This document shows positions 1 through 64,000 of a stretch of 64,000 bases of DNA, one piece after another. The stretch comes from Chitinophagales bacterium. GTDB taxonomy: Bacteria > Bacteroidota > Bacteroidia > Chitinophagales > UBA10324. The position numbers were made by a program, and so were the translations under genes. The notes beneath the pieces are model-generated. The model saw only the letters and a list, made by a program, of their open reading frames with translations. It had not been told where the DNA came from and did not search any database. How positions within the stretch are numbered: position 1 is the first letter of the stretch; every line of letters starts with the position of its first letter. The DNA is taken from assembly GCA_019694975.1 (NCBI GenBank), contig JAIBAY010000009.1, positions 62,001-126,000 of the forward strand. The letters are read 5' to 3'.

Positions 1-3000
1 TGAACGATGCAGCCGTGCAAAGGTGAAATAAAGGATGCACGCACCACATCAATGGTGGAGTAAGCAGCAAAATTTGTTGAAGTATGACTGAAAATATTCC
101 ATACTCTTACCAGGTTGGTGGATGTAATGGAATCTGCGCATCCATCCTCGCTTATTACTTTTAATTTAACAGTATAGAAGTTTGGAGCATTGGCCAGTGA
201 ATAGGTATGTGACGGATTGGCCAGATCAGATGTGGCGCCATCGCCAAAATCCCACAGGTAACTCGCAATCATTCCGTTGGTGTTGCTGGAAAAGTAAACT
301 GTTCCGTTTCCGGGCAGGAATCGCTCGAGACTATCCGCAGTAAATCCGGTTAAAGGATCAATATTGCTTACCACTACTGCCTCAGAGGTTGCACTGCAGC
401 CTGAGTTATCTGACACTGTTACACTGTAGCTGCCTGCATCGCTCACTACAATTGACTGAGTTGATTCTCCGGTACTCCATGAATAGCCTGCTGCTTCGCT
501 GCTGGTAAGTGTAACAGTACCGCTGCCACAAAGATTGGTAGAACCGCTCGTGGTGATCACCGGTGTCACAACACCTGCTGCAATGGTTAAAATAGGTGAT
601 TCGATTGTATCGCAGAAAGAAATTTCAGTAACTGAATAGTCGCCCCCTTCTGTAACAACAATTGAATTTCCTGTGCTTCCGTCACTCCACATGTATTCAC
701 TCCCAACTTTAGGATTGACAACACTTAGTGTGGAAGGATTCGTTAAGCATACTGTATCAGCTGATGCTGTAAATGCAGGTGGCACAGGGTCGAAGTTCAC
801 AGGGAAAGTGTAAATCCTTCCGCTGCGCCCGGTGATATAGGCGAGGCATCCGTTGGCTGTTATATGAAGCAAGTCATCCGTATTGCCGACACTCCAGTGT
901 ACCCAGGTCATTCCGCAATCTGAAGTAGTGAGAATGATACCGTGGTGCCCCACACAAATCATGTGCAGTGAATCAATCACAATCACACCGGTTAGGTCAT
1001 AGGTAGTGCCGGAATTGCAGGGATGCCAGGAAGCGCCTGCATTGTTGCTGATGGAGATACTTCCATAAGCGCCAACGCTGCAACCCACGCCACCATAACC
1101 ACCGCCGCTGTATCCGCCGCCGGGGCAGTTGCAGCCAAAGGCAATAGCATACAGGTTGTAAAGCACGCCGGAGTTAACGGCAATCCATCCGGAGCCGGGC
1201 TGATAATAACAGATGATACCATTGTAACCCACGACCCACAGGTAACCGTTCCAATAGTTCACCCCATAAAAAGTATTGGTTACACCGGGAGAGATATTGC
1301 TCCACAAAGTGCCGTTCCAATACCAAACCTGCCCGTTGGTACCCACAGCATAACCGCTGTTGGGATTGCTGAAATAAATATTTTGAATATCGCATCCGCA
1401 AGGAATGATGTAGGTAGTCCAGCCGCCAGGCAGGCCGGAGTAATTAACAGCAGTAAATCCGCCGGCTCCGGCAATCCAGATGGCGCTGTTGCCCTGTGTG
1501 CCCACATAACTTACGCCATTGAGCTGACAAGTGCAGGGCAAGCCAAGCGACAGCCAGGTAGTGCCGCCGTCAATAGTTTGATAGACGTGACCGTCAGGTT
1601 GTACCACGCAACCGTACAGTGGTGAAATGAAAGACGCGCTGTGAACATCAATAGTAGAATAAGTGGTAAATGATGTTGGTGTACAATTGAATTTGTTCCA
1701 TACCCTGATCATATTGCTGATCGTTAGCGAATCTGTGCATCCATCTTCGCTTGTCACTTTTAATTTAACAGTATAGAAGTTTGGAGCATTGGCCAGTGAA
1801 TAGGTATGTGACGGATTGGTCAGATCAGATGTGGCGCCATCGCCAAAATCCCACAAGTAACTCGCAATCGTTCCGTTGGTGTTGCTGGAAAAGTAAACTG
1901 TTCCGTTTCCGGGCAGGAATCGTTCCAGGCTGTCGGCAGCAAAACCATTCAGCGGAGAGCCTGCCGTAACAGTAACGGTCTCTGAAGTGGCGCTGCATCC
2001 GAGTCCATCGGTAACCGTGACGCTATAATCTCCGGGAGTATTCACTACGATGAAACTTGTGGTGGCTCCATTGCTCCACAGGTAATTTGATGCATCACTC
2101 GCTGTCAGTGTCACTGTGCTGTTGCCGCAAAGGTTGGTGGAGCCGCTTGCCTGAATGGTTGGCGTAACAACACCGTCAACAATCGTCTGTGTGACCGCTA
2201 TGAGTGTGTCGCAGGCTGTATATTCTGAAACGAAGTAATCTCCACCTGCTGTCACAATGATAGAATTTCCCGTGCTTCCGTTGCTCCATTTGTATTCACT
2301 TCCGACTTTCGGATTGATTACACTTAAGGTTACCGGGCTTGATGAACAAACGGTATCGTTAGAAACGGTGAATGAAGGCGGAATAGGGTCAAAGTTCACA
2401 GGGAAGGTGTACACTTTCCCGCTCTTACCGGTAATATAGGCAAGGCAACCATTCGCAGTAATTCCTGTGAGGTCATCCGTATTGCCAACACTCCATTGTA
2501 CCCAGGTCATTCCGCAATCTGAAGTAGTGAGAATGATACCGTGGTGTCCCACACAAATCATGTGTAATGAATCAATCACAATCACACCGGTGAGATCATA
2601 GGTAGTGCCGGAATTGCAGGGATGCCAGGAAGCGCCTGCATTGTTGCTGATGGAGATACTTCCATAAGCGCCAACGCTGCAACCCACGCCACCATAACCA
2701 CCGCCGCTGTATCCGCCGCCGGGGCAGTTGCAGCCAAAGGCAATAGCATACAGGTTGTAAAGCACGCCGGAGTTAACGGCAATCCATCCGGAGCCGGGCT
2801 GATAATAACAGATGATACCATTGTAACCCACGACCCACAGGTAACCGTTCCAATAGTTCACCCCATAAAAAGTATTGGTTACACCGGGAGAGATATTGCT
2901 CCACAAAGTGCCGTTCCAATACCAAACCTGCCCGTTGGTACCCACAGCATAACCGCTGTTGGGATTGCTGAAATAAATATTTTGAATATCGCATCCGCAA

Positions 3001-5160
3001 GGAATGATGTAGGTAGTCCAGCCGCCAGGCAGGCCGGAGTAATTAACAGCAGTAAATCCGCCGGCTCCGGCAATCCAGATGGCGCTGTTGCCCTGTGTGC
3101 CCACATAACTTACGCCATTGAGCTGACAAGTGCAGGGCAAGCCAAGCGACAGCCAGGTAGTGCCGCCGTCAATAGTTTGATAGACGTGACCATCAGGTTG
3201 TACCACGCAACCGTATTGCGGTGAAATAAATGAAGCACCATAAACATCCGTCGATGAGTAGGTAGCAAAGGAAGTTCCCGTGCACGCAAATTTGTTCCAT
3301 ACCCTGATCATGTTAGTGTTAATGATCACGTCACTGCATCCTTCGTCGTTCGTGACGGTAAGGCTGACGGCATAAAAGCCGGGAGCATTCGCAGCGTTAT
3401 AGGTATGCGAAGGATTTGCGACATCACTTGTTGTTCCATCACCAAAATCCCAGAGGTATGAAACTATGTTACCGTTGGTACTGGCTGAAAAATGCACTGT
3501 GCCGTTTCCGGGAAGGAAGCGCTCAAGACTATCGGCGGCAATACTGTTCAGCGGGCTTTCGCTGGTAATAAGAACAGGATCTGCAACGGCCGAACAACCT
3601 GATACATCTGTTACGGTTACACTATAGCTTCCGGCATCATTCACAACAATGTAACTGGCGACAGAGCCATTGCTCCACAGATAACTCACCCCGCTGCTGG
3701 CAGTGAGTGTAACGGTTTCAATTCCGCATAGGTTAGTGGAACCACTCACATCAATTGAAGCAGTCGACACACCCTGGTAAATTGTTTGTACCGCTGACGT
3801 TAGCGTATCACACAAGGAATATTCCGTTACGGAATAATTTCCGGGCACATTGGTGACGAGTGTGTTTCCTGCACTGCCATTACTCCATACATATTGACTT
3901 CCAAACTTTGGATTCACCACGCTTAACGTCGCGAAACTGCCGGCACAAATTGTGTCGTCAGATAAAGTGAATGCCGGTGGTGCTGCGTTGAAATTAATGG
4001 GGAATGTGTAAACGCCTCCATTGTTTCCGGTGATATAGGCCACGCATCCGCTGGCAGTGATGCTGGTCAGATCTTCAGTATTGCCTATGCTCCAGGGAAC
4101 CCAGGTAAGACCGCAATCAGCAGTTGTTAAGACAATACCATGTTGACCCACGCAAATCATGTGGAGTGAATCAATCACATATGCGCCTGTCAGATCGTAA
4201 GTTGTTCCTGAATATGAATTATGCCATGTTGAGCCGCCATCATTACTGATGATGATTGTTCCGCCGGCACCTACGCCGAGTCCCACACCGCCATATCCAC
4301 CGCCGCCACCATTGTATCCGCCGCCTGAACAGGTGCAGCCGAAGCTGATGCTGTAAAGATTATAGATGGTGCCGGAGACTATATTTACCCACCCAAAACC
4401 AGGTTGATATTGCCAGATAATACCGCCATAACCCACAGCCCACAGGTAACCACCCCAATAGTTTACTGCATAGAAATTATTGGAAATTCCGGGAGATATA
4501 TTGCCCCAGTAAGTACCATTCCAGAACCATACCTGTCCGTTTGTTCCTACTGCATATCCATTGTCAGGACTGCTGAAATAAATATTGGAAATGGAACAAC
4601 CACAAGGTATAATGTAAGTGATCCATCCTCCCGGTGTTCCGGTGTAATTGACAGCAGTGAAACCGTCTTCACCTGCCACCCAAATGGCACTGTTACCCTG
4701 TGAGCCCACATAGCTTACACCATTCAGATGACAAGTGCAGGGGAGGCCAAGGGTATCCCATGTATCTCCGCCGTTGCTGGTGATGTATACTTGCCCGTTT
4801 GGTTGTATGGCGCAACCGTAAAGCGAAGAAATGAAGGAAGCATTGGTAACATCTTCCGTTGAATAGGAATAGAAGGTGGTACCTGCATGCGGGAATTCAT
4901 CCCACACCCTGATCATGTTATAAGCTGCAATGGAATCAGTGCATCCTGCATCATTGGTAACCGTAAGTTTCACGGTATAAAATCCCGGTGCACTCGACGA
5001 AGTATAGGTATGAGAAGGATTGACGAGGGTTGAAGTTCCGCCATCGCCGAATTTCCAGTTATAACCTGTTATAGTTCCATTTGTGCTGGAAGTAAACTGA
5101 ACGGATCCGTTATCGGGTAAAAATCTTTCTATGCTGTCAGCAACGAAGCCATTCACCGGC
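1..5160 (-). repeat. Tandem ~1.6-kb (533-codon) coding repeats
   Basis: The start of the PKD module (ERFLP motif) recurs near 5155, 3555, 1955 and 355, giving three full units and the start of a fourth. Period is 1,599 bp for the two left units and 1,605 bp for the rightmost one, which has extra glycine codons, so the frame is kept. About 590 bp (1000-1592 against 2599-3191) read as identical. The PKD-coding segments at 132-340 and 1731-1940 are near-identical. The rightmost copy (about 3560-5160) has clearly diverged. Confidence 0.9.
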
Positions 5161-8100
5161 GATGAAACTGTTACCGTAACGGGTGTGGCCGTAGCAAAGC
5201 AGCCATTGGCATCGGTAACATTTACATTATACTCACCCGGCAGCGTGGCGGTGATTGTTTGCGTGGTGGCGCCATTAGACCAGTAATAGTTTAAACCGGA
5301 AGGCGATGCCATCAGGTCAACACTGCCTGTGCTGCATATCGCAGTTGGGCCGGAAGGCACAATGGTTACAACCGGTGGGGCCACGAAGGAAACAGCTACA
5401 ACATTTGAACTGGCTGTGCATCCAATCCCATCTGTGACGCGGCAAGAATAATTACCAGGTACTGTGGTATTAAATGATGCATTGGTAGCGCCGCTGATAT
5501 CAATTCCGCTTTCCATCCATTGAAAACTCAGGCTTGTTCCTGTTGCATACACAGCTAATGATGCCTGGTTGTAATTACACACTGTCAGGGGGCCGGCCGG
5601 ATAAACGCTGATGGTAGGATTGTGAACGTCAACAATCACAGGTACTGAATTCGTTGCCTGGCATCCGTAGCTATTGGAAACAGTCACGAAGTAGGCTCCT
5701 GATGAAGTTGCATTGATAGATTGGGTGGTGCTGCCTCCGTCATTCCATAGATAACTGTTTGCAGCCGAGGAAGTGAGTTGTACGCTTCCGCCTGTACAGA
5801 ATGTCGTCGCACCACTAGTGCTGATTGTGGGGGCGGCAGGATTAGGATTGACCGTTACCGAAAGTGGTTGTGATGTAGCTGAGCAACCTGCACCGGAAGT
5901 TCCGGAAACCGTAAAGGTGCCGGTTGCTGATACATTGATAGATTGCGTTGTGGCTCCAGTGCTCCATAGGTATTGAGAGAAACCTCCGGAGGCAACAAGC
6001 GTAAGATAAGGGCCTTCACAAAATGTGGTTGCACCGAGTGGCGTAATTGTCACACTGCTGGCGGATACAGTATCAACCTGCACGTATGCTGACTGACCCG
6101 GACAGCCGTTGGCATCGTAACCAATAACTTTATAGAAACCAGGTTCTGATGCCGAATAGGTTGACCCGCTGCCGACAGTAACAACACCGCGAATCCACGT
6201 ATAACTGACGAGGTTGGCCGGCACGGCACTTAGTAAAATGCTGCTGCCTGTGCAGATTTGCTGGGGAGTGGATGGTGTGACGGAAACGGAAGGTGAGGAA
6301 ATACATGGATCAACAAATACCATCGACTTCATAGTATTACTCCATGCGTTGTCAAGTCCTTTGGCACGCACGTTCAGCAAATGAAAACCGGATCCGGTTA
6401 AACCCGAGTTGGCCGATGCAGTAATTTGTTCAAGCGCATTGTTAAAACTTCCGTCGAAAGCGAACATCATTTCCGCGTTGGTGCTGTCTGAATCCCACCA
6501 GTATTGACCGCTGATAATTTTAACATCGCGTGCGGTAATCGGTTGTTCTACACTGATGATAGTGCTGAAAGTGTTGCCAAAACTTCCGTCATAACCTTTC
6601 GCATGTACATTCAATTTATGAAACCCGGCTGAAGGCGGAGCGATCGCCCCGTTGCTGATCAGTGTCTCGAAGGCATCATTGAAGGTCCCGTCAAAAGATA
6701 TGAGTGGCGTTGTGTTGTTGGTATCATTGTCCCACCATAATTCACCCATGGTAACCTGGAAGGTGGTTGCCGTAATAGGTTGTTCAACGCTGATGATACT
6801 GCTGAAGGTGTTGCTGTAGTTACCGTCAAATCCTTTTACGCGGATATTCAGTTTATGAAATCCAGCTGAAGGCGGATAGAATGTTCCGTTATTTATTACG
6901 GTTTCCAATGCATCATTGAAAGTTCCGTCAAAGGAAATAAGTTGTATGATGTTGATAGTATCATTATCCCACCAGCATTCACCCATTGTGATAAAAAAGC
7001 TGCCGGCAACAATGGCTTGTTCAACACTGATAATTGCACTGAAGGTGTTGCTCCAGTTTCCATCAAGTCCTTTCACATGCATGCTGATTTTGTGAAATCC
7101 TGCTGCAGGAGGAAGAAGTGCTGCATTATTCATCACGGTCTCCAGTGCATCATTAAATGAACCGTCAAATGAAATCAGTGCTATAGCTCCTGCAATATTT
7201 TCATCCCACCAGCATTCACCTGCCGTGATATGTACGTTAGGTATGGTAAGCGGAGTATCCACGGAAAGCACGGTGGTAAATAGAGGGCTCCATGCGCCAT
7301 CATTGCCTATAACCCGGATATTCATAGTATGAAGACCCAGTGTTAGTGATGATCCCGCATTGCTTGCCGCCAGTGTTTCCAGTGCACTGTTGAAATTTCC
7401 GTCAAAGGCGATTAATGGCAAAGCCGCGCCTTCACCGAGATCTGTGTCAAAGAATATTTCGCCGGCGGTGATTTTCACTGTGCGGGGCACCTGTGCGGGA
7501 TCCACCCTTGTCACCACGGTGAATGCCGGGCTCCAGGTACCGTCGGTACCATGCACCCGGATATTAAGTGTATGAAGTCCCTCGACGGTAGGCGGCAGAA
7601 ATGTTCCGGCCATAACTGTTTCCAATGCACTGTTGAAGTTGCCGTCGAAAGCGATCAGTGGCGTACCGGCGCCTTCTCCCGGATCCGTATCGAAAAATGC
7701 TTCACCTGCAGTGATCCTGATATCACGTGCCGTGATGGCTGGATCGACTCTCACTACAGTCGTAAACACATCACTCCAGGTAGCATCATGGCCTTTCACA
7801 CGCACATTCAGTGTATGCATACCGGCTGTAAGCGGCGGCAAAAAATTATTGCTCATCACTTTTTCCAGGGCATCATTAAAGTTGCCATCAAATGCTATCA
7901 TGGCTGAACCGTTGCCTTGTCCCGGATCATTGTCCCAGAAAACTTCGCCCTGCGTAATATTCACCTGCCGTGCGACAACGGCATCATCCACTTTCAGGAC
8001 GGTCGTAAATACAGGTCCCCAGTTGTTGTTGTTATCGCGTACCCGCACATTGAGCGTATGTAATCCAGTGGTGAGTCCGCTGATGTTTTTGGAGACCTGC

Positions 8101-8288
8101 TCTGTGATATTATCGAACGTGCCGTCTGCGGCATTCAGTGGTGTGGCTAAACCAATACCCGGATCGGTGTCAACATAGTATTCACCGCCGGCTACGTAAT
8201 GATATTGTGCCTGTGCAAGTTGCGCCATCAGTAAAGCTGCAGCGAGCAGGCAACATTTTATGAGTAGAAATGGCTTCACGAAAATCAT
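1..8288 (-). CDS. Giant secreted multidomain adhesin-like protein (3' end outside the window)
   Basis: The reading frame opens with ATG at 8288 and stays open to the left edge (at least 2,762 codons). I checked the frame at the start and inside the repeats (codon first base congruent). It begins with a signal peptide (MIFVKPFLL then a hydrophobic stretch ending AQAQ). Residues ~35-660 are eight ~80-residue repeats; ~665-1040 are Ig-like/SprB-like modules with the pattern 'G.Y.V.V.d..GC'. From ~1043 come tandem units, each with a PKD domain (core WDFGDGTTS), a BNR/Ycf48-like propeller stretch (GGTTW and DCGLTW strands) with a glycine-rich GGGYNGGGGG loop, and more Ig-like modules. Such proteins are normally exported by T9SS and act in surface attachment. 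The sorting domain would lie beyond the window. It is the last visible gene of an apparent operon, 24 bp after a beta-helix gene. The ligand is unknown. Confidence 0.88.
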   Translation of the reverse strand, partial: MIFVKPFLLIKCCLLAAALLMAQLAQAQYHYVAGGEYYVDTDPGIGLATPLNAADGTFDNITEQVSKNISGLTTGLHTLNVRVRDNNNNWGPVFTTVLKVDDAVVARQVNITQGEVFWDNDPGQGNGSAMIAFDGNFNDALEKVMSNNFLPPLTAGMHTLNVRVKGHDATWSDVFTTVVRVDPAITARDIRITAGEAFFDTDPGEGAGTPLIAFDGNFNSALETVMAGTFLPPTVEGLHTLNIRVHGTDGTWSPAFTVVTRVDPAQVPRTVKITAGEIFFDTDLGEGAALPLIAFDGNFNSALETLAASNAGSSLTLGLHTMNIRVIGNDGAWSPLFTTVLSVDTPLTIPNVHITAGECWWDENIAGAIALISFDGSFNDALETVMNNAALLPPAAGFHKISMHVKGLDGNWSNTFSAIISVEQAIVAGSFFITMGECWWDNDTINIIQLISFDGTFNDALETVINNGTFYPPSAGFHKLNIRVKGFDGNYSNTFSSIISVEQPITATTFQVTMGELWWDNDTNNTTPLISFDGTFNDAFETLISNGAIAPPSAGFHKLNVHAKGYDGSFGNTFSTIISVEQPITARDVKIISGQYWWDSDSTNAEMMFAFDGSFNNALEQITASANSGLTGSGFHLLNVRAKGLDNAWSNTMKSMVFVDPCISSPSVSVTPSTPQQICTGSSILLSAVPANLVSYTWIRGVVTVGSGSTYSASEPGFYKVIGYDANGCPGQSAYVQVDTVSASSVTITPLGATTFCEGPYLTLVASGGFSQYLWSTGATTQSINVSATGTFTVSGTSGAGCSATSQPLSVTVNPNPAAPTISTSGATTFCTGGSVQLTSSAANSYLWNDGGSTTQSINATSSGAYFVTVSNSYGCQATNSVPVIVDVHNPTISVYPAGPLTVCNYNQASLAVYATGTSLSFQWMESGIDISGATNASFNTTVPGNYSCRVTDGIGCTASSNVVAVSFVAPPVVTIVPSGPTAICSTGSVDLMASPSGLNYYWSNGATTQTITATLPGEYNVNVTDANGCFATATPVTVTVSSPVNGFVADSIERFLPDNGSVQFTSSTNGTITGYNWKFGDGGTSTLVNPSHTYTSSSAPGFYTVKLTVTNDAGCTDSIAAYNMIRVWDEFPHAGTTFYSYSTEDVTNASFISSLYGCAIQPNGQVYITSNGGDTWDTLGLPCTCHLNGVSYVGSQGNSAIWVAGEDGFTAVNYTGTPGGWITYIIPCGCSISNIYFSSPDNGYAVGTNGQVWFWNGTYWGNISPGISNNFYAVNYWGGYLWAVGYGGIIWQYQPGFGWVNIVSGTIYNLYSISFGCTCSGGGYNGGGGGYGGVGLGVGAGGTIIISNDGGSTWHNSYSGTTYDLTGAYVIDSLHMICVGQHGIVLTTADCGLTWVPWSIGNTEDLTSITASGCVAYITGNNGGVYTFPINFNAAPPAFTLSDDTICAGSFATLSVVNPKFGSQYVWSNGSAGNTLVTNVPGNYSVTEYSLCDTLTSAVQTIYQGVSTASIDVSGSTNLCGIETVTLTASSGVSYLWSNGSVASYIVVNDAGSYSVTVTDVSGCSAVADPVLITSESPLNSIAADSLERFLPGNGTVHFSASTNGNIVSYLWDFGDGTTSDVANPSHTYNAANAPGFYAVSLTVTNDEGCSDVIINTNMIRVWNKFACTGTSFATYSSTDVYGASFISPQYGCVVQPDGHVYQTIDGGTTWLSLGLPCTCQLNGVSYVGTQGNSAIWIAGAGGFTAVNYSGLPGGWTTYIIPCGCDIQNIYFSNPNSGYAVGTNGQVWYWNGTLWSNISPGVTNTFYGVNYWNGYLWVVGYNGIICYYQPGSGWIAVNSGVLYNLYAIAFGCNCPGGGYSGGGYGGVGCSVGAYGSISISNNAGASWHPCNSGTTYDLTGVIVIDSLHMICVGHHGIILTTSDCGMTWVQWSVGNTDDLTGITANGCLAYITGKSGKVYTFPVNFDPIPPSFTVSNDTVCSSSPVTLSVINPKVGSEYKWSNGSTGNSIIVTAGGDYFVSEYTACDTLIAVTQTIVDGVVTPTIQASGSTNLCGNSTVTLTASDASNYLWSNGATTSFIVVNTPGDYSVTVTDGLGCSATSETVTVTAGSPLNGFAADSLERFLPGNGTVYFSSNTNGTIASYLWDFGDGATSDLTNPSHTYSLANAPNFYTVKLKVTSEDGCTDSLTISNMIRVWNKFNCTPTSFTTYSTIDVHSASFISPLYGCVVQPDGHVYQTIDGGTTWLSLGLPCTCQLNGVSYVGTQGNSAIWIAGAGGFTAVNYSGLPGGWTTYIIPCGCDIQNIYFSNPNSGYAVGTNGQVWYWNGTLWSNISPGVTNTFYGVNYWNGYLWVVGYNGIICYYQPGSGWIAVNSGVLYNLYAIAFGCNCPGGGYSGGGYGGVGCSVGAYGSISISNNAGASWHPCNSGTTYDLTGVIVIDSLHMICVGHHGIILTTSDCGMTWVHWSVGNTDDLLHITANGCLAYITGRSGRIYTFPVNFDPVPPAFTASADTVCLTNPSTLSVVNPKVGSEYMWSDGSTGNSIVVTEGGDYSVTEISFCDTIESPILTIAAGVVTPVITTSGSTNLCGSGTVTLTSSEAAGYSWSTGESTQSIVVSDAGSYSVTVSDNSGCSATSEAVVVSNIDPLTGFTADSLERFLPGNGTVYFSSNTNGMIASYLWDFGDGATSDLANPSHTYSLANAPNFYTVKLKVISEDGCADSITSTNLVRVWNIFSHTSTNFAAYSTIDVVRASFISPLHGCIV
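6310..8190 (-). repeat. Eight N-terminal ~80-residue repeats of the adhesin
   Basis: Translated on the minus strand this stretch holds eight degenerate copies of one module of about 235 bp. Conserved anchors in order are a start 'GE.(F/W)(F/W)D.D', then 'FDG.FN.ALE', then 'G.H.LN.RVKG.D..WS..F', ending 'V(D/E).'. The four nearest the N-terminus have DTDPG-type openings. The next ones have WWDND-type openings and are closest to each other in sequence. I recognise the module as recurrent in Bacteroidota secreted proteins but cannot give it a firm family name. Confidence 0.85.
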
Positions 8289-8312
8289 TTTAGGGAGATG
8301 GATAACTGCAAA

Positions 8313-9569
8313 CTACTTGTCAAATGAGTCGGCTTTCAGACTCACATTGTTTCCCATCAGCACTCTTCGCGGCGCATTCACATAGGTCACGCGTGCTCCG
8401 TTCGTCAGGTTATTCATCGGGTGGAAGTTGGTGATGCGCAGCGAACCGCCGCCGCAGCCTGCATCATTCCTGCTAAGGTCATGATCTGCATATCCGTCAT
8501 TAGGATATCCGCCATCCACGGCAGTGCCGGTAAGGGCAATGCCTGTATTGATATCAAAAGTGCTATTGGATCCTGTAACGTTGGTACCGTCATTCACGAT
8601 ACCGTACAGGGCATTTGAAGTGCCCAGCTGAAAATGGTTATAACTGAAAACATAATTATTTTGACTGGCAACCAGGTAAAAACCATATGCGCCGGAGCCT
8701 CCATTCATCACAAGGTTATTGTAAATGAAAGTGAATGAACTGGCAGTATAAAAGGTTATCGTCTGATAGCCGCTGCTGTTATTGTAAAAAGTGTTATTGA
8801 TAAGGGTATTGCCACCACTCTGATTGGAATTGGTGTAATAGACATACATCGGGTATTCTGCATATGCATTGTTTTTTATATAGTTATTTGCGATATAGAA
8901 AAAATTGGTGCTGTTAGCCCAGTACAGCGCCACTTGTCCGCCACCGGAGCTGGACATTTCAATCCTGTTGCCAACAATGAATACGGTGTCTGTGGCCACT
9001 GTGTTTTCACCCAGGATATAAATGGTATTCGCGGTACCAGTACCGGCATTAATATAATTGCCGATTATCTTACCGAAGCGAAGCGTAATGGAAGGATTGG
9101 TTCCTAAGAGGGAGTCCTGCATCATATTGAGTTCCCAATAGGAATTAGAATAAAAGTCAACATAACCATTCCTGATTTTACTGCCAACCAGGGTAAACTT
9201 TGACCGCACTGCACCGGGAACGGCAGCTCCAACTATATTGCCCAGCAGCAGATCCATGCCCTGTATTATTATATTCGAACTTGCCACCGGAGGCGTGACG
9301 GTAATATTTGCACTTACCTGGAATTGCTGACCCTCGGTATTGCTGAGGATCTGTACGTTTTTGTTGATATTGATGCTGGCTTCATTGTATTGAATGCCTG
9401 GTGTTACGAGGATCCTGTCGCCATTGGAAGCAGCATTGATGGCAGCGCTGATCGTTGAATATTGCGGTAAAACACCACCGCTTACCACAACAAGATCAGT
9501 AGCATTTGAAAAATTACTTGTGAAGGTGATAAAGAGGGCAATCGCTGAAAGTTTATGTATGAGTTTCAT
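8313..9569 (-). CDS. Secreted right-handed beta-helix protein, paralogue 1
   Basis: 418 residues with an N-terminal signal peptide (MKLIHKLSAIALFITF...SNA). The start 'LVVVSGGVLPQYSTISAAI' followed by 'NGDRILVTPG' is the usual opening of pectin-lyase-like parallel beta-helix proteins. After it come short N/G-rich rungs such as 'IANNYI', 'LINNTFYNNSSG' and 'IYNNLVMNGG'. The C-terminus carries a block ending NAPRRVLMGNNVSLKADSFD, shared with the upstream paralogue. No carbohydrate-lyase active site is evident and no T9SS type A motif is seen. It is 42 bp after the paralogue and 24 bp before the adhesin, so all three are probably co-transcribed. A role as a surface or matrix component with the adhesin is inference from context. 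Confidence 0.8.
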   Translation of the reverse strand: MKLIHKLSAIALFITFTSNFSNATDLVVVSGGVLPQYSTISAAINAASNGDRILVTPGIQYNEASININKNVQILSNTEGQQFQVSANITVTPPVASSNIIIQGMDLLLGNIVGAAVPGAVRSKFTLVGSKIRNGYVDFYSNSYWELNMMQDSLLGTNPSITLRFGKIIGNYINAGTGTANTIYILGENTVATDTVFIVGNRIEMSSSGGGQVALYWANSTNFFYIANNYIKNNAYAEYPMYVYYTNSNQSGGNTLINNTFYNNSSGYQTITFYTASSFTFIYNNLVMNGGSGAYGFYLVASQNNYVFSYNHFQLGTSNALYGIVNDGTNVTGSNSTFDINTGIALTGTAVDGGYPNDGYADHDLSRNDAGCGGGSLRITNFHPMNNLTNGARVTYVNAPRRVLMGNNVSLKADSFDK

Positions 9570-9611
9570 GATGACGAAGATTTTTGGATGACAAATAATT
9601 GATTTCAGTTT

Positions 9612-10892
9612 CTATCGGTCGAAGGCACTGGCTTTGATATTAACCGATTGCCCGATGGTAACTCTTCTTGGTGCAAGCATATAGGTAATGCGGGAAGCGC
9701 CAAGGTTCATTGGATGAAATTGTCCAAAGCTGAAAGAGCCGCCATAGCAGCCCACATCATTACGGGTCACATCCAGGTCATAGAAGGCAGAATCACCATA
9801 ACCGGCATTAATTGCATCGGCGCCTGCAAGTAGCGATCCATTGTCGGCATCAAAGAAACTTGCTGCATTTGTATTCAGGTTGTTGGTTCCGTCGTTGGCC
9901 AAACCGGTCAGTCCGCCTGTGGTGCTTTTGATATAATTGTAACTCATGGCATTGAAGGAAGAAGTGGTTCCCCAGTAAATGCCGCCGTAACCACTGCTGA
10001 GCGTGGACATAATCAGGTTATTGAATACGTCGTTGTAGCTGTTACTGTAGAGGCTGTATTCATAGATGGCCATCCACATATACCCTGCGGAATACAAGGT
10101 ATTGTTCACCACTGTATTTCTTCCTGCGAGGGAAGGCTTATTGGTGTAGATGAAAATGCAGCCGCTATAGCCATTGGTGTTGCCGCATTTGATGTAATTA
10201 TTGGCGATATAATGAAACTGCGTGGTTGATTCCCAGTAGATACCGGCATTGTAGCCATTCTGCGGGCAGGTGATGATGTGGTTGCCGATTATCAGGATGC
10301 TGTCATTGGTGCTTACGGCATCACTGGTAACATAAATATTGTGTGTGCTGGTGACCGTTTGATTTTGTATGTAACAACCGATTACCTTTCCGTAACGGAA
10401 TTGTATCACACCGTTTTTCAAGGAGTCACTCGAAGCATTCAGGTCGTAGTAATGCGAACTATAGAAATTGATGATACCATTATCCAGCCGGCAGCCGAGA
10501 ATATTCACCTTTGTTTTTCCGCCGGCATTGGCCTGCGAGATGGAAGAGATATTCCCGTTCTGCAGGTTCATGCCGATAATGGTTACCACACCATTCGCCG
10601 GCATCGAAGCACCATCCACGTTGACGGCGCCATTCACGCCAAAGTATTTTCCTTCCACGGCACAGAGTAACTGAATGTTTTTGTTGATCACGATATTCTC
10701 TGTGTACGGAGATCCGCCGCTTTTGGGATAAATAAGAATGCGGTCACCGGCCGATGCTGCCGTAAGAGCCGCATTGATGGTGGGAAATGCACCGCCTTGT
10801 CCGCCGTCCGCTACAATACGATCAGTAGCGCGTGCAAATGGTGCTGCTGCTATTATGGCCAATAGCGCGATCAGAAGCTTCATGTTTTTCAT
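9612..10892 (-). CDS. Secreted right-handed beta-helix protein, paralogue 2
   Basis: 426 residues. Signal peptide MKNMKLLIALLAIIAAAPFARA is followed by 'DRIVADGGQGGAFPTINAAL' and 'AGDRILIYP', the same opening as the downstream paralogue. Central rungs include 'IANNYIKCG', 'VVNNTLYSAG' and 'VFNNLIMS', typical of a parallel beta-helix. The C-terminal block (FHPMNLGASRITYMLAPRRV...) matches that of paralogue 1, so the pair arose by tandem duplication and has since diverged strongly. It is the first gene of the apparent three-gene operon, and a good promoter candidate lies just upstream. Enzymatic activity is not supported by anything visible. Confidence 0.8.
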   Translation of the reverse strand: MKNMKLLIALLAIIAAAPFARATDRIVADGGQGGAFPTINAALTAASAGDRILIYPKSGGSPYTENIVINKNIQLLCAVEGKYFGVNGAVNVDGASMPANGVVTIIGMNLQNGNISSISQANAGGKTKVNILGCRLDNGIINFYSSHYYDLNASSDSLKNGVIQFRYGKVIGCYIQNQTVTSTHNIYVTSDAVSTNDSILIIGNHIITCPQNGYNAGIYWESTTQFHYIANNYIKCGNTNGYSGCIFIYTNKPSLAGRNTVVNNTLYSAGYMWMAIYEYSLYSNSYNDVFNNLIMSTLSSGYGGIYWGTTSSFNAMSYNYIKSTTGGLTGLANDGTNNLNTNAASFFDADNGSLLAGADAINAGYGDSAFYDLDVTRNDVGCYGGSFSFGQFHPMNLGASRITYMLAPRRVTIGQSVNIKASAFDR

Positions 10893-10924
10893 GTTGTTTT
10901 TATTTGTATGAGAGGGAAGAAAAC

Positions 10925-10956
10925 CAAATGTAGCAAGTTTGGATTCACTTATTCAA
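10925..10956 (-). promoter_or_regulatory. Bacteroidota-type promoter of the beta-helix/adhesin operon
   Basis: On the minus strand TACATTTG (10932-10925) matches the -7 box TAnnTTTG. A TTG (10956-10954) lies 21 bp upstream, in the -33 range. The ATG at 10892 is 32 bp further on. The match is by eye against the Bacteroides sigma-AB consensus. Confidence 0.5.
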
Positions 10957-11198
10957 TGATGGTAAGAAAAATTTTAATAATGATTGACCCTATCACCATG
11001 CTGCCGGATAATACATATGTAAGCAAAATACTATTTATCAGGGAATGACTTATTTACCTGGCTTCAGTCAGTTGGTGCACAACATATGTATTTAAAGACG
11101 TTACCGGTCAATGTTTTGAACATATGATGTTGCTGCCTATATTTAATCAACGCTAAGGGCAATCTGCTATAACGATAATTTTCAATGATGAATCATTG

Positions 11199-12416
11199 CT
11201 AAATGCCTTCCAATGCCTGTTCCAGGTCATTGATAATGTCCGCTGCATCTTCCAGTCCAACCGACAAGCGTACTAACCCGTCGGTGATACCATATTGCTC
11301 GCGAACCGTTTTGGCTACACCAACATGGCTCATGGAAGCAGGATGCTGAATGATGGTATCTACCGTACCAAGCGAAACAGCGAGTTGACAAAGCCTGATG
11401 CTTTGCATGAGTTTTTTTCCGGCTTCGAGTCCGTCTTTTAATTCGAAACTAAGCATGCCGCTGAAATCACGCATTTGTTTTCTGGCTACTAAATGATCAC
11501 GGTGTGAGGCCAGGCCGGCATAATTTACTCTGGCGATTTTACGGTGTGCCTGAAGGAATGCTGCAACCTTACCGGCATTCCCGCAATGCCGCTGCATGCG
11601 TATTTCCAGTGTCTTCACTCCCTGTAGTAAGAGCCAGGCATCAAATGCATTGCTGTTGGATCCTAACAGCTTCCGGTAGTCGAAGACGGATTTATCTATG
11701 GCAGCATTTTCCGGGTAGAGGAGCATCCCGCTGATGGAATTACCATGGCCATTCATATATTTTGTTGTAGAATGCACCACGAAGTCAACACCAAACCGAA
11801 ACGGCTGTTGCAGATAAGGCGATGCAAATGTGTTGTCCACTGCAACATTCAACTTCCTGCTTTTGGCAATTGCTGTTAATGCTTCAATATCATAGCAATC
11901 GATGGTAGGGTTGGAAGGCGTTTCGATGTACAGCAATTTAATCTTTGGATCCTGCTTCACCATTTCTTCCACTCGCTGCAGGTTCTTTAAATCCATCAGC
12001 ACGGGCACTATGCCTTGTTGTGCCAGTATTTTGTTGAGCAGCTCTGCTGTGCCGCCATAGAGGTTTTCCTGTGCGAGCACTTTGTCACCCATCTTCAGAA
12101 ACGACATGAACAGGGTGCTGATCGCACCCATACCGGAACTGAACATCCGGGCCGTCAGTTTTAGTGACGTGTCGTCTGCATGTCGGATGCCGCAGGCTTC
12201 AAGCGCTGCAACCTTATTTTCAGCCAGTTCAATGGTGGGATTGCTCCAGCGGGAATAGATAAATCCTTTCTGCTCTCCTGAAAATACTTCCATCAACGCT
12301 TCAGGATCATCGTATGAAAACGTGGTGCTGGCGATGATGGGTTCCATATGCGGCTGAGCATGCTGGAAATTTGCAGGCGCGTTGCGCACGCAGATTGATC
12401 CGAAATGAAGGTCCAT
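11199..12416 (-). CDS. PLP-dependent Cys/Met-metabolism enzyme (cystathionine gamma-synthase / methionine gamma-lyase family)
   Basis: Cytosolic fold-type I PLP enzyme of the Cys_Met_Meta_PP family. From the preferred ATG at 12416 (MDLHFGSICVR) it has 405 residues, the normal size. The open frame extends 13 codons upstream, but that extension has no family similarity. Landmarks: 'YSRWSNPTIE' near the N-terminus, 'ENLYGGTAELL' in the cofactor region, 'IETPSNPTID', 'VDNTFASPYLQ', and the cofactor lysine in 'HSTTKYMNGHG'. Family members make or split cystathionine, or release methanethiol from methionine. The sequence alone does not separate synthase from lyase. It stands alone, divergent from the DinB-like gene. 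Confidence 0.85.
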   Translation of the reverse strand: MDLHFGSICVRNAPANFQHAQPHMEPIIASTTFSYDDPEALMEVFSGEQKGFIYSRWSNPTIELAENKVAALEACGIRHADDTSLKLTARMFSSGMGAISTLFMSFLKMGDKVLAQENLYGGTAELLNKILAQQGIVPVLMDLKNLQRVEEMVKQDPKIKLLYIETPSNPTIDCYDIEALTAIAKSRKLNVAVDNTFASPYLQQPFRFGVDFVVHSTTKYMNGHGNSISGMLLYPENAAIDKSVFDYRKLLGSNSNAFDAWLLLQGVKTLEIRMQRHCGNAGKVAAFLQAHRKIARVNYAGLASHRDHLVARKQMRDFSGMLSFELKDGLEAGKKLMQSIRLCQLAVSLGTVDTIIQHPASMSHVGVAKTVREQYGITDGLVRLSVGLEDAADIINDLEQALEGI

Positions 12417-12602
12417 AACTTTTTTTACGAAGGTATGGAAAGAGCAACAAGTCAATGCTTTGTGGTAATTGCATGCTTGTGTTTTCTGCCGAAAGAACTG
12501 CAGTCATGTTTAAAGATTGCTGTATCCGGTGTATCATCGGTATTTCTGATTCAGGTTTTTACATCGTTTATTTGTGTTTTCAGCAAATAAAAATTTTCAT
12601 CC

Positions 12603-13118
12603 ATGAAAGAAATGATACGCAACTATGTGGCTTTCAATACCTGGGCGAATGAAAGAATCAGCGGTGAAATAATAACACTGACAGATGAACAGTTGCTGCA
12701 GGAAATGAAGAGCAGCTTCAAAAATATCAGCGAAACAATGCAGCATATCTGGAACGCACAGAATATCTGGCTGGAAAGGCTGAAAGGTAATTCGCCGGCA
12801 CAATGGCCCGCTGTGGCATTTGATGGAACAAAGGAAGCGCTGAAAGCCGGTTTGATGGCTTCATCTCATGCACTGGAAGAAAGAGCAGCTGATTACGGCA
12901 AAAAACAACTGCGGGAGGAAATCAGCTATAAAACATTAAACGGTACCGAAGGCAGGTCGTCCGTTTACAAGATCCTGATGCATGTTGTTAACCATGGCAC
13001 CTATCACCGTGGGCAGCTGGTAACCATGTTGAGGCAAGCCGGTAAAACAGAAATTCTGTCTACCGACCTGATTGCTTTTTTCTGGCAACAGGACAAGCAG
13101 ACTGCACATAAAAAGTAA
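12603..13118 (+). CDS. DinB-like four-helix metalloprotein
   Basis: 171 residues of the DinB/YfiT-like helical bundle family. The N-terminus 'IRNYVAFNTWANERI' is the usual first helix. Candidate metal ligands are the histidine in 'MQHIWNAQ' and the pair in 'VNHGTYHRGQL', giving the three-histidine pattern of the family. Members often act as metal-dependent thiol transferases or hydrolases, but most, like this one, have no assigned substrate. The start is the ATG next to 'CATCC' with no clear ribosome-binding site, as usual here. It is divergent from the PLP-enzyme gene. Confidence 0.8.
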   Translation: MKEMIRNYVAFNTWANERISGEIITLTDEQLLQEMKSSFKNISETMQHIWNAQNIWLERLKGNSPAQWPAVAFDGTKEALKAGLMASSHALEERAADYGKKQLREEISYKTLNGTEGRSSVYKILMHVVNHGTYHRGQLVTMLRQAGKTEILSTDLIAFFWQQDKQTAHKK

Positions 13119-13130
13119 CTGCCATAAATG

Positions 13131-13150
13131 CCGCTGCCGGATTTTATGGC
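13131..13150. terminator. Possible hairpin between convergent genes
   Basis: GCCATAAA (13131-13138) and TTTATGGC (13143-13150) form an 8-bp inverted repeat between the ends of the DinB-like and lipoprotein genes, which converge here. There is no strong T-run, so a terminator role is tentative. Confidence 0.35.
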
Positions 13151-13202
13151 TGTTATTGTACAAATCATGCAAACTTGAAGCTGATGTGTTGAAGGTGTTG
13201 CT

Positions 13203-13709
13203 TTATTTCAGCGGTGTAAACTTCATATAATTCACGGAATCGAGCTGCAGCACCATCGTATCATTATTGAACTTCACTTTCACGGATGAAGTCTGGTTTT
13301 CGATTACGGTAAAAAGCATACCGAGCTTATCATCATAAGACCATAATCCTTTGCGCGGGCCGTCATTTTCAGTGGCGATAAAATTTCCGTCTTGCTGGAA
13401 TTCCCAGGTATTTTTCTTCATGGCAGAGTCGCGGCTTGACTGGAATGCTGAGAGTTGTTTGCCGATCTGATCAATCTGCTCATTATAAACTTTGAGCTTG
13501 GCAGTATCCGTGGTACGCGCAGCACTGTCTTTCAATGACTGCATTTGTTTCTCCCCGTATTCCTGTTGTTGTATATAGTATTGAATGTGCATTTCGTCAA
13601 TCTTCCATTTACCAAGGATCTGATTCTTTAACCCGGCTGAATTACAAGCGGTAAAAACAAGAGCAATGCTCAAAAAGGGAATGAGCATTGTAACAGGGAA
13701 TTTTTTCAT
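13203..13709 (-). CDS. Lipocalin-like lipoprotein
   Basis: From the ATG at 13709 the product has 168 residues and starts MKKFPVTMLIPFLSIALVFT with a lipobox ending in Cys (FTAC), so it is a lipoprotein. A longer frame upstream would add 26 residues before the signal peptide and is unlikely. After a Gln/Lys-rich helical stretch (QQQEYGEKQMQSLKDSAA) comes a strand pattern 'WEFQQDGNFIA...GLWSYDD', resembling the lipocalin-like domains common in Bacteroidota lipoproteins. Function is unknown. It follows ftcD on the same strand with 122 bp between. Confidence 0.7.
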   Translation of the reverse strand: MKKFPVTMLIPFLSIALVFTACNSAGLKNQILGKWKIDEMHIQYYIQQQEYGEKQMQSLKDSAARTTDTAKLKVYNEQIDQIGKQLSAFQSSRDSAMKKNTWEFQQDGNFIATENDGPRKGLWSYDDKLGMLFTVIENQTSSVKVKFNNDTMVLQLDSVNYMKFTPLK

Positions 13710-13831
13710 GAGTTGGTTGAATTTTTTTTCAAGTCGGCAAAGGTAGTTGAAAATGCGGCTTTTGCAAAGGAAGATCAATAGCTTCATCTTGTCTCACTTA
13801 TCACGTGCTGCAAGGTTATCTTCCTGCCATG

Positions 13832-15490
13832 TTAATTGACTATTCTATCCTCCACCATGCTGAATATTTCCTTTTCCTTTATCACAGCTTTATTTTTTAA
13901 TTCATCCGCCCGCTTTAAGAAGGCTGCTTTCATGGCTTCATCTTTCAGTCCCGTAGCATTCACCTTCACATTCAGGTAAGCGCCCAGTATAGCGCTGCGC
14001 ACTGCCAGTGCACCTACACCGGCATCCGTTACAGAATTGGGGTTGCCGGTTTTTACCATGGCTTCAATAACTTCAAAAGCATCAGATGAACACTGCATCA
14101 CGCGCAATGGAACTTCAATAGCATTTTTTGTGGCATCCTGGATGGCTGCGCTGCGAAGCTTTTTTTCCTCATCCGTGTTTTTTGCCAGTGCAAAACTTTC
14201 CATGATACGGTTGAAAGCGGCGGTATCTTCATCCACCAATCTCAACAATTCGTCTTTTATCAACTGACCTTTCTCTGCATAACCTGAAAATGTTTCCCAG
14301 CGCTCATCAAACCCTTTTTTATGGGAGGAGAGATTGGCGACCATACTAGCCAGGGAGATGCCCAATGAACCCATATAAGCTGCCACGGAACCACCGCCCG
14401 GTGCAGGTGACTCGCTTGCCGTTTCATTGGCAAACGCGCGCAGGTTCATGTTGACCAGCCTGCTTTGCTGATCATCACGCAACAGGTACTCAATAATTTT
14501 TTTATGCGGATCGAAAGGCGCGAGTTCATCCAGGCCCAATGATTTCACGGCAATGTGTATCAATTCTTCTTCCGCAACACCGGCGCTGCGCTTTTGTTTT
14601 TTCAGAAAATATTTTCCTGCATCCAGCATTGCCTTTAATGGAATCAATCCAACCAGTTCTGATCCTGTTACACGCATTCCTCTTGCAGCTGCACTTTTCA
14701 CGCATTCATCAAAAGCAATATGCAGTGGTGTGATGTTGATGTTGGTGAGATTGATACTGACCTGTGCAATGCCATATTCTTTGATAAACCAGCCAATCGC
14801 TTTCACGGCTTTTAAGGTTCCAGGCTGAACGACCTCTTCACCTTTTTCATTTTTTACTTTTCGGCCTGCTTCGCGCACATCAAACGCAATTGCATTCGCA
14901 CGGCGAACAGAAGTGGTGTTCAGATTCACATTATAAGCCACTAAGAAATCACGGGCGCCAATTACTGTTGCACCTGATTTCACCGGCAATTCATCCGGAC
15001 CAAAATCAGGTTTCCATTCTGCTGTTTTGATTTTTTTGAAGAAGCCTTCGTATTCGCCCGCGCGAATCACAGAAAGATTTTTTCGTGCAGGATTGTCTTG
15101 CGCAGCTTCGTATAAATACACAGGAATGCCGGTTTCATTGCCAACACGTGCGCCTAATTTTTTCGCATATTCAGCTGTTTCTTCCATCGAGATATTGGCA
15201 ATAGGAATCAACGGACAAACATCCGTAGCGCCCATTCTCGGATGCTCCCCTGTATGTTTGCTCATGTCAATTAATTCACCGGCTTTTTTTATGGCAAGAA
15301 AGGCGGCTTCTATAACGGCATCAGGCGTGCCCACAAAAGTTACCACCGTTCTGTTGGTTGCTTTTCCCGGATCAACATCGAGGAGGCGGACACCCGCTAC
15401 ACTTTCGATCTCATCAGTGATCAGTTTAATGATGGATAAGTCTTGTCCTTCGCTGAAGTTCGGTACACATTCAATGAGTTGTTGATTCAT
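13832..15490 (-). CDS. ftcD: Glutamate formimidoyltransferase / formiminotetrahydrofolate cyclodeaminase fusion
   Basis: 552 residues from the ATG at 15490 (MNQQLIECVPNFSEGQ). The open frame extends 35 codons further, but homology starts at the internal ATG. Residues ~1-300 are the formiminotransferase: 'VPNFSEG' and the catalytic-histidine region 'DMSKHTGEHPRMGATDV'. Residues ~350-552 are the cyclodeaminase: 'FANETASESPAPGGGSVAAY', 'GNPNSVTDAGVGALA'. The bifunctional enzyme moves the formimino group of formiminoglutamate to tetrahydrofolate and then releases ammonia, the last step of one histidine-degradation route. The length is close to the mammalian fusion enzyme. hutI lies upstream on the same strand with a DoxX-like gene between. 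hutH and hutU are not in the window. Confidence 0.93.
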   Translation of the reverse strand: MNQQLIECVPNFSEGQDLSIIKLITDEIESVAGVRLLDVDPGKATNRTVVTFVGTPDAVIEAAFLAIKKAGELIDMSKHTGEHPRMGATDVCPLIPIANISMEETAEYAKKLGARVGNETGIPVYLYEAAQDNPARKNLSVIRAGEYEGFFKKIKTAEWKPDFGPDELPVKSGATVIGARDFLVAYNVNLNTTSVRRANAIAFDVREAGRKVKNEKGEEVVQPGTLKAVKAIGWFIKEYGIAQVSINLTNINITPLHIAFDECVKSAAARGMRVTGSELVGLIPLKAMLDAGKYFLKKQKRSAGVAEEELIHIAVKSLGLDELAPFDPHKKIIEYLLRDDQQSRLVNMNLRAFANETASESPAPGGGSVAAYMGSLGISLASMVANLSSHKKGFDERWETFSGYAEKGQLIKDELLRLVDEDTAAFNRIMESFALAKNTDEEKKLRSAAIQDATKNAIEVPLRVMQCSSDAFEVIEAMVKTGNPNSVTDAGVGALAVRSAILGAYLNVKVNATGLKDEAMKAAFLKRADELKNKAVIKEKEIFSMVEDRIVN

Positions 15491-15740
15491 GTTTGAGGAA
15501 AATTTTGCGACAAAAGTACTCCGTGATTTTGATGATTTTAAAATTTGTGAATTCGTAACCCGGAACTGCAGGAACAGGGTTATACCTGTATTCAAAATGG
15601 TAAGATCAAAGCAGGGTTTATTTATTGCTAATTCGTCAGGAGACTCACCTGTTGTTCGATGTCCGTGAAGAACCGGGTGTTTTATAGCCAGTGCTGCACA
15701 TTGATTTCAGGAAAACTTCCTGCGAAGCCGGAAGCAGCAG

Positions 15741-15860
15741 GAAGCTATCTCAAAATACCTGTAGCTATGCAGAACTTAATTCAGAATCTCATTTATGCGT
15801 TGACAGATGCCGAAATAAATTCGGCATGACCGCATGAAATACCTAATTTGAGATAGTTTC
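15741..15860. repeat. MITE-like intergenic element, copy 1
   Basis: Starts GAAGCTATCTCAAAA (15741) and ends TTTGAGATAGTTTC (15860): imperfect terminal inverted repeats of ~15 bp. Inside is the hairpin ATGCCGAA-ataaa-TTCGGCAT. The ends and the 'GCCG(A/G)AATAAAT' core match elements at 50223 and 54949. The rest of the 557-bp gap 15491-16047 shows no gene I can support. Confidence 0.75.
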
Positions 15861-16047
15861 TTAATAAAGTACTGATGAACCGCGTGGCTGACAAATCGGG
15901 AATTTTATATATTATCTACTTATCGCCGCTAGTTGATTCTGTGATTGTTTCCGTTTTATATTTCCGTAGATGCAGGGCTTGGAAAAATCAAGAGGGACGT
16001 GGTAATTTGACAACGGCACAATCGGACCCGGATGAACCGCAAATGCT

Positions 16048-16455
16048 TTATCCGAACTTCAGGACATATTTCCCTGCACCGGTGAACATCAAACCAAAGA
16101 ATACGACGCCAAGTTCTGCAGGGTGTGCCCAATTGTTAAAGGAGGTGCTGTCCTGCATGTTGGCTAAAACTGCGATCAGCATGGTGAACCACAACAGTAA
16201 AACAGCGGGCCGGAAAAAAAGTCCGGCTGCAAAAAGCAAAGCTCCAAGTGTTTCCGCGATTGCAGCACAAAAGCCCCAAAATACCGGCAGGAAGGTAATG
16301 CCGGTTACCTTCATATTATTCCCGAGATCCTGCCATATATCTGCGCCGCCGGTAATCTTCGGCCAGCCATATTGAAACATCGTGGCGCCAATCCCAATGC
16401 GGATGATCAGTAAACCGAGATCAGGATATGTTTTAGATAAAAAATTTTTCGGCAT
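16048..16455 (-). CDS. DoxX-family membrane protein
   Basis: 135 residues with four predicted membrane segments (about 13-30, 50-68, 75-93, 105-122). 'LGLLIIRIGIGATMFQYGWP' is the usual DoxX first-helix pattern with a small-residue-rich core, and 'ETLGALLFAAGLFFRPA' is the typical middle. DoxX-like proteins sit in the inner membrane; most are uncharacterised and some are linked to quinone or redox metabolism. It lies 37 bp after hutI on the same strand and probably shares its transcript. Why it sits between two histidine-degradation genes is unclear. Confidence 0.78.
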   Translation of the reverse strand: MPKNFLSKTYPDLGLLIIRIGIGATMFQYGWPKITGGADIWQDLGNNMKVTGITFLPVFWGFCAAIAETLGALLFAAGLFFRPAVLLLWFTMLIAVLANMQDSTSFNNWAHPAELGVVFFGLMFTGAGKYVLKFG

Positions 16456-16492
16456 CTGTGATTTAATCTTTTCAGGCTGTAGTAAATATTTT

Positions 16493-17734
16493 TTACGAAA
16501 TAATTACCTGCTCAATCACATCGTTTCCAAAACTGTATGGGATATTTGCAATGGAATTTACAGGTTTCGTGATGATAAGGTTTGCTTTTTTTCCAATGGT
16601 TATCGAACCGGTTTCATGACTCAATTCCATCGCAGCTGCACCATTTATAGTAGCAGCATTGATCGCTTCTTCAGGAGTCATCTTCATTTGAATGCACGCC
16701 AAGGAAATCACAAAACTCATTCTACCGGAAGGAGAGGAGCCCGGATTGTAGTCGGTAGCCAGTGTAACCGGCAAGCCGGCTTCAATCATCTGCCGTGCAG
16801 GAGGATATTGCATACGCAGAAAAAAGGCGGCAGAGGGAAGCATGGTTGGAATTGTATTCGATTTGCGGAGGCATTCAATTTCTTCATCGCCCATGCTTTC
16901 CAGGTGATCAACAGAAATTGCATTGTTCCGTACACCGGCCTGCACACCACCGGAAATTGCCAGTTGATTCGCGTGAATTTTTGGTTTCAATCCGTATTTC
17001 CATCCGGCCAGTAAAACGCGGTCCGTTTCTTCAGGGGTAAAAAACCCTTTATCGCAAAACACATCGCAATAATCTGCAAGCCCTTCATCTGCAATTTTGG
17101 GAAGCAGCTGTTCAATCAATAATTGCAAATAGCCTTCACGATTGGTTTTGAATTCAGCAGGAATGGCATGTGCCCCTAAAAAAGTGGCCTTCACAGGAAT
17201 AGGTGAAATTGTTTTTAATTGCTGAATCACGCGCAGCATTTTCAACTCACCATCATAACTCAATCCGTAGCCGCTTTTGATCTCTACGGCGCCGGTTCCC
17301 TGCTGCTTTATCTCTTCGATACGGCGCATCGCTTTTTCCAGCAGTAAATCTTCCGGCATTTTAAGCAGCTTCCTGGCAGAATTCAGGATGCCTCCGCCTT
17401 TCGCGGCAATTTCTTCATAGGTAAGCCCCTGGATCTTGTATAGAAATTCATTCTCGCGAGTATCAGCAAAAACAAGATGAGTATGCGAATCGCAGAAGCA
17501 GGGTAGTACGAGCCTGCCGCCTGCATCAATAGGTGCAGCACTGGATAAATCTTGTTCATTAACGGACTGCTGCATATGCTCCATCGCACCGAAAGCAGCA
17601 ATCCTGCCTTCGCGGATGAGCAGGTATGCATCTTCAACCGACGGAAGTTTCTTCAGTTCATTTCCGCTGACGTGCTGAACACCGGCGTCCCTGATTCCTG
17701 CCAGCGACTTAATATTTTTTATCAGTACATTCAT
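16493..17734 (-). CDS. hutI: Imidazolonepropionase
   Basis: 413 residues from the ATG at 17734; a GTG directly before it (17737) is a less likely start. Amidohydrolase-superfamily signatures: the metal-binding H-x-H in 'CDSHTHLVFADTRENEF', 'GAVEIKSGYGLSYDGELKML', 'TFLGAHAIP', 'DVFCDKGFFTPEE', 'ANQLAISGG' and 'ATDYNPGSSPS'. The enzyme hydrolyses 4-imidazolone-5-propanoate to N-formiminoglutamate in the cytosol, the substrate for the ftcD product encoded 1 kb downstream on the same strand. It is divergent from aroC across a 180-bp gap in which I see no clear promoter box. Confidence 0.93.
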   Translation of the reverse strand: MNVLIKNIKSLAGIRDAGVQHVSGNELKKLPSVEDAYLLIREGRIAAFGAMEHMQQSVNEQDLSSAAPIDAGGRLVLPCFCDSHTHLVFADTRENEFLYKIQGLTYEEIAAKGGGILNSARKLLKMPEDLLLEKAMRRIEEIKQQGTGAVEIKSGYGLSYDGELKMLRVIQQLKTISPIPVKATFLGAHAIPAEFKTNREGYLQLLIEQLLPKIADEGLADYCDVFCDKGFFTPEETDRVLLAGWKYGLKPKIHANQLAISGGVQAGVRNNAISVDHLESMGDEEIECLRKSNTIPTMLPSAAFFLRMQYPPARQMIEAGLPVTLATDYNPGSSPSGRMSFVISLACIQMKMTPEEAINAATINGAAAMELSHETGSITIGKKANLIITKPVNSIANIPYSFGNDVIEQVIIS

Positions 17735-17914
17735 CACCGGAATTTACGGGCGCGAAGATACTTTTTTCCGTTATTCGCACCATACAGGAAAGATGCCCGA
17801 ATTGATAAGAGCGGCAATTTAATTCATCATTAACTTCGTGAAGCGGGTTCATCCAGGCGGAAGAAATAATACGCAACAGCTTAAGAAGCTGTTTGATAAA
17901 AGGTTGATAAATTT

Positions 17915-19012
17915 ATGGCAGGAAATACAATAGGCACCATATTCCGGGTAACAACTTATGGTGAATCACATGGAACCGGCATCGGTGCAGTGATTGACGG
18001 ATGCCCGGCAGGATTGGAAATTTCAGTGGAGAAAATTCAGCACGACCTTGACCGGCGCAGGCCCGGGCAATCGTTCATCACCACGCAGCGCAAGGAAAGT
18101 GATATTGTTCAATTGTTGTCGGGCATTTTTGAGGGAAGAACAACCGGAACTCCCATCGCACTGTTTATTCCCAATGAAGATCAGCGATCTAAAGACTATG
18201 ATCATATTGAAGCGGCCTTTCGTCCGTCACATGCCGATTACACTTACCAGGTTAAATACGGACGGCGTGATCACCGCGGCGGAGGAAGATCATCAGCCAG
18301 AACCACGGCATCTGTTGTAGCTGCCGGAGCCATTGCAAAACAACTGGCCGCCCATGATAAAATACAGATAGCGGCATTCGTCACGCAAGTTGGAGCCATC
18401 AGGTTATCGCACGTTAATTTCAATGCAGTGAAAGACCTGGCAGCACTCGTTGCGGTAGCAGAAAATAACATTGTTCGTTGCCCGCATCAGCCAACCGCTG
18501 AAAATATGATTGAGCTGATTGACCAGGTAAGGCTGGAAGGTGATACGGTGGGTGGTGTGATTACCTGTGTCATCAAAAATTGTCCGGTCGGATTGGGTGA
18601 GCCCTTGTTTGATAAGCTGCAGGCCGATTTGGCAAAGGCGATGTTTTCTATCAACGCCGTGCATGGTTTTGAATATGGAAGCGGATTTGAAGGATCTTCC
18701 AAACTGGGTTCAGAGAATAATGATGCTTTTTTTTCAGACGGAGATACAATTTTAACCCGAACCAATTATTCCGGCGGCATACAAGGCGGCATTGCCAATG
18801 GTATGGATATATATTTCCGCGTTGCATTTAAACCTGTTGCTACTATCGTGAAAGCGCAGGAATCTGTGAATATGAAAGGTGAACCGGTTACGGTGAAAGG
18901 CCGTGGCCGGCATGATCCATGTGTTCTTCCGCGTGCAGTTCCTATAGTAGAAGCGATGGCAGCCATCATGGTGGCCGACCAATTGCTGAGAAACCGGTCG
19001 TCAAAGGTTTGA
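17915..19012 (+). CDS. aroC: Chorismate synthase
   Basis: 365 residues. The N-terminus '[20 protein letters not shown]', '[10 protein letters not shown]', '[18 protein letters not shown]', '[18 protein letters not shown]' (flavin and substrate region) and '[20 protein letters not shown]' are all classic chorismate synthase signatures. The enzyme converts EPSP to chorismate with reduced FMN, the last step of the shikimate pathway. Length is normal and the ATG sits right before the conserved AGNTIG. It is followed by a 246-bp gap and then a T9SS cargo gene, so it appears monocistronic. Confidence 0.95.
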
Positions 19013-19258
19013 GCGATAGAATAATTGTTTATTCCTTCAATGTGCCATAGCAGCAGGAAATGCGTTGCTGTTTTTCAAAATCAAATCACAGTTCCAGAAT
19101 GGTTTGTGATAAATAGTGGATACTATCGGTTGACAAATATTACAATGTTGTAAATGCTGATGTATCACACAAAATAAACGTCCTCAATATTAATACCGGG
19201 TTATCCATTCTATTATGCCTTTTGCCTAATTTTCCACTTTCAATCAAATGCCAGCCAG

Positions 19259-21478
19259 ATGCAGTTAAATTTTCTTATTGCTTCATTCCTGTTTTCCTGT
19301 ATTACCGCGTACGGGCAATATGCGATAGACCAGAGTATTACAGTGAAGGATCCGGCAGGTAATGCCATGCAATATCCGTGGGCGGGCGGTTTCAACAATG
19401 CTCAGTTTTCAACCGTTGACCTGAACAATGACGGCATCAATGACCTTTTTGTTTTCGATCGTACGGGAAACACCATCTACACTTTCATCAATCATGGAAC
19501 ACCTAACACCATAAATTTCAGCTACAACCCTGAATACAAAGTGCATTTCCCTGCGCTGGAAAACTGGGCGCTGCTGCTGGATTACAATTGCGATGGCATT
19601 GCGGATATTTTCACCCATACGCATAACCCTGCCACAGGCATACGTGTTTTCAACGGATCATATGATGCAAATAATGTGATTCAGTTTCAGCTGGCAGACG
19701 ACCTTTTGGAATACCCTTTTAACTCATTCCAGGTAAACCTGTTTGTCAGCGCCGTGGATATACCCGCCATCGTGGATGTAAATCATGATGGTGATGTCGA
19801 TATTCTCACCTTTCAGCAAAACGGCGGCTATGCTATTTATTATGAAAACAGGTCGCAGGAGAACGGACATGGCTGCAGCGATTTAGACTATGAGCCGGTT
19901 GATCAGTGCTGGGGAGATTTTTTTGAAAGTGGCTTTGTGCGGGCTGATTCGCTAAATGTCCCCTGCCCGTTTATGACGGGTGGTGAACAGCAAAAGGATG
20001 ACATTCGGGAGCTTCGGCACACCGGTTCCACTTTGCTGGCATTTGATAACGATGGTGACAATGATGTGGAATTGATTACCGGCGATATCTCCTTCTCGAA
20101 TATCGTTTACCTGCACAACGGAGGTACACCAGCTGATGCCAACATCAACAGCCTTGACACGCTGTTTCCATCCTATAACATCAGTGCTGATGTATATACT
20201 TTCCCTGCTGCATTCTATACCGATGTGAATAATGATGGATTAAGGGACCTGTTAGTGACACCGAATAATCAGCAGGGTACCGAAAATTATAACTGTGCCT
20301 GGTATTATCAGAATAAAGGAAACAGTACTACTGCTGAGTTTGATTTCCAGGCAAAAAATTTTATGGTATCAGACATGATTGATGTAGGTGAGGGAGCCTG
20401 CCCTGTTTTTTTTGATGCTGATAATGACGGGCTGAAAGATATTATTGTGGGCAACTATGGTTATTTCGACCTGAGCGCTCCGGGCATTTACGACGGGCAA
20501 CTGGCTTACTATCGAAACACGGGCACAGCCACAGCACCTGCCTTTCAGTTGATTACGGTTAATTATGCAGATGTTCTCTCACTGGCCGTGAAGTCTGTCT
20601 GTCCTACCTTTGGCGACCTGGATGGCGACGGAGATGCCGATATGATTACGGGAAGAGATGATGGCACCTTATTGTATTTCAGGAATATCGCAGCATCCGG
20701 TACAGCGGCAGATTTTGTTTTTATGGCGCAGAATTACGCAGGCATTGACGTGGGCAATTTCAGTACACCTCAGCTCGTGGATGTCAATCATGATGGGTTG
20801 CCTGACCTCTTGATTGGGGAACGGGATGGCAACCTGAACTATTACCGGAATACCGGCACTGCAGCAAATCCTGTTTTCGCAACCGGCGATAATTTTTTCG
20901 GTGAAGTGGATGTCCGTCAGCCCGGATACACGACAGGATACAGTGCACCATTTCTTGTGCAGCTTTCACCCGGCGATCCTTATACCTTGTTTGTTGGCTG
21001 TGAACGGGGATTCATTTTTCAATATGGAAATATTGATAATAACCTGGATGGAGTTTTTACGAAGATGGATTCAACGTATGCAGATATTTACCAGGGACTC
21101 CGTTCCACTGTTTCAGGCGCTGATGCGGATGATGATGGAAAAATCGAGCTGCTGGTGGGTAATTACCGAGGTGGCGTAACATATTATAACCAGGCACCAG
21201 AGGTTGCAGTGCCATTTGCGCCGGTGAATGTTGTCTTGCAACTTTTCCCCAATCCTGCAGCGCAGTCTGTTAGTCTTATTGTGCCTCCGGCGCTTAATCG
21301 TGCGGGATTTAACCTAACGCTGGTGAATAACCTGGGGGAATCAGTGCTGACACGCCACGTTGAAAATGCAGGAAGGTCAGTTTCACTGGATGTTGCAGGA
21401 TTGCCGCCCGGAGTTTATTTTGCCCGGATCAGTGCGGATAAAAACAACTTTGTGGGTAAACTTCTGATCAGTCACTGA
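19259..21478 (+). CDS. Secreted FG-GAP/VCBS repeat protein with T9SS type A sorting domain
   Basis: 739 residues. Signal peptide MQLNFLIASFLFSCITAYGQ. At least nine calcium-binding-type loops follow, such as DLNNDGINDLFVFD, DVNHDGDVDILTF, DVNNDGLRDLLV, DADNDGLKDIIVG, DLDGDGDADMITG and DVNHDGLPDLLIG, spaced as in an integrin-alpha-like FG-GAP propeller. The last ~80 residues ('LFPNPAAQSVSL' ... 'GLPPGVYFARIS...KLLIS') are a T9SS type A C-terminal domain, so the protein is expected on the cell surface or released. A Cys-containing loop (HGCSDLDYEPVDQCW) sits between early blades. Ligand unknown. Confidence 0.88.
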   Translation: MQLNFLIASFLFSCITAYGQYAIDQSITVKDPAGNAMQYPWAGGFNNAQFSTVDLNNDGINDLFVFDRTGNTIYTFINHGTPNTINFSYNPEYKVHFPALENWALLLDYNCDGIADIFTHTHNPATGIRVFNGSYDANNVIQFQLADDLLEYPFNSFQVNLFVSAVDIPAIVDVNHDGDVDILTFQQNGGYAIYYENRSQENGHGCSDLDYEPVDQCWGDFFESGFVRADSLNVPCPFMTGGEQQKDDIRELRHTGSTLLAFDNDGDNDVELITGDISFSNIVYLHNGGTPADANINSLDTLFPSYNISADVYTFPAAFYTDVNNDGLRDLLVTPNNQQGTENYNCAWYYQNKGNSTTAEFDFQAKNFMVSDMIDVGEGACPVFFDADNDGLKDIIVGNYGYFDLSAPGIYDGQLAYYRNTGTATAPAFQLITVNYADVLSLAVKSVCPTFGDLDGDGDADMITGRDDGTLLYFRNIAASGTAADFVFMAQNYAGIDVGNFSTPQLVDVNHDGLPDLLIGERDGNLNYYRNTGTAANPVFATGDNFFGEVDVRQPGYTTGYSAPFLVQLSPGDPYTLFVGCERGFIFQYGNIDNNLDGVFTKMDSTYADIYQGLRSTVSGADADDDGKIELLVGNYRGGVTYYNQAPEVAVPFAPVNVVLQLFPNPAAQSVSLIVPPALNRAGFNLTLVNNLGESVLTRHVENAGRSVSLDVAGLPPGVYFARISADKNNFVGKLLISH

Positions 21479-21523
21479 TAACTCCGCAAAGATTCGCTAA
21501 CTTGGCGACGTCCAATTGAGCAG

Positions 21524-24133
21524 ATGCACCGATTTTTACGAGCCACCCCTTTGATGTATCTCTTAGCTACGGCAGTGTTGTCGTTGTTGCCGTATTTTTC
21601 CTATTCATCGCATATCATCGGCGGCGAACTTTCTTATGCATGCAATGGCAACGATAATTACCAGGTTACACTGAAAGTATACCGTGATTGTTACAACGGG
21701 CAGGCGCCGTACGATAATCCAACTTATATTTTTATATATGACAATACCACTAATCTGCTTGTTACCTCATTATCCATAACCTTTCCGGGCGCAGATGAAT
21801 TACCGAACAATACCGGTAATCCCTGCCTGATTGTTCCGCCTAACATTTGTGTGGAAGAAGCCATTTTTACCAAGCAGGTGCACCTGCCGCCTACTGTTGG
21901 AGGATACAGGATGATCTATCAGCGGTGCTGCCGCAACTCAACGATCGTAAACATCGTGGATCCGGCTAATACCGGGGCAACGTATGAAGCTACTATCCCC
22001 GGGTCGGCACTGGCCGACTGCAACAGCAGTCCTTACTTCGTGAATTTTCCGCCCACCATTATTTGCATCAATACACCATTTGTATTTGATCATTCAGCCA
22101 CTGATCCTGACGGTGATTCCCTTGTTTATGAATTATGCTATCCCTATGACGGTGCCACTTCATTTAATCCGCAGCCAACGCCTGGCAGCCCGCCCATAAA
22201 CTACAACAACGTCAATTTTATTGCTCCGTATTCTTACGATAATCCGATGGGCGGAGCTCCGCCGATGGCTATTGATCCGGCATCAGGTGAACTTACCGTA
22301 ACACCTACGGCAACCGGACAGTATGTAGTGGGGGTGTGTGTGAGTGAATACCGAAACGGGAATTTGCTGTCCATTCATCGGCGCGATTTTCAATTCAATG
22401 TAACCAACTGCAATAATGCCTCCGCATCTATCAATGGAGGCAGCAATACAGTGAACAGCCCGGCGCTCTTTAATTCATGCGACGGCTTCACCTTTTATTT
22501 TCCGAATAACAGCAATAATGCAACATCATATCATTGGGATTTTGGGGTTCCCGGCCTTACCAATGATACTTCCAATCTTGAAGTGCCGGTATATACTTTT
22601 CCTGATACCGGAATATATACTGTTACCTTAATTGCCAATCCGGGCTCTTCCTGTGGTGATACGGCGTACGGGATTGTATATGTTTATCCTGTACTCGACG
22701 GACAGTTTTTATTTCCCAACGGTTGTGTAATTGATTCGCTGCAGTTTACGGACCTTTCTACCAGCGGTGTTGGAAATATCAATTACTGGTTCTGGAATTT
22801 TGGCAGCCTTGGCAGTTCGTTTGATCAAAACCCGCTCTTTGCATTTGATACTTTAGGCACCTATTATGTGCAACTGGTGGTTGGCACAGACCTGGGCTGC
22901 CTGGATACAACGGTGGGCTTCATTACCATTCACGAAAAGCCGGAAGCTATGGCCTATCCTGATACGATCATCTGCTCGCTTGATACTATTCAGCTCATTG
23001 GTTCTGGTATAGGAAATTATAAATGGGATCCTGCGTACGGATTGAATAGTGACACAGTGCAGACACCACTGGCAAGCCCTGATGAGGAAACGCTCTATCT
23101 GCTCACTGTTACCAATCAGTGGGGATGCGTGGACACTGCCAGTGTGCAGGTTAATGTTTATGATTCTGTAATTGCTTTTGCCGGAAATGACACTACGATT
23201 TGTCCCGGCGACATGGTACAACTGCATGGCACCGGCGGTGTGTATTTCAATTGGTCACCGTCAGCAGGGCTTTCAGCTGATGATATACCGGATCCGGTGG
23301 CACAGCCGGGCGCTTCGGTCACCTATGTGATGACAACCTTCATTGGTTCCTGTATCGATACTGATGCAATCCAGATACTGGTGAAACCTGATCCCGAAAT
23401 TGCAGCAGGTGCTGATGCGACGATTTGTATTGGCGACACAGCTGTATTAACAGCATGCTGTGGCACAAGCTATGCCTGGAGCCCCGTGGTTGCATTAGGT
23501 GATCCGAATGCAGACACTACTTATGCCAGCCCGGCCATTACCACTATTTATCATCTGCAGGCATCGGATGCGAACAGCTGCCCTGTTACGGTTTACGATT
23601 CAGTGACAGTTTTTGTGATTGCGCCTGCCCCGTTATCCGTTACACCGGACACCACCATTTACCTGGGAACAACAGCAACTTTACATGCAGACGGTGCTGA
23701 TACTTACAGCTGGACGCCAACCGACTATCTGAGTGATCCACTTATTGCCAACCCTGTTGCTTCTCCGACAGCATCCACTGAATACACAGTTGAAGCCATC
23801 ACGGCTGAAGGCTGTCCGTTATCAGCATCACTTAAAATTACAGTGATAGATGATCCGCTTGTTGTATTTCCCAATGCTTTCACACCAAACAGTGATGGGC
23901 TGAATGATGCATTCCTTCCAGTGGTGCTCGGTATGTTTGAATTAGAAAGTTTTAAAGTGTTCAACCGCTGGGGTGAAATGGTGTTTGCCGCCACGGATAT
24001 CAGCACAGGATGGGACGGCACCTATCAGGGTAAAGAAGAAGCTATCGGTACGTATGTTTATGCACTTTCTGGAAAATCACTGTCAACCGGCAAGACATAC
24101 TTCATAAAAGGAAATGTTGTATTATTACGTTGA
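21524..24133 (+). CDS. Large T9SS type B cargo protein with PKD/Ig-like modules, copy 1
   Basis: 869 residues with a signal peptide. The mature start 'SHIIGGELSYACNGND' and the following Cys-rich N-terminal domain (RCCRNSTI, 'DHSATDPDGDSLVYELC') are a recurrent Bacteroidota N-module. A PKD domain follows ('SYHWDFGVPG', 'YWFWNFGSLG'), then Ig-like repeats with 'ATICIGDTAVLT'-type openings. The end 'VFPNAFTPNSDGLNDAFLP' ... 'FNRWGEMVF' ... 'WDGTYQG' ... 'GTYVYALSG' is the gliding-motility-associated (CHU_C, T9SS type B) sorting domain. It is 45 bp after the FG-GAP gene and 29 bp before its paralogue. Probably a surface adhesin; type B substrates include filament-forming proteins such as SprB. 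Confidence 0.88.
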   Translation: MHRFLRATPLMYLLATAVLSLLPYFSYSSHIIGGELSYACNGNDNYQVTLKVYRDCYNGQAPYDNPTYIFIYDNTTNLLVTSLSITFPGADELPNNTGNPCLIVPPNICVEEAIFTKQVHLPPTVGGYRMIYQRCCRNSTIVNIVDPANTGATYEATIPGSALADCNSSPYFVNFPPTIICINTPFVFDHSATDPDGDSLVYELCYPYDGATSFNPQPTPGSPPINYNNVNFIAPYSYDNPMGGAPPMAIDPASGELTVTPTATGQYVVGVCVSEYRNGNLLSIHRRDFQFNVTNCNNASASINGGSNTVNSPALFNSCDGFTFYFPNNSNNATSYHWDFGVPGLTNDTSNLEVPVYTFPDTGIYTVTLIANPGSSCGDTAYGIVYVYPVLDGQFLFPNGCVIDSLQFTDLSTSGVGNINYWFWNFGSLGSSFDQNPLFAFDTLGTYYVQLVVGTDLGCLDTTVGFITIHEKPEAMAYPDTIICSLDTIQLIGSGIGNYKWDPAYGLNSDTVQTPLASPDEETLYLLTVTNQWGCVDTASVQVNVYDSVIAFAGNDTTICPGDMVQLHGTGGVYFNWSPSAGLSADDIPDPVAQPGASVTYVMTTFIGSCIDTDAIQILVKPDPEIAAGADATICIGDTAVLTACCGTSYAWSPVVALGDPNADTTYASPAITTIYHLQASDANSCPVTVYDSVTVFVIAPAPLSVTPDTTIYLGTTATLHADGADTYSWTPTDYLSDPLIANPVASPTASTEYTVEAITAEGCPLSASLKITVIDDPLVVFPNAFTPNSDGLNDAFLPVVLGMFELESFKVFNRWGEMVFAATDISTGWDGTYQGKEEAIGTYVYALSGKSLSTGKTYFIKGNVVLLR

Positions 24134-24162
24134 CTAAATGAGTTGAAAAAAACGAATTTCAC

Positions 24163-26787
24163 ATGAAAAAATGTTTACGCTTTTTCCTATGTATAGCTAT
24201 TCTCGGCCTTCAACCGGTCATTTCAAAAGCATCTCATATCGTAGGGGGCGAAATGATTTATGAATGCCTTGGAAATAATGAATACCTCATCACGCTTAAG
24301 GTGTACCGCGACTGCTTTAACGGTACTGCCGCTTATGATAATCCGACCAACGTCTTCATCTTCGATGCTAACGGAAACATAGTTGCCACGCTGCCTATCC
24401 CGTTTCCGGGATCAGATACGCTTCCTAACAATTCCGGTAATCCATGTCTCGTGGTGCCTCCGGGCATCTGCGTGGAAGAGGCAATCTTTCAATATAACGT
24501 GTTTCTCGATCCGTCACCGGGCGGTTATACAATGATTTATCAGCGCTGCTGCCGTAATTATTCCATCGATAATATTCTGAGTCCTGATAACACGGGTGCC
24601 ACTTATCTCGGTTACATACCTGACCCTGACCTTGCCGAATGTAACAGCAGTCCTTATTTCAATAATTTTCCGCCACCGCTGATCTGTCTTGCTGAGCCAT
24701 TGGTTTTTGATCATTCCGCCACTGATCCGGATGGTGATTCACTGGTGTATTCTATTTGTGACCCATACCTGGGAGCAAGTTCATTGAATCCATATCCAAA
24801 TCCTCCCGGTCCGCCACCATATAGTTTTGTGACTTTTGTTGCCCCTTACTCTTCATCTAATCCAATGGGCGGCTCTCCTTCTCTGACGATTAACCCTGCC
24901 ACAGGGCAACTGACGGTTACGCCAACTGCCACCGGACAGTTTGTAGTGGGTATTTGCGTTTCTGAATACAGGAACGGACAGTTTCTGGATGAGCATAAGC
25001 GCGATTTTCAATTTAATGTGGCGCAATGTATCGGCCCGCAGGCTTCCATTGACGGCGGAAGCAATACCATCGATAATCCGGCTGTATTCAATTCCTGCCA
25101 GTCATACACTTTTACTTTCCCCAATAATTCTTCCAATGCTACTAACTACTTCTGGGATTTCGGAGTTTCAGGCTCATCAACCGATACCAGTTCACAAGAG
25201 AATCCCACTTTTACTTTTCCGGATACCGGTCTTTATCACATCATACTTTATGTGAATCCGGGAAGTACCTGTGCCGATACTGCTTATGGTGATGTGTACG
25301 TATATCCGTTCTTCACGGCTGCCATGTCGGCGCCTGACGGATGTGTGGGACAGCCGGTGCAGTTTGGTGATGTCACCACTTCAAATTATACAGCTGTCAA
25401 TAGCTGGCACTGGGATTTTGGCGATGGCGATACATCTAACATAAAGAACCCGTCTAATATTTACGATGCACCGGGAAGTTATACGGTAACACTGATTGCC
25501 GGTAATGAAGCCGGTTGTATCGATACTATTGCTGAAGTAATAAACATTTTTCCCAGCCCTACCATAAGTGCCCTGCCGGATGACACGATCATCTGTAAAC
25601 TGGATCAGATTCAGATGAATGCAGTGGCTACAGGTGCAAACAATTTCAACTGGGAGCCCAACTATAACCTGAGCAGTACGTCTGTTTCCAATCCATTTGC
25701 AGGTCCTGATGTTACGGTAACTTATACGGTGTCTGTTTCCAACAATTTTGGTTGCGTGGCCATGGACAGTGTTCATATTGAAGTATATGATACAGTGATT
25801 GCCAAAGCCGGCAGCGACACCACTATTTGTCCCGGCGGCTCTGTACAGTTACATGGTACGGGCGGAATCAATTTTCAATGGTCACCTCCCAATGGCCTGA
25901 GTTCTACCACCATTGCGGATCCAATTGCTTCGCCGGCATCTACCACCAGCTATGTTTTTTATACTTCGGTTGGATCCTGTTCAGCAAAAGACACCGTGAC
26001 GGTATTTGTGAAGCCGTTTCCAAATATTGTTGCCGGGCCTGATGTGAGCATTTGCCAGGGGCAGAGCGTGGAGATTTCAGCATCAGGAGGGACCTCTTAC
26101 TCATGGCAACCTGCAGGAACCCTTGATAATCCCAATATCGCGAATCCGGTTGCGTCGCCTTTGGTTACAACTACTTATACAGTTTCTGCAACCAACGTAA
26201 ATGATTGTCCTTTCGTTGGACAAGACAGCCTTACCGTTAGCATTATTCCCATTCCGCCAATTTTCATCAGTCCGGATACCACCATTATTCTCGGTACATA
26301 CACAACACTTTCCATTACCGGTGGCGCGTCCTATATATGGGTCCCATCCGATGGCCTTGACAATCCAACCAGTGCGACACCAGTTGCATCACCGGATCAG
26401 ACTACTACATACATTGTCTACATTACAACAGCCGATGGTTGTCCTGCGATAGACAGTGTAACCATTACGGTAAATCCCAATCCGCTTGTCGAATTCCCCA
26501 CTGCGTTTTCGCCGAATGGAGATACGAAGAATAACTACTTCAGGCCATTAATATTGGGTCTTGCTCACCTTGATGAATTCAGGATATTTAATCGATGGGG
26601 AGAAGAGGTGTTTGCGATCAGTAATGTAAATGTCATTGGTGGACCATTACCAGATAACCTAAGCTGGGACGGCACCTATAAAGGTGAGCCGCAGCCGGTT
26701 GGTGTGTATGTCTATTACCTTAAAGGGATAGCTTCCGCAACAGGACTTACGATTGCCAAGCATGGTAACCTTACACTCGTGAGGTAG
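24163..26787 (+). CDS. Large T9SS type B cargo protein with PKD/Ig-like modules, copy 2
   Basis: 874 residues, colinear along its whole length with the gene just upstream: the same 'SHIVGGEMIYECLGNNEYL' N-module, 'QRCCRNYSIDN', 'DHSATDPDGDSLVYSIC', PKD ('WHWDFGDGDTSNI'), Ig-like modules with 'TTICPGGSVQLHGTGG', and a type B sorting domain ('EFPTAFSPNGDTKNNYF' ... 'FNRWGEEVF' ... 'WDGTYKG' ... 'GVYVYYLKG'). The pair is therefore a tandem duplication, but the DNA has diverged enough to be old. A strong terminator follows the stop, so the FG-GAP gene and this pair look like one transcription unit. Confidence 0.88.
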   Translation: MKKCLRFFLCIAILGLQPVISKASHIVGGEMIYECLGNNEYLITLKVYRDCFNGTAAYDNPTNVFIFDANGNIVATLPIPFPGSDTLPNNSGNPCLVVPPGICVEEAIFQYNVFLDPSPGGYTMIYQRCCRNYSIDNILSPDNTGATYLGYIPDPDLAECNSSPYFNNFPPPLICLAEPLVFDHSATDPDGDSLVYSICDPYLGASSLNPYPNPPGPPPYSFVTFVAPYSSSNPMGGSPSLTINPATGQLTVTPTATGQFVVGICVSEYRNGQFLDEHKRDFQFNVAQCIGPQASIDGGSNTIDNPAVFNSCQSYTFTFPNNSSNATNYFWDFGVSGSSTDTSSQENPTFTFPDTGLYHIILYVNPGSTCADTAYGDVYVYPFFTAAMSAPDGCVGQPVQFGDVTTSNYTAVNSWHWDFGDGDTSNIKNPSNIYDAPGSYTVTLIAGNEAGCIDTIAEVINIFPSPTISALPDDTIICKLDQIQMNAVATGANNFNWEPNYNLSSTSVSNPFAGPDVTVTYTVSVSNNFGCVAMDSVHIEVYDTVIAKAGSDTTICPGGSVQLHGTGGINFQWSPPNGLSSTTIADPIASPASTTSYVFYTSVGSCSAKDTVTVFVKPFPNIVAGPDVSICQGQSVEISASGGTSYSWQPAGTLDNPNIANPVASPLVTTTYTVSATNVNDCPFVGQDSLTVSIIPIPPIFISPDTTIILGTYTTLSITGGASYIWVPSDGLDNPTSATPVASPDQTTTYIVYITTADGCPAIDSVTITVNPNPLVEFPTAFSPNGDTKNNYFRPLILGLAHLDEFRIFNRWGEEVFAISNVNVIGGPLPDNLSWDGTYKGEPQPVGVYVYYLKGIASATGLTIAKHGNLTLVR

Positions 26788-26808
26788 GTCGTTTTATTGG
26801 ATCATAAT

Positions 26809-26846
26809 AAACGCGCGGATGCCATTTTCCGCGCGTTTGTTTTTTT
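26809..26846 (+). terminator. Rho-independent terminator after the T9SS cargo genes
   Basis: AAACGCGCGGA (26809-26819) pairs with TCCGCGCGTTT (26828-26838) over 11 bp with an 8-nt loop, followed by a run of seven T after one G. It ends the transcript before the tRNA gene. Confidence 0.9.
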
Positions 26847-26870
26847 AGTACCCCGCGTGTAAAGTTTTTT

Positions 26871-26878
26871 TACTTTTG
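26871..26878 (+). promoter_or_regulatory. Possible -7 box for tRNA-Leu
   Basis: TACTTTTG matches TAnnTTTG and lies 35 bp before the tRNA. No clear -33 TTG is at the right distance, so it is tentative. Confidence 0.3.
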
Positions 26879-26913
26879 CCCCGCTCCAAAACATTATACG
26901 CTTCAGTTATTAT

Positions 26914-26995
26914 GCCCGGGTGGCGAAATTGGTAGACGCACCATCTTGAGGGGGTGGCGCCGTAAGGTGTACGAGTTCGAATCTCGTCCCGGGCA
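26914..26995 (+). tRNA. tRNA-Leu (anticodon GAG)
   Basis: Acceptor GCCCGGG (26914-26920) pairs with CCCGGGC (26988-26994), with discriminator A at 26995. The D-arm carries GGTAGACGC. The anticodon stem CCATC/GGTGG encloses TTGAGGG, giving anticodon GAG. There is a class II long variable arm, and the T-arm is CGAGTTCGAATCTCG. CCA is not encoded. Confidence 0.95.
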
Positions 26996-27152
26996 CATTG
27001 ATGCTGATGTTTAGCTGATGATCAGCTTATGCTGATGTCCATATCCTTCCGGGCTTTTCAGCATCATTCTCTTTTCAATAACCGATTCGGTTTTTCTGTG
27101 GGAAGATGTTAATGATATTTACAGAAAGGGACACGACTTTTCCCGGCAGTAT

Positions 27153-30020
27153 TTATCGTTGCACAAGCAACTTTGCCAGGTACCAATTTCCGATTGCCTG
27201 CAACTCAAACAGATAAAGCCCTTGTGCAAAGCCTGACAGATCGATGGAGAAATCAGTGCTTTCCCGGTCGGCTATCCATTCCTCCGACCAGATCACCTGG
27301 TGAAGCGGTGTTAGCAGGTTTACTTTGAGTTTTTGCGGTGCCGCACCGGTGATCTTTAATAAAACATGATCACTTGCCGGATTCGGATGCAACGCTATTT
27401 GAAGATCCCCCTCACCGCAGATGATGCCTTCATTGGCGGCTCTTGCAAACCAGGGCAAAATGTTGCTGAATGCGTTAATCCTGTAGCAGGCATTCGGTTC
27501 AGATGAAGCATTAGCGGATGCCACTTTTAACAGGTAGGTGCCTTTGGAAGCATTGTTTAAAATGATTGATTCGTCGGTGGTTCCGGTATTGGCAGAAGAG
27601 TTGATCAACTGCCCGTTTTTTTTGTAGAGGAAAAGGTCATAGTCTGCCAGCAGATCCGATAAGTCAAATTTAAGGTTGGTAGTGATTACTGTTTTAAACT
27701 GAAACCAGTCCTGATCAGTGGACGATGCAATGGCACCGGTGTAGCCATAGAATCCAAGATCGGCAGTAACATTGATTTTCGCGGCAGTGAGATAGCTGTC
27801 GTTCGGTTCATATTTATCTTTGCAGGCATCACTTACATTCAGTTTGATTAATTGCACTTCATCGCCGCCATTGGTGCCGGATTGATAAACGCCGGATGAG
27901 TTGAAGAAAGCAGTATCCGTAACAACGGCCATATAGAGTGATTTGCTTTTTTTGTCCCACTCAATATCAAATACATTTTGCTCGCCGCCGGCCCCCACAA
28001 TATAGTTCCAGGCCAATGCTCCCTCAGCGGTGTATTTAGCAACAAATCCATCCTGCAAGAATAATCCTTCATCTGCCATAAATATATTGCCGTTCACATC
28101 TTCGTCACTTCCGGTTTGACCTGCCAGGTAGATGAAGTTATTTTCTTTGTCAATCGCTATACCTCTTGCCCGATCCAGGCTGGGCCCGCCGTAGTAGGTT
28201 CCCCATGCGAGCTGCCCGTCGGGCGTAAATTTGGCGAGGTAACCATCGGCGGATGGGTATCCATCATTATTGTATCCTTCATTCCATTCTGGATCCGCAG
28301 TGCCGGGTGTTCCTATTCCGGTCTGACTGATTGTCCAGCCGCCGATATATGCATTTCCATCCGCATCGGTCTGCAGCCCTCTGCCGTGTTCATCTTCTTC
28401 ACCGCCGAAGTAGCTGCACCAGTACAGATGGCCGGTTGTATCCCATTTCGCGATAAATGCGTCCTGCGGACCACCGCCATAAACGCTTTGATGAACACCG
28501 GGCGTTGCAAATTGCGAGGTACTTTCACAAGTACCCTGGATATAGAAATCACCGTTGCTCAAAAGAGCGATATCGTGTGCGCGGTCTTGCCCGGGCCCAC
28601 TCAGATAAGAACACCATCTGAGTGTACCGTTATTGGTGAAGGCACCTGCCATTACATCGCCTTCGGTTTGGTTGCCATTGTATATTTCCTGGTAAGCGCC
28701 TGCGGTGGCAATGTTATTTGCACTGCAGGTGTATCCGTCAAAATATATATTGCCGGCGGCATCGCAAACGATAGCACTGATCTGATCACCATATCCTGTA
28801 CCTCCGAAATAGGTTGCCCACTGTCGAATGCCATTGATGTCAAACTTCACCAGGAATGCATCCATGGCTCCACCGAACAGCGGCTGATGTGAGCCGGCTG
28901 TAGCAATACCATTATTGCTGAAGGTATTGCCTCCTACAAAAACATTCTGCCAATCATCGGCAGCGATAGCATGGCAACCATCGCGGTCATTGGAACCATA
29001 GTACGTGGCCCAGGCCAGCAGGCCGCTTGGTTTAAACTTGGCAGCAAAGCCATCCACAACTCCTCCACCGAAGATTACCTGGTGTGCACCGGTGCTTGCA
29101 ATATAGAGCGTGCTCATCGTATTGCCGGCCAGGCAGGCATTTCCTTTCAGGTCTACCGATAACTCTCCTTCATATAAATCTTCTGCAGCATTTCCGCCAT
29201 AATAAGTGAACCAGGTGATGTTGGGATCGATGACGACAGCACGGCCATGCAGGCCGGTAGATTTGTAGCCGATTTTGTTTTTTGAAATCGTGTACCGGAC
29301 ATCAACCGGTGAAAGATCATCGGCCGCATATGCACTGATCCTGCCTTCATTAATCATTCCGTTCACTGCTTTGATACCGACACTGCCGTCTGCCAGTAAA
29401 TTCATTTCGGGAACGCCATCATACTGCAACCGGATAACAGTGGGGTCAGCGCCGGGCTGGAGATGCCATTCATATTTTAAAAATGCATGTTGGTTATCCG
29501 GTGCGGAAAACACGAGGTCAATGCCCGGATATACATTTTTATAGGTAATGGTGCGGAAACTGCGTACATGGGTAACGCCGCTGACTCCGGTGCCTGCAGT
29601 ATAAAAATGCAGCAGGGCGCTATCCTGAAGAGATGCTGATAATTCAGCATTGGCAGCATTGAGGAATGTAATATCAATTCTATTTGAAATCACATAGATG
29701 CCTTTTTTGCTGCAGCCGGTTTTTCGGTCAATATCATATTCAGGACAGGTCGCATTAGTAACATTGCATTCCTTGCCCATATACTGGAAAAGTTCATAGC
29801 TGAATCCGTCATTTCTCAGCTGCAGATTAAAACTGCCGCTGGCATAAATATACCGGACAGCTGTATTCGGCCGATAAAACTGATCGGTAATCTGCCCTTT
29901 GTTTTCTACAAATCCCGTTGTGACACTATATGCTGTTGATGCCTGATCAACGGGCTGTGTAAAAGCAAAGAGATGGATTAATAGCAGGAGCGCAATGCAA
30001 GGCATGAATAGCTTTTTCAT
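27153..30020 (-). CDS. Secreted SBBP-repeat beta-propeller protein with T9SS type A sorting domain
   Basis: 955 residues. Signal peptide MKKLFMPCIALLLLIHLFAF. The N-module 'GFVENKGQITDQFYRPN' is the DUF7948-type start that precedes SBBP repeats. About seven SBBP (seven-bladed propeller) repeats follow, each with a 'W.TYYGG...D....I..D..GN.Y..G.T' pattern (e.g. 'WATYFGGTGYGDQISAIVCD', 'WGTYYGGPSLDRARGIAID'). A pre-peptidase-like 'DLGFYGYTGAIASSTDQDWF' module comes next, then a type A sorting domain starting 'LHPNPASDHVLLKI' and ending 'LLVQR'. Surface or secreted protein of unknown ligand. It converges with the tRNA gene. Confidence 0.88.
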   Translation of the reverse strand: MKKLFMPCIALLLLIHLFAFTQPVDQASTAYSVTTGFVENKGQITDQFYRPNTAVRYIYASGSFNLQLRNDGFSYELFQYMGKECNVTNATCPEYDIDRKTGCSKKGIYVISNRIDITFLNAANAELSASLQDSALLHFYTAGTGVSGVTHVRSFRTITYKNVYPGIDLVFSAPDNQHAFLKYEWHLQPGADPTVIRLQYDGVPEMNLLADGSVGIKAVNGMINEGRISAYAADDLSPVDVRYTISKNKIGYKSTGLHGRAVVIDPNITWFTYYGGNAAEDLYEGELSVDLKGNACLAGNTMSTLYIASTGAHQVIFGGGVVDGFAAKFKPSGLLAWATYYGSNDRDGCHAIAADDWQNVFVGGNTFSNNGIATAGSHQPLFGGAMDAFLVKFDINGIRQWATYFGGTGYGDQISAIVCDAAGNIYFDGYTCSANNIATAGAYQEIYNGNQTEGDVMAGAFTNNGTLRWCSYLSGPGQDRAHDIALLSNGDFYIQGTCESTSQFATPGVHQSVYGGGPQDAFIAKWDTTGHLYWCSYFGGEEDEHGRGLQTDADGNAYIGGWTISQTGIGTPGTADPEWNEGYNNDGYPSADGYLAKFTPDGQLAWGTYYGGPSLDRARGIAIDKENNFIYLAGQTGSDEDVNGNIFMADEGLFLQDGFVAKYTAEGALAWNYIVGAGGEQNVFDIEWDKKSKSLYMAVVTDTAFFNSSGVYQSGTNGGDEVQLIKLNVSDACKDKYEPNDSYLTAAKINVTADLGFYGYTGAIASSTDQDWFQFKTVITTNLKFDLSDLLADYDLFLYKKNGQLINSSANTGTTDESIILNNASKGTYLLKVASANASSEPNACYRINAFSNILPWFARAANEGIICGEGDLQIALHPNPASDHVLLKITGAAPQKLKVNLLTPLHQVIWSEEWIADRESTDFSIDLSGFAQGLYLFELQAIGNWYLAKLLVQR

Positions 30021-30504
30021 CTTACCGGCATTTTAATGAGTGAGTGAAGTATCTTGAATGATGCTGTTCAGCATTTCAGGGTTTTCGCGCTCAAGCCATT
30101 AATTGAATTTTCCTATATGATGCTCAGTAATCACTGATGCTATAAAACATAATTGCAGTTTGAACAATACAGACCGGCTGTTTTAATGTCTGCTGATTCT
30201 TCAAACTGATCCCGCCCCCGGAATTCATCAGGAAATATAATTAAATAATTATTTGTAATATAGAAAAAATAGTTTTTTCATCATCCTGTGGTAGAAAACT
30301 TCACTTTGCATATTAGTGGCCTTCAGGATGAATCGAAGTCGCCTGCCGGCAGAAACCTGTCAACACTTTCAGCTAGAAAACATGCATTGAGTGCTCATAA
30401 TGCAGCAGGTTAAGATCTGCCTATACAGGCAACGGGTCAGGATGATGCGGCCCGGAAAGGCCGGCGCTGTTTATACGGGTGAATAGCGGGTTGTTCTTTG
30501 CAAA
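30021..30504. other. 484-bp gap without a recognisable gene
   Basis: The gap between nth and the SBBP gene is AT-rich near 30240-30300 and has small inverted repeats around 30345 and 30450. I find no coding frame with family similarity, no RNA gene and no clear promoter box. Confidence 0.5.
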
Positions 30505-31215
30505 TTATCGTTTTGCCTTCATCTTATGCTTTGGCACAGCAAGTTGATGCTTAACCTTCGCCTTCTTTGCCTGTTGCTTCGATAATTTTTCGTAACCGCC
30601 TTTCATGAAAAAATTACAGGCTGATTTCATCAGACAGTCAGGGCACATGGGTGTCGGCCTGCATATTTCCCTGCCCAGAAAAGAGATGGCCATTCCTGCC
30701 GCTCCCCAGTTTTTTCTGTCAATGACTTTCATCAATTGCTCTTCCACTTTTCCGGCATCAGTGCCTTTTGCAATTCCCAAACGGGGTGCAACACGCAGCA
30801 CATGCAGGTCAACGGCAATGCCTTCTGCCATCGCGCCGGTTTCGCGCATGATCACATTGGCCGACTTGCGTCCAATGCCGGGAAGGCCTGTAAGCTCCTG
30901 CATCGTGGATGGCAGTGTCTTACGAGCCAGTTCAGCAGCGGCATTGATAATCCATTCAGCTTTTTTACGGCCTCCGGGAACACCTTTAATCAGCGAATAC
31001 AGATCATCCGGTTTTGCAACAATGGATGGGAAGTCAGGATAATGTTCGAAGAGCGCGGGTGCAATCTGATTAATATACGCATCCGATGACCTTGCGGAAA
31101 GCACCACCATCACCAGCAACTGATATTCATTCGCATAATTCAGCGGATGCTTTCTGGTTTTATACTTCCGCAGAAGCGGGTTAATTGCTTTCTTCCAATC
31201 TGTTTTTATTGCCAT
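30505..31215 (-). CDS. nth: Endonuclease III-type DNA glycosylase
   Basis: 236 residues of the HhH-GPD superfamily. The helix-hairpin-helix 'ELTGLPGIGRKSANVI' contains the catalytic lysine, and the following 'AVDLHVLRVAPRLGIA' contains the catalytic aspartate. A [4Fe-4S] ligand set follows at 'CRPTPMCPDCLMKSAC'. The first Cys spacing is C-x5-C here, against C-x6-C in E. coli Nth. The enzyme removes oxidised pyrimidines and nicks the abasic site. A lysine-rich tail after the cluster (KQQAKKAKVKHQ) extends the protein by ~25 residues relative to the E. coli enzyme. Confidence 0.88.
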   Translation of the reverse strand: MAIKTDWKKAINPLLRKYKTRKHPLNYANEYQLLVMVVLSARSSDAYINQIAPALFEHYPDFPSIVAKPDDLYSLIKGVPGGRKKAEWIINAAAELARKTLPSTMQELTGLPGIGRKSANVIMRETGAMAEGIAVDLHVLRVAPRLGIAKGTDAGKVEEQLMKVIDRKNWGAAGMAISFLGREICRPTPMCPDCLMKSACNFFMKGGYEKLSKQQAKKAKVKHQLAVPKHKMKAKR

Positions 31216-31331
31216 AACACAATGTTGCTTTGCTTACCGGTGTCACAATTTGCATTTGCAGCCATACGGTTGAGCGTATGTATTACAGATGATGAAATGA
31301 TGGAATTCATCTGTTCTTTTGACGTGAAGGA

Positions 31332-34300
31332 TTATTGCACCATCAGTTTTTTAGTGATGTGATCTTTTCCGGAACTGAAAGTTATAAAGTAGACTCCGCG
31401 ACCGAAAGGAGACAAGTCAACATCAAAACTTTCCGCCGTCTGATTTAGGAATTTTTCAGTGTATACTATTTTACCTAACAGATCGCGAATCTCGAGGTAC
31501 CCGTCTGTTCGCTCCGGCAGGCTGATATCAATGTAACAGCGCCCGTTCGTGGGATTCGGATAAATATCAACCATGGTCTTATCAGTAAAGATACAATCAC
31601 CGGTGCCTGTGGTAAGTCCTACCGTGAACTGCTGATATACCTGTCCGCCGAAATCACTGTTGAAGTTCTTGATGATGGCGCCATTGGTCGTATTCCTGAA
31701 GCGAACATATCCGCCTCCCTGGTAAGGATTGGCCCACCAGGTAAGGCCGTCTTCTCCGCTGTCGGTCAGCTCAAATTTGTAACAACCTGCAGTCAGTGAT
31801 ACTGTATCACGGTAGATGATGTTCGGATCGAGGCCGCTTTTATCAATCAAAATATTACCGGATTCATCCTTCAGTGTATAACTGTTTTCATCAGCATAGT
31901 TGTTGGTCTTAAATTCAATGTAGAATTCACCCGGCATCACAACAGGATAAACAAAGTGGGAAGTGGCAGTATTGTTATGATCATATTCATCACTGCCGCC
32001 GTTTGGTTTAGCGATGGTTACCACAAATTCTGTGGCATTCGGTACCCATTCAAAAGATCCGAGCGTGATAGTAGCTGATTCGGTAAACTTCAGATTACCC
32101 GTCCAGTTGTAGACGGAAGGTGTCGCACCATTCAATCCATAGCTGATGGTCAATGAGGTGAGGGTAGTGGCGCCACCATTGCTGATTTTAATGACAGGAT
32201 TGGTACAAACCGGATTCATGCGTCCCCACATCTGATCAGTGCCAGGAGCAAGTATATCATCTACGGATGCATCCAGCGAAAAATTCGGTGCACTGTAAGT
32301 GACCAACTGATCTTCTATCTGGTAATAGTCCCAGCCATACGTGCTGGTATATGCCTGCACATCATGATCAAGTGTGACAGCGCTGCCGGGCGTAAGGAAG
32401 GGGGAAAGTTCCCAGTTATAGGTCCATACTTCCGCGCCCGGACACCAATTCGCACGGTCATAAACCCACGTGCCGCCTTGTGGATACACGGGATTGAGAT
32501 CACAGTTATTCCTCCATACAAGTTTTGAAAACTGTTGCACATTGTTCACTTTGTAATAATGTGTCTTGGCACAAAATTCCGCGCAGTTTTGCGGAGAATC
32601 CATGCCATGCCCGGTGATGCGCGACTTCCATCGTGCATTAGCTGCATCAGCAGGAATATCGATGGTGAGCGGTTGCAGGTGATTTTCTATCGGGTCGCTG
32701 CTCTGTCCGTAGTTGAAGCCGCCGTTCCACAGGTTTTGAACGCTTAACACATCGCGTGGCGGCGTTCCTTCTATCATCAAAAACTTTACATCCAGCAATT
32801 CCTGCCAGTTGCCCGCATTCAGGTGAACACTGTCTGCAAGCAACGGCCTGTAATCACTCACATCAAATGTCCAGGTGAAACCATCACCGAGGCTCAGGTT
32901 AATACCATAGGGCGTAATGTATCGGGCCAGTTCATACCGGATTACCTGTGGGTACTTATGGTACCAGTCGTAGTAATCAAGCAGCAGCGTGTAGTCCGGT
33001 GCAACAAGTGAAGAATCGACAACTTCACCCTGTGCATTAAAGACATAGTGATAGTAAGGAAGCCACACATTCTCGATACTGGTAGCGTCGCCGGGATTAT
33101 TGACGGAGTCGTAATAAGTTATCAGTTGCACAGGTGTCGTGACAGCAGAGTCAACCACGAAGACGGAATCAATATATTGATCGTACACACCTCTTTCAAA
33201 AGTTATGTTTGGTCGCAGCGAAGTGGGGTTGAAGGAAATGATCTCATCTGCATCCCGGAATGGATTGTCAACACCAGCAGCATCAGCAGGAGCATGATTG
33301 CCAGGTGCGGCATCGGAAAATGTCTGATAGTTGCCGTCGTCAAACTGATAATATAGAGCCAGGTTGTTGTAGTAAGGATGCGAAGCATCTATTTTCTTGT
33401 ACATATATTCCTGGATGATGGCAGCCGGCAGTTCTTGGTTGAAGACAGCGAATTCATCTATTTTCCCTTCATATGTTTTTGAACCATTCCAGTTTCCTTT
33501 ACCAATCTTGAAATATTTAATACCCTTCATGCTTTTAGTTTTGTTGCTTCCGGTGTACCACTGCACACCATTCAGATAGATCCGCATCCAGCCTGTTGCT
33601 ACATTTTTGGTAAATGCCCAGTAATTCCATTGGCCTTTTATCTGCGGTGCCGTAGCAACTTTGTGAATACGGTCATAACCGGTTCCCGAGAAGCCGGCAT
33701 CCCAGTAAACGTGACTGTCGGACCAGGGAAGGTGCGAGTTCAACAACCTGTTTTGCAGACTGTCAACAGCTTCAAATGCAGTACCGTCCATAGGTTGCAG
33801 TTCAGGTGTTCCATAGCACCAGAATGAAATGGTTACAAAAGAGTCGATGGCTGCAACCTGATCATTAACCGGCACATCGACGTAGCCAAAGCTATGAAAG
33901 GCAGCAACACGATCACTGCCTGAAGAGGTGAGGCCTGCAGTAAAGCCGGCTGTTGCAGCATTCACTACATTATCGGTGGCCGGTGCATTGTTCTCGTATG
34001 AAATGTCGATGATGATATTGGAAGTGCCGTCCCAGTTAAATGGCGTGGTGAATTGCAAGCTGTTTGAACCCGTGAGTTGAAATGCGGTATTCTTTGCATA
34101 TACGGTCGTAAAGCCGTCGTTGGCAAAGTTTGTTTGGGTCAATGAATCAAGTGTAGCCGGCTTCATCCTGATGGTCAGATTATGTACTTCACCACCTGAA
34201 GAAGTAATATAAAACTGAATGCCGGTTATGCTTCCGGCCGTCATGCCCGCGGCAGCGATTTCACCTGCCTTCCACAGATATTGAGAACGTGAAACGGGAT

Positions 34301-34760
34301 GAGAGGCTCCGAAAGGTGCGGTTGCTGCGACGGTTCCTGTACCTAACTGATAAGTGCTTAATGATGATGTGCTCGTATTCACCATAAAATATTGCCAGGC
34401 AGGCAGATATTTCCATGATGGTGTTTGCATATAGGAAAAGCTGTCAGGACTTGTACCGTTCACAGTATAGGTTGGCTGATGAATCTGCGTGGAGTCCAGG
34501 AAGCCGGTATTCTTGTAGAGGTAGGTGTAAGTCAGGTAGTCCCATTCCCCGCAGGCCGGACTTTGTGCCGGATTGCATTTCAGTGTATACTTCATGAGAA
34601 TTTTCTCAAATCTCACCGTATCAGATGGAAATACAAACCATGCATCCTGCGGTGAACCAAATGTGAAGGCCTGCACAACAATCGTATCGCCCGGACCTGC
34701 AAACGCTTTCATGGTAACGGCAGTAACAATAATGGAAATCACGAGCAGCAACTTTTTCAT
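31332..34760 (-). CDS. Secreted peptide-N-glycosidase F-like protein with internal LamG domain and T9SS type A sorting domain
   Basis: 1,142 residues with signal peptide MKKLLLVISIIVTAVTMKAFA. Residues ~25-85 match the first part of PNGase F, including 'ACGEWDYLTYTYLYKN' (D74 corresponds to catalytic Asp60). A ~530-residue insertion follows; it includes a LamG-like jelly roll at ~308-455 ('GQWNYWAFTKN...WMRIYLNG', 'YEGKIDEFAVFNQ'). PNGase F similarity resumes at 'ARYITPYGI' (~612) and continues through 'ITGHG...NCAEFCAKTHYY' (E728 corresponds to Glu206), 'NNCDLNP' and 'YDRANWCPG'. The C-terminus has a CARDB-like module and a type A sorting domain (IYPNPTNG...). PNGase F removes N-glycans from glycoproteins. 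Two key acids are present; the equivalent of Glu118 is not obvious, so activity is not assured. Confidence 0.82.
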   Translation of the reverse strand: MKKLLLVISIIVTAVTMKAFAGPGDTIVVQAFTFGSPQDAWFVFPSDTVRFEKILMKYTLKCNPAQSPACGEWDYLTYTYLYKNTGFLDSTQIHQPTYTVNGTSPDSFSYMQTPSWKYLPAWQYFMVNTSTSSLSTYQLGTGTVAATAPFGASHPVSRSQYLWKAGEIAAAGMTAGSITGIQFYITSSGGEVHNLTIRMKPATLDSLTQTNFANDGFTTVYAKNTAFQLTGSNSLQFTTPFNWDGTSNIIIDISYENNAPATDNVVNAATAGFTAGLTSSGSDRVAAFHSFGYVDVPVNDQVAAIDSFVTISFWCYGTPELQPMDGTAFEAVDSLQNRLLNSHLPWSDSHVYWDAGFSGTGYDRIHKVATAPQIKGQWNYWAFTKNVATGWMRIYLNGVQWYTGSNKTKSMKGIKYFKIGKGNWNGSKTYEGKIDEFAVFNQELPAAIIQEYMYKKIDASHPYYNNLALYYQFDDGNYQTFSDAAPGNHAPADAAGVDNPFRDADEIISFNPTSLRPNITFERGVYDQYIDSVFVVDSAVTTPVQLITYYDSVNNPGDATSIENVWLPYYHYVFNAQGEVVDSSLVAPDYTLLLDYYDWYHKYPQVIRYELARYITPYGINLSLGDGFTWTFDVSDYRPLLADSVHLNAGNWQELLDVKFLMIEGTPPRDVLSVQNLWNGGFNYGQSSDPIENHLQPLTIDIPADAANARWKSRITGHGMDSPQNCAEFCAKTHYYKVNNVQQFSKLVWRNNCDLNPVYPQGGTWVYDRANWCPGAEVWTYNWELSPFLTPGSAVTLDHDVQAYTSTYGWDYYQIEDQLVTYSAPNFSLDASVDDILAPGTDQMWGRMNPVCTNPVIKISNGGATTLTSLTISYGLNGATPSVYNWTGNLKFTESATITLGSFEWVPNATEFVVTIAKPNGGSDEYDHNNTATSHFVYPVVMPGEFYIEFKTNNYADENSYTLKDESGNILIDKSGLDPNIIYRDTVSLTAGCYKFELTDSGEDGLTWWANPYQGGGYVRFRNTTNGAIIKNFNSDFGGQVYQQFTVGLTTGTGDCIFTDKTMVDIYPNPTNGRCYIDISLPERTDGYLEIRDLLGKIVYTEKFLNQTAESFDVDLSPFGRGVYFITFSSGKDHITKKLMVQ

Positions 34761-35272
34761 GAGATTTGAAAGTATTTATGAAGCCGAAAATAGCGATTCT
34801 GCTTCAATGAATTTAGATAAGCAAAGCATCATTGCGGCTATAGTAATCCGGTTGCTATAATAAAAATAAGATGGAGCCTCCGTAATGACTACCACAGGGT
34901 GTTTCCATAGTTGTTCTATTCAGTAATCCAGCTTTTTTTACTGTATGATTTCCTGTTAAGCGGCTGTATAACCAATGTTCTGCAGGCATGATCCGTCATC
35001 CAGCCGGATTCAATTTGACCATGTGCGTTGCAGGATAAGTAGCAAAGCTCGGAAGTATTTCCCTGCAAGCGATAGTTTTTCCTCAAGGTTATACTTTGGT
35101 AATATTGGCTGCCACAGCATTTTTTGCTCTTCGCTAATCTTAAGCCGGATGAAAATGTAAACCGCGGGAACGCCGCAAGGTGCAAAGTCATGCGCAGGAA
35201 ATCAGTCCTGTTTATTCACGTTTTTATATCTGCAGCAATCCGAGTAGTTTTGGGCTCCCTTGATAATTTCCT
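34761..35272. other. 512-bp divergent intergenic region
   Basis: This lies between the divergent PNGase F-like and lipase-like genes. It contains one promoter candidate for the plus-strand gene at 35245-35252. I see no gene, RNA or repeat in the rest. Confidence 0.5.
35245..35252 (+). promoter_or_regulatory. -7 box of the secreted lipase-like gene
   Basis: TAGTTTTG matches TAnnTTTG, 20 bp before the ATG at 35273. A T-rich stretch (GTTTTTAT) lies ~22 bp upstream, but there is no exact TTG at -33. Confidence 0.4.
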
Positions 35273-36916
35273 ATGCGAAAAATCTGCCTGCTGTTTCTTT
35301 TTGTTTTTTTCCTGGTAAGAAGCCAGGCACAACAACTCGTTTCGTATGAATTAATCGCTTCCTATTCGCTGGATCAGATTGACAGTATCTACACCGCCAA
35401 TGGAATTCCGGGCATTATCTTGCCGAGCACCTATGGCGTGAATGCTTATAAAGTGCTCTATAATACGCTGGATGCAGATAGTTTGCCCATCCTTGCATCA
35501 GGCGCCCTTTTTGTACCCGTTGCGCCCAACTGCCATGCGCCGCTTGCAAGCTATCAGCATGGCACCATCCTTCAGAAAGAAGAGGTGCCCTCGAGGCTGG
35601 CAGGAGGGGAAGTGATAATTGGGCTCTCGATGGCGGCAGACGGCGCAGTGCTTTGCATGCCGGATTATCTTGGGCTTGGTGATTCTCCCGGGCTGCATCC
35701 TTACGTGCACGCCGAAACGGAAGCAAGAGCTGTAGCGGATTTACTTGTAGTATCGCTTACTATTTGCAGTCAGCTGGATATCACATTAAACAACCAGCTA
35801 TTTCTAATTGGCTATTCACAGGGCGGGCATGCCACCATGGCAGCGCACCAATTGATACAGGAACATTACAGTAATTACTTTACGGTAACAGCATCTGCTC
35901 CCATGTCAGGGCCTTACGATCTTGCAGGTGTACAGGCAGGCATAATTTCACAGGGTGGAGAATATCCGAATCCTGGTTACCTGCCTTATCTGTTGCTGGC
36001 ATATAACAGTGTGTACCACATATATGATAATGTGGCTGATTTCCTGGTATCGCCTTATGACGTGCTGCTGCCGCCTTTGTTCGACGGGCTGCATAGCATG
36101 AGCGAGGTGAATGCCGTGATGCCGTCGGTACCCAATGATATCATCGTGCCGGCTGTGCTGGATTCATTCAACAATGATCCGGATTACAAGCTGCACACCT
36201 ATCTTAAAAAAAATAATACCTACAACTGGAAGCCGGAAGCACCGATGCGCATGTATTTCTGCGAAGGTGATAATGACGTTAATTACCTGAATGCTTATGT
36301 CGCCTATGATACGTTTATTGCCAGGGGTGCGACTGCCATTTCACTGGTTAGTTCAGGGGCCGGACTGGATCATTCCGGTTGCGCTTTCCCTTCTTTGCTG
36401 AGCGGAAAGTTCTGGCTCGATACCTTCCGGCTCGATAAAATCAAGCTGATGTTTGATTACACATTTGAATCTTATGTGGGCGCCGGCGATGGCTCCCTCA
36501 CCGCTCATGTAACCGGCGGCTATCCGCCATATACTTACCAATGGAGCAATGGCGGAACAGACTCCGCCATTACTGATCTTACATTCGGTATTTATTCCGT
36601 TGTGGTGAAAGACAGTACAGGTTGCCCCGTGGATGCATCCATATATCTGCCGGTTCAGGTTGGCCTGGAAGAAATACCTGCTCAACTGGTAAGCATATAT
36701 CCCAATCCGATTCGTGAGATGACCACCATTGAATTCGACGCTCCGGGCCATTATACGATACAGCTTGCCGATATCAGCGGAAGCAATTTGCAGACATTAA
36801 AGGTCACCGGCAATAAACTGGACTGGCATCGTGATAAACAGCCGGCCGGCATTTATATCGTAACCATCACCGGCGACGCCGGGCTGATGGTTCGCAAGAA
36901 ACTGGTACTTGAATAA
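35273..36916 (+). CDS. Secreted alpha/beta-hydrolase (lipase-like) with SprB-like repeat and T9SS type A sorting domain
   Basis: 547 residues. Signal peptide MRKICLLFLFVFFLVRSQAQ. Residues ~60-390 form an alpha/beta hydrolase. The nucleophile is Ser182 in 'IGYSQGGHATMAAH', with 'MPDYLGLGDSPG' before it; acid and His candidates lie in 'FCEGDNDVNY' and 'GAGLDHSGC'. This resembles secretory lipases or esterases. Residues ~400-460 hold one SprB-like repeat ('GSLTAHVTGGYPPYTYQWSN'), and the end 'SIYPNPIREMTTIEF' ... 'AGIYIVTI...KKLVLE' is a type A sorting domain. The substrate is not determinable from sequence. It stands alone between the PNGase-like gene and dxr. Confidence 0.85.
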   Translation: MRKICLLFLFVFFLVRSQAQQLVSYELIASYSLDQIDSIYTANGIPGIILPSTYGVNAYKVLYNTLDADSLPILASGALFVPVAPNCHAPLASYQHGTILQKEEVPSRLAGGEVIIGLSMAADGAVLCMPDYLGLGDSPGLHPYVHAETEARAVADLLVVSLTICSQLDITLNNQLFLIGYSQGGHATMAAHQLIQEHYSNYFTVTASAPMSGPYDLAGVQAGIISQGGEYPNPGYLPYLLLAYNSVYHIYDNVADFLVSPYDVLLPPLFDGLHSMSEVNAVMPSVPNDIIVPAVLDSFNNDPDYKLHTYLKKNNTYNWKPEAPMRMYFCEGDNDVNYLNAYVAYDTFIARGATAISLVSSGAGLDHSGCAFPSLLSGKFWLDTFRLDKIKLMFDYTFESYVGAGDGSLTAHVTGGYPPYTYQWSNGGTDSAITDLTFGIYSVVVKDSTGCPVDASIYLPVQVGLEEIPAQLVSIYPNPIREMTTIEFDAPGHYTIQLADISGSNLQTLKVTGNKLDWHRDKQPAGIYIVTITGDAGLMVRKKLVLE

Positions 36917-37010
36917 TATAGAAGTTGCAGGATGAAATGGATTGAATCTGCATTAAGCATGACCCGTTTATTCGACCTTTAGTATTTTAAATTCTTTAAA
37001 GTCGTCACTT

Positions 37011-38204
37011 TTGAAACCCTCCTCACAAGATTCTTCTTCAGCAAAAAAACGAATTGCCATACTCGGTTCCACCGGCTCTATCGGCCGGCAGGCACTGGAG
37101 GTTATTGCGCAGCAAAGGGATTACCTGGAAGCAGAGGTGCTGTGTGCCAACACCAATGCCGGCCTGTTGATTGAACAGGCGATTACATTTCAGCCGAATT
37201 GTGTGGTGATTGGCGATCAGGATAAATATGCTGCAGTAAAGGAAGCACTGGATCCGCATGATATCAAAGTGTATACGGGCATGGAATCTATCTGTGCCGT
37301 GACCGGCATGGACAGTGTTGACCTGGTTTTAACAGCCATGGTAGGTTATGCAGGGCTGCGTCCGACCCTGGCTGCCATCAGGGCCGGAAAACCGATTGCC
37401 CTGGCGAATAAGGAAACACTGGTGGTTGCCGGTCAGCTCGTTACTTCGCTGGCTCAGCAGCATGGTGTCAATATCTATCCGGTGGATTCAGAACATTCCG
37501 CCATCTTTCAATGCCTTGCCGGCGAATGGATGAATCCGGTGGAGAAAATTTACCTGACAGCTTCCGGCGGACCTTTTCGTGGAAAGGACACCAGCTACCT
37601 GCAGACAGTTACCAGGGAGCAGGCATTGAATCATCCTAACTGGTCGATGGGTGCAAAGGTGACGATTGATTCGGCAACGCTGATGAATAAAGGACTGGAG
37701 GTGATAGAAGCAAAATGGCTCTTTGGATTGAAATCGGAGCAGGTGCAGGTCATCATTCATCCGCAATCCATCATTCATTCGCTCGTGCAGTTTGAAGACG
37801 GCTCCATGAAAGCGCAGATGGGCTTGCCCGATATGCGCTTACCGATTCAGTATGCGCTTGGTTATCCACGCAGGCTGAAAGCAGATTTTCCAAGATTCGA
37901 TTTTGTGAACTTTCCATCACTCACCTTCGAACAACCCGATACCAAAACATTTCGTAATCTTGCCCTCGCTTATGAAGCACTCAACAGGGGTGGAAATGTA
38001 CCCTGCATCATTAATGCAGCCAACGAAATAGCCGTAGATGCCTTCCTTCACAACAGCATACGCTTTGATAAAATGCCTGAGGTGATCGAAATTTGCATGG
38101 AGCGTGTTGCCTTTATTGGTCAGCCTGCTTACGACGATTATGTTGCAACGGATGCAGAGGCCCGCATGTATGCAAAGGAAGCAATTGCTGGTTTTGCATC
38201 CTGA
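37011..38204 (+). CDS. dxr: 1-deoxy-D-xylulose-5-phosphate reductoisomerase (TTG start)
   Basis: 397 residues. NADPH site 'IAILGSTGSIGRQALEV', then 'LANKETLVVAG', the metal/substrate region 'YPVDSEHSAIFQCL', 'LTASGGPFRGKD', and 'HPNWSMGAKVTIDSATLMNK'. The enzyme converts DXP to MEP, the first committed step of the non-mevalonate isoprenoid pathway. No ATG exists between the upstream in-frame stop (36960) and the conserved region, so TTG at 37011 is the best start; it gives a normal-length N-terminus. rseP follows after 45 bp, a neighbour pairing seen in many bacteria. Confidence 0.93.
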   Translation: MKPSSQDSSSAKKRIAILGSTGSIGRQALEVIAQQRDYLEAEVLCANTNAGLLIEQAITFQPNCVVIGDQDKYAAVKEALDPHDIKVYTGMESICAVTGMDSVDLVLTAMVGYAGLRPTLAAIRAGKPIALANKETLVVAGQLVTSLAQQHGVNIYPVDSEHSAIFQCLAGEWMNPVEKIYLTASGGPFRGKDTSYLQTVTREQALNHPNWSMGAKVTIDSATLMNKGLEVIEAKWLFGLKSEQVQVIIHPQSIIHSLVQFEDGSMKAQMGLPDMRLPIQYALGYPRRLKADFPRFDFVNFPSLTFEQPDTKTFRNLALAYEALNRGGNVPCIINAANEIAVDAFLHNSIRFDKMPEVIEICMERVAFIGQPAYDDYVATDAEARMYAKEAIAGFAS

Positions 38205-38249
38205 CAGCTGATTCAAGTATTATAAATCAAATTACGAACACACAGATAG

Positions 38250-39572
38250 ATGGATATTCTCATCAAAGCAGGACAATTATTTTTAAGCCTTTCCATACTC
38301 ATCCTGATCCATGAACTGGGGCATTTCATGGCGGCCAGGATGTTTAAAACAAGGGTAGAGAAGTTTTATCTTTTCTTCAACCCGTGGTTTGAACTGTTTA
38401 AGTTTAAAAAGGGAGAAACGGAATACGGGCTCGGCTGGCTGCCATTAGGTGGCTATGTCAAGATTGCCGGCATGATAGACGAGTCGATGGATAAGGAAGC
38501 GATGAAATTGCCTGCACAGCCGTATGAATTCCGTTCCAAACCTGCATGGCAGCGGCTTATCATTATGCTGGGAGGCATTATCATGAATGTGCTGCTCGGT
38601 ATTTTTATTTACTGGATGTTGTTGTTCTTTTCCGGGGAAGAATACATTCCGACTACCAGCCTTAAATATGGTATAGCCGTTGATTCTATCGGCTGGGAAA
38701 TGGGATTTCAGAATGGTGATAAGATCCTGGCTGTTGACGGTAAGCCGGTTGAAAATTTCAGCAGGGTTACCTCCACTATTATTATTGACATGGCCAAAGT
38801 TGTCACGGTGGAACGGAACGGTCAGGAGGTGAAGGTGCCGATTGATGAGCTGATGATTAAAAAAGCCATTGACAGCAAGTCGGTGGATTTTATTTCTGCC
38901 CGCATGCCTTTTGTCATCAAAGCCTTTGCACCGAATTCCGTCGCGAAATCTGCCGGGCTGGAAGCCGAAGACCAGGTGCTTGCCATCAACCAACAGCCTG
39001 CTTTCTTTTATGATGAGGTGCGCAACAGCCTGATGGCGAATAAGGGAAAGGAAATTGAAGTAACCGTGAAGCGTAAGACGGACACGATTGCAAAAAAAAT
39101 CACGCTTGCCTCCGATGGTATGCTCGGCGTGCAGGTGGCGCCCGGAACAGATTTCATGGAAACGAAAGTGATTAAGTATTCGCTCATCAGCGCGCTTCCT
39201 GCCGGTATTCATAAAGCGTGGGAAACACTGAGCAACTATGTAAAACAATTTGCGCTGATCTTCTCATCCAAGGTGCAAGGGTATAAACACGTAGGCGGTT
39301 TCATCAGCATTGCCAATGCATTTGAACCCACCTGGAACTGGTTATCATTCTGGTCCTTCACCGGTTTTCTTTCCATTGCATTGGCATTCATGAACCTGTT
39401 ACCGATACCGGCTCTCGATGGCGGACATGTCATGTTCACCCTGTACGAAATGATCACGCGCCGCAAACCCAATGAAAAATTCCTGGAATATGCTCAGGTG
39501 GCCGGTATGATCATCCTGCTGAGCTTACTCGTTTATGCTAATGGAAACGATATTGTCGGATTGTTCCGGTAA
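38250..39572 (+). CDS. rseP: RIP site-2 metalloprotease RseP
   Basis: 440 residues, inner membrane. Zinc site 'LIHELGHFMAARM' in the first transmembrane helix, the second metal-binding motif 'NLLPIPALDGGH' near the C-terminus, and two central PDZ-like domains ('GFQNGDKILAVDGKPV' and 'AGLEAEDQVLAINQQPAF'). Family members cut transmembrane anti-sigma factors or signal-peptide remnants within the membrane. The length suits a two-PDZ member. It is co-directional with dxr upstream and hscB downstream, which suggests a shared transcript. Confidence 0.93.
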   Translation: MDILIKAGQLFLSLSILILIHELGHFMAARMFKTRVEKFYLFFNPWFELFKFKKGETEYGLGWLPLGGYVKIAGMIDESMDKEAMKLPAQPYEFRSKPAWQRLIIMLGGIIMNVLLGIFIYWMLLFFSGEEYIPTTSLKYGIAVDSIGWEMGFQNGDKILAVDGKPVENFSRVTSTIIIDMAKVVTVERNGQEVKVPIDELMIKKAIDSKSVDFISARMPFVIKAFAPNSVAKSAGLEAEDQVLAINQQPAFFYDEVRNSLMANKGKEIEVTVKRKTDTIAKKITLASDGMLGVQVAPGTDFMETKVIKYSLISALPAGIHKAWETLSNYVKQFALIFSSKVQGYKHVGGFISIANAFEPTWNWLSFWSFTGFLSIALAFMNLLPIPALDGGHVMFTLYEMITRRKPNEKFLEYAQVAGMIILLSLLVYANGNDIVGLFR

Positions 39573-39662
39573 CACCATTCTGTGTGTGGCATGTTAATCA
39601 TTGCCGGATACTGATTAACTGCAGAGGAGCAAGCCGAAGCGACCTGCCCGTAAATTAATATT

Positions 39663-40190
39663 ATGAATTTCTTCGAATTATATGAATTGCCTGTTTCTTT
39701 TATGCTGGAAGAGGCAGCCGTCAAAAGAAAGTTCCTGGCGCTCAGTAAAAAATTCCATCCTGATTTTTTTGTTAATGAAAGTGAAGCAGAACAACAGGAA
39801 GCGCTTGCAATGTCAACCATAATTACACGTGCTTACCAGGTCTTGTCTGATTTCGACCGGCGGATGCAGTATATTCTTGAATTGAAGCAAGTGATTTCAG
39901 CGGGTGAACGCTATGAATTGTCGCCGGCGTTTTTAATGGAAATGATGGAGATCAATGAAGCTTTGATGGAACTGGAGCATGACAAGGATGCGGACAAAGC
40001 AGCAGCATTACGCAAACAGGTGGCAACGCTTTCAGCATCGCTCGACGAAGAGGTGCGGCCTGTATTAATTTCCTACCGCGAAGATGCGCCTGATGAAAAT
40101 GTTCTAAAGAAAATCAAAGACTGTTACTACCGCAGGAGGTACCTGTTGCGGATTCAGCAGAGTTTAGATACTTTTGCTGCCCGTCAATGA
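39663..40190 (+). CDS. hscB: Fe-S assembly co-chaperone HscB
   Basis: 175 residues. The N-terminal J-domain 'FFELYELPVSFMLEEAAVKR' has the HPD motif in 'LSKKFHPDFF', and the C-terminal helical bundle holds 'AYQVLSDFDRRMQYILEL' and 'LMEMMEINEALMELE'. HscB delivers the IscU scaffold to HscA during Fe-S cluster transfer. Length matches the family (~170). It is followed by the tRNA-Leu(CAA) gene. The isc/suf partners are not in this window. Confidence 0.9.
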   Translation: MNFFELYELPVSFMLEEAAVKRKFLALSKKFHPDFFVNESEAEQQEALAMSTIITRAYQVLSDFDRRMQYILELKQVISAGERYELSPAFLMEMMEINEALMELEHDKDADKAAALRKQVATLSASLDEEVRPVLISYREDAPDENVLKKIKDCYYRRRYLLRIQQSLDTFAARQ

Positions 40191-40254
40191 TAAGGATGAA
40201 GAAGATAAGTGATATTGTGCTTTATTATTGACAAGCATGCAGTAATCACCACCA

Positions 40255-40338
40255 GCCCGGGTGGCGGAACTGGTAGACGCGCCAGACTCAAAATCTGGTA
40301 GTAGCAATACTGTGGGGGTTCGATTCCCTTCTCGGGCA
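40255..40338 (+). tRNA. tRNA-Leu (anticodon CAA)
   Basis: Acceptor GCCCGGG (40255-40261) pairs with CTCGGGC (40331-40337, one G-T), with discriminator A. D-arm GGTAGACGC. Anticodon stem CCAGA/TCTGG encloses CTCAAAA (anticodon CAA). Long variable arm, and a T-arm with GGTTCGATTCC. CCA is not encoded. Confidence 0.95.
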
Positions 40339-40340
40339 CA

Positions 40341-40364
40341 AGCCGGCGAAAGCCGGCTTTTTTA
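40341..40364 (+). terminator. Rho-independent terminator of tRNA-Leu(CAA)
   Basis: AGCCGGC-GAAA-GCCGGCT followed by a T-rich run: a 7-bp GC-rich stem with a GNRA-type loop, directly after the tRNA. Confidence 0.93.
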
Positions 40365-40483
40365 TTGTTAAAAGACAGATACTACGGATGCCCAATCTGA
40401 TGCGCAGGCAATTTTTAATCAGGTTTATATTAACGAGGCGTCCGGTAGTTTTTCTCTAGTGCAAACAGTTTTGAAATTGCACT

Positions 40484-42220
40484 TTATGCAACTGGTTTAT
40501 TTAACGCTATTGAAAAAATGCTTCCCTTTCCGATTTCACTTTGCAGGGATATTTCTCCTCCCTGTGCTTCAATAAATTCTTTGCTGATGGCAAGCCCGAG
40601 TCCTGTTCCTGATTTACTGCTGCCGGGAATTTGGAAATAGCGGTCAAATATTTTGTCTTTATATTTCGGCTCAATGCCTTTACCGGAATCTTTAACGGAG
40701 ATCAGAATTTTATTTTCAACCTCTTTTACTGTGAGCAGGACATTTGAATTTTCGTAAGAATAACGGATAGCATTGGACAGGAAATTGGTCAGCACCCATG
40801 CCGTCTTCTCTCGGTCGGCATTTACCGGCGGAATGTTATCCGGACAATCAATTGTTATAGCAATGTTTTTTTGTTCTGCCTGAACTTTCACGGCTTCAGT
40901 AGCATAGCGAATGATTTCCACCGGTGGTGTGGCCTGTAAACTCAATTGTATTTTTCCTGTTTCCACCTGTGTCATGTTAAGCAGTTCGCCCGTTATTTTT
41001 AAAAGCCGCTGACTGTCTTCCTTAACGCTTTGAATGAGTTGTTTCTGTTCCGAATTTACGCTGCCGACTTTTTCATTCACCAGCAGATCTAAACTCATGA
41101 GGATGGAAGAAATGGGTGTTTTAAGCTCATGTGAAACCGTGGCAATGAAATTTGTTTTGGCAAAATCCAGCTCTTTGAATGGCGTAATGTTTTGAAGGAT
41201 GATTACATCACCAATATGTTTGGATTGTTCTTCGGCAGTGGGAACGATTGAAATGGGAATGATTTCTTTTTCAAAAAAGCTTTCCTTGTTATCTGCGAAT
41301 ATTTTGAGCGGCTGCTGCTGCTTGCTGCCGTGGGTTCCCGGCTTAAGCACCTCCTGGATAAGAGAGCGCATTAAATCATTATGCACTGCAATTTCCTGCG
41401 CCGCTTTTCCAACCACATCTTCCTGTTTCAGCCCTGAAATTTTTAATGCCTCATCGTTGATGAAAAGAATTTTGCGGTTTTCATCTAACCCGATAACAGG
41501 GTCGTGCATGTTATTGATTAGTGTTTCAATGCGCTTTTTCTCCATCATCAGTTTAGCCAGATTGCTGTCGTTGTACTCTTGTAATTTTTCTGCCATAACA
41601 TTAAATGAATGCGCCAGGTCGCCAAATTCGTTGTGCTGTTCAAAGTGAACACGCTGGTTGTAATTTTTTGCGGCGATCTCCTTTACACTTTCGGTAAGCT
41701 CTTTAATTGGATTGGCGATGTTGGAGGGCAAATTAAGCAGCAGTGAAAAGGCAAGCAGGAAACAAAAAGCTCCTGTTATGGAAATCATTATGGTGGCTGT
41801 TCTTGCAGTGCTTTTTGCAATTTCACTTTTGCGTTGAATGGCCTGCATGTTGAGCAACATAATATCCGCAAGGTCGGCGCGGATGCTTACATATAATGCA
41901 CTGTCATGAAGATTGGATTTCAGCTTTTCGAAATCAAGGGTGAGCCTGGCAGTGAGTTCTTCTTCTCCCTTCTCTGTTACGTTGTTTTGCTGCTTGTTCA
42001 GATTTTCCCGGAAGATGTCAATAGCTGAATCGGAAACAGTCAGGTTATCCAGGGCAATGAGCATTTTCCGTGAATAGTCAATGGTGTTGTAGTTGTCGGC
42101 TAATATATTCTGTGTATCATTTGAAATCTGATTTGCGTATTTAACACCCACCGCAATCAGGATGATGATGAGCAGAAAGAGAAAGCTGACCCAGAGTGTA
42201 AGTTTTGCTTTGATTTTCAT
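40484..42220 (-). CDS. Sensor histidine kinase of the kdp locus (HAMP-PAS-HisKA-HATPase)
   Basis: 578 residues. Two membrane segments (about 7-27 and 150-170) flank a ~120-residue periplasmic helical region. Then come HAMP ('IANPIKELTESVKEIAAKNY'), a PAS-like module ('LINNMHDPVIGLDENRKILF'), HisKA with the phospho-accepting His in 'IATVSHELKTPISSIL', and HATPase boxes ('NFLSNAIRYSYEN', 'DSGKGIEPKYKDKIFDRYF', 'GTGLGLAISK'). It lies at the end of the kdp gene run. It probably supplies the kinase half of a split KdpD and phosphorylates the sigma-54-type regulator encoded at 50354-51700. That pairing is inferred from position. Confidence 0.88.
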   Translation of the reverse strand: MKIKAKLTLWVSFLFLLIIILIAVGVKYANQISNDTQNILADNYNTIDYSRKMLIALDNLTVSDSAIDIFRENLNKQQNNVTEKGEEELTARLTLDFEKLKSNLHDSALYVSIRADLADIMLLNMQAIQRKSEIAKSTARTATIMISITGAFCFLLAFSLLLNLPSNIANPIKELTESVKEIAAKNYNQRVHFEQHNEFGDLAHSFNVMAEKLQEYNDSNLAKLMMEKKRIETLINNMHDPVIGLDENRKILFINDEALKISGLKQEDVVGKAAQEIAVHNDLMRSLIQEVLKPGTHGSKQQQPLKIFADNKESFFEKEIIPISIVPTAEEQSKHIGDVIILQNITPFKELDFAKTNFIATVSHELKTPISSILMSLDLLVNEKVGSVNSEQKQLIQSVKEDSQRLLKITGELLNMTQVETGKIQLSLQATPPVEIIRYATEAVKVQAEQKNIAITIDCPDNIPPVNADREKTAWVLTNFLSNAIRYSYENSNVLLTVKEVENKILISVKDSGKGIEPKYKDKIFDRYFQIPGSSKSGTGLGLAISKEFIEAQGGEISLQSEIGKGSIFSIALNKPVA

Positions 42221-42319
42221 GACAGTAAATTGAAAGTGGACACTGGAAAATGGAATGCTGTCATAGTTTTATGCTTATAGTTTTTAAAGAATACACATAG
42301 AAGTTTATCAGGTTCTTCG

Positions 42320-42553
42320 TCATCGATGATCGGTAATACAGTGGAACATGCAGCAGTAAAATCTGAAACTTAAAAAAATCATCCGGCAACTGCATTCTTT
42401 GTTTTGATTGTTTACTATGGCGGATGTTCCGCTTCGCAATACATGTTTAGAAAGCATTAGTTCTTTCTGGCCTGCCTGTAAAAACTGAAAAAGCTTTGTA
42501 GCATGAATGGCAAACACATGAATTTTTGCTTTCAGGATATGCTCGATTTTCAT
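42320..42553 (-). pseudogene. Decayed four-helix-bundle (S23/Avd-like) protein gene
   Basis: A 77-codon frame whose first ~50 residues resemble the N-terminal half of the small four-helix-bundle family (around 'VFAIHATKLFQFL' and 'LMLSKHVLRSGTSAIVNN'). After that the similarity stops abruptly in a Cys/Phe-rich tail (CRMIFLSFRFYCC), as expected after a frameshift or deletion. Intact members are ~115-130 residues. It fills most of the 351-bp gap between the kdpD-like gene and the histidine kinase. Family assignment is from recall of the pattern. Confidence 0.6.
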
Positions 42554-42571
42554 GGTTGCAATTTTACATTT

Positions 42572-43696
42572 TCAGCTTAATATGACAAGGTCAATATCGG
42601 ATGCTGATAGATTTTTGAGCAACTCGTTTAAGATATTGGTAGCCAGGATGATTCTGAATAAATTGAGATGCGGCTTGCCGATGCAAATGGTTGTAATGTT
42701 GTGTTTCTTTGCTTGCTCAATCATGGCCAGCGGTATATTTTTTTCCTGCACCTGTATTACCTGTCCACCCAATTCAGTGGCAAGTTTGAAGTTGTTGATG
42801 AGATGCCGCTGTTTGTCCAGTGGAATATTGGCTGTGTCTTCAGCAGGAATCTGCACATACAGCACAAACCATTGCGCATTGTAATAGCTGGCTAACCGTG
42901 CGGTTTTGCGGATTACATTCTTCGCAGTTTTTTCATTGCTGCTGATGCAGGCAAGGAATTTTTCATGACGAAGAGCAGCATTTTTCGGCACTTCAATATC
43001 CACTTTGCGTTCTACCTGCGAAGCCACTTCCTTCAGGGCAAGTTCACGTAACTGTAGAATGTGTTCGGGCTTGAAGAAGTTGTTTAGCGCGGCTTGAATT
43101 TTTTCTGCCTGGTAAATTTTACCTTCTTTCAAACGAACTATCAGTTCATCCGCTGTGAGGTCAATATTGACCACTTCATCGGCTAATGCCAGGATCTTGT
43201 CAGGAATCCGCTCCGCCACTTCAACACCCGTAATGGCTTTAACCTCATCATTCAGGCTTTCGATATGCTGAATGTTTACGGCACTGATCACATTTATTCC
43301 GGCTTCCAGAATTTCAAGCACATCCTGCCAGCGCTTTTCATTTTTACTGCCCTGAATATTGGTGTGTGCGAGTTCATCAATAATCACCACCTCCGGACGG
43401 AGGCTGATGACAGCCTGCACATCTAATTCCTCCAGCTCTTTTCCTTTGTAAAAAAGTTTCCTGCGCGGAATAACCGGTAGCCCTTCCAGCAATTCATGTG
43501 TTTCTTTCCGGTGGTGAGTTTCTATATAGCCGACTTTTATATCTATGCCATTACGGAGCAGGGAATGGGCTTCCTGCAACATGCGGTATGTTTTTCCCAC
43601 ACCGGCACTCATGCCAATATAGATTTTAAACTTTCCGCGCCTTGATTTTTTAATCAGGTTCAGAAATTCTTCCGCCGACTTTCTTGTTTCTTCCAT
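42572..43696 (-). CDS. kdpD: KdpD N-terminal sensor domain plus universal-stress-like domain (no kinase)
   Basis: 374 residues. The KdpD N-terminal domain has the P-loop 'GMSAGVGKTYRMLQEAHSLL' and typical continuations ('VGYIETHHRKET', 'IDELAHTNIQGSKNEKRWQD', 'NIQHIESLNDEV'). Residues ~240-374 are a USP-like domain ('LACISSNEKTAKNVIRKTAR', 'IPLAMIEQAKKHNITTICIG'). The transmembrane, GAF and kinase parts of classical KdpD (~890 residues) are absent; a separate histidine kinase gene follows. Its ATG overlaps the porin stop by one base (TGATG). It likely senses cytosolic K+ or nucleotide state for the locus. Confidence 0.9.
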   Translation of the reverse strand: MEETRKSAEEFLNLIKKSRRGKFKIYIGMSAGVGKTYRMLQEAHSLLRNGIDIKVGYIETHHRKETHELLEGLPVIPRRKLFYKGKELEELDVQAVISLRPEVVIIDELAHTNIQGSKNEKRWQDVLEILEAGINVISAVNIQHIESLNDEVKAITGVEVAERIPDKILALADEVVNIDLTADELIVRLKEGKIYQAEKIQAALNNFFKPEHILQLRELALKEVASQVERKVDIEVPKNAALRHEKFLACISSNEKTAKNVIRKTARLASYYNAQWFVLYVQIPAEDTANIPLDKQRHLINNFKLATELGGQVIQVQEKNIPLAMIEQAKKHNITTICIGKPHLNLFRIILATNILNELLKNLSASDIDLVILS

Positions 43697-44886
43697 CAGA
43701 ATGAAACAGCAAGTGAAGTAGTGATGAAATAATTGTTGTTGCTTGGCTCATCGTTCAGCATGAATATTTTGTCTTTACCGGAAAAGCCTCTTCCTTCCAC
43801 CCGCCATAAAACATGGTTGTGAATCAGATAGTCGAAGTTTAGTGAATATCCAAAGGTCTGAAAATTGCCGGGCGTTCCGGTGGCAATGATTACGCCGTTT
43901 TTATCGCTGTAGTATTCACCTCTTGCCGCAATGGTTAATTTGTCGGTTGGGGTTACTTTAAAAATGATGATGGGCGAATACCAGGTGTTATAAACACTGC
44001 TGCCTTTTGATTGCTGTTGCGCACCAATATCAAATCCGGCTATGATTCCGAATCTTTTATCTGGCTGAAACTGGCCATATAGATCATGAAAGTAGCGCAT
44101 CTGCCTGGCACTGTCCGGCATGTCGTTACCTATAAATGAACTGCTGTTAATTATGATTTTTGAATTGGGTTTGAAAATAAGCTGATGCCCGAAAGCAGGA
44201 AAGTTATTTCCATCCTTTCGGTAGATTCGCTGCCAGCCATTTAATAGTAAGCCACTGATAAACCATTTACCATTGTCGGTGCTATAGGAAATTTTTGCCC
44301 CTGTCTCGTAGTATGGTGAATTTTCAGCCAGGATGCTGCGGGTTAAAGTCCAGCAGTCTTTGCCGATGGCACTTTCAAAACCAATATGCGATGCAAAGAT
44401 GCCTGCATCAACCCACAGGTCTTTATTTTTTGAAATTTTAATACCTGTGTTGGCTTCAAAAACATTTTTTAAAACACCCGGTTCTGCTGAAAGATTATCA
44501 TTGCTGTATGTTCCGGCCATGAGCGCAATGTTGGCACGCACATTATCGGTTGCATAAGCCAGTTTAATGAGTCCTACATTTAAATTGATCTCATTATGCC
44601 TGTTATAAGAATAAAGGAAGGGTTGACGAACATGATTGGCTGGCTGGGCAAAATCGTAACAGTAATAGATTTCGACGTAGCCGGAAAGAGAAAGTGTATT
44701 TGAAATTTGCCCGGCCGGTTTTTGCGGTTCAGTATTCAAACTATCCAGCACATCCTGTTGTACCTGCTGAATGATGGCCAGTCTGTCCGATTCCGACAAA
44801 TTTGTCTGCGCTTTCAGCGAATGGATTGTTAAAAATGGACAGTGTAAAATTGCAATCGTAATCCATATTTTCATTGATGACTTCAT
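43696..44886 (-). CDS. Kdp-linked outer-membrane beta-barrel porin (BBP2-like)
   Basis: 396 residues with signal peptide (MKSSMKIWITIAILHCPFLTI...LKA). After a short Gln-rich helix it shows alternating barrel strands: 'SLSGYVEIYYCYDF', 'FLYSYNRHNEINLNVGLIKL', 'GIFASHIGFESAIGKDCWTL', and a C-terminal strand ending in aromatic Phe ('TTSLAVSF'), typical for outer-membrane insertion. It resembles the putative beta-barrel porin-2 (OmpL-like) family. Lying between kdpC and kdpD in the gene run, it probably helps K+ cross the outer membrane; this role is inferred. Confidence 0.75.
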   Translation of the reverse strand: MKSSMKIWITIAILHCPFLTIHSLKAQTNLSESDRLAIIQQVQQDVLDSLNTEPQKPAGQISNTLSLSGYVEIYYCYDFAQPANHVRQPFLYSYNRHNEINLNVGLIKLAYATDNVRANIALMAGTYSNDNLSAEPGVLKNVFEANTGIKISKNKDLWVDAGIFASHIGFESAIGKDCWTLTRSILAENSPYYETGAKISYSTDNGKWFISGLLLNGWQRIYRKDGNNFPAFGHQLIFKPNSKIIINSSSFIGNDMPDSARQMRYFHDLYGQFQPDKRFGIIAGFDIGAQQQSKGSSVYNTWYSPIIIFKVTPTDKLTIAARGEYYSDKNGVIIATGTPGNFQTFGYSLNFDYLIHNHVLWRVEGRGFSGKDKIFMLNDEPSNNNYFITTSLAVSF

Positions 44887-44922
44887 GACGTTATGTTTGA
44901 CTGGATTTATTAGTTCAGTTTT

Positions 44923-45492
44923 TTATTTTTCAATTTGCAATTTATCTAATGCGATATTAAGTTGTAAAACATTGATGCGCTCGGTTCCAAACATACCGAG
45001 CAATGGCTTTTCAGTGTTTGAAAGTATGAGTTGCTGAATGTTGGCTTCGGCAATGCCGCGGATTTTTGCGATACGTGCTGCCTGCACATTGGCAGCTTGT
45101 ACGGATATATGCGGATCAAGCCCGCTTCCGCTTGCAGTAACCAAATCGGAAGGAATATCAGATTTGTCAATGCCGGGATTATGAACGAGGAAAGTGTCAA
45201 TGCGCGACTGCACCACGGCTAAGTAATCGGGATTGGAGGGTCCTTTATTGCTGCCTCCGCTTCCGGCTGCATTGTAGTTTACCGCGCTTGGGCGTGACCA
45301 AAAATATTTATCATCAGTAAAGCTTTGCCCGATGTTGGCGTAATAAGTTTTTCCATTGTATAAGATGACTTCGCCTTTGCCGTTGTTGGGCGCGAACAGG
45401 GAAATTCCGTAAACAGCTAAAGTGTAGATACCACTGAAAAACACTAAACAAAGTAAAGTGAGTCGAATGGCGGGAAGCATATTGGATTTCAT
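44923..45492 (-). CDS. kdpC: K+-transporting ATPase subunit C
   Basis: 189 residues. One N-terminal membrane helix (LTLLCLVFFSGIYTLAVYGI), then 'GQSFTDDKYFWSRPSAVNYN', 'AGSGGSNKGPSNPDYL' and 'VTASGSGLDPHISVQAANVQ', the standard KdpC signatures. KdpC stabilises the KdpA-KdpB complex and aids ATP binding. Length is normal. It lies 12 bp after kdpB. Confidence 0.95.
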   Translation of the reverse strand: MKSNMLPAIRLTLLCLVFFSGIYTLAVYGISLFAPNNGKGEVILYNGKTYYANIGQSFTDDKYFWSRPSAVNYNAAGSGGSNKGPSNPDYLAVVQSRIDTFLVHNPGIDKSDIPSDLVTASGSGLDPHISVQAANVQAARIAKIRGIAEANIQQLILSNTEKPLLGMFGTERINVLQLNIALDKLQIEK

Positions 45493-45504
45493 ATTGTGTT
45501 AGTT

Positions 45505-47544
45505 TTAAAAGTACAGGGAAACAGCTAAGTCGATGAGTTTAATGCCGATGAATGGAACAATAACGCCACCCAAACCATAGAGGAGAAGGTTTCTGCGTAA
45601 CAGCGCACTGGCACCGATAGGCTTGTAAGCTACTCCTTTCAGCGCAAGCGGAATGAGCAAGGGGATGATAATAGCGTTAAAAATTACTGCTGATAGAATT
45701 GCGCTTTCAGGAGAGTGCAACTGCATAATGTTCAAACCCTGTAAAGAAGGAATGGAAGCGATGAACAAGGCCGGAACGATGGCAAAATATTTCGCTACAT
45801 CATTGGCAATGCTGAAAGTGGTGAGCGTTCCGCGTGTCATCAAAAGCTGTTTCCCGATTTCAACCACTTCAATCAGTTTCGTTGGGTCGTTGTCAAGATC
45901 AACCATGTTGCCTGCTTCTTTAGCGGCTTGCGTTCCGCTGTTCATGGCTACACCCACATCAGCCTGTGCAAGAGCAGGAGCGTCATTTGTTCCGTCGCCC
46001 ATCATGGCCACTAAGCGACCTTCTGACTGCTCCTTTTTGATGTAATTCATTTTGTCTTCGGGTTTGGCTTCGGCAATAAAATCATCCACGCCTGCTTTTC
46101 CTGCAATGAATTTGGCTGTTAGCGGATTATCACCGGTTACCATCACTGTTTTTATGCCCATTTTGCGAAGCCGTTCAAAGCGCTCCCGGATTCCGGGCTT
46201 GATGATGTCCTGTAATTCAATTACACCGATTACTTTTTCGTTTTCAGAAACAACCAGCGGTGTGCCTCCATTGCTTGAAATTCCGTTTACAATTTCAATG
46301 GTTTCGCGCGGGAACGTGTTCCCGGCTTTTTCACACAGGTTGCGAATGGCATCGGATGCACCTTTCCTGATACGGGTGTTTTCAAAATCAATTCCGGAGG
46401 TTCTTGTTTCGGCAGTGAATTTTATGAAACGTGCATTTTCAATTGTAATACTGCCCGGTTTCATTCCTGCCAGTTCAATGATTGATTTGCCTTCCGGAGT
46501 ATCATCGCTCATTGAACTTAAGGCAACTGATTTCACAAATGCATTCAGTTCCACATCATGAGCAGGATAAAAATTGGTGGCTTTACGGTTGCCAATGGTT
46601 ATCGTTCCTGTTTTATCCAGCAACAATACATCAATATCACCGGCGGTTTCTACCGCTTTGCCGCTTTTTGTAATTACATTGGCGCGTAAAGCCCTGTCCA
46701 TTCCCGCAATGCCGATAGCGGAAAGAAGTCCGCCAATGGTGGTCGGAATTAAGCAGATAAAAAGTGAAATGAACGCTGCAATAGTTATTGGTGTGTTGGC
46801 GTAATCGGCAAAGGGTTTAAGGGTAATGCAAACTATTATGAATACCAGTGTGAAGCCCGCCAGTAAAATGGTCAGTGCGATTTCATTGGGTGTTTTCTGC
46901 CGGCTTGCACCTTCTACCAGGGCTATCATTTTATCCAGGAAGCTTTCCCCGGGTTGTGTAGTTACCACTACCTGAATTCTGTCGCTTAAAACTTTTGTTC
47001 CACCTGTTACGGAACTTTTATCGCCACCGGCTTCACGGATTACAGGTGCACTTTCTCCGGTGATGGCGCTTTCGTCAATTGTGGCAAGTCCTTCTAAAAT
47101 TTCTCCATCCGTGGGAATGATGTCACCCGCTTCGCAGAAAAATAAATCTCCTTTCTTTAATTGTGAGGATGGAATGATTACTACATCGCTCGTTAAGTAT
47201 TTACCTAAAGCGGAGATTTTCTTTGCCGGTGTTTCTTCTCTTGTTTTCCTTAAACTGTCTGCCTGTGCTTTTCCTCTTGCTTCGGCAATAGCTTCCGCGA
47301 AGTTGGCAAATAACAAAGTGAGCAGCAGCACTTTAAAAACAAGGAAGTTGTAAATGAAAGAACCTTGTCCGCTTGCACCGGATAAAGTCCACAAAGAAAC
47401 AATGAGCATCACAAGCGTGCCGATCCAAACGGTGAACATCACCGGATTGCGGAACATTGTTTTCGGGTTCAGTTTAATGAAGGATTGTATGAGTGCCTCT
47501 TTCAGCAGCTGAGGTTGAAATAAGGAAGCAGGTGATGATTTCAT
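45505..47544 (-). CDS. kdpB: K+-transporting P-type ATPase subunit B
   Basis: 679 residues, inner membrane. Phosphorylation motif '[17 protein letters not shown]', actuator motif 'TGESAPV', hinge '[20 protein letters not shown]', and '[18 protein letters not shown]'. It hydrolyses ATP to drive K+ transport through KdpA. Size and motif order are normal. A 521-bp gap containing a decayed gene on the other strand separates it from kdpA, whereas kdpA and kdpB usually abut. Confidence 0.97.
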
Positions 47545-47565
47545 GGTGCTGTTTACTTAATTTGA

Positions 47566-47636
47566 AATGTAAGATGTGTTATGTGAAAAGTGAGATGTGA
47601 AATACGGAAGCTGAGATGATTTAATTTTGAGATAAC
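47566..47636. repeat. Short imperfect tandem repeats beside the decayed gene
   Basis: Purine-rich degenerate units such as GAAATGTAAGATGTG, GAAAAGTGAGATGTG and GGAAGCTGAGATGAT follow each other between the kdpB start and the decayed four-helix-bundle gene. This looks like non-coding low-complexity sequence. Confidence 0.5.
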
Positions 47637-47646
47637 AAAATCATGA

Positions 47647-48010
47647 ATAATAAAACCGCATAAGCAATTGCATGCATGGAGTAGCAGTTTTGGCTTTGTA
47701 AAGGATATATAGGGCATTACAAGCAATTTTCCTGCGGAGGAAGAGTTTGGATTGGTTTCCCAGATGCGATGGGCAGCTGTTTCCATTCCTGTAAATATTG
47801 CTGAGGGTGCAGCCAGGAGAAGCCCAAAAGAGTTTGTCCATTTCGTGCGCATTTCATTAGGTTCAATGACCGAACTTGTCACAGTTATTTTACTTCGCGA
47901 GGAGCTTGGTTTCATTGACAACAGTGAAGCAGATTTGTTGGTCGAAAAATCGGATTTCATTGGAAAGCTTCTTTATGGCTTAATTATGAGCGGTGAGGAT
48001 AGGTTTAGTA
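47647..48010 (+). pseudogene. Decayed four-helix-bundle (S23 rRNA-intervening-sequence family) gene inside the kdp locus
   Basis: Plus-strand frame reading 'KQLHAWS' ... 'FVKDI', then in-frame TAG (47710-47712), then 'GITSNFPAEEEFGLVSQMRW', 'AAVSIPVNIAEGAARRSPKE', 'FVHFVRISLGSMTELVTVIL' and 'FIGKLLYGLI'. This is the full-length pattern of the ~120-residue four-helix-bundle family, with a stop where a Tyr codon is expected. No start codon follows the upstream TGA (47644) in frame. It is antisense to the kdp genes on both sides and fills the kdpA-kdpB gap. The frame stays open into the 3' end of kdpA (antisense), which is not family sequence. Confidence 0.8.
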
Positions 48011-48065
48011 AATGGCATAAGTTGAATTGCATAGTATTTAAATTTTACTGTTTACTGATCTCTTT

Positions 48066-49766
48066 TCACTGTAATGAAAAATATTCTGCAATCGGTCCCA
48101 ATGTGAGTGCCGGGAAAAATGAAAGTGCGGCTACAATGGCGATGACAGCGAAAACCATAAGCCCGAAGGTGGCAGTATCGGTTTTTAATGTTCCGTTACT
48201 TTCCGGTATGAATTTTTTAGAGGCTAAGATTCCCGCAATGGCAACAGGCCCGATGATAGGAAGGTAACGCGCCAATAACATGACCAAACCACAGGCTATA
48301 TTCCAAAATGGCGTATTATCGCCCAATCCTTCAAAGCCGCTTCCGTTGTTGGCAGATGATGAACTGAACTCATAAAGCATTTCACTGAAACCGTGAAAGC
48401 CGGGGTTGGCAAGCCAACCGGAGTATGCTTCAGGGTTACCTGAAAAAAGAAAACTTGCTAATGCTGTTCCTGTTAAAATCAGGAACGGATGAAGTAAAGC
48501 GATGAGCATAGCTATTTTCATTTCACGTGCTTCAATTTTCTTTCCGAGAAACTCAGGTGTCCTGCCCACCATCAGGCCGCTGATGAAAACTGCAAGAATG
48601 ATGAACACATAAAAGTTTAGGAAGCCCACGCCAACTCCTCCGTAAAAGCAATTTATCATCATGCCAAGCAAGGTGAACATTCCGGTAAATGGCGTCATAC
48701 TGTCGTGCATGGCGTTTACTGAACCATTACTGGTGCAGGTGGTATTGATTGCCCAGTAAGCCGACGCGGCAGAGCCGAACCTGATTTCTTTGCCTTCCAT
48801 GCTGCCTGAATTTTGTGCGATGCCTAAATGTGAAATAGCAGGGTTGCCCTGCATCTCATAATATACCGATGGAATCACAAAACACAGAAAACCGATGGTC
48901 ATTACACCGAAAATTGTCCGTGCTAATTTTCTGCGCTTTAATACAAAGCCCATTGCAAAAATCATCGCAATCGGAATAAGAAAAAGGGAAATGGTCTCCA
49001 GGATATTGGTGAAGTAGCCAGGATTTTCAAACGGATGGGCTGAATTCGATCCGAAGAAACCGCCGCCGTTTGTGCCTAACTGCTTGATCGCAACAAATGC
49101 GGCAACAGGCCCTCTGCTTACCTGTACGGTATCACCTTGCAGAGTTGTCATGGTGTCTTTGCCTTCAAAGGTCATCGGTATGCCGTTGAATGCATAAATG
49201 ATGGCAGTTGTGAATGCCAGCGGCAACAAAATGCGTGTGCAGGAGCGGACAAAGAAGAAGTAGAAGTTGCCCAGTGTTAGTGATGTCTTTTCTCTCATGG
49301 CAAAAAACACAACGGCACAAATAGCTATACCTGTTCCGGCACTGATGAATTGCCAAAGCATTAAAATCAACTGGCCTAAATAGGACAAGCCGGTTTCACC
49401 TGAATAGTGTTGCAGGTTGGTATTTGTTACGAAGCTTACGGAAGTGTTGAAAGCCAGATCGGCTGTCATAGAAGGATTTCCGTCAGGATTGAGTGGCAGC
49501 CAGCTCATGTTGGTCAATATGAACATGGAAATGAGAAACCAGAAAACATTGATAGTAAGCAGTGCTGCCAGATGCTGTTTCCAGTTCATTTCTTTATTTA
49601 TGTCAATGCCGCTCAGTTTGTAAAAGAGGTTGTCGAGCGGATTGAAAACTTTATCCAGCCATGTTTTTTCATTCATGAAAATCTTTCCGATGTATCTGCC
49701 AAGCGGAATGGCAAGCAGTACTATCACGCCATACATCAGGATTATTCCGGTTATTTCAGTATTCAT
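48066..49766 (-). CDS. kdpA: K+-transporting ATPase subunit A
   Basis: 566 residues, about ten membrane helices. Selectivity-filter loops include 'VTNTNLQHYSGETGLSYLG' and 'GTNGGGFFGSNSAHPFENP'; 'TTCTSNGSVNAMHDSMTPF' and 'SSSSANNGSGFEGL' are further filter segments, as in the four-fold KcsA-like repeat of the family. KdpA is the K+-translocating subunit. Length is normal. It follows three tiny membrane ORFs with 11 bp spacing and precedes kdpB across the decayed gene. Confidence 0.97.
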   Translation of the reverse strand: MNTEITGIILMYGVIVLLAIPLGRYIGKIFMNEKTWLDKVFNPLDNLFYKLSGIDINKEMNWKQHLAALLTINVFWFLISMFILTNMSWLPLNPDGNPSMTADLAFNTSVSFVTNTNLQHYSGETGLSYLGQLILMLWQFISAGTGIAICAVVFFAMREKTSLTLGNFYFFFVRSCTRILLPLAFTTAIIYAFNGIPMTFEGKDTMTTLQGDTVQVSRGPVAAFVAIKQLGTNGGGFFGSNSAHPFENPGYFTNILETISLFLIPIAMIFAMGFVLKRRKLARTIFGVMTIGFLCFVIPSVYYEMQGNPAISHLGIAQNSGSMEGKEIRFGSAASAYWAINTTCTSNGSVNAMHDSMTPFTGMFTLLGMMINCFYGGVGVGFLNFYVFIILAVFISGLMVGRTPEFLGKKIEAREMKIAMLIALLHPFLILTGTALASFLFSGNPEAYSGWLANPGFHGFSEMLYEFSSSSANNGSGFEGLGDNTPFWNIACGLVMLLARYLPIIGPVAIAGILASKKFIPESNGTLKTDTATFGLMVFAVIAIVAALSFFPALTLGPIAEYFSLQ

Positions 49767-49777
49767 TTTGTTTTGTT

Positions 49778-49888
49778 TTAGAACCTAAATAAGATTTTGG
49801 CTTTCCAATAAAGAAGATAGTACATCGACACAACCAATAGTATGGAAATGATGAATACGATGGCCTTTCTTACTTTCTCCCAATTCAT
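49778..49888 (-). CDS. Small membrane protein (36 aa) between kdpF and kdpA
   Basis: Found by reading the minus strand. It starts MNWEKVRKAIVFIISI, continues through one hydrophobic helix (LLVVSMYYLLYW) and ends KAKILFRF-stop. Basic residues flank the helix on both sides. It starts 3 bp after the kdpF stop and ends 11 bp before kdpA, so it is tightly packed in the operon. I do not know a named family. A role as an extra accessory subunit is conjecture from position. Confidence 0.55.
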   Translation of the reverse strand: MNWEKVRKAIVFIISILLVVSMYYLLYWKAKILFRF

Positions 49889-49891
49889 AGT

Positions 49892-49969
49892 TCAGAATCT
49901 TTCCGGTTTGAGTAATACATAGACGATGTAACAGAAGAGAAAAATTGCGATAATGAAGAGTGCTGTCAT
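49892..49969 (-). CDS. kdpF: KdpF-like small subunit (25 aa)
   Basis: It reads MTALFIIAIFLFCYIVYVLL then KPERF-stop: a single membrane helix ending in the K-P-E-(R/K)-F tail that is typical of KdpF. KdpF is a lipid-like stabilising peptide of the KdpABC complex. It lies 5 bp after another tiny ORF and 3 bp before the next. It is easily missed by gene finders because of its size. Confidence 0.85.
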   Translation of the reverse strand: MTALFIIAIFLFCYIVYVLLKPERF

Positions 49970-49974
49970 GTAGT

Positions 49975-50058
49975 TCAGATTTTTTCAAAGAAGTTGATGG
50001 ATTTGAAAAACAGCGCGAAGCAGAATAGCCCGGCTGCGATAAGAATTATTGTAGTCAT
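49975..50058 (-). CDS. Small membrane protein (27 aa), first ORF of the kdp transcript
   Basis: It reads MTTIILIAAGLFCFALFFKS then INFFEKI-stop: one membrane helix with a Lys in the middle of its C-terminal half. It is the first ORF after the candidate sigma-54 promoter (predicted transcription start about 14 bp upstream of its ATG) and ends 5 bp before kdpF. It resembles KdpF in size and shape but lacks the KPE tail. Function unknown. Confidence 0.6.
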   Translation of the reverse strand: MTTIILIAAGLFCFALFFKSINFFEKI

Positions 50059-50082
50059 TTTGATATGCTTTGGCAGAAGATC

Positions 50083-50098
50083 AGCCAAAGCCGTTCCA
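50083..50098 (-). promoter_or_regulatory. Candidate sigma-54 (-24/-12) promoter of the kdp operon
   Basis: Minus strand TGGAACGGCTTTGGCT compared with TGGCACGNNNNTTGCW: the invariant GG and GC are 10 bp apart, as required, and only two defined positions differ. It lies upstream of the small kdp ORFs and downstream of the gene for a sigma-54-activating regulator, as expected for autologous control. Confidence 0.6.
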
Positions 50099-50116
50099 TT
50101 CGGTGCATTGGAACGG
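50091..50116. promoter_or_regulatory. 8-bp inverted repeat overlapping the -24 element
   Basis: CCGTTCCA (50091-50098) and TGGAACGG (50109-50116) are perfect inverted repeats with a 10-bp spacer. One arm coincides with the -24 box. It could be an operator or a mirrored -24 element. Confidence 0.45.
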
Positions 50117-50165
50117 AAACCTCACGCTGACAAGGGTTTGAGTATACAAAACGAAGATTGAGTGG

Positions 50166-50212
50166 GAAACAACCGTTTCATTTTGCAACGGGCGGGCATA
50201 GCGTTTCGCTAT
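50166..50212. promoter_or_regulatory. Candidate upstream activator sites
   Basis: Two palindromes: GAAAC-AACC-GTTTC (50166-50179) and ATAGCG-TTT-CGCTAT (50198-50212). They lie roughly 95-140 bp upstream of the predicted kdp transcription start, the usual distance for enhancer sites of sigma-54 activators. The assignment is inferred. Confidence 0.4.
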
Positions 50213-50222
50213 AATTTTGCTG

Positions 50223-50351
50223 GAAGCTGTCTCAAAAATACCGGGAGTGATCCTGTCCTGATTGATCAGGATCAGGATCTCTTCCATATATTGGCAGATG
50301 CCGGAATAAATCCGCCATGACCGCATTGATTGCCTTTTTTGAGATAGCTTC
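50223..50351. repeat. MITE-like intergenic element, copy 2
   Basis: GAAGCTGTCTCAAAAA at the left and TTTTTTGAGATAGCTTC at the right form terminal inverted repeats. The internal part (TGATCAGGATCAGGATCTC and GCCGGAATAAATCCGCCATG) matches the other copies. It begins 3 bp after the regulator's stop codon. Confidence 0.8.
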
Positions 50352-50353
50352 TA

Positions 50354-51700
50354 TTAACTGATTTTGTATTCTTCCAGTTTGCGGTAAAGGGTGGTAGTGG
50401 CAATATTGAGCAGCCGTGCCGCCTCGGTTTTGTTGCCATTGGTGTAGTTCAGCACTTTTTGAATGTGGAGTTTTTCGGCACTGGATAAGTCAAAAGCCGA
50501 TAGTTGTTTTCGGTTCTTTACAGGAGAATAAGCAGGTTGAAGTTCTGCCGGTAGGTCCTCCGTGGTGAGTTCGTCAGTATTGCAAAGAATAACGCTGCGC
50601 TCAATTACATTTTTCAGTTCCCGTATATTGCCTTGCCACTGATGTTGTTTAAGCGCTTCGATAAATTCAGCAGAAAGCGATTTAGCTTTCTTATTGGTTT
50701 TTGCAGATGATACAACTGCAAAGTGCTTAGCCAGCGATTCAATATCAGCTGCGCGTTCGCGCAAAGCAGGTAGCCTGATTTGAAAAACTGAAATGCGGTA
50801 ATACAGATCTTGCCTGAAATGGGTAGCTTCAATTTCTTTTGGCAGGTCACGGTGTGTGGCGGCAATAATGCGCGCATTGGTTTTGCTGGTTTTACTTTCC
50901 CCGACTTTAATAAACTCACCAGTTTCAATCACCCGCAGCAACTTTGCCTGTAACTCCAGGCTCATTTCACCGATTTCGTCTAAAAAAATAGTGCCGGTGC
51001 TGGCTTCTTCGAACAATCCTTTTTTGTCTTTAGTGGCTCCGGTAAATGCTCCGGCTTTATGTCCGAACATCTCGCTCTCCAAAAGTTCCTTGCTGAATGC
51101 AGAGCAGTTAATCGCAACAAATGGTTTATTAGCACGGTTACTTGCAGTATGTATGGCTTGTGCGAAGACCTCTTTGCCTGTTCCGGTTTCACCTAACAGT
51201 AACACCGTTGTGTCGGTGGCGGCAACTTTTTTTGCCATTTCAATTGCCGCGAGAATGGCCTTTGATTGGCCAATGATGTTGTCAAACGAATATTGGTGGC
51301 CAACCTGCTTCTGCAACTGCTGCACACGTTTAGACAGATGCACTTTGTCCATTGCGCGATGCAAAAGCGGGATTATTTTGTCGTGATCGTCACCTTTGGT
51401 GATGTAGTCAAAAGCACCATTCTTAATTGCCTGCACACTGTCTGCAATATTGCCATAGGCAGTCAGCAGGATAATTTCCATGTGCGGGAACCTGTCTTTG
51501 ATTTTCCCGGAGAGTTCCACGCCATTGCCGTCGGGCAGTTTTACATCGCATAGCGCAATGTCAAATTCCGAATGATCCAACTTCTTCCATGCCGACTTGC
51601 AGTCTGCCGCCTGAACCACATCAAAGCCCTCCAGACTGATAATGCGAGTCAGCAGGTTGCTTAGTTTTTCTTCATCGTCTATAAGTAAAATACGGCTCAG
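50354..51700 (-). CDS. Sigma-54-dependent NtrC-type response regulator of the kdp locus (apparent CTG start)
   Basis: 448 residues if read from CTG at 51700 (L/M-S-R-ILLIDDEEKLSNLL). There is no ATG, GTG or TTG before the receiver's conserved start. The first such codon (GTG, 51619) would cut off the beta1 strand and the acidic pair. Receiver phospho-Asp is in 'IALCDVKLPDGNG'. The AAA+ domain has Walker A 'LLLGETGTGKEVFAQAIH', the sigma-54-contact loop 'GAFTGATKDKKG' and 'GTIFLDEIGEMSLELQAKLL'. The C-terminal Fis-type HTH is 'NKTEAARLLNIATTTLYRKL'. It replaces the OmpR-type KdpE of Proteobacteria. Its kinase partner is probably the one encoded at 40484-42220. Confidence 0.88.
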   Translation of the reverse strand: MSRILLIDDEEKLSNLLTRIISLEGFDVVQAADCKSAWKKLDHSEFDIALCDVKLPDGNGVELSGKIKDRFPHMEIILLTAYGNIADSVQAIKNGAFDYITKGDDHDKIIPLLHRAMDKVHLSKRVQQLQKQVGHQYSFDNIIGQSKAILAAIEMAKKVAATDTTVLLLGETGTGKEVFAQAIHTASNRANKPFVAINCSAFSKELLESEMFGHKAGAFTGATKDKKGLFEEASTGTIFLDEIGEMSLELQAKLLRVIETGEFIKVGESKTSKTNARIIAATHRDLPKEIEATHFRQDLYYRISVFQIRLPALRERAADIESLAKHFAVVSSAKTNKKAKSLSAEFIEALKQHQWQGNIRELKNVIERSVILCNTDELTTEDLPAELQPAYSPVKNRKQLSAFDLSSAEKLHIQKVLNYTNGNKTEAARLLNIATTTLYRKLEEYKIS

Positions 51701-51834
51701 ATGCTTTAAATATTTTATGCAGCAAAGGTAGAGTTTTAAAGCAATGAATTTTCTACAGGAAGCAATAAAGCGCTGGGGATCCGGCTCTTTTTTTTTCGGC
51801 CCGACCGCATTTGCCTTTGTTCAACTGGTATTTG

Positions 51835-52701
51835 CTAATGCTCTTTTTTGTCCGGATACAGTAGTCTGAAAGCATTGAAAACAGCCGGATGCGTTACAGT
51901 GGCATGGTCTTCTGAAGGCAGGTAATCAAAATATACCGTTACATTTTTGGATTTCGACTGACTTATTTTGTCGGCTAACAGGTTGGCATCAACTTCCATC
52001 ACATGACTGTCAAGTCCCGGTGTCAGTCCTTCTTTTCCGACGCCAATGTAAACAGCTGTGGGATGCGAATAGGTAGCATTAAGAATTTCCGGCTGCAATT
52101 TCAGCAGCGAACCATCATTCCACCACAGGCTGGGGCTTACAATAATATACTTGTCGAAGAGTGTTGGCTTTGTAAATAATATTTCCGTTGCCAATAGTCC
52201 TGCAAGCGATTGCCCAATGATGGTTCGTGACGCGTTCGTCTTATACGTTGCGTTGATGTATGGCAGCAGATCCTTTTCTATGAATGCAATAAATTTTGCG
52301 GAACCGCCACCTGTGGGTGCATGCTTTTTGTCGTTCACGAAATTTGTCGGACCGGTAAAATCCCTCTTCCTGTCAACATTTACGATGCCAACCACAATGG
52401 ATGCAGGAATCCGGTTAATCCAGGGCAAAGTATTGTATTGGACGATGCCTGTTATATGGAGAAAATCTTCGTCAATGCCACCATCAAGCGCATATATTAC
52501 CGGATATCTTATGCTGTCTTTTTCATTATAACCTTCGGGTAAATAAATATTCACTATCCTGTTTTCCGAAAGTTCCCTGGAAAATATTTCTTCCGTTGTT
52601 CCGATAACAAGTGGTTTTGACGATGGGAGATCATTCTTGTTTTGTGCCATTGTTTGTGGCAAAAGCTGAACAATAACTAGCAGGTTGAGTAAGATTTTCA
52701 T
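51835..52701 (-). CDS. Secreted Fes/EstD-like esterase (alpha/beta hydrolase)
   Basis: 288 residues from the ATG at 52701, which opens a signal peptide (MKILLNLLVIVQLLPQTMAQ). A longer frame upstream adds 16 residues without a signal-like character. 'RIVNIYLPEGYNE' and 'YPVIYALDGG' are typical of the putative esterase (enterochelin-esterase-like) family. The nucleophile is the Ser in 'IIGQSLAGLLATEI'; 'SPSLWWNDGSLL' and a late His ('PSEDHATVTHPA') complete the pattern. The substrate is unknown. The gene stands between the kdp regulator and a hypothetical secreted protein, with a 55-bp gap to the latter. Confidence 0.82.
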   Translation of the reverse strand: MKILLNLLVIVQLLPQTMAQNKNDLPSSKPLVIGTTEEIFSRELSENRIVNIYLPEGYNEKDSIRYPVIYALDGGIDEDFLHITGIVQYNTLPWINRIPASIVVGIVNVDRKRDFTGPTNFVNDKKHAPTGGGSAKFIAFIEKDLLPYINATYKTNASRTIIGQSLAGLLATEILFTKPTLFDKYIIVSPSLWWNDGSLLKLQPEILNATYSHPTAVYIGVGKEGLTPGLDSHVMEVDANLLADKISQSKSKNVTVYFDYLPSEDHATVTHPAVFNAFRLLYPDKKEH

Positions 52702-52756
52702 CTGTTGTTTTTTTAATGTCGGGCGCGACAAAGAACTGCGTTTTTCCATGCGTTTC

Positions 52757-54190
52757 TTAATTTTTTGAAATCAAAATTCCGGACAGATAGTAATGGCTTC
52801 CTACATCAATTCTGACAGCATGCACGGTAACATCCTGCCTGCCGGGATCTGTCAATACAAATGAACCCAGGTAAATGGTATTGTCAATTTCCTGTACATA
52901 TGATTTGCTTTGTTCAACGAAAGTGAGCCTGCCATAGTTGGTGATAGCTACTGCTTTGAGATCATCCATAGCTTTTTCAAAATCATGTTGTGCGGCGGTT
53001 GAGTCAACGGTATAACCTGTGGTTAGAAAATAGCCGGAGCCGTCTCCGGTAATGAGCCCGATTTTGTAGTCATCAGCAGTGAGAATGCCCATAGAAGAAT
53101 ATGATTTTCGCAATCGCATGTAATCACCCAGTAAAGGAGTAGCAAGGTCTTTGAATCCATCCGGTGCAGCGCGAATCAGCCGGGCGAGAATATCTTTAAG
53201 ATTATTGCCGTAGCCGATTGTTTCAGCTTGTCCGGCAGGTATGAAGAAATAACAGTCTCTGCGGTTGGTGGAACCGCGGAAGTCTTTGAGTTCCGGTACA
53301 GTATCATTCTCATCCCAAGGACAATAAAGAATTTCAATGTTGTTACCGTCATCATCGGCGAAGAAAGCCAAATGATAAACTACCAGGTGTATTTTTTCAT
53401 TCAGATAATGCTTTACGATGGAAGAACGGCCGCCGCTATAGTCAAATCCTATGGTCTGCTCATCGAGTTGTCCCATCATCATAACTTCGGCAGTCAAATC
53501 GGTATCAAGCAGCGCTGTTGAAAGATTTTGCTTTGTCTGTACTGACATGGTCTTCACCGGATCCAAAAAAACCATGTCATCCGTAATCCATTCCCGCCGG
53601 TAGCGGCTTGGGCGATGAACACTCATAAATTCTATATTATGGAGTTCATTCGTTTTAAAATCGCCGGCAGGAATTTTTCCGCCCGGCCATTGCCAGCTTT
53701 CAAAGGCACTCACCGGCAATACAAAGTATTCATCGCTTTCAACGGGCAAATAGTAGGAGGTGTGCTTGCCCAGGTAATAGTTATCGCCCCCGGCTATCAT
53801 CACCAGGCATAATCTTTCATTCGATGCTTCACTTTGGAAGATCCGCATAGCCTTGCATTGGAGCAACTTCCAGTCATCAATAAATTCCGTGGTGAAATAT
53901 TCTCTTTCCCGGAATTTGTAGTTGCCGCGGTTTGCGGGTTTCAGCTTGCGGAGCAGGTATTCTTTCTGTTCTGATGTAACCGGCAGCGATGACTTAAACA
54001 ATTGCTCCTGATCCTTCGGGGAAGGGTAGTAATCAAAAAGAATTTTATCAGGACGGGTGATATTGCCTTCAGCAAGCCATTGCGCGGAAGCGATCTGACC
54101 GGTAGCTACCAATGCCATGAACAGGATGAACTGTTGCGAAACCTTCTTCAGCAGTGCAGTTTGATGAAATGAATAAGATTGTGTTTTCAT
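52757..54190 (-). CDS. Hypothetical secreted protein
   Basis: 477 residues from the ATG at 54190, chosen because a signal-peptide-like segment follows (KKVSQQFILFMALVATGQIA then SAQ). The longer frame would overlap the upstream lipoprotein gene. Mixed alpha/beta composition with aromatic-rich strands ('SYYLPVESDEYFVLPVSAF', 'HLVVYHLAFFADDDGNNIEI'). I do not recognise a family. It has no T9SS motif, no membrane helix after the signal and no catalytic motif I can name. It lies 25 bp after the lipoprotein gene, so the two are probably co-expressed. Confidence 0.65.
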   Translation of the reverse strand: MKTQSYSFHQTALLKKVSQQFILFMALVATGQIASAQWLAEGNITRPDKILFDYYPSPKDQEQLFKSSLPVTSEQKEYLLRKLKPANRGNYKFREREYFTTEFIDDWKLLQCKAMRIFQSEASNERLCLVMIAGGDNYYLGKHTSYYLPVESDEYFVLPVSAFESWQWPGGKIPAGDFKTNELHNIEFMSVHRPSRYRREWITDDMVFLDPVKTMSVQTKQNLSTALLDTDLTAEVMMMGQLDEQTIGFDYSGGRSSIVKHYLNEKIHLVVYHLAFFADDDGNNIEILYCPWDENDTVPELKDFRGSTNRRDCYFFIPAGQAETIGYGNNLKDILARLIRAAPDGFKDLATPLLGDYMRLRKSYSSMGILTADDYKIGLITGDGSGYFLTTGYTVDSTAAQHDFEKAMDDLKAVAITNYGRLTFVEQSKSYVQEIDNTIYLGSFVLTDPGRQDVTVHAVRIDVGSHYYLSGILISKN

Positions 54191-54215
54191 GATGAATGGT
54201 CGTGGAAGCTGGCTT

Positions 54216-54806
54216 TCATTTTGCTTTGAAAAGATAGTTTTCAAAACGGGAGTCCTCCAGCTCAAAATTTTGCCGGCCCAATTTATAGTGAATGAAGCAG
54301 TCAAACTGATGTGTCATTCCGTTGGAGAATGTAACGAAGGTAAACTCAGCACTGTCGGCGTTAACCCAGCCAATGAGGTTGATATAGAATGATGACTTAT
54401 GTTGCTGTTGTAGCTGTGCTCCCTGTTCAGGGCTGATGAGTTTAAGTTGTGTGTTCCCGATGACTGGCGGCAATGATATATCAGGGAAATCGTCCGGTTG
54501 TCCGTAAACGTGTTTGCCAAAAAATAATGTATCGAAAGTAAGGTTGTATTCCTTCTTCACCAGTCGGATATAGTCACCAATGGCTTTTGCATATACATTA
54601 GCTAAATCAATTTCTTGTCCTTTCGCACTGCCGGTTTCCGCCGTTTGGCGGTTCACCGTCACAGCGCTGAAATCGGATGTGTTGTTTGCTATTGCATTCC
54701 TGGTTGATGAACCGGAACAACCGGACAGTAAGAGATAAACAAGCAGGCAACAGATTACGAGTGGAGGACTACTTTCTGTATTAAATTTTCTGTTCATACT
54801 ATGCAT
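54216..54806 (-). CDS. Hypothetical lipoprotein
   Basis: 196 residues. N-terminal hydrophobic segment 'VICCLLVYLLLSGCSGSS' with a lipobox (LLSGC), so it is lipid-anchored. The start may be the first ATG or the one three codons later. The rest is a small alpha/beta domain ('YIRLVKKEYNLTFDTLFFGK', 'INLIGWVNADSAEFTFVTFS'). Family not recognised. It precedes the hypothetical secreted protein on the same strand. Confidence 0.65.
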   Translation of the reverse strand: MHSMNRKFNTESSPPLVICCLLVYLLLSGCSGSSTRNAIANNTSDFSAVTVNRQTAETGSAKGQEIDLANVYAKAIGDYIRLVKKEYNLTFDTLFFGKHVYGQPDDFPDISLPPVIGNTQLKLISPEQGAQLQQQHKSSFYINLIGWVNADSAEFTFVTFSNGMTHQFDCFIHYKLGRQNFELEDSRFENYLFKAK

Positions 54807-54948
54807 GAATTTTAAATTTAAGCTGCCGCTGAATTGTTGCTATCTATGCCTGTAAGTGAGCATGGCTATTCAGCCCAAAAGTACCACTGGCTTAGTACGA
54901 ATACGCGGATAACCTGTTTATCCAAAAATAAAGATAAAGCGGTAAATG

Positions 54949-55075
54949 GAAGCTGTCTCAAATAGGCAATCAATGCAGTCATGCTGAATATAGTTCGGCA
55001 TATTTCAATGAATAGATGAGATCCTGATCCGGATCAATCGGTACAGGATGACTCCGGGTATTTTGAGGTGTCTTC
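54949..55075. repeat. MITE-like intergenic element, copy 3 (inverted)
   Basis: GAAGCTGTCTCAAAT at the left and TTTTGAGGTGTCTTC at the right. Read on the minus strand it aligns with copy 2 throughout: 'ACCCGGAGTCATCCTGT', 'GATTGATCCGGATCAGGATC', 'GACTGCATTGATTGCC'. It lies in the 394-bp gap 54807-55200, in which I see nothing else. Confidence 0.8.
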
Positions 55076-55200
55076 TAAAATGGCATAGGGATAGAGCGCG
55101 TGTTGTTCATCTGTGGCAGGGTAATGCCGGGAACCGTTTCTCATCACATTACAGGAAAAGCCAGGTGGCTATCACACTATGCAACGGTCACTATCGGCAA

Positions 55201-56253
55201 TCACTTGTTTTTCACACAGCGAACGGAATTACCGCTGTATTTAAAATTCACATCGGGCTGGAAAGCGTTGTTTTCTTTCAGGAAATAAATCATCGCAAAT
55301 TCATCACCGTCCTGCGTGGCGGTCCACCAGCTTGCTTCCTGCCCGACATTATAACTGATATATTCTGCGCTGTTTCCGCCCGGCAAAGCGGAAAAGCCGA
55401 ATTCATTTGTGCCGTTCATATGGTTAAGCCATCCTTCTTCACTTTTAAGTTTAGAAAACGGCACCTTATTTTGCATGAAGAAGGTTAGAAGTTCAGCCCA
55501 TTCAGCATCACTCGGTATGTGCCAGCCTTCCGGTGCCAGGCCCCTCGGGTCATTCACGGCGTACCAGTTATATAATTTACCATAGGTCATTCCATAATCA
55601 TTAACGCTGTTGGTACCATACCACCATGCTGGTTCATGGTTCATCTTGGCGGTTTCCCATTCTTCTTTGGTTTTCACCTGCCGTATCGGATCACCATTAC
55701 GGAATTTGTCGACATGCAGGTTTTCAGCCATCCAGGCTTGTTTTCCGATGGTGACTGATTGTAATGCGGACTCAACCTGATTTTTACCTGGTTTATCGGA
55801 TGCAGTCTCCTGTGGAATTGCATTCAGTTCATTGATCCATCCTTGTCTTCTTGTTTTCCAGTTTTCATCCACAGCCGACCATTTAATGTTGGATTCAAAC
55901 TCCAGGAGCAGTTTAACAACCTGCCCGGCTGCATGTGCATTGTTACACTCATTTACCCATGCATTGCGGCGTGCCGCCCAGTCAGCTTCAACAGCCTCCC
56001 ATTTCACATTCGATTCAAACTGCAGTAGTAGCTGAGCAGTTTTTTCAGGTGTGTTTTCAATTTTACAATTGCTCACCCATTGGCTCCTGGCGCTGTTCCA
56101 CTTTGTATCAACGGCTTCCCATTTGGTATGGCTTTCCAGTTCGAGCAAATACAAGGAAACGGATTGAGCTCCGGCAGAAAACGCTGCGGCAAGCAGAAAA
56201 AGCAGGACTAGTAAAACGGGTTTCATTTTATTGGAGAAATGGTTTGTTTTCAT
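55201..56253 (-). CDS. Secreted FISUMP-domain protein with three Trp-rich N-terminal repeats
   Basis: 350 residues from the ATG at 56253; the open frame continues 28 codons upstream, but the signal peptide (KPVLLVLLFLLAAAFSAGAQ) fits this start. Residues ~34-150 are three repeats with an exact 40-residue period (Trp45, Trp85 and Trp125), each 'KW.AV...W...R..W'. Residues ~165-350 are a Fibrobacter-paralogous (FISUMP) domain: 'GKQAWMAENL', 'YGKLYNWYAV', 'PEGWHIPSDAEWAEL', 'NEFGFSALPGG', 'ASWWTATQDGD' and 'SVRCVK'. FISUMP domains occur in secreted or lipid-anchored proteins of unknown role; their fold is C-type-lectin/FGE-like. Confidence 0.82.
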   Translation of the reverse strand: MKTNHFSNKMKPVLLVLLFLLAAAFSAGAQSVSLYLLELESHTKWEAVDTKWNSARSQWVSNCKIENTPEKTAQLLLQFESNVKWEAVEADWAARRNAWVNECNNAHAAGQVVKLLLEFESNIKWSAVDENWKTRRQGWINELNAIPQETASDKPGKNQVESALQSVTIGKQAWMAENLHVDKFRNGDPIRQVKTKEEWETAKMNHEPAWWYGTNSVNDYGMTYGKLYNWYAVNDPRGLAPEGWHIPSDAEWAELLTFFMQNKVPFSKLKSEEGWLNHMNGTNEFGFSALPGGNSAEYISYNVGQEASWWTATQDGDEFAMIYFLKENNAFQPDVNFKYSGNSVRCVKNK

Positions 56254-56454
56254 GCGTATCATCCGATTACCATTTTGAATCTGGCTGCTCAGATATTGAG
56301 AACAATTGTTGCCGGAATGCCATCCGGCGATTCCCATATTTGCACAGCATAATAATAATAAATTTGGCTTAAAAAAAAGCCAGATAGGGAATACGATTAT
56401 CGTCGTGATGGCATTACACAGCGGCTAATGTTATCGGCTGCTTTGCTGCTCACG

Positions 56455-57009
56455 TCAATCATACCCGTTCAATTGATGTTGTCTGTGCGCAATGAAAAGC
56501 AGAACTGTCATTACAACAACTGAAATAACTGAAGATGCTAAAGTGCCGAGATGCAGGCCGCCTTTGTCAATTGGTTTTGTGAGGAAGTCGCCAAAGGTTG
56601 CACCGAATGGTCGGGTGAAAACAAAGGCAATCCAAAACAAAAGAATGTGATTGATTTTTGTAAGATAATGTAGAAGCACAACAATAAGAATTACGCCACC
56701 TGTTACAAAAGCGCCTTGTAAATAGCTCATACCAAAATAGTCCCCGAGAAAGTCTCCGAATGCAGTTCCCAAACTGTTAGAAAAAAGAATTGCAGTCCAG
56801 TAAAAAATTTCTTTTTGCTTGTCTGCAATCGGAAACACTTGAAGATTTTTGTATTTGCGAAACCATAAAAACAAAGTGAGCAACAAGCAACTCAGAAGCA
56901 AAGCACTTCCAATTGTGTATCCAAGGTGCAATGTTCTGTCAATGTAGTCAGAGATTTCTGTTCCTGATGTTGTCGTGCCGATAATGACTAACCAATAAAT
57001 GACAGGCAC
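56455..57009 (-). pseudogene. N-terminally truncated COG4705-like membrane protein
   Basis: 184 codons with about five membrane helices. 'VIYWLVIIGTTTSGTEISDY', 'FYWTAILFSNSLGTAFGDFL' and 'FWIAFVFTRPFGATFGDFLT' match the later repeats of the ~250-residue COG4705 membrane-protein family. The expected first ~70 residues are missing: an in-frame stop occurs eight codons before the conserved 'YVPVIYW', and only 58 bp separate it from the VOC gene. It could still be translated from GTG (before PVIYW), but it looks like a deletion remnant. Confidence 0.6.
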
Positions 57010-57067
57010 ATATTTTTTGACAGAAAGTTACGTGAGCAACACAACAAGGAAAAAGCAAAGGGTGACA

Positions 57068-57436
57068 TTATTTCATTGAGTGAAGTGCAATTTTGTTTCC
57101 TTCTGTGTCGGCTATGTGAGCCATAAAGCCGTTGCCACCGATTGAGGTTTTTGGCAAAAGAATTTTGCCTCCAGCTGCCTCAACTTTAGAGAGCGGAACA
57201 CTTAGATCATCTCCGCCATTAAGGTAGATTAAAGCACCAGTCATTGAGGGTTCAAAACCTTCGCCTTCTACAATTCCACCTGTTACCCCGTTTTGCATGT
57301 CGCCGGGCAAGATGCCATACTTGTAAGCAGGGTGGGGCATTTCCTGAATGTCTTCACCTAATAGCGTTGCGTAAAATGCTTTTGCTCTGTTGAAATTTTT
57401 CACTGGAATTTCAAACCAATTGATTGAATTTGTCAT
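57068..57436 (-). CDS. VOC (glyoxalase/bleomycin-resistance fold) family protein
   Basis: 122 residues. 'INWFEIPVKNFNRAKAFYAT' is the standard VOC opening; 'GALIYLNGGDDLSVPLSKVE', 'AGGKILLPKTSIGGNGFMAH' and 'DTEGNKIALH' complete the second beta-alpha-beta-beta-beta unit. This is the common small VOC subgroup of unknown substrate. It lies third-to-fourth in a minus-strand cluster with TfoX-N and SRPBCC genes, 30 bp after the TfoX-N gene. Confidence 0.85.
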   Translation of the reverse strand: MTNSINWFEIPVKNFNRAKAFYATLLGEDIQEMPHPAYKYGILPGDMQNGVTGGIVEGEGFEPSMTGALIYLNGGDDLSVPLSKVEAAGGKILLPKTSIGGNGFMAHIADTEGNKIALHSMK

Positions 57437-57466
57437 GTTACTTGATTTTGATGGTTATTGATGAAA

Positions 57467-57811
57467 TTATTTTTTCTTCTTTTTTGATGACTTGGCTTTG
57501 CTGTTGAACTCCAAACTAAGGTTTATCCAGTAGTCAAATTTTTTTTTGGTTTTCATGATTGAGTCATCCACCATTACATAACCTTTCATTGGTCTGCCTG
57601 TGAAATCCATGATGCGACAACCTGTTTTTTCTATAACAGTGTCTTGCATTTCAGGTGCAATGCGACACATCATATCATCTTTGATGATGCCGATGCACAT
57701 TTTGTCGTTTACCATAAATGTCAAGCCGCCCATCATTTCCTTTTCTACAATGTTTGGAATATCTGCAAGTTGATCCCGAATTCGATTTGCTAATGCTTCG
57801 TTGTAAGCCAT
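57467..57811 (-). CDS. TfoX/Sxy N-terminal domain protein
   Basis: 114 residues. 'MAYNEALANRIRDQL', 'VEKEMMGGLTFMVNDKMCIG' and 'MCRIAPE', 'GRPMKGYVMVDD' are typical of the TfoX N-terminal domain found alone in many bacteria. The C-terminal TfoX part and a competence role are not implied. A lysine tail (SSKKKKK) ends the protein. It lies 10 bp after an SRPBCC gene. Confidence 0.85.
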   Translation of the reverse strand: MAYNEALANRIRDQLADIPNIVEKEMMGGLTFMVNDKMCIGIIKDDMMCRIAPEMQDTVIEKTGCRIMDFTGRPMKGYVMVDDSIMKTKKKFDYWINLSLEFNSKAKSSKKKKK

Positions 57812-57820
57812 GTGTAAAGG

Positions 57821-58267
57821 TTAATGAGTTTCAGCATAAGATTTAAGACCTGCAAGGAATATTTTTATTCCAGTGTCCGACTGTTTGCGTATCATCAAAC
57901 TGTCAAGCAACTTGCCCAGCAAACCAAACTTAACGGTGTATTCCATTACCTGTTTAACTTTTGTTTGGTTGCCGATTTTCTCAAAGCTGTAGCTGTGTTG
58001 CAAACCTTTGATTGGAAAGGAACAATCTGTGAGTTGATAGGTCAATGCCTCGTTAGCTTTGAACACCGTTACTGTTTCTTCAAACCAGTTTTTGCCGTCA
58101 ACCATCAGCACTTTTCTTTTTGCTCCGATGCCTGTCTTTTTGTTTGAAAGCAAAGTTGCTTTCTTAACCGCCGGGTCATACCTGTCTAAGAGTTCAAGGT
58201 CAGTAAGCATTGTCCAAACCCTGTCAATGCTTGCGTTTACCATGATTTCGTTGTGGATAGTTGCCAT
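57821..58267 (-). CDS. SRPBCC-family (START-like) protein 1
   Basis: 148 residues. 'MVNASIDRVWTMLTDLELLD', then 'YDPAVKKATLLSN' and 'WFEETVTVFKANEALTYQLT' are the polyketide-cyclase/SRPBCC fold pattern. Probably binds a small hydrophobic ligand; none is known. Its ATG is 2 bp after the stop of the second SRPBCC gene, and it is similar in layout to that gene (old duplication). Confidence 0.82.
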   Translation of the reverse strand: MATIHNEIMVNASIDRVWTMLTDLELLDRYDPAVKKATLLSNKKTGIGAKRKVLMVDGKNWFEETVTVFKANEALTYQLTDCSFPIKGLQHSYSFEKIGNQTKVKQVMEYTVKFGLLGKLLDSLMIRKQSDTGIKIFLAGLKSYAETH

Positions 58268-58269
58268 AC

Positions 58270-58731
58270 TTATTTTTTTTCTGCAATTGTTTTAATGTTA
58301 GAAAGAATTTGTCCTTGGATTTCACCCATCTTTTTTTTCATCATCAAAACATTTATGATTTTAGCCATCAGGTTTGCAGGTTCGTAATAAGATTCATTTA
58401 CGATTTTAGTTTTGTTATCACCAATCTTTTCAAGATAGAAACAAAATTTTGGGTCTTTCAGCATCTTCCCCATTCCCATGCTGTCGTTTTCTATTGCCCA
58501 GACAGTTTTTTGTTCGTGAACAAGCTCAACCAGTTTTTCTGTCATAGTTCCTCTCTTGCCTCGGTTTTCCATTTCACAAGTTCGGGTTTCGCCTTGCTTG
58601 TCCATCCGTCCTGTAGCTGTAATAACGCCGGGATTTATTTTGTCTAAAAGTTTAATGTCGGTGATAATTGCCCAAACGGTGCTGATAGACGCATCGATTG
58701 TAGTTTCATTTCGTGCCTGTAGTTTGCTCAT
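58270..58731 (-). CDS. SRPBCC-family (START-like) protein 2
   Basis: 153 residues. 'ETTIDASISTVWAIITDIKL', 'INPGVITATGRMDKQGETRT' and 'KTKIVNESYYEPANL' are SRPBCC-fold signatures. First gene of the five-gene minus-strand cluster, divergent from the HxlR regulator across ~95 bp that contain a palindrome. It may be the main target of that regulator (inferred from position). Confidence 0.82.
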   Translation of the reverse strand: MSKLQARNETTIDASISTVWAIITDIKLLDKINPGVITATGRMDKQGETRTCEMENRGKRGTMTEKLVELVHEQKTVWAIENDSMGMGKMLKDPKFCFYLEKIGDNKTKIVNESYYEPANLMAKIINVLMMKKKMGEIQGQILSNIKTIAEKK

Positions 58732-58789
58732 TTTATTACTGATTATATGTGTTGATGGAATGATTCTTGGCCGTAAATATAAAGCAAAC

Positions 58790-58808
58790 CACTTGGAATA
58801 TACAAGTG
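58790..58808. promoter_or_regulatory. Candidate HxlR operator
   Basis: CACTTG-GAATATA-CAAGTG, a 6-bp perfect inverted repeat with a 7-bp spacer, between the divergent SRPBCC and HxlR genes and 18 bp before the HxlR start. A TACTTTTG box (58815-58822) directly follows. Confidence 0.5.
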
Positions 58809-58826
58809 CTTTTGTACTTTTGTATT

Positions 58827-59237
58827 GTGAAAAAGAAAAAAATATCCTTTAGGTCTGATTGCCCGATTGGTAAAACGCTTGATATTCTGGGTGATAAATG
58901 GTCGTTGCTTATTGTGAGAGATTTAGTATTTAAAGGAAAAAATACTTACGGCGCTTTCCTCAATGGTGGCGAAGGAATTACAACCAGTGTCCTTGCCGAT
59001 AAACTGGCATTGCTTGAAGGTGGTGGAATAATTTCAAAGGAAGTTCACCCGGACAGCAAAGCGAAAATTCTTTACAGACTCACTCAAAAGGGGATTGATT
59101 TAATTCCGGTTCTGGTTGAAGTAATTGCATGGAGTGAAAAGTATCATGAAGTTCATCCGCAAGCAACAGCGTTTGCTAAGCAGTTGAAAAGAGATAAGGA
59201 AAGTGTCATTAAAATGCTGCGGGAAAGTTTAAAGTAA
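58827..59237 (+). CDS. HxlR-family winged-helix transcriptional regulator (GTG start)
   Basis: 136 residues from GTG at 58827 (then KKKKISFRSDCPIGKTLDIL). A TTG 60 bp further up would make an implausible N-terminus. 'LGDKWSLLIVRDLVFKGKNT' (recognition region), 'GITTSVLADKLALLEGGGII' and 'ILYRLTQKGIDLIPVLVEV' are typical of HxlR. The single N-terminal Cys of redox/aldehyde-sensing members is present (SDCPIG). It likely controls the divergent SRPBCC-TfoX-VOC cluster. Confidence 0.88.
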   Translation: MKKKKISFRSDCPIGKTLDILGDKWSLLIVRDLVFKGKNTYGAFLNGGEGITTSVLADKLALLEGGGIISKEVHPDSKAKILYRLTQKGIDLIPVLVEVIAWSEKYHEVHPQATAFAKQLKRDKESVIKMLRESLK

Positions 59238-59681
59238 AACATAAGTTTAAAGCATTGGCGAAAAAATTCTTTTGTTTATTTTGTTTGAACCTGACTTTTC
59301 GTGTGTGACTATAAAAGGAAAGTGTGTTTTATTAATAAGCGTGGTAGTGCTGTTTTTGCAAATTTGTTTTTTTATCGTAGACATTAGAAGCAATGACGGT
59401 TGGGGTTTAACGTATTTCCAAGACAGTTCATTCAAAACGGTAGCGTTCATGGTCTGCCGTATCGTATAAGAGCTTCATCCGGCGTTTTTGCGCTTGGCGA
59501 ATAATGGAATTTCGGAGCAATAAGCTGTTTGCCGGCACTGAACTTGATACGAAGCACAAAGCTTCATTTAAGCACTGAACCACCAATTTTTTGCAGGTGC
59601 GGTTTTCTGCAGTTATCCTGGCCATCTGATGTCGTGTAGTTTAAAATCCGGAGGAAGATTTGGCAGAGAGATTTATGATTA
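59238..59681. other. Structured 444-bp spacer at the left end of the cassette-like region
   Basis: No coding frame with family similarity. It contains several short inverted repeats, e.g. GAAGCACAAAGCTTC (59550-59564). Its position, directly after the 3' end of a minus-strand gene, is like the other spacers described to its right. Confidence 0.4.
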
Positions 59682-60422
59682 TCACTTTTTCAGTTCGTTT
59701 TTAAGTGCAACCAAATCAGAATAAGGTGCAGTTTCTTTATTCTCCCACTTCTTTTTTTTGTTGAGCCGATTATCAATAGCGGATAAAGTTGCTTTCTTAT
59801 CTTTCGCAAAGATTTTCTGTATAAGTTGCCGGGTTGGAAAATCAGTCGGGTCGTAATACATCCAAACATTTATAAGAAGTGGTAAGTCTTTAACATCACT
59901 TTCCGTTTGAAGAAATTGCAAAGCATTTTTCATTGCGTCCTTGTTCGTTGGCGAGTCAGTGCTTTCGGATAGTTTTATGTAATTCTTAAAAATTCTGTCA
60001 ACGATTTTGATTGGTGTTTCCTTTTTATCAGCGGTAACAGTTTTTGTTTTTACTTTCTTGCGAATGACCTCCAGGCCGTTCAAATAAATTTTCTCTGTTA
60101 GTTTGGCAGCAATCTCATCAACCAGCAGTGTGTCGCCAATGGTATGTATGTAACATGATTGGTTGGCATTCCAAATGTCAATGTCTAAAAGAGTGTCGGG
60201 CAAACAAAACGCTAACACAAATTTTAAGTAAACTGTTGGATGGGTGTCTTGGAATTTGTAACCGCAAAAGGAAATTGGTGTTCCGTTTTGTAAATAAAAA
60301 ATGGTGTCTGGTTTATTGTAGGCTTTGATCTGCGATTCCGGACACACACAATTTTTACTGCTTGTCTGCCCAAATGCAGAAATAATAATAGTCAAAAAAA
60401 GTAAGGTAAAAAGGTTATTCAT
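59682..60422 (-). CDS. Hypothetical secreted protein
   Basis: 246 residues with signal peptide (MNNLFTLLFLTIIISAFGQ). Cys residues at 'KNCVCPES', 'SFCGYKF' and 'AFCLPD' suggest disulfides. The C-terminal half is helical and charged, with a HEAT-like feel ('DLPLLINVWMYYDPTDFPTR' then 'QLIQKIFAKDKKATL'). I do not recognise a family. It is one of several unrelated minus-strand genes in this region separated by structured spacers, and its 5' side carries direct repeat copy 1. Confidence 0.65.
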   Translation of the reverse strand: MNNLFTLLFLTIIISAFGQTSSKNCVCPESQIKAYNKPDTIFYLQNGTPISFCGYKFQDTHPTVYLKFVLAFCLPDTLLDIDIWNANQSCYIHTIGDTLLVDEIAAKLTEKIYLNGLEVIRKKVKTKTVTADKKETPIKIVDRIFKNYIKLSESTDSPTNKDAMKNALQFLQTESDVKDLPLLINVWMYYDPTDFPTRQLIQKIFAKDKKATLSAIDNRLNKKKKWENKETAPYSDLVALKNELKK

Positions 60423-60466
60423 TGCTCGTCAGTTTGATGTCAGGAGGCTTCTCCAATGGATGCAGA

Positions 60467-60567
60467 TAACGCCAGTCTGTGAAAAAACCAATTAACAATT
60501 ATGTTAAAAATTACGTTGATAAAGACATCGAAATAGAATTCGCCCAGATCAAGTGATTAAGGATCTT
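60467..60567. repeat. ~100-bp direct repeat, copy 1
   Basis: Starts TAACGCCAGTCTGTGAAAAA, continues CCAATTAACAATTATGTTA and ends AAGTGATTAAGGATCTT. It matches copy 2 (62606-62705) over its whole length with about four-fifths identity by eye. It lies 45 bp upstream of a minus-strand start codon. Confidence 0.8.
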
Positions 60568-60574
60568 TATTCCG

Positions 60575-60699
60575 CCGCTGCGTCTCCGCCTGCAAGCCTG
60601 TGCTGTGAGGTGGCGGGACAAAAGGCAATGCATAGCATAGAATCCATCCGTGTCCCGTTTTCTATCTATAAAACCATGCCTGCCGAGACACGGAAGCGG
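60575..60699. other. Nested palindromic spacer
   Basis: Outer arms CCGCTGCGTCTC (60575-60586) and GAGACACGGAAGCGG (60685-60699) are imperfectly complementary. Inner arms GCGGGACA (60613-60620) and TGTCCCGT (60651-60658) pair at seven of eight positions. It sits after the 3' end of the neighbouring minus-strand gene. Terminator, structured RNA or recombination site are possible. Confidence 0.5.
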
Positions 60700-60719
60700 T
60701 GTAAAGCTCGCTAAGCAAA

Positions 60720-61808
60720 TTATAACCTGTCATGTCCTAATAACTTTTTCTTATAAAGTTTGTCCACGAGCCACATGCCTACCCAATACAAAGGCATCAA
60801 TACCGGATAGAGAACCATGACAAAGAAAGTGTAGCCATGATAATGTGATGCCTCATCTCCAATTACATTATCAATGAGGTCATAGGAATACATGTTGAAG
60901 CACAGAATCACAAATGGTATGAGAATACTACCTGCTATCAAAACCCAGGAATATTTCTTCTGTGTATTTCGCTTTCTAAAAAGCCGTATGAGAACTAAAT
61001 GAAGAATTGCAATGACGATGGCAAAGCACAATGTCAATTTATTTGTCCCGATACTCATTAATGTTGCTGCGGTGGAATTCAATTCCGGAACAAAATAAAT
61101 TTGCAGATATTTTCCCGGAAGCTGGTTAAATGTCCAAACTGAAACGGAATCGAGTTTCCCTGAAGCCGGGTTTCCGAAATTTGTGGTGATTGTTTTTTTG
61201 AATTGGGTTGCATCTACAGTAATCTCCAGCGAACCAAAGGACTTCCAAAATTCAGCAGGCGAAAGAGAATAGCGAAAACTGTAATTTTTAACCCATTGTC
61301 GCAAATCAAGCCAGGAAGTAGCGGTATATTCAACTCGGATGTTGTGTTCGCCTTTCGTCAGAGAGGTCTCGAAATATTTTAACTCGTTAAGCTGGTAAAC
61401 GAAACCTGAGTTCTCCTCCCAATAAATTGTCACTTCATTGCGTCCGTCAAAAATATTCGAGAAATGCTGAAACGGCGAATTGGAGATATGCTCATATGCT
61501 GCTGGAATAGATGATATAGTTACCATCTGATTATCCACCCAAACTTTGAAGTCGCCATTGTAGTCCACTGCATGAAACAACAAAGGGATTTGTCTGCCCT
61601 CTGTATCGGTTTTTACCGCATACTCAATTTTGAATAATGCTGTCTTAAAACTGCTGTCAGGTTTTATGTAAATCTTCTCGTGAAGAATGTCAATATTTCT
61701 GCTGCTAAATGCCGAACTTGAAAATGTTCCTTCACGATATGGAGAGGCCATGTTTGCAAAACAGAGATGACCAAATAGGAGTGAAAATATTGTGAATAAA
61801 TGTTTCAT
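60720..61808 (-). CDS. Hypothetical protein: exported domain plus C-terminal membrane helices
   Basis: 362 residues. Signal peptide (MKHLFTIFSLLFGHLCFA), then a ~240-residue exported domain rich in aromatic strands ('EVTIYWEENSGFVYQL', 'WLDLRQWVKNYSFRYSL'), then three membrane helices near 265-285, 297-317 and 328-350. It ends in basic residues, consistent with a cytosolic C-terminus. No family recognised. It is flanked on both sides by palindromic spacers. Confidence 0.65.
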   Translation of the reverse strand: MKHLFTIFSLLFGHLCFANMASPYREGTFSSSAFSSRNIDILHEKIYIKPDSSFKTALFKIEYAVKTDTEGRQIPLLFHAVDYNGDFKVWVDNQMVTISSIPAAYEHISNSPFQHFSNIFDGRNEVTIYWEENSGFVYQLNELKYFETSLTKGEHNIRVEYTATSWLDLRQWVKNYSFRYSLSPAEFWKSFGSLEITVDATQFKKTITTNFGNPASGKLDSVSVWTFNQLPGKYLQIYFVPELNSTAATLMSIGTNKLTLCFAIVIAILHLVLIRLFRKRNTQKKYSWVLIAGSILIPFVILCFNMYSYDLIDNVIGDEASHYHGYTFFVMVLYPVLMPLYWVGMWLVDKLYKKKLLGHDRL

Positions 61809-61860
61809 TTCTTACTGTCAGTTCAAAGTTAGCAGTGTCGCCAAAGCATTGTGGTTAATG

Positions 61861-61971
61861 GTTTGCAGTTTTGCGATGGGCGGGCTTATCACTACAAATG
61901 TTGATGCGCAGAACTGAACTTTCAGCTACCACAAAATGATCTGCGGGGCACGAAACCCCGCCAATTGCAAA
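61861..61971. other. Nested palindromic spacer
   Basis: GTTTGCA near the left end is complementary to TGCAAAT near the right end. Inside is the stem GCGGGG-CACGAAA-CCCCGC (61943-61961). It lies between two minus-strand hypothetical genes, as the spacer at 60575 does. Confidence 0.5.
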
Positions 61972-62012
61972 TGTGCTGCCGGCGGCTGCCTTTCTGTTCA
62001 TCCGAAAATTGT

Positions 62013-62534
62013 TCATTGTATCATGTAAAAGTTTTTGTCCAGCAACCAATTTCTCATAAACTCAATATCGCTCACATGATGCTCAACAGTCCGTCCGTTT
62101 GCAGTCTCGCAGTCAATTTCACAGATTTTACCATTTACGTGTTTGATTTTATTTCCATCAAGTCTGCCTCCAAATTCAATAATACCGTCAACAGCTTCTG
62201 CGATTTTGAGTGTTAGTTGCCCCAAAATTTTATGATCGGCCTTATCGTTGCACCTTGCATAGAGGCCAATATCATATTTTGGATAAAACTTAAATTTATC
62301 TTCTATTGACTTTAATTCCGACTCTGAATAATTGTAGTAATCATTAGTGATGGGATTGAGTTCCACTCCAAAAGGTCTTAAATCCTCTTTGTCAGGAGAT
62401 GCTAAAGTTGAGTTTATATAAAAATCATGCTCTGTTCTTTCGCTCGCAAGGTCGTCAATGACTTTGTAGATCAAAGCTATCGTAGAACTGTTTGGAGCAA
62501 TTCTTAATAAAACAGAGGATGCCGGACCCGCCAT
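62013..62534 (-). CDS. Hypothetical protein (resembles DUF6368)
   Basis: 173 residues from the ATG at 62534 (MAGPASSVLLRIAPNSSTIA). The open frame extends 34 codons further from TTG, but that part overlaps direct repeat copy 2 and is not gene-like. No signal peptide or membrane helix. Features: 'FYINSTLASPDKEDLRPFGV', 'IGLYARCNDKADHKILGQLT' and 'GIIEFGGRLD'. The N-terminal pattern reminds me of DUF6368, a domain of unknown function that often sits in polymorphic-toxin or cassette contexts; this match is from memory only. Confidence 0.6.
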   Translation of the reverse strand: MAGPASSVLLRIAPNSSTIALIYKVIDDLASERTEHDFYINSTLASPDKEDLRPFGVELNPITNDYYNYSESELKSIEDKFKFYPKYDIGLYARCNDKADHKILGQLTLKIAEAVDGIIEFGGRLDGNKIKHVNGKICEIDCETANGRTVEHHVSDIEFMRNWLLDKNFYMIQ

Positions 62535-62605
62535 GATAATTTCTTTAATTGTCAATTTTTTTGCACAAATTTTTTGAGTTTGTAATGTCGTCACAAGCTT
62601 GCTGC

Positions 62606-62705
62606 TAACGCCAGCCTGTGAAAAACCAATTAACAAACATGTTATAAATTACTTTGATAAAGATATTGAAATAGATGACGCCAGGATCACGTGATTAAAG
62701 ATCTT
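62606..62705. repeat. ~100-bp direct repeat, copy 2
   Basis: Starts TAACGCCAGCCTGTGAAAAA and ends ACGTGATTAAAGATCTT. Same orientation as copy 1, 2,139 bp to its right. It lies ~70 bp upstream of the DUF6368-like gene's start. Confidence 0.8.
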
Positions 62706-62783
62706 GGAGATATGCGGTAAATACAACCCTAAAACAGAGCACAGGTAACCTTCAGCAGTCAGGAAGACAGCGTAGGAGAACAG

Positions 62784-63079
62784 AATCCGGTCCGGCTCAT
62801 TGATGCCTTTGTGGAGCATTTGGGCTTAGCGCAGCTCAGGTTTAAGGTACCTGAATTGAAGAGAGAAGGACGTCCGGCTTATGAGTTCAAAGTGTTTCTA
62901 AAACTTTATTTTATGGCTACCTCAATGGCATCCGCTCCAGCCGGAGGTTAGAGAAGGAGTGTACCCGAAACACCGAATTACAGTGGTTATTGGGTCAATT
63001 AAAGCCCGACTATTATTCCATTGCCTATTTCCGGAAAGAGAACCCTGCTGCCCTGCGTAATTTAAAAACCGAAGGGTGA
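62784..63079 (+). pseudogene. IS1182-like transposase N-terminal relic with frameshift
   Basis: Frame 1 reads 'NPVRLIDAFVEHLGLAQLRF' ... 'GRPAYEFKVFLKLYF', then goes out of frame. In another frame the protein continues 'YGYLNGIRSSRRLEKECTRN', 'TELQWLLGQLKPDYYSIAYF' and 'RKENPAALRN', then TGA. This is the N-terminal part of IS1182/IS5-type transposases. A single T lost from a T-run near 62911 explains the shift. The catalytic part is absent. No terminal repeats of the IS were found. 63080-63387 shows no gene. Confidence 0.8.
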
Positions 63080-63387
63080 GAAAAAAAAATTTGAATTTCT
63101 TCCTGGGTGGGAGAAAAAATACTCTCTTAAAAAAATTGCTTGCAGCGTTGGCTTGTGCGTTTTTTAAGAGTTGACTCGTCCTGAAAAAAGTTTACATTTT
63201 TAGAAGATAATCCTGCTATTCAATTACAAAGTTGATTTTAGTCCTGATAATGGTTTATATGCAGGGTTACAACCTGTGGCTTGTTTGGTCAACAATTGAT
63301 CAGCTGCATTTCATTTGAATTAATACATTTATGCATGGAACCTTGAGCATCCATACATCACTCACGCATTTCTTTTCCCGTTTCCAC

Positions 63388-64000
63388 ATGAACAGCAAAC
63401 TTATTTTATGGTCCGTTACGGTTGGCCTCGGCGGTTTTTTGTTTGGCCTTGATACGGCGGTGATCTCCGGCGCCGAGCAGGATATTCAGCAGCTCTGGCA
63501 CCTCGATGGCTGGAGCCACGGGTTGGCCATTGCCATGGCTTTGTACGGTACCGTCATCGGTGCCATGTTCGGCGGTGTTCCCGCAGATACCTATGGCAGA
63601 AAGAAAACACTGATTGCCATCGGCCTCCTGTTCTTCTTCTCGGCCATCGGTTCGGCACTGGCCAGCGGTGTTGGCATGTTTATGTTTTTCCGTTTCATGG
63701 GCGGCTTGAGTATCGGCGCATCATCGGTGGTGGCGCCTGTGTACATATCGGAGATCGCTCCGCCAAAATACCGCGGCAGGATGGGCATCTCTTTTCAGAT
63801 GAATATCGTGCTGGGCATCCTGATCGCCTATGTTTCCAATTACCTGCTGGAAGGCGGTGCCAACGACTGGCGCTGGATGCTGGGCATCGTGGCCGTACCT
63901 GCCTTGTTCTTCTCTGTACTGATGCTGTTTACGCCGGAAACACCAAGGTGGTTGTTGCTGCACAAAGGCGATGAACAAAAGGCAAAGGACGTCTTGTCCA
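63388..64000 (+). CDS. Sugar-porter family MFS transporter (3' end outside the window)
   Basis: 204 codons visible, open at the right edge. Signatures of the sugar porter family: 'GGFLFGLDTAVISGAEQDIQ', the helix 2-3 loop 'DTYGRKKTLIAIGLL', 'FRFMGGLSIGASSVVAPVYI' then 'SEIAPPKYRGRM', and 'PETPRWLLLHKG' after helix 6. These are all key motifs of the N-terminal half. The start is ATG 63388, which opens directly before helix 1. An in-frame ATG 19 codons upstream is possible but would add a His-rich tail. Members import hexoses or pentoses by H+ symport or facilitated diffusion. Confidence 0.93.
   Translation, partial: MNSKLILWSVTVGLGGFLFGLDTAVISGAEQDIQQLWHLDGWSHGLAIAMALYGTVIGAMFGGVPADTYGRKKTLIAIGLLFFFSAIGSALASGVGMFMFFRFMGGLSIGASSVVAPVYISEIAPPKYRGRMGISFQMNIVLGILIAYVSNYLLEGGANDWRWMLGIVAVPALFFSVLMLFTPETPRWLLLHKGDEQKAKDVLS

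What the first reader, a model, noticed from the sequence alone, without database searches (positions are those of the whole stretch)
31332..34760. PNGase F-like enzyme split by a ~530-residue insertion with a LamG domain
The first PNGase F segment (with the D60 counterpart) and the second (with the E206 counterpart and conserved Cys) are far apart in sequence, with a LamG-like lectin domain and another beta-domain inserted between. The layout suggests a substrate-targeting domain plugged into a loop of the catalytic fold. The E118 counterpart is not obvious.
Basis: partly seen in the sequence, partly recalled or inferred. Interest (0 to 1): 0.6.

Follow-up and report, generated by a model that had tools for sequence, protein, structure and literature searches.

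The report
PNGase F enzyme with nested lectin insertion
An enzyme predicted to strip sugar chains off proteins has a large two-domain block, including a lectin-like domain, built into the tip of one of its hairpins, and the same layout recurs in many environmental Bacteroidota.

Summary
Window 31332-34760 (-) encodes a 1142-aa secreted protein. Residues about 22-86 and 604-826 form one PNGase F fold: AlphaFold2 model with pLDDT 89.4; VIA-align Z 26.7 to PNGase F, 272 of 310 residues aligned across model 25-825. About 517 residues interrupt it at PNGase F's turn near residues 71-73. The insert is nested: a ~147-residue hairpin insert holds, at its own tip, a beta-sandwich module plus a LamG domain (fold of PAPP-A and pentraxins). 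Living relatives show all three states: no insert, small insert only, full insert. The full insert is conserved: 43 of 44 fetched relatives over 1000 aa have it at 491-533 residues. Catalytic D60 and E206 counterparts (D74, E728) are invariant in 71 of 71. E118 has no acidic counterpart: its hairpin is shortened, and glycine (G650) aligns there, as in type II PNGases, which accept core alpha-1,3-fucose (PMC9522356). Best reading: a T9SS-exported PNGase that releases N-glycans, perhaps fucosylated ones, with LamG as a binding arm. Catalysis is strongly inferred and targeting is plausible; both are untested. New variant of a known kind.

The parts
31332..34760 (-). whole ORF, 1142 aa, PNGase F-superfamily protein with nested insertion
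34698..34760 (-). N-terminal hydrophobic leader, residues 1-21 (signal peptide by eye; no predictor run)
   Evidence: helix 2-17 in the model
34503..34697 (-). PNGase F core, first part, residues 22-86; C62/C70 and W73-D74-Y75 (PNGase F W59-D60-R61)
34341..34502 (-). small insert, first arm, residues 87-140 (strands 76-96 and 116-139 extend the core hairpin)
33918..34340 (-). beta-sandwich module, residues 141-281, no Pfam family; a relative lies in a ~6500-codon open frame of the same genome
33231..33917 (-). LamG domain (Laminin_G_3; PAPP-A/pentraxin fold), residues 282-510
32952..33230 (-). small insert, second arm, residues 511-603 (strand 519-540 and the start of the returning strand 596-615)
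32283..32951 (-). PNGase F core, second part, residues 604-826; H718, E728, C753, R769, W772, C773
32766..32840 (-). shortened hairpin, residues 641-665, where PNGase F carries E118; A-G-N-W-Q-E motif, G650, Q653, E654
31611..32282 (-). two C-terminal beta-modules, residues 827-1050, no Pfam match in this protein
31335..31565 (-). T9SS C-terminal sorting domain (Por_Secre_tail), residues 1066-1142

Best explanation
A type IX-secreted peptide:N-glycosidase. Shown: two separated sequence segments build one double jelly-roll PNGase F core (predicted structure) with the catalytic Asp (D74) and Glu (E728) kept in all 71 relatives examined. Inferred from PNGase F: D74 and E728 cleave the GlcNAc-Asn linkage, releasing intact N-glycans from glycoproteins outside the cell. 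Shown: a ~147-residue hairpin insert (residues 87-140 and 511-603) grows from the turn at PNGase F residues 71-73, and at its own tip carries a beta-sandwich module and a LamG domain. Inferred: this arm binds glycan or glycoprotein surface and holds the enzyme on insoluble or multivalent substrate, as inserted CBMs do in Xyn10C and SusG. Shown: the E118-bearing hairpin is shortened and glycine aligns at that position. Inferred: the first two GlcNAc units are less hemmed in, so core alpha-1,3-fucosylated (plant, insect or algal type) glycans may be accepted as by type II PNGases. The natural substrate (algal, invertebrate or detrital glycoproteins) is a guess.
For: Assembled PNGase F fold, Z 26.7, rmsd 2.4, 272 of 310 residues. 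D74, W73, Y75, H718, E728, C753, R769, W772 and C773 invariant in 71 of 71; these fit the aromatic-Asp-aromatic/positive and His+Glu loops described for active PNGases in PMC12381499. Core more conserved (0.50-0.56) than the arms (0.32-0.34), with LamG in between (0.44). LamG in 37 of 37 insert-bearing members scanned. LamG also joined N-terminally in another PNGase F clade, 4 of 4 scanned. G650 aligns with E118 and with the type II glycine, and is G in 68 of 71. The genome has two GH92 and one GH20 to process released glycans, and no GH18 match. One relative without the insert (L093) fuses PNGase F to an alpha-L-fucosidase.
Against: No activity data. E118, reported essential in PNGase F (PMC9259526), has no acidic counterpart. 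The Glu said to replace it in type II PNGases was not located here; invariant E654 is only a candidate. The hhalign match to group 1-like PNGases leaves this hairpin ambiguous. No GH29 fucosidase match in this genome, which weakens a fucosylated-glycan diet. The gene is an orphan: none of five flanking genes is kept beside relatives in more than 4 of 79 loci. LamG ligand and placement are unknown; pTM is only 0.54.
Confidence: 0.6

Rival explanations
1. Active PNGase, but the inserted arm is a spacer or structural element (surface display, dimerisation or shielding of the core) rather than a substrate binder.
For: The insertion turn follows the strand that starts at D74, so it should lie away from the cleft; long strands 76-96, 116-139, 519-540 and 596-615 look like a stalk. 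The NBL domain of type II PNGase can be removed without effect on activity or specificity (PMC9522356). The beta-module recurs in a very long open frame of the same genome.
Against: LamG is clearly more conserved than the arms and the beta-module, with 13 invariant positions, and LamG is recruited separately at the N-terminus in another PNGase F clade.
Confidence: 0.25
2. A pseudoenzyme or lectin: the PNGase F fold is kept for glycan binding but no longer cleaves.
For: No acidic residue at the E118 position, and the hairpin that carries it is shortened.
Against: Catalytic Asp and Glu and the main contact residues are invariant in 71 of 71. Type II PNGases lack E118 and are active, and Bacteroides group 1 enzymes carry Asp there (PMC9522356).
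Confidence: 0.1
3. A chimaera from misassembly or gene fusion rather than a real architecture.
For: None found; it was considered because the two halves are far apart.
Against: 43 of 44 independently assembled relatives over 1000 aa share the gap of 491-533; 70 of 74 loci checked from another collection have an intact ORF over the whole match.
Confidence: 0.01

Closest known systems
PNGase F (E. meningoseptica type I; 1PNG/1PNF)
   Same: Double jelly-roll fold, Z 26.7; D60, E206 and W59 counterparts kept, and by recalled numbering R248 and W251; cysteines kept
   Different: ~517-residue nested insert at the turn near 71-73; E118 not kept, its hairpin shortened; R61 is Tyr, W191 is His; C-terminal modules and T9SS tail
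PNGase F-II type (4R4X; 7ZGN)
   Same: Fold Z about 22; glycine at the E118 position by hhalign to type II-like relatives
   Different: No NBL domain seen; insert instead; hairpin shorter; compensating Glu not identified
Zebrafish acid PNGase Ngly2 (9LWG)
   Same: Closest fold after the PNGase F entries, Z 24.2; Asp and Glu essential there by mutation (PMC12753239 passages)
   Different: Accessory domains precede an uninterrupted PNGase domain
PNGases of PMC12381499 (PNGaseL, PNGaseDo and others)
   Same: Some T9SS-exported, with accessory beta-modules; His + Glu and aromatic-Asp-aromatic loops
   Different: Modules described as N- or C-terminal to the catalytic domain; the word 'insertion' is absent from the text
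Xyn10C/Pm25 GH10 xylanases with inserted CBM4s, and SusG with inserted CBM58 (PMC7848910)
   Same: Binding modules inserted into a loop of the catalytic fold in Bacteroidota (passages)
   Different: Unrelated catalytic folds and different inserted modules; no nesting described in the passages read

Membership tests
PNGase F superfamily (PF09112/PF09113) | C-terminal jelly roll, N-glycanase_C | tested here: met
   67.1 bits against cut-off 25; 37 of 37 relatives
PNGase F superfamily (PF09112/PF09113) | N-terminal jelly roll | tested here: met
   By fold: 1png Z 26.7 over model 25-825, and by profile 23-84 to 4-71. The Pfam model itself stays below its cut-off (13.9 against 22.4) because of the interruption
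PNGase F superfamily (PF09112/PF09113) | Catalytic Asp60 and Glu206 counterparts | tested here: met
   D74 and E728 in 71 of 71
PNGase F superfamily (PF09112/PF09113) | Amidase activity on Asn-linked glycans | not testable with these tools
   No assay
Type I PNGase F | Acidic residue (Glu or Asp) at position 118 | tested here: not met
   Gly in 68 of 71, Tyr in 2, His in 1 at the aligned column 650
Type II PNGase F | Glycine at position 118 | tested here: inconclusive
   G650 aligns with the type II-like Gly, but the hairpin is about 5 residues shorter, so structural equivalence is unsure
Type II PNGase F | N-terminal bowl-like domain | tested here: not met
   The core starts at residue 22-25, right after the leader. 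Not universal in type II: absent from B. coprophilus (PMC9522356)
LamG (Laminin_G_3) | Profile and fold match | tested here: met
   48.2 bits against 27.6; PAPP-A 7ufg_B Z 22.9, 201 residues, rmsd 2.2
LamG (Laminin_G_3) | Glycan or protein ligand binding | not testable with these tools
   No ligand data
T9SS cargo | Type A C-terminal sorting domain | tested here: met
   52.8 bits against 27, residues 1066-1141; TIGR04183 50 bits against 23

The most novel reading that the evidence does not exclude
A distinct environmental PNGase class, neither type I nor type II, in which loss of the E118 hairpin tip (replaced by an A-G-N-x-Q-E turn with a nearly invariant Gln-Glu pair) and a lectin arm grown in two nested steps from a core turn together give a surface-tethered enzyme with new specificity, such as core alpha-1,3-fucosylated or algal/invertebrate glycoproteins in intact, insoluble form.
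Probability: 0.3. Interest if true: 0.65.

Novelty: new variant of a known kind. Interest (0 to 1): 0.5.

Why it matters
PNGases are standard glycobiology tools, and few act on core alpha-1,3-fucosylated glycans of folded proteins. A widespread class with its own shortened recognition hairpin and a built-in lectin arm is a ready source of enzymes with new specificity. It is also a clear natural series (no insert, small insert, small insert plus two domains) of how a catalytic fold takes in whole domains at hairpin tips without losing its active site. Ecologically, it suggests that N-glycan release is common among free-living aquatic Bacteroidota.

Tried and rejected
Misassembly or chimaera: rejected, since relatives share the architecture. 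Gene-neighbour clue: none; five flanking genes tested with tblastn against 79 loci, at most 4 of 79 hit. Naming the beta-module by fold: Foldseek gave no match at E below 0.001 (best 0.014); VIA gave best Z 8.3, which may be a common arrangement only; no Pfam match and no significant sequence match in solved structures (best E 0.017). Single clean origin of the full insert: the tree needs 2 changes (a 12-row clade with the small insert only joins two insert-bearing rows), but one clade is not rejected, p-AU 0.289 and 0.373. So either one gain, or one gain with one loss, is possible, and direction is not shown.

Placing LamG relative to the active site was not possible: no coordinates are returned, and pTM is 0.54. 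The literature searches gave no paper that, by the listing or the passages I read, describes a LamG inserted in a PNGase F fold; only open-licence PMC papers are searched. The phylogeny of 1897 sequences in PMC12381499 may contain such proteins; I did not see its figure. Rows dropped: L039 (cut locus) from the trees; 15 distant rows from the careful trees; five contig-cut loci, and four with broken frames within it.

Papers: PMC12381499 sections 14 and 17 and passages; PMC9522356 section 5 and passages; PMC12753239, PMC8812541, PMC9259526 and PMC7848910 passages; the rest search listings only. The 1995 mutagenesis paper of Kuhn and colleagues was not read; its content is recalled or cited through PMC9259526. 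PNGase F disulfide pairing and R248/W251 numbering are recalled.

Full report
What is there. The minus-strand ORF at 31332-34760 encodes 1142 residues. Pfam matches N-glycanase_C (696-788), Laminin_G_3 (292-449) and the T9SS tail (1066-1141) above their cut-offs, while N-glycanase_N stays below its own (13.9 against 22.4 bits). phmmer against solved structures gives PNGase F first (E 1.2e-15), then zebrafish Ngly2. A profile of 71 relatives (A2) matches PNGase F at E 8.4e-34 and aligns residues 23-84 to 4-71 and 605-820 to 73-301. The interruption therefore falls at PNGase F's turn around residues 71-73.

Does it fold as one enzyme? The AlphaFold2 model from A2 has mean pLDDT 89.4 and pTM 0.54. 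VIA-align places 1png first: Z 26.7, rmsd 2.4, 272 of 310 residues, 27 percent identity, model range 25-825; Ngly2 follows at Z 24.2 and PNGF-II at 22.4. Residues 282-510 match PAPP-A's LamG domain (Z 22.9), a B. ovatus putative carbohydrate-binding protein (Z 22.6) and pentraxins. Residues 132-284 folded alone give pLDDT 94.2 and only weak beta-sandwich matches (best Z 8.3; no Foldseek match at E below 0.001). The same module occurs in a ~6500-codon open frame of this genome, profile E 3.7e-26.

Nested insertion. The distance from the D60 motif to the second core segment sorts relatives. Of 44 retrieved proteins over 1000 aa, 43 have 491-533 residues and one (L093) has 22. Four shorter ones have 95-104 (L074, L075, L077, L078), and most of the others in which the motif pattern was found have 9-23. 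A profile of the arms alone (87-140 plus 516-602) finds those four at E 2e-11 to 4e-18; of the 15 rows without an insert that I asked about, none scores better than 0.24. The arms are therefore a separate, smaller insert, and the beta-module plus LamG sit inside it. In the family of the L074 genome, 12 of 12 full-length loci fetched carry the small insert (E at most 3.2e-12) without the nested domains (best E 0.43). The model's long strands 76-96, 116-139, 519-540 and 596-615 fit such nested hairpins. On a tree of 74 rows the full-insert label needs 2 changes (shuffled mean 23.5), and a single clade is not rejected (p-AU 0.373). One gain, or one gain and one loss, are both possible.

How common. 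PF09113 matches occur in 148 of 298 genomes of the order and 61 of 395 of the phylum; these counts include all PNGase F forms. Of 74 loci checked, 70 have an intact frame over the match. All 37 members of A1 match both LamG and N-glycanase_C, and 33 of 37 the T9SS tail.

Active site. In A2, C62, C70, W73, D74, Y75, H718, E728, C753, R769, W772 and C773 are invariant in 71 of 71; C726 in 66 and C730 in 61. PMC12381499 describes an aromatic-Asp-positive/aromatic motif and a His plus Glu loop as the shared contacts, with PNGase F as the exception that has Trp for His; W73-D74-Y75, H718 and E728 fit. The E118 hairpin runs 26 residues between fixed points in 35 of 44 insert-bearing rows, 28-29 in the other 9, and 30-35 in 15 of 15 rows without an insert; PNGase F has 31 (counted on the alignment). 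The L074 clade shares the shortening in 8 of 12 rows, but L075, L077 and L078 do not, so the small insert alone did not cause it. The profile aligns E118 with G650, Gly in 68 of 71. hhalign to 13 type II-like proteins pairs A-G-N-W with I-G-N-Y. Against 5 group 1-like proteins this stretch is gapped and undecided. [quoted passage not shown] That gives a direct prediction, weakened by the shorter hairpin and by not finding the Glu said to compensate in type II. Q653 (70 of 71) and E654 (71 of 71) are candidates for a replacement role.

Function and setting. The genome carries two GH92 and one GH20, and no GH18 or GH29 match. It can plausibly trim released high-mannose glycans and would rely on PNGases to free them; the missing GH29 speaks against a heavily fucosylated diet. 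A second PNGase F protein in the genome (L124) has LamG at its N-terminus and an uninterrupted core; three relatives with that layout also have N-terminal LamG (4 of 4 scanned). LamG thus partners PNGase F in two topologies, which favours a binding role. Conservation supports this in part: core 0.50-0.56, LamG 0.44, beta-module 0.34, arms 0.32-0.34. Flanking genes are not conserved.

Judgement. Bacteroidota already offer the same idea in other enzymes (two CBM4s in GH10 xylanases and CBM58 in SusG, PMC7848910 passages), so this is a new variant of a known kind rather than a new kind.

Noticed in passing
L093:707-4048 (-), relative from genome G269: A PNGase F domain without the insert is fused to an alpha-L-fucosidase (PF01120, 301 bits, residues 657-1017) in one 1114-aa protein: a two-step N-glycan enzyme in one chain, in a family suspected of acting on fucosylated glycans.
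   Followed up: partly
L124:1192-3828 (+), G000:C5: The window's own genome has a second PNGase F-like protein, with LamG at the N-terminus and motif CDPWDR.
   Followed up: partly
G000:C7 near 91385-91702 (L003): An open frame of about 6500 codons in the same genome contains a copy of the beta-module seen in the insert.
   Followed up: no
L226, L229, L230, L231: Four small-insert proteins have a lengthened (36-residue) instead of shortened hairpin at the E118 place, so this recognition loop is unusually changeable.
   Followed up: no
window 27153-30020 (-): 955-aa secreted SBBP beta-propeller protein with an N-terminal DUF7948 domain, a PPC domain and T9SS-type matches.
   Followed up: no
window 19259-26787 (+): Three successive T9SS proteins: an FG-GAP repeat protein and two PKD/CHU_C proteins.
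   Followed up: no

Follow-up and report, generated by a model that had tools for sequence, protein, structure and literature searches.

A 351-nt insert between two genes of a kdp locus is probably a minimal foldback element in a decayed state. It lies in the window, the whole 64-kb stretch of DNA that was analysed. Intact relatives measure ~0.4–0.6 kb and consist of a gene for a four-helix-bundle (4HB) protein of ~120 amino acids set between two arrays of ~7-nt repeats. We consider it likely that these elements belong to the gaps of operons and are akin to the intervening sequences of 23S rRNA.

A 4HB relic in the kdpD–kinase gap

The insert, its flanking host genes and a second 4HB remnant in the same window are as follows.

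40484–42220, minus strand: host gene, HAMP-PAS-HisKA-HATPase histidine kinase (domain scans)
42221–42571, no strand assigned: whole insert between the host genes, 351 nt, or 348 nt as counted in the junction comparison (gene boundaries and nearest homologue)
42221–42262, minus strand: what survives of the downstream heptad arm (CCATTTT CCAGTGT CCACTTT CAATTTA ...), immediately preceding the histidine-kinase start (7-nt autocorrelation)
42320–42553, minus strand: open reading frame of 77 amino acids
42320–42412, minus strand: remainder of that frame, without similarity (matches stop near residue 46)
42413–42544, minus strand: N-terminal ~44 codons of a 4HB protein of the A2 subfamily, the only part of the gene to survive (profile A2, phmmer, local HMM)
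42554–42571, minus strand: possible remnant of the upstream arm directly after the kdpD-like stop, not significant (acf7, p = 0.10)
42572–43696, minus strand: host gene, KdpD-like non-kinase sensor (NCBIfam NF038185 and PF02702)
47554–47618, plus strand: upstream heptad arm of the second remnant (acf7, p = 0.0002)
47661–47978, plus strand: second remnant, a 4HB gene of PF05635 type lying antisense between kdpA and kdpB, with one TAG and no start codon seen (Pfam, 105.5 bits)

Residues ~3–46 of the frame at 42320–42553 are homologous to 4HB (23S-IVP/S23) proteins. phmmer matched it to PDB 2RLD (E = 7.8e-6), a single-sequence search with a cut-off of E ≤ 1e-3 gave matches in 42/247 further genomes of the order (43/248 with its own genome included), and a local HMM built from 52 seeds, this frame not among them, recovered it at E = 1e-4. 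Profile A2, made from 18 relatives, gave two matches in total when run against the whole 4.3-Mb genome, the second being the window remnant (C9:104413–104544, that is, window positions plus 62000; 40 bits) at an E-value of 1.2e-9, which is somewhat favourable because the 18 members came from searches with this frame. The match to PDB 2RLD is untouched by this bias. The original prediction had proposed an HMM search as a check; taken literally, as a scan with hmmscan of the curated families in Pfam, NCBIfam and PHROGs, it yielded no 4HB family at E ≤ 1, the surviving piece being short and its subfamily divergent, whereas the local HMM and profile A2 did reveal the similarity. Family membership thus comes from the PDB match and the relatives' profile, not from the curated models PF05635 and TIGR02436. 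The prediction was right about the homology and the flanking genes, but its description of the piece as the N-terminal half of a 4HB gene was generous, as ~44 of ~119 residues remain. Past residue ~46, a few weak matches extend to residues 52–61 and one to residue 72. The absence of similarity beyond this point means that the complete four-helix frame is missing, and the insert is therefore a relic and not a working gene. The downstream arm has a 7-nt autocorrelation of 0.256 (shuffle p = 0.0008); mutual pairing between the two arms of the remnant is not significant (p = 0.26).

We then compared the same gap in relatives. The best NCBIfam match of the KdpD-like sensor, NF038185, is below its cut-off and PF02702 is above its own. 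Among 47 other genomes with a KdpD match, 32 loci, taken as best matches, were read at the kdpD–kinase junction, and 31 were readable once one with a wrongly taken stop (L127) had been left out. None of the 31 has a 4HB gene in the gap, and since the largest gap is 194 nt, there is no room for one in any of them. In the nearest relative (G109, KdpD 91% identical), the kdpD stop and the kinase start are 1 nt apart. That genome belongs to another family, and the 91% identity of its KdpD-like protein (L116) may, judging from the sequences, reflect horizontal transfer of the kdp locus. The 194-nt gap of G045 (L009) is filled for the most part by GTGAAAA-like heptamers, after which comes an ATCTTAC-like array; the gene is absent, and we take this to be the arms-only state at the site of the window remnant. 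Another relative, G013, has a CACATAG..CTATGTG hairpin in this gap, again with the gene absent.

The second remnant, at 47661–47978, scores above Pfam's cut-off for PF05635. Its upstream arm is the only stretch of the window above a threshold of 0.60 (42-nt windows, lags 5–11) and, like STRR and heptameric SSR, consists of tandem 7-nt units in intergenic DNA; pairing of its arms is not significant (p = 0.52). With the local HMM (E ≤ 0.1), the window contains these two remnants and no third. A branch supported at 100/100 separates the A2 and PF05635 types among relatives, in a tree in which neither window remnant is a row and the bootstrap is not fully settled. Since their subfamilies differ, the two remnants are independent, as had been predicted.

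The genome-wide count that the prediction had suggested gave five 4HB loci, namely the two window remnants and three elsewhere, with three of the five decayed. The 4HB gene in the genome's own atpD–atpC gap (L003, C3:142418–142737) is frameshifted and its complementary heptad arms are still visible (GAGTAGT/ACTACTC). The frames are open at the sucD–fabG locus (gene names by eye) and at C4:381417–381716 (L004). The gene at L004 is divergent, and each of its flanks resembles a foldback array of its own (TATTGAA-like, then TTCAACA-like). A further PF05635 match in a long frame of this genome was taken as chance (E = 0.23).

Complementary heptad arms around intact relatives

In the flanks of intact 4HB genes, short tandem arrays can be read on both sides, the downstream array being complementary to the upstream one. 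We quantified this in two sets of genes, both of which are best search matches rather than random draws. The order set (E ≤ 1e-8, near-complete HMM cover, 200-nt flanks, no N) reduced 122 HMM rows to 84 elements, and to 80 genes after removal of near copies. The broad set took the best 80 of 572 relatives from a collection that has a single genome for each species; 77 were used, three being too short, and their titles name, by reading, about 18 phylum-level groups. The arm score is the local match between the upstream 200 nt and the reverse complement of the downstream 200 nt. In the order set (n = 80) its median was 17.8 for an element's own arms, as against 10.2 for swapped partners and 10.2 in direct orientation, and the own partner outscored all 79 others in 32 of the 80 elements. 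For 33 other genes from the same loci the score was 10.4 (p = 2.6e-10 against 4HB genes). Own arms scored 21.2 and swapped arms 9.8 in the broad set (n = 77), and 26.6 and 10.2 in 17 of 18 plasmid regions (15 cyanobacterial, one from Treponema and one from Bernardetia), L154 and likewise L159 having been left out.

The arrays have a period of seven. Autocorrelation excess at lags 7, 14 and 21 was 0.167, 0.128 and 0.103 upstream and 0.176, 0.141 and 0.122 downstream, and it was near zero within the 4HB frame. The best lag (5–12) was 7 in 45/57 and 43/53 order-set gaps, in 55/77 and 57/77 broad-set arms, and in the upstream arms of 15/17 plasmid elements. A minority of elements (L198, L201, L230, L239, also L150 and L155) have a best lag of 8 nt in both arms.

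For comparison of the heptamers themselves, the 80 genes of the order set were combined with the 73 of 77 broad-set genes that have frames of 300–460 nt. Heptad arrays were present on both sides in 112 of these 153 intact genes from many phyla, on one side in 30 and on neither in 11. When the three commonest heptamers of each arm were compared in any rotation, with controls under the identical rule, an exact reverse-complement heptamer was found across the arms in 75/112 elements (2.9% for swapped partners) and one within a single mismatch in 96/112 (14.6% for swapped partners). Direct-orientation matches numbered 10/112 exact and 25/112 within one mismatch. The complementarity is thus specific to the element. 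In predicted RNA folds, own arms form 36.5 bp with each other versus 18.4 bp when one arm is swapped (p = 1.6e-14); swapped arms pair too, owing to a tendency towards purines in upstream arms and pyrimidines in downstream arms, the upstream arm being the purine-richer one in 96/112.

In most intact relatives, then, the 4HB frame lies inside an inverted-repeat stem. It is the only thing between the arms when these are read by eye, with no transposase or recombinase inside, and it is under purifying selection (dN/dS 0.06–0.23 in 10 of 12 pairs, dS not being computable in the other two). A transposase adjoins some copies (two plasmid regions; L161 by eye) and an integrase adjoins another. One PF05635-type query gave no match at E 1e-4 in 50,697 phage records.

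Operon setting, spread and decay

The original prediction had asked whether such genes prefer gaps within operons, and they do. Both neighbours are on the strand of the 4HB gene in 69/79 cases of the order set and 50/65 of the broad set, together 119/144, compared with 45/73 control genes from the same loci (Fisher p = 0.0013); neighbour strands were assigned by simple ORF calling, which makes them approximate, most of all in loci of high G+C content. Within the window, 22/39 genes have both neighbours on their own strand. Sites include fadB–fadA, etf, exb and nuo pairs (gene names by eye) and, by annotation, cas6–cas4 and cas10–cmr3. The CRISPR-cas cases are cyanobacterial plasmid genes (L141, L149 and L150; cas6–cas4 twice, cas10–cmr3). 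The elements L141 and L149 have heptad arrays, both arrays of L141 running in the same direction, and L150 has a best lag of 8 nt. Such 4HB genes were noted in 18 cas loci in a passage of a 2013 paper (PMC3936711). Possibly they are passengers rather than components of cas systems.

Gene and heptamer recur together at different sites. Under a strict criterion for different sites (a looser one gave the same picture), a heptamer was shared by 23/29 pairs with protein identity above 75%, 44/131 at 60–75%, 86/1042 at 50–60%, 82/3041 at 40–50% and 103/5641 (1.8%) below 40%. One cyanobacterial clade (L160–L168) supplies 26 of the 29 closest pairs; its nine members occupy nine unrelated sites, with one 40-bp match among all their flanks. 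Without this clade, the top bin falls to three pairs, one exact and all three at least 6/7, and the 60–75% bin becomes 37/123, with many Rhizobiales. Proteins at the same site that are 40–60% identical often differ in heptamer. A mobility role, another suggestion of the original prediction, gains support at the level of the family from this joint recurrence of gene and heptad arms; in the loci compared, we found no transposition event, target duplication or nuclease.

Relatives at the same site are common, so much of the inheritance is vertical. We had considered the eight fadB–fadA rows as one clade, but they are unresolved in the tree and unlabelled rows fall among them, so that one old insertion with arms evolving in concert is only suggestive there. 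At atpD–atpC, 30 genomes were read of 55 with a match, taken as best matches, and the gap contains a 4HB gene in two, the genome studied here and G005 (one of the 29 others). Some of the remaining gaps have arm-like hairpins by eye and the rest are short. Full, arms-only and empty states thus occur at one site.

We propose the following life cycle. The element, occupying gaps between genes mostly in operon direction, would ride the operon's transcription, and in the mRNA its arms would form a long stem that carries the 4HB frame as its loop. RNase III may cut this stem, in analogy to the 23S intervening sequence of Coxiella. The 4HB protein, a relative of Avd, would bind its own heptad stem, or a DNA hairpin, and would be needed for spread, which is presumably rare; the moving enzyme is probably the host's. 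Slippage and hairpin template switching could let the arrays change quickly and stay complementary; complementarity may be kept either by selection on pairing or by template switching. Loss of the gene would leave arms-only hairpins and, in time, nothing.

The alternative that survives best, unlikely in our estimate and yet worth weighing, is that 4HB gene and hairpin serve the host, which would keep them to insulate the operon or to switch mRNA processing, with nothing selfish involved. Shared positions in core operons (fadB–fadA, kdpB–kdpA, etf, exb, atpD–atpC) and the strong purifying selection on the gene would fit such a device. It is harder to reconcile with patchy presence (2/30 at atpD–atpC and 0/31 readable relatives at kdpD–kinase), with the decay of three of the five loci in this genome, with a single clade at nine unrelated sites and with copies lying antisense in the kdpA–kdpB gap.

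We regard it as improbable that the heptad arrays are ordinary simple repeats grown by slippage, in which 4HB genes merely land. Heptamers are described as a common class of bacterial repeat in passages of PMC4692102 and PMC4679880, and gaps not touching a 4HB gene have some 7-nt excess, lag 7 still being their commonest best lag (42/135). The signal in these gaps is much weaker, however: acf7 exceeds 0.15 in 12/135 of them compared with 94/164 gaps touching a 4HB gene, and the autocorrelation excess at lag 7 is 0.026 compared with 0.180. The inverted heptamer on the other side in 75/112 elements and the heptamers shared by relatives at different sites also count against simple slippage.

A still poorer explanation is that the 4HB protein directs insertion to the kdp locus, as first proposed for this operon. 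Two 4HB remnants within 6 kb, and the arms-only array and hairpin in the kdpD–kinase gap of two relatives, had pointed that way. Full-length 4HB frames nevertheless occupy the same kdpA/kdpB site in the same orientation in two other genomes, G009 (L038/L113) and G057 (L077), which belong to two families and whose proteins are sisters (support 100/99), and the five loci of this genome are scattered, three of them outside the window; the proposal of targeting was not borne out. That the frame at 42320–42553 is a chance ORF without homology, as the silence of Pfam, NCBIfam and PHROGs might have implied, is refuted by the PDB 2RLD, single-sequence, local HMM and profile A2 matches and can practically be dismissed.

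Returning to the minimal foldback element, a broader proposal goes beyond it, and we advance it tentatively, with slightly less than even confidence. The elements may form a pan-bacterial class of miniature mobile element in operon gaps, composed of a 4HB gene and self-complementary heptanucleotide arms, of which 23S rRNA intervening sequences would be the rRNA-inserted members and arms-only hairpins, including many heptanucleotide repeats reported from cyanobacteria and other bacteria, the remains. Each 4HB clade would recognize its own heptamer, and protein and repeat would co-evolve. If true, this would link 4HB proteins of no assigned function, present in many genomes, with unexplained intergenic heptanucleotide repeats. 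It predicts that each 4HB protein binds its own heptad hairpin and that operon transcripts are cut at the arms, and it advises caution where a 4HB gene lies in a cas or other operon, since the gene may be a passenger and no part of the system.

Comparison with known systems

Intervening sequences of 23S rRNA with an S23/IVP frame were reportedly described by Ralph and McClelland in 1993. Most intact 4HB elements resemble them in having a protein of the same family whose frame sits as a loop on an inverted-repeat stem; unlike them, they lie between protein genes and have element-specific heptamers on both sides. The window copy likewise sits between two protein genes, not inside a 23S rRNA gene, and three exact 23S words did not occur in the loci collected. 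In Coxiella, according to passages of PMC4990558, the 23S intervening sequence has tandem heptamers (GACAGAT) before the S23 frame, with an RNase III site at the first; it is excised by RNase III and is termed a selfish element.

PF05635 resembles Avd of diversity-generating retroelements in sequence and structure, as stated in a passage of PMC10053308. Unlike those retroelements, the 4HB elements have no reverse transcriptase named among the annotated neighbours in the 17 plasmid regions.

Cyanobacterial STRR are heptanucleotide repeats, and tandem 7-nt intergenic units of the STRR or heptameric SSR kind occur in the 4HB relatives. Published accounts, in the passages available, report heptamer repeats that are G-rich in Xanthomonas and Nostoc (PMC4692102) and TAACTGA heptamer repeats (PMC4679880); the word S23 is absent from the main text of both. 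As far as these passages go, the published repeats share with the 4HB elements intergenic 7-nt arrays, inverted pairs in Xanthomonas, and hosts that include cyanobacteria and Bacteroidetes. Searches of open-licence PMC papers brought up no publication connecting heptamer repeats with 4HB/S23 genes, which is no proof that none exists. The heptad-armed 4HB element may be one origin of bacterial heptanucleotide repeats.

Foldback transposons have inverted terminal arrays of short repeats, and REP/RAYT systems pair a small gene with hairpins. The 4HB elements contain neither transposase nor recombinase and are thus not classical transposons or insertion sequences; they differ from foldback transposons and REP/RAYT in this absence of a transposase gene, in their 7-nt unit and in a unit sequence specific to each element. 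What they have in common with these systems is inverted arrays of short repeats and a small gene with hairpins.

Follow-up and report, generated by a model that had tools for sequence, protein, structure and literature searches.

A probable decayed, integrase-less cluster from an apparently undescribed integron-like cassette system in Bacteroidota

A segment of three cassette genes near one end of the window (the whole analysed stretch of 64,000 nucleotides from a Chitinophagales bacterium) is best explained, with a probability of about 85%, as an outlying, decayed cluster without integrase that derives from a cassette system resembling integrons in Bacteroidota, whose intact loci would be run by a tyrosine recombinase at the head of the array. 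The system, suspected as undescribed in the original prediction and rightly so in kind, appears to be a new variant of the integron and is widespread in Bacteroidota. Recombination sites with a covarying stem, a rule joining neighbouring cassettes, one-way gene orientation and linkage to a recombinase, all established by sequence comparison, carry this reading.

Results

Layout of the window segment

As listed in Table 1, the three genes are unrelated and lie on the minus strand, as predicted. In a Pfam search of all three, the DUF6368 domain of the cassette 1 gene was the sole match. The original prediction was to be abandoned if the spacers were unique to this locus and the gene order was conserved in relatives. 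The spacer is widespread (see below), and of the order's 396 genomes just 3 contain a homologue of the cassette 1 gene and just 5 one of the cassette 3 gene. Among the loci examined in other genomes, no homologue of a window cassette gene adjoined a site.

Table 1. Coordinates of the features of the cassette segment (a slash marks a junction within a sequence).
Feature	Position	Strand	Basis
IS transposase remnant, frameshifted, DUF772 domain	62720..63079	+	PF05598 E 6.8e-13 on 62897-63076
100-bp repeat copy 2, IS right end in GTT core of cassette site; ends ...CACAGGCTG/GCGTTAGC	62606..62705	-	
Cassette 1 start, GCG/TTAGCAGC, R' core	62600..62610	-	sequence
Cassette 1 gene, DUF6368 family, 186 aa	62013..62573	-	PF19895 E 4.8e-27
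attC-like recombination site of cassette 1	61853..61981	-	profile E 4.3e-35; covariance model 131.5 bits; covarying stem
Cassette 2 gene, 362 aa, function unassigned	60720..61808	-	ORF; no Pfam match over cut-off
Spacer 3' of gene 2	60568..60719	-	about 64 bp are the end of another repeated element
100-bp repeat copy 1, IS right end; ends ...CACAGACTG/GCGTTATC	60467..60567	-	
Cassette 3 start, GCG/TTATCTGC	60461..60471	-	sequence
Cassette 3 gene, 246 aa, function unassigned	59682..60422	-	ORF; no Pfam match
Worn attC-like site of cassette 3	59483..59605	-	profile E 6e-6; sequence

Two types of palindromic spacer had been proposed, and only one of them is a recombination site. The spacer reported at 61861-61971, with 23-nt arms that are 78% complementary, is real and far beyond chance, its true limits being about 61853-61981; a second, worn copy of it (the cassette 3 site) had been missed. 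The spacer reported at 60575-60699 contains an 11-nt hairpin and is no such site. Since 60572-60635 matches repeats that occur two by two in inverted orientation at other places of the genome (C3:563209/564518 and C1:526203/526999), it was regarded as debris of another element, and the spacer 3' of gene 2 was not accepted as a further type of site. Beside the C3 repeat, a putative fragment of a REP transposase had no Pfam match.

Both window sites are worn. In the cassette 1 site, R'' is reduced to GCCGCCGGC and R' to CCATTAACC, and only 5 of 9 positions follow the boundary rule described below. The rule is clearly kept by cassette 3 only: 8 of 9 positions agree between the R'' of its site, GCAGAAAAC, and the complement of the start of the cassette (GCAGATAAC). 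The attC core, said to be missing in the original prediction, is merely worn here, attC-like cores YAAC...GTTR (ends YAAC...GTT[AG]) being present in intact relatives.

The 100-bp direct repeats are real (85% identical, with three further copies in the genome), but they bracket no recombining unit. They were rejected as recombination sites because each is the right-hand terminus of an IS with cassette sites as its insertion targets. The matching left end, CGT/CAGGCTGTGAAATAAC, occurs at three loci, with one variant at a fourth. The transposase remnant belongs to this IS, and a stretch 84% identical to it adjoins the copy of the repeat on contig C2. In the window, the site-targeting IS has replaced one site and capped another. 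The HxlR gene flanking the segment is absent from both genomes of the same genus and present in only one other member of the family; therefore no empty site can be demonstrated in close relatives.

Recombination sites and the cassette boundary rule

Of the 396 genomes searched in the order, 193, from 88 of 164 genera, matched the covariance model of the conserved site of about 130 bp, and blastn with the window spacer gave matches in 26 of 99 related genomes, in many cases along exactly 123 bp. Further site families exist beside the modelled type, the sites overall being palindromes of 55-190 bp. No real match was obtained in an Rfam search. Stem pairing held in 94.9% of cells, compared with 70% in shuffles and at most 40% when the stem was slid, and double changes were seen in 13 of 17 pairs, a covariation that in a palindrome may also stem from a double-stranded inverted repeat. 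A T.G mismatch is conserved in 10 of 29; it would speak for use of the top strand, in contrast to integrons, where the bottom one is recombined. In intact relatives, where arrays of sites reach tens of kb, 135 of 139 sites lie 3' of a gene on the same strand, at a median of 15 bp past the stop codon, which agrees with the single orientation expected from the window. By definition, attC are imperfect palindromes with RYYYAAC and GTTRRRY ends following each gene; the sites agree with this in their YAAC...GTT[AG] ends and covarying stem. Their complementary end box extends about 6-7 bases beyond AAC/GTT, compared with 4 in the attC definition.

The bases after the GTT of one site complement those before the AAC of the next. 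At least 6 of 7 bases matched in 87% of 67 neighbouring pairs, against 4% within the same site and 4% in random pairs. This complementarity between neighbours is the integron cassette rule: cassette boundaries lie at G/TT, and each cassette start is complementary to the 5' end of its own site. Three genomes each carry a duplicated cassette (1194, 1577 and 475 bp, all 100% identical), the 1577-bp one having one copy at the integrase-proximal attI and the other inside the array, and a further cassette is common to two genomes of different families at 83% identity. The breakpoints lie at G/TT in all four cases. These sequences show that cassettes are duplicated and shared between species with breakpoints at GTT. 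On a Chryseobacterium plasmid, the boundary rule alone was not above the other-strand control; the case there rests on a site-model match (E 0.004) together with the layout.

The array-linked recombinase

A linked tyrosine recombinase, which the original prediction had suggested looking for, was found upstream of arrays on the same strand in nine genomes. Same-strand downstream sites were present at 10 of 20 further recombinase loci, and sites occurred in 83% of genomes with a strong recombinase compared with 38% of the others (odds ratio 7.6, p 3e-14). There were 117 genomes with sites but without a strong recombinase, and 16 with the recombinase but without a site of the modelled type; other site families and broken assemblies can explain part of these mismatches. 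For Rufibacter sp., Algibacter onchidii and GWF2_41_31, a rule-based search that used no site model recovered arrays downstream of the recombinase, while none of 36 control strands reached 3 sites. attI regions, with repeats and an ...AAGTTR end, were seen downstream of the integrase in five genomes, and the first cassette, inserted at the attI adjoining the integrase, obeys the boundary rule.

The window itself contains no integrase, as had been stated, but the same genome carries one on another contig (C12:248-1330, E 4e-143). No sequence overlap was found between contigs C3 and C12, which would have put this integrase at the head of the genome's own C3 array. No classical IntI exceeded the cut-off in this genome; among 99 genomes only one had it, with no site of the window type nearby. 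Phage records contained no integrase.

The array recombinase resembles IntI but lacks the additional domain of about 43 residues (the I2 helix) that is specific to the integron integrase and regarded as indispensable to integrons. Among the linked proteins measured, nearly all have a spacing of 62-66 aa from KG..DR to HxLRH, compared with 107 in the one true IntI. Scores with the IntI model TIGR02249 were 171-211 bits, below its cut-off of 265, and the AF2 model predicts no extra helix at the position of the domain. The linked proteins scored 196-225 bits with NCBIfam NF040815, and the recombinase tree did not give one clean clade. A HARP-like N-terminal domain is often present; it scored 21.7 bits with PF07443, under the cut-off of 25, its best Foldseek match was HARP of SMARCAL1 (4o66) but at E 1.0, and HARP was not listed by VIA-align.

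Discussion

Proposed mechanism and alternative explanations

In intact loci, the recombinase, attI and cassette array follow one another on one strand. The attI is made up of short repeats specific to the species and frequently ends in TATA..AAGTTR. A cassette begins with TT[AG]NNNN, contains at least one gene and closes with its site, a long palindrome (NNNNYAAC-stem-loop-stem-CG); each site ends in a GTT whose following bases are part of the next cassette. The linked recombinase probably catalyzes excision and insertion of cassettes by exchange at G/TT, with attI as the entry point, and by analogy with IntI it may act on the folded single strand of the site. The HARP-like domain might help in place of the missing I2 helix. 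Tentatively, and at somewhat less than even odds, this would be an independently evolved (or pre-IntI), phylum-wide integron of Bacteroidota, handling folded palindromic sites without the I2 helix by means of a HARP-like N-terminal domain that binds single-stranded or forked DNA.

An ordinary integron lineage in which IntI merely lost its additional domain, recombination proceeding as in known integrons, would share the anatomy of integrase, attI and cassettes and the G/TT crossover, and in Foldseek the integrase comes out beside XerA and IntI4. This is nevertheless less likely than not: of the linked integrases measured, which span many families, nearly all are without the domain, the catalytic-domain tree does not join the linked enzymes with the true IntI (on a long branch that makes the placement unsure), and the I2 helix is held to enable IntI to act on folded single strands (PMC7790495). 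Far less probable is that the host XerC/XerD pair moves the cassettes, as in Xer (pdif) modules, the array-linked enzyme being a bystander. The many genomes with sites but without a strong recombinase would fit, as would the XerA-like assignment of the linked enzyme in the NCBI library; against this, the sites are long palindromes with one GTT crossover and no dif-like 28-bp core, 0 of 18 XerC/D loci had any site nearby, and the linked enzyme heads arrays that have an attI and, inserted there, a first cassette in keeping with the rule. That the sites are MITE-like repeats or terminators gathering 3' of genes that do not move, as their palindromic, multi-copy nature and position downstream of stop codons might suggest, is very improbable and already strongly disfavoured, since the boundary rule joins the two ends of a gene unit rather than of a repeat and identical gene units recur elsewhere with breakpoints at GTT.

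Significance

Integrons spread antibiotic resistance. If the integron-like reading is true, sites belonging to a large gene-capture system are present in about half of the genomes sampled in one order of Bacteroidota, and accessory-gene arrays tens of kb long become readable. On Acinetobacter plasmids, the tigecycline-resistance gene tet(X3) has a truncated copy of the integrase immediately upstream, a hint at the source of its mobile unit. Integrons are regarded as rare in Bacteroidota, one reason being that the standard tool depends on the IntI-specific domain; at first only integrases without cassettes were reported, and later a single complete integron, from Salinibacter (PMC9024848). The step by which integrases came to recombine folded single-stranded sites is considered to be the I2 helix, and intermediates were lacking (PMC7790495); a cassette system without the helix would make the origin of such recombination directly testable.

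Comparison with known systems

IS1111-attC elements are IS that target attC. The window IS likewise uses the recombination core of cassette sites for its insertion, but has a DUF772 (IS5/IS1182-like) transposase and the target ACGT or CCGT inside CG/TT. Xer (pdif) modules also have small sites and a tyrosine recombinase that mobilise genes; the present system differs in its sites, none of which is a dif-like 28-bp XerC/XerD site, in its dedicated array-linked recombinase and in the boundary rule. Related enzymes are the 'Integron-like' subgroup of simple tyrosine recombinases (PMC8138268) and NCBIfam NF040815; for members without the insertion, the part of the source consulted describes no arrays, sites or function.

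CALINs are clusters of attC without integrase (PMC9024848), at least two attC with no integrase adjacent. The window segment resembles them in its cassettes, worn sites and lack of a local integrase and may be of this kind; it is assigned to the system described here and has only two recognisable sites, both worn, one more being replaced by the IS. With integrons, including the large chromosomal ones, the system shares a recombinase at the head, an attI with repeats, one-way cassettes, large arrays, palindromic YAAC...GTTR sites, the G/TT crossover and complementarity to the next cassette. It differs in new site families and in an integrase that lacks the IntI additional domain, scores below the threshold of the IntI model, in many cases bears an N-terminal domain like HARP/DUF5710 and is oriented in the direction of the array. 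IntegronFinder requires the IntI domain (PMC9668308) and therefore would, by construction, not call this integrase.

Organization of the cassette cluster

The window spans C9:62001-126000 in a genome of 4.3 Mb and 14 contigs. In line with the original prediction of three or more such genes, three unrelated genes lie in a row at 59.5-62.7 kb, all on the minus strand. DUF6368, in the first gene, is the sole Pfam assignment among them.

Features of the cassette cluster, in gene direction
Feature	Position	Strand	Remark
IS relic and IS right end	63079-62606		first in gene direction
Cassette start GCG|TTAGCAGC	before DUF6368 gene
DUF6368 gene	after GCG|TTAGCAGC	minus	Pfam
Palindromic site	61981-61853	minus	3' of DUF6368 gene
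362-aa gene	after site 61981-61853	minus
Debris and second IS right end	60719-60467		after 362-aa gene
Cassette start GCG|TTATCTGC	before 246-aa gene
246-aa gene	after GCG|TTATCTGC	minus
Worn palindromic site	59605-59483	minus	3' of 246-aa gene
HxlR regulator	beyond worn site 59605-59483	plus

The 100-bp repeats had been read as bracketing a two-gene segment that could be gained or lost. They are instead the ends of an insertion sequence (IS), or of an IS derivative, whose insertion target is the GTT core of cassette sites, which is why they appear to flank genes. The genome holds five copies, with a same-strand gene about 60 bp or less beyond each, and a DUF772 transposase remnant (E 6.8e-13) adjoins the copies at 62606 and on contig C2. 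In cassette sites of this and other genomes, the opposite IS end, CAGGCTGTGAAATAAC, lies directly 3' of ACGT or CCGT, and in locus L151 both IS ends border an insert of 0.6 kb that separates GAAACGT from CCGTTACC. Inverted pairs of a 50-64-bp sequence (window 60572-60635), spaced by 0.8-1.3 kb, are present elsewhere in the genome (C3:563209/564518, C1:526203/526999); the sequence represents the ends of a small mobile element. Window 1-5160 contains large direct repeats spaced by about 1.6 and 3.2 kb (75% and 67% identity).

Recombination site and cassette boundaries

Searched beyond the window by blastn, the palindromic spacer (61850-61985) matched 26 of 99 related genomes, frequently over the same 123 bp. 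Alignment of these matches gave sharp similarity limits in gene sense, with a YAACA start, a CGTTR end and unrelated flanks. RNAalifold predicted a stem of 17 pairs with double changes at 13 of them; by pair count, paired cells reached 94.9% in the stem, no shuffle was as high, and sliding the partners gave at most 40%. Within the order, a covariance model (E <= 0.001, scoring limited to 8 candidates in each genome) had matches in 193 of 396 genomes, or 88 of 164 genera. The sites also follow genes in one orientation, a point that the original prediction had asked to check: 135 of 139 sites had a same-strand gene on their 5' side (median distance from the stop codon, 15 bp). The arrays of genomes G308 and G380 extend over at least tens of kb and consist mainly of sites of a second family, each about 160-190 bp long. 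The site loop (alignment A2, columns 33-105) carries two conserved imperfect direct repeats, GTGCTCCGCAGACA.TTTGTGG and GTTCTCCGCATCAACATTTGTGG. Exact matches to the site core occur in two IMG/VR contigs classed as viral (L299 and L300; 139 and 102 kb).

The seven bases after GTT complement the seven before the AAC of the next site at six or more positions in 87% of cases (67 neighbouring sites), whereas comparison within one site and random pairing each gave 4%. Integron cassettes bear the same signature, in which the sequence 3' of the crossover is part of the following cassette and complementary to the site carried by that cassette itself. As judged by sequence comparison, the cassette units move. 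Units of 1194 bp (G181), 1577 bp (G270, one copy right after the integrase) and 475 bp (G161, with further copies at 95-99%) recur at 100% identity with different flanks and with breakpoints at G|TT, and genomes G113 and G181, from different families, have a cassette in common (83%).

A linked tyrosine recombinase

The tyrosine recombinase that the original prediction proposed to look for was found. Among 18 array genomes, the Pfam Phage_integrase profile detected XerC/D-like enzymes and, in at least nine, one recombinase that lies 5' of the array and shares its strand; the window's own genome carries an intact version (534 aa, C12:239-1843, at a contig end). Ten of 20 further loci, picked by recombinase score, had same-strand sites downstream (nearest at 0.7-6.4 kb), and five of the other ten reach a contig end within 1 kb; none of 18 XerC/D loci had sites nearby. 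Sites were present in 83% of genomes with a strong recombinase versus 38% of those without. Downstream of the recombinase, a rule-based finder with no site model located chains of 3-5 sites in Algibacter onchidii, in Bacteroidetes GWF2_41_31 and in Rufibacter sp. SYSU D00344, where the sites measure only ~55 bp; on 36 control strands it located no chain of at least three. Profile matches added Algoriphagus ornithinivorans, Flavobacterium aciduliphilum and a Cyclobacterium; the named organisms among relatives of the system are mostly Bacteroidota.

Contigs end within 1 kb downstream of the integrase in 15 of 43 loci versus 1 upstream, the choice of 23 of these loci not being independent of contig ends; among the 20 chosen independently, the counts were 5 and 1. 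Contig C12 begins with GTTA. Such assembly breaks possibly reflect population variation at attI, or repeats.

The linked proteins scored 171-211 bits with the IntI model, below its cut-off of 265, and 196-225 bits with NF040815 (XerA-like). In the stretch from KG..DR to HxLRH, nearly all linked proteins have 62-66 residues (a few were beyond reach of the motif measurement) versus 107 in the single true IntI found; they therefore lack the additional domain that contains the I2 helix. An AlphaFold2 model (pLDDT 83) has no extra helix in this stretch and has an N-terminal b-b-a-b-b domain, present once in most linked proteins, about three times in the window genome's protein, and absent from the G007, G014 and G030 integrases. 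Its likeness to HARP is weak (Pfam E 1.5e-4, under the cut-off, in one protein; top Foldseek match SMARCAL1 HARP, E 1.0) and found no confirmation by VIA-align. In a catalytic-domain tree, the linked enzymes group with mostly Bacteroidota relatives, apart from Xer and IntI (92/92), the IntI branch being long.

Proposed entry site and mechanism

At attI, the integrase stop codon is followed by short species-specific repeats, then TATA..AAGTTR and the first cassette (e.g. G113, G033, G103, G136, G095). In G113 and G033, as read by eye, 8-9 bases at the start of the first cassette are complementary to the first site. In G103, a ~63-bp tandem repeat spanning 4.3 kb (L145, local 25661-29943; about 74% identity between shifts) is probably a repetitive protein gene.

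The sites, the cassette rule, mobility and the recombinase linkage are established at the level of DNA sequence. The linked recombinase would most likely act at G|TT, where strand exchange of a cassette site with attI would capture and shuffle cassettes. Covariation of the stem supports a possible folding of one strand of the site, as in integrons; from the conserved T.G pair, the top strand would be favoured, unlike in integrons. The N-terminal domain is a candidate for how the enzyme works without I2.

Plasmid-borne loci

On Acinetobacter plasmids (NZ_CP104735.1, 2967-5117; FJ012881.1, 6052-8200), tet(X3) is preceded at a distance of 190 bp by a 5'-truncated copy of the Bacteroidota array integrase, called xerD or tpnF, with 51% identity over residues 124-357. 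An attI-like ...CACTTGTTATG stands before tet(X3), and after the gene comes a truncated site (profile E 0.011). This site and the cassette start lack complementarity, which rules out tet(X3) as a simple first cassette. On a Chryseobacterium sp. SNU WT5 plasmid (NZ_CP041688.1, 8001-17038), an intact integrase with the N-terminal domain heads an array containing an IS110 transposase, a group II intron and a ~210-bp geneless unit (TTGGGAAAA...GGCCAGCTCGG...CCGAGCTGGCCG) at about 9149, 11244, 13625 and probably 16700.

Comparison with integrons

In the IntegronFinder 2.0 work, Bacteroidetes earlier had cassette-less integrases only, and one complete integron was from Salinibacter (PMC9024848). That program relies on a profile of the IntI-specific domain, which the archaeal integron paper treats as a defining characteristic (PMC9668308). 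The I2 helix is considered how integrases gained the use of single strands, with intermediates missing (PMC7790495); in a recombinase classification, the integron-like subgroup has the insertion incompletely conserved (PMC8138268). No description of this Bacteroidota cassette system was found in the open literature, most subscription papers and preprints lying outside the search. The system shares the site, boundary and attI features of integrons and departs from them in one defining feature, the additional domain of IntI; it is classed here as a variant of the integron kind.
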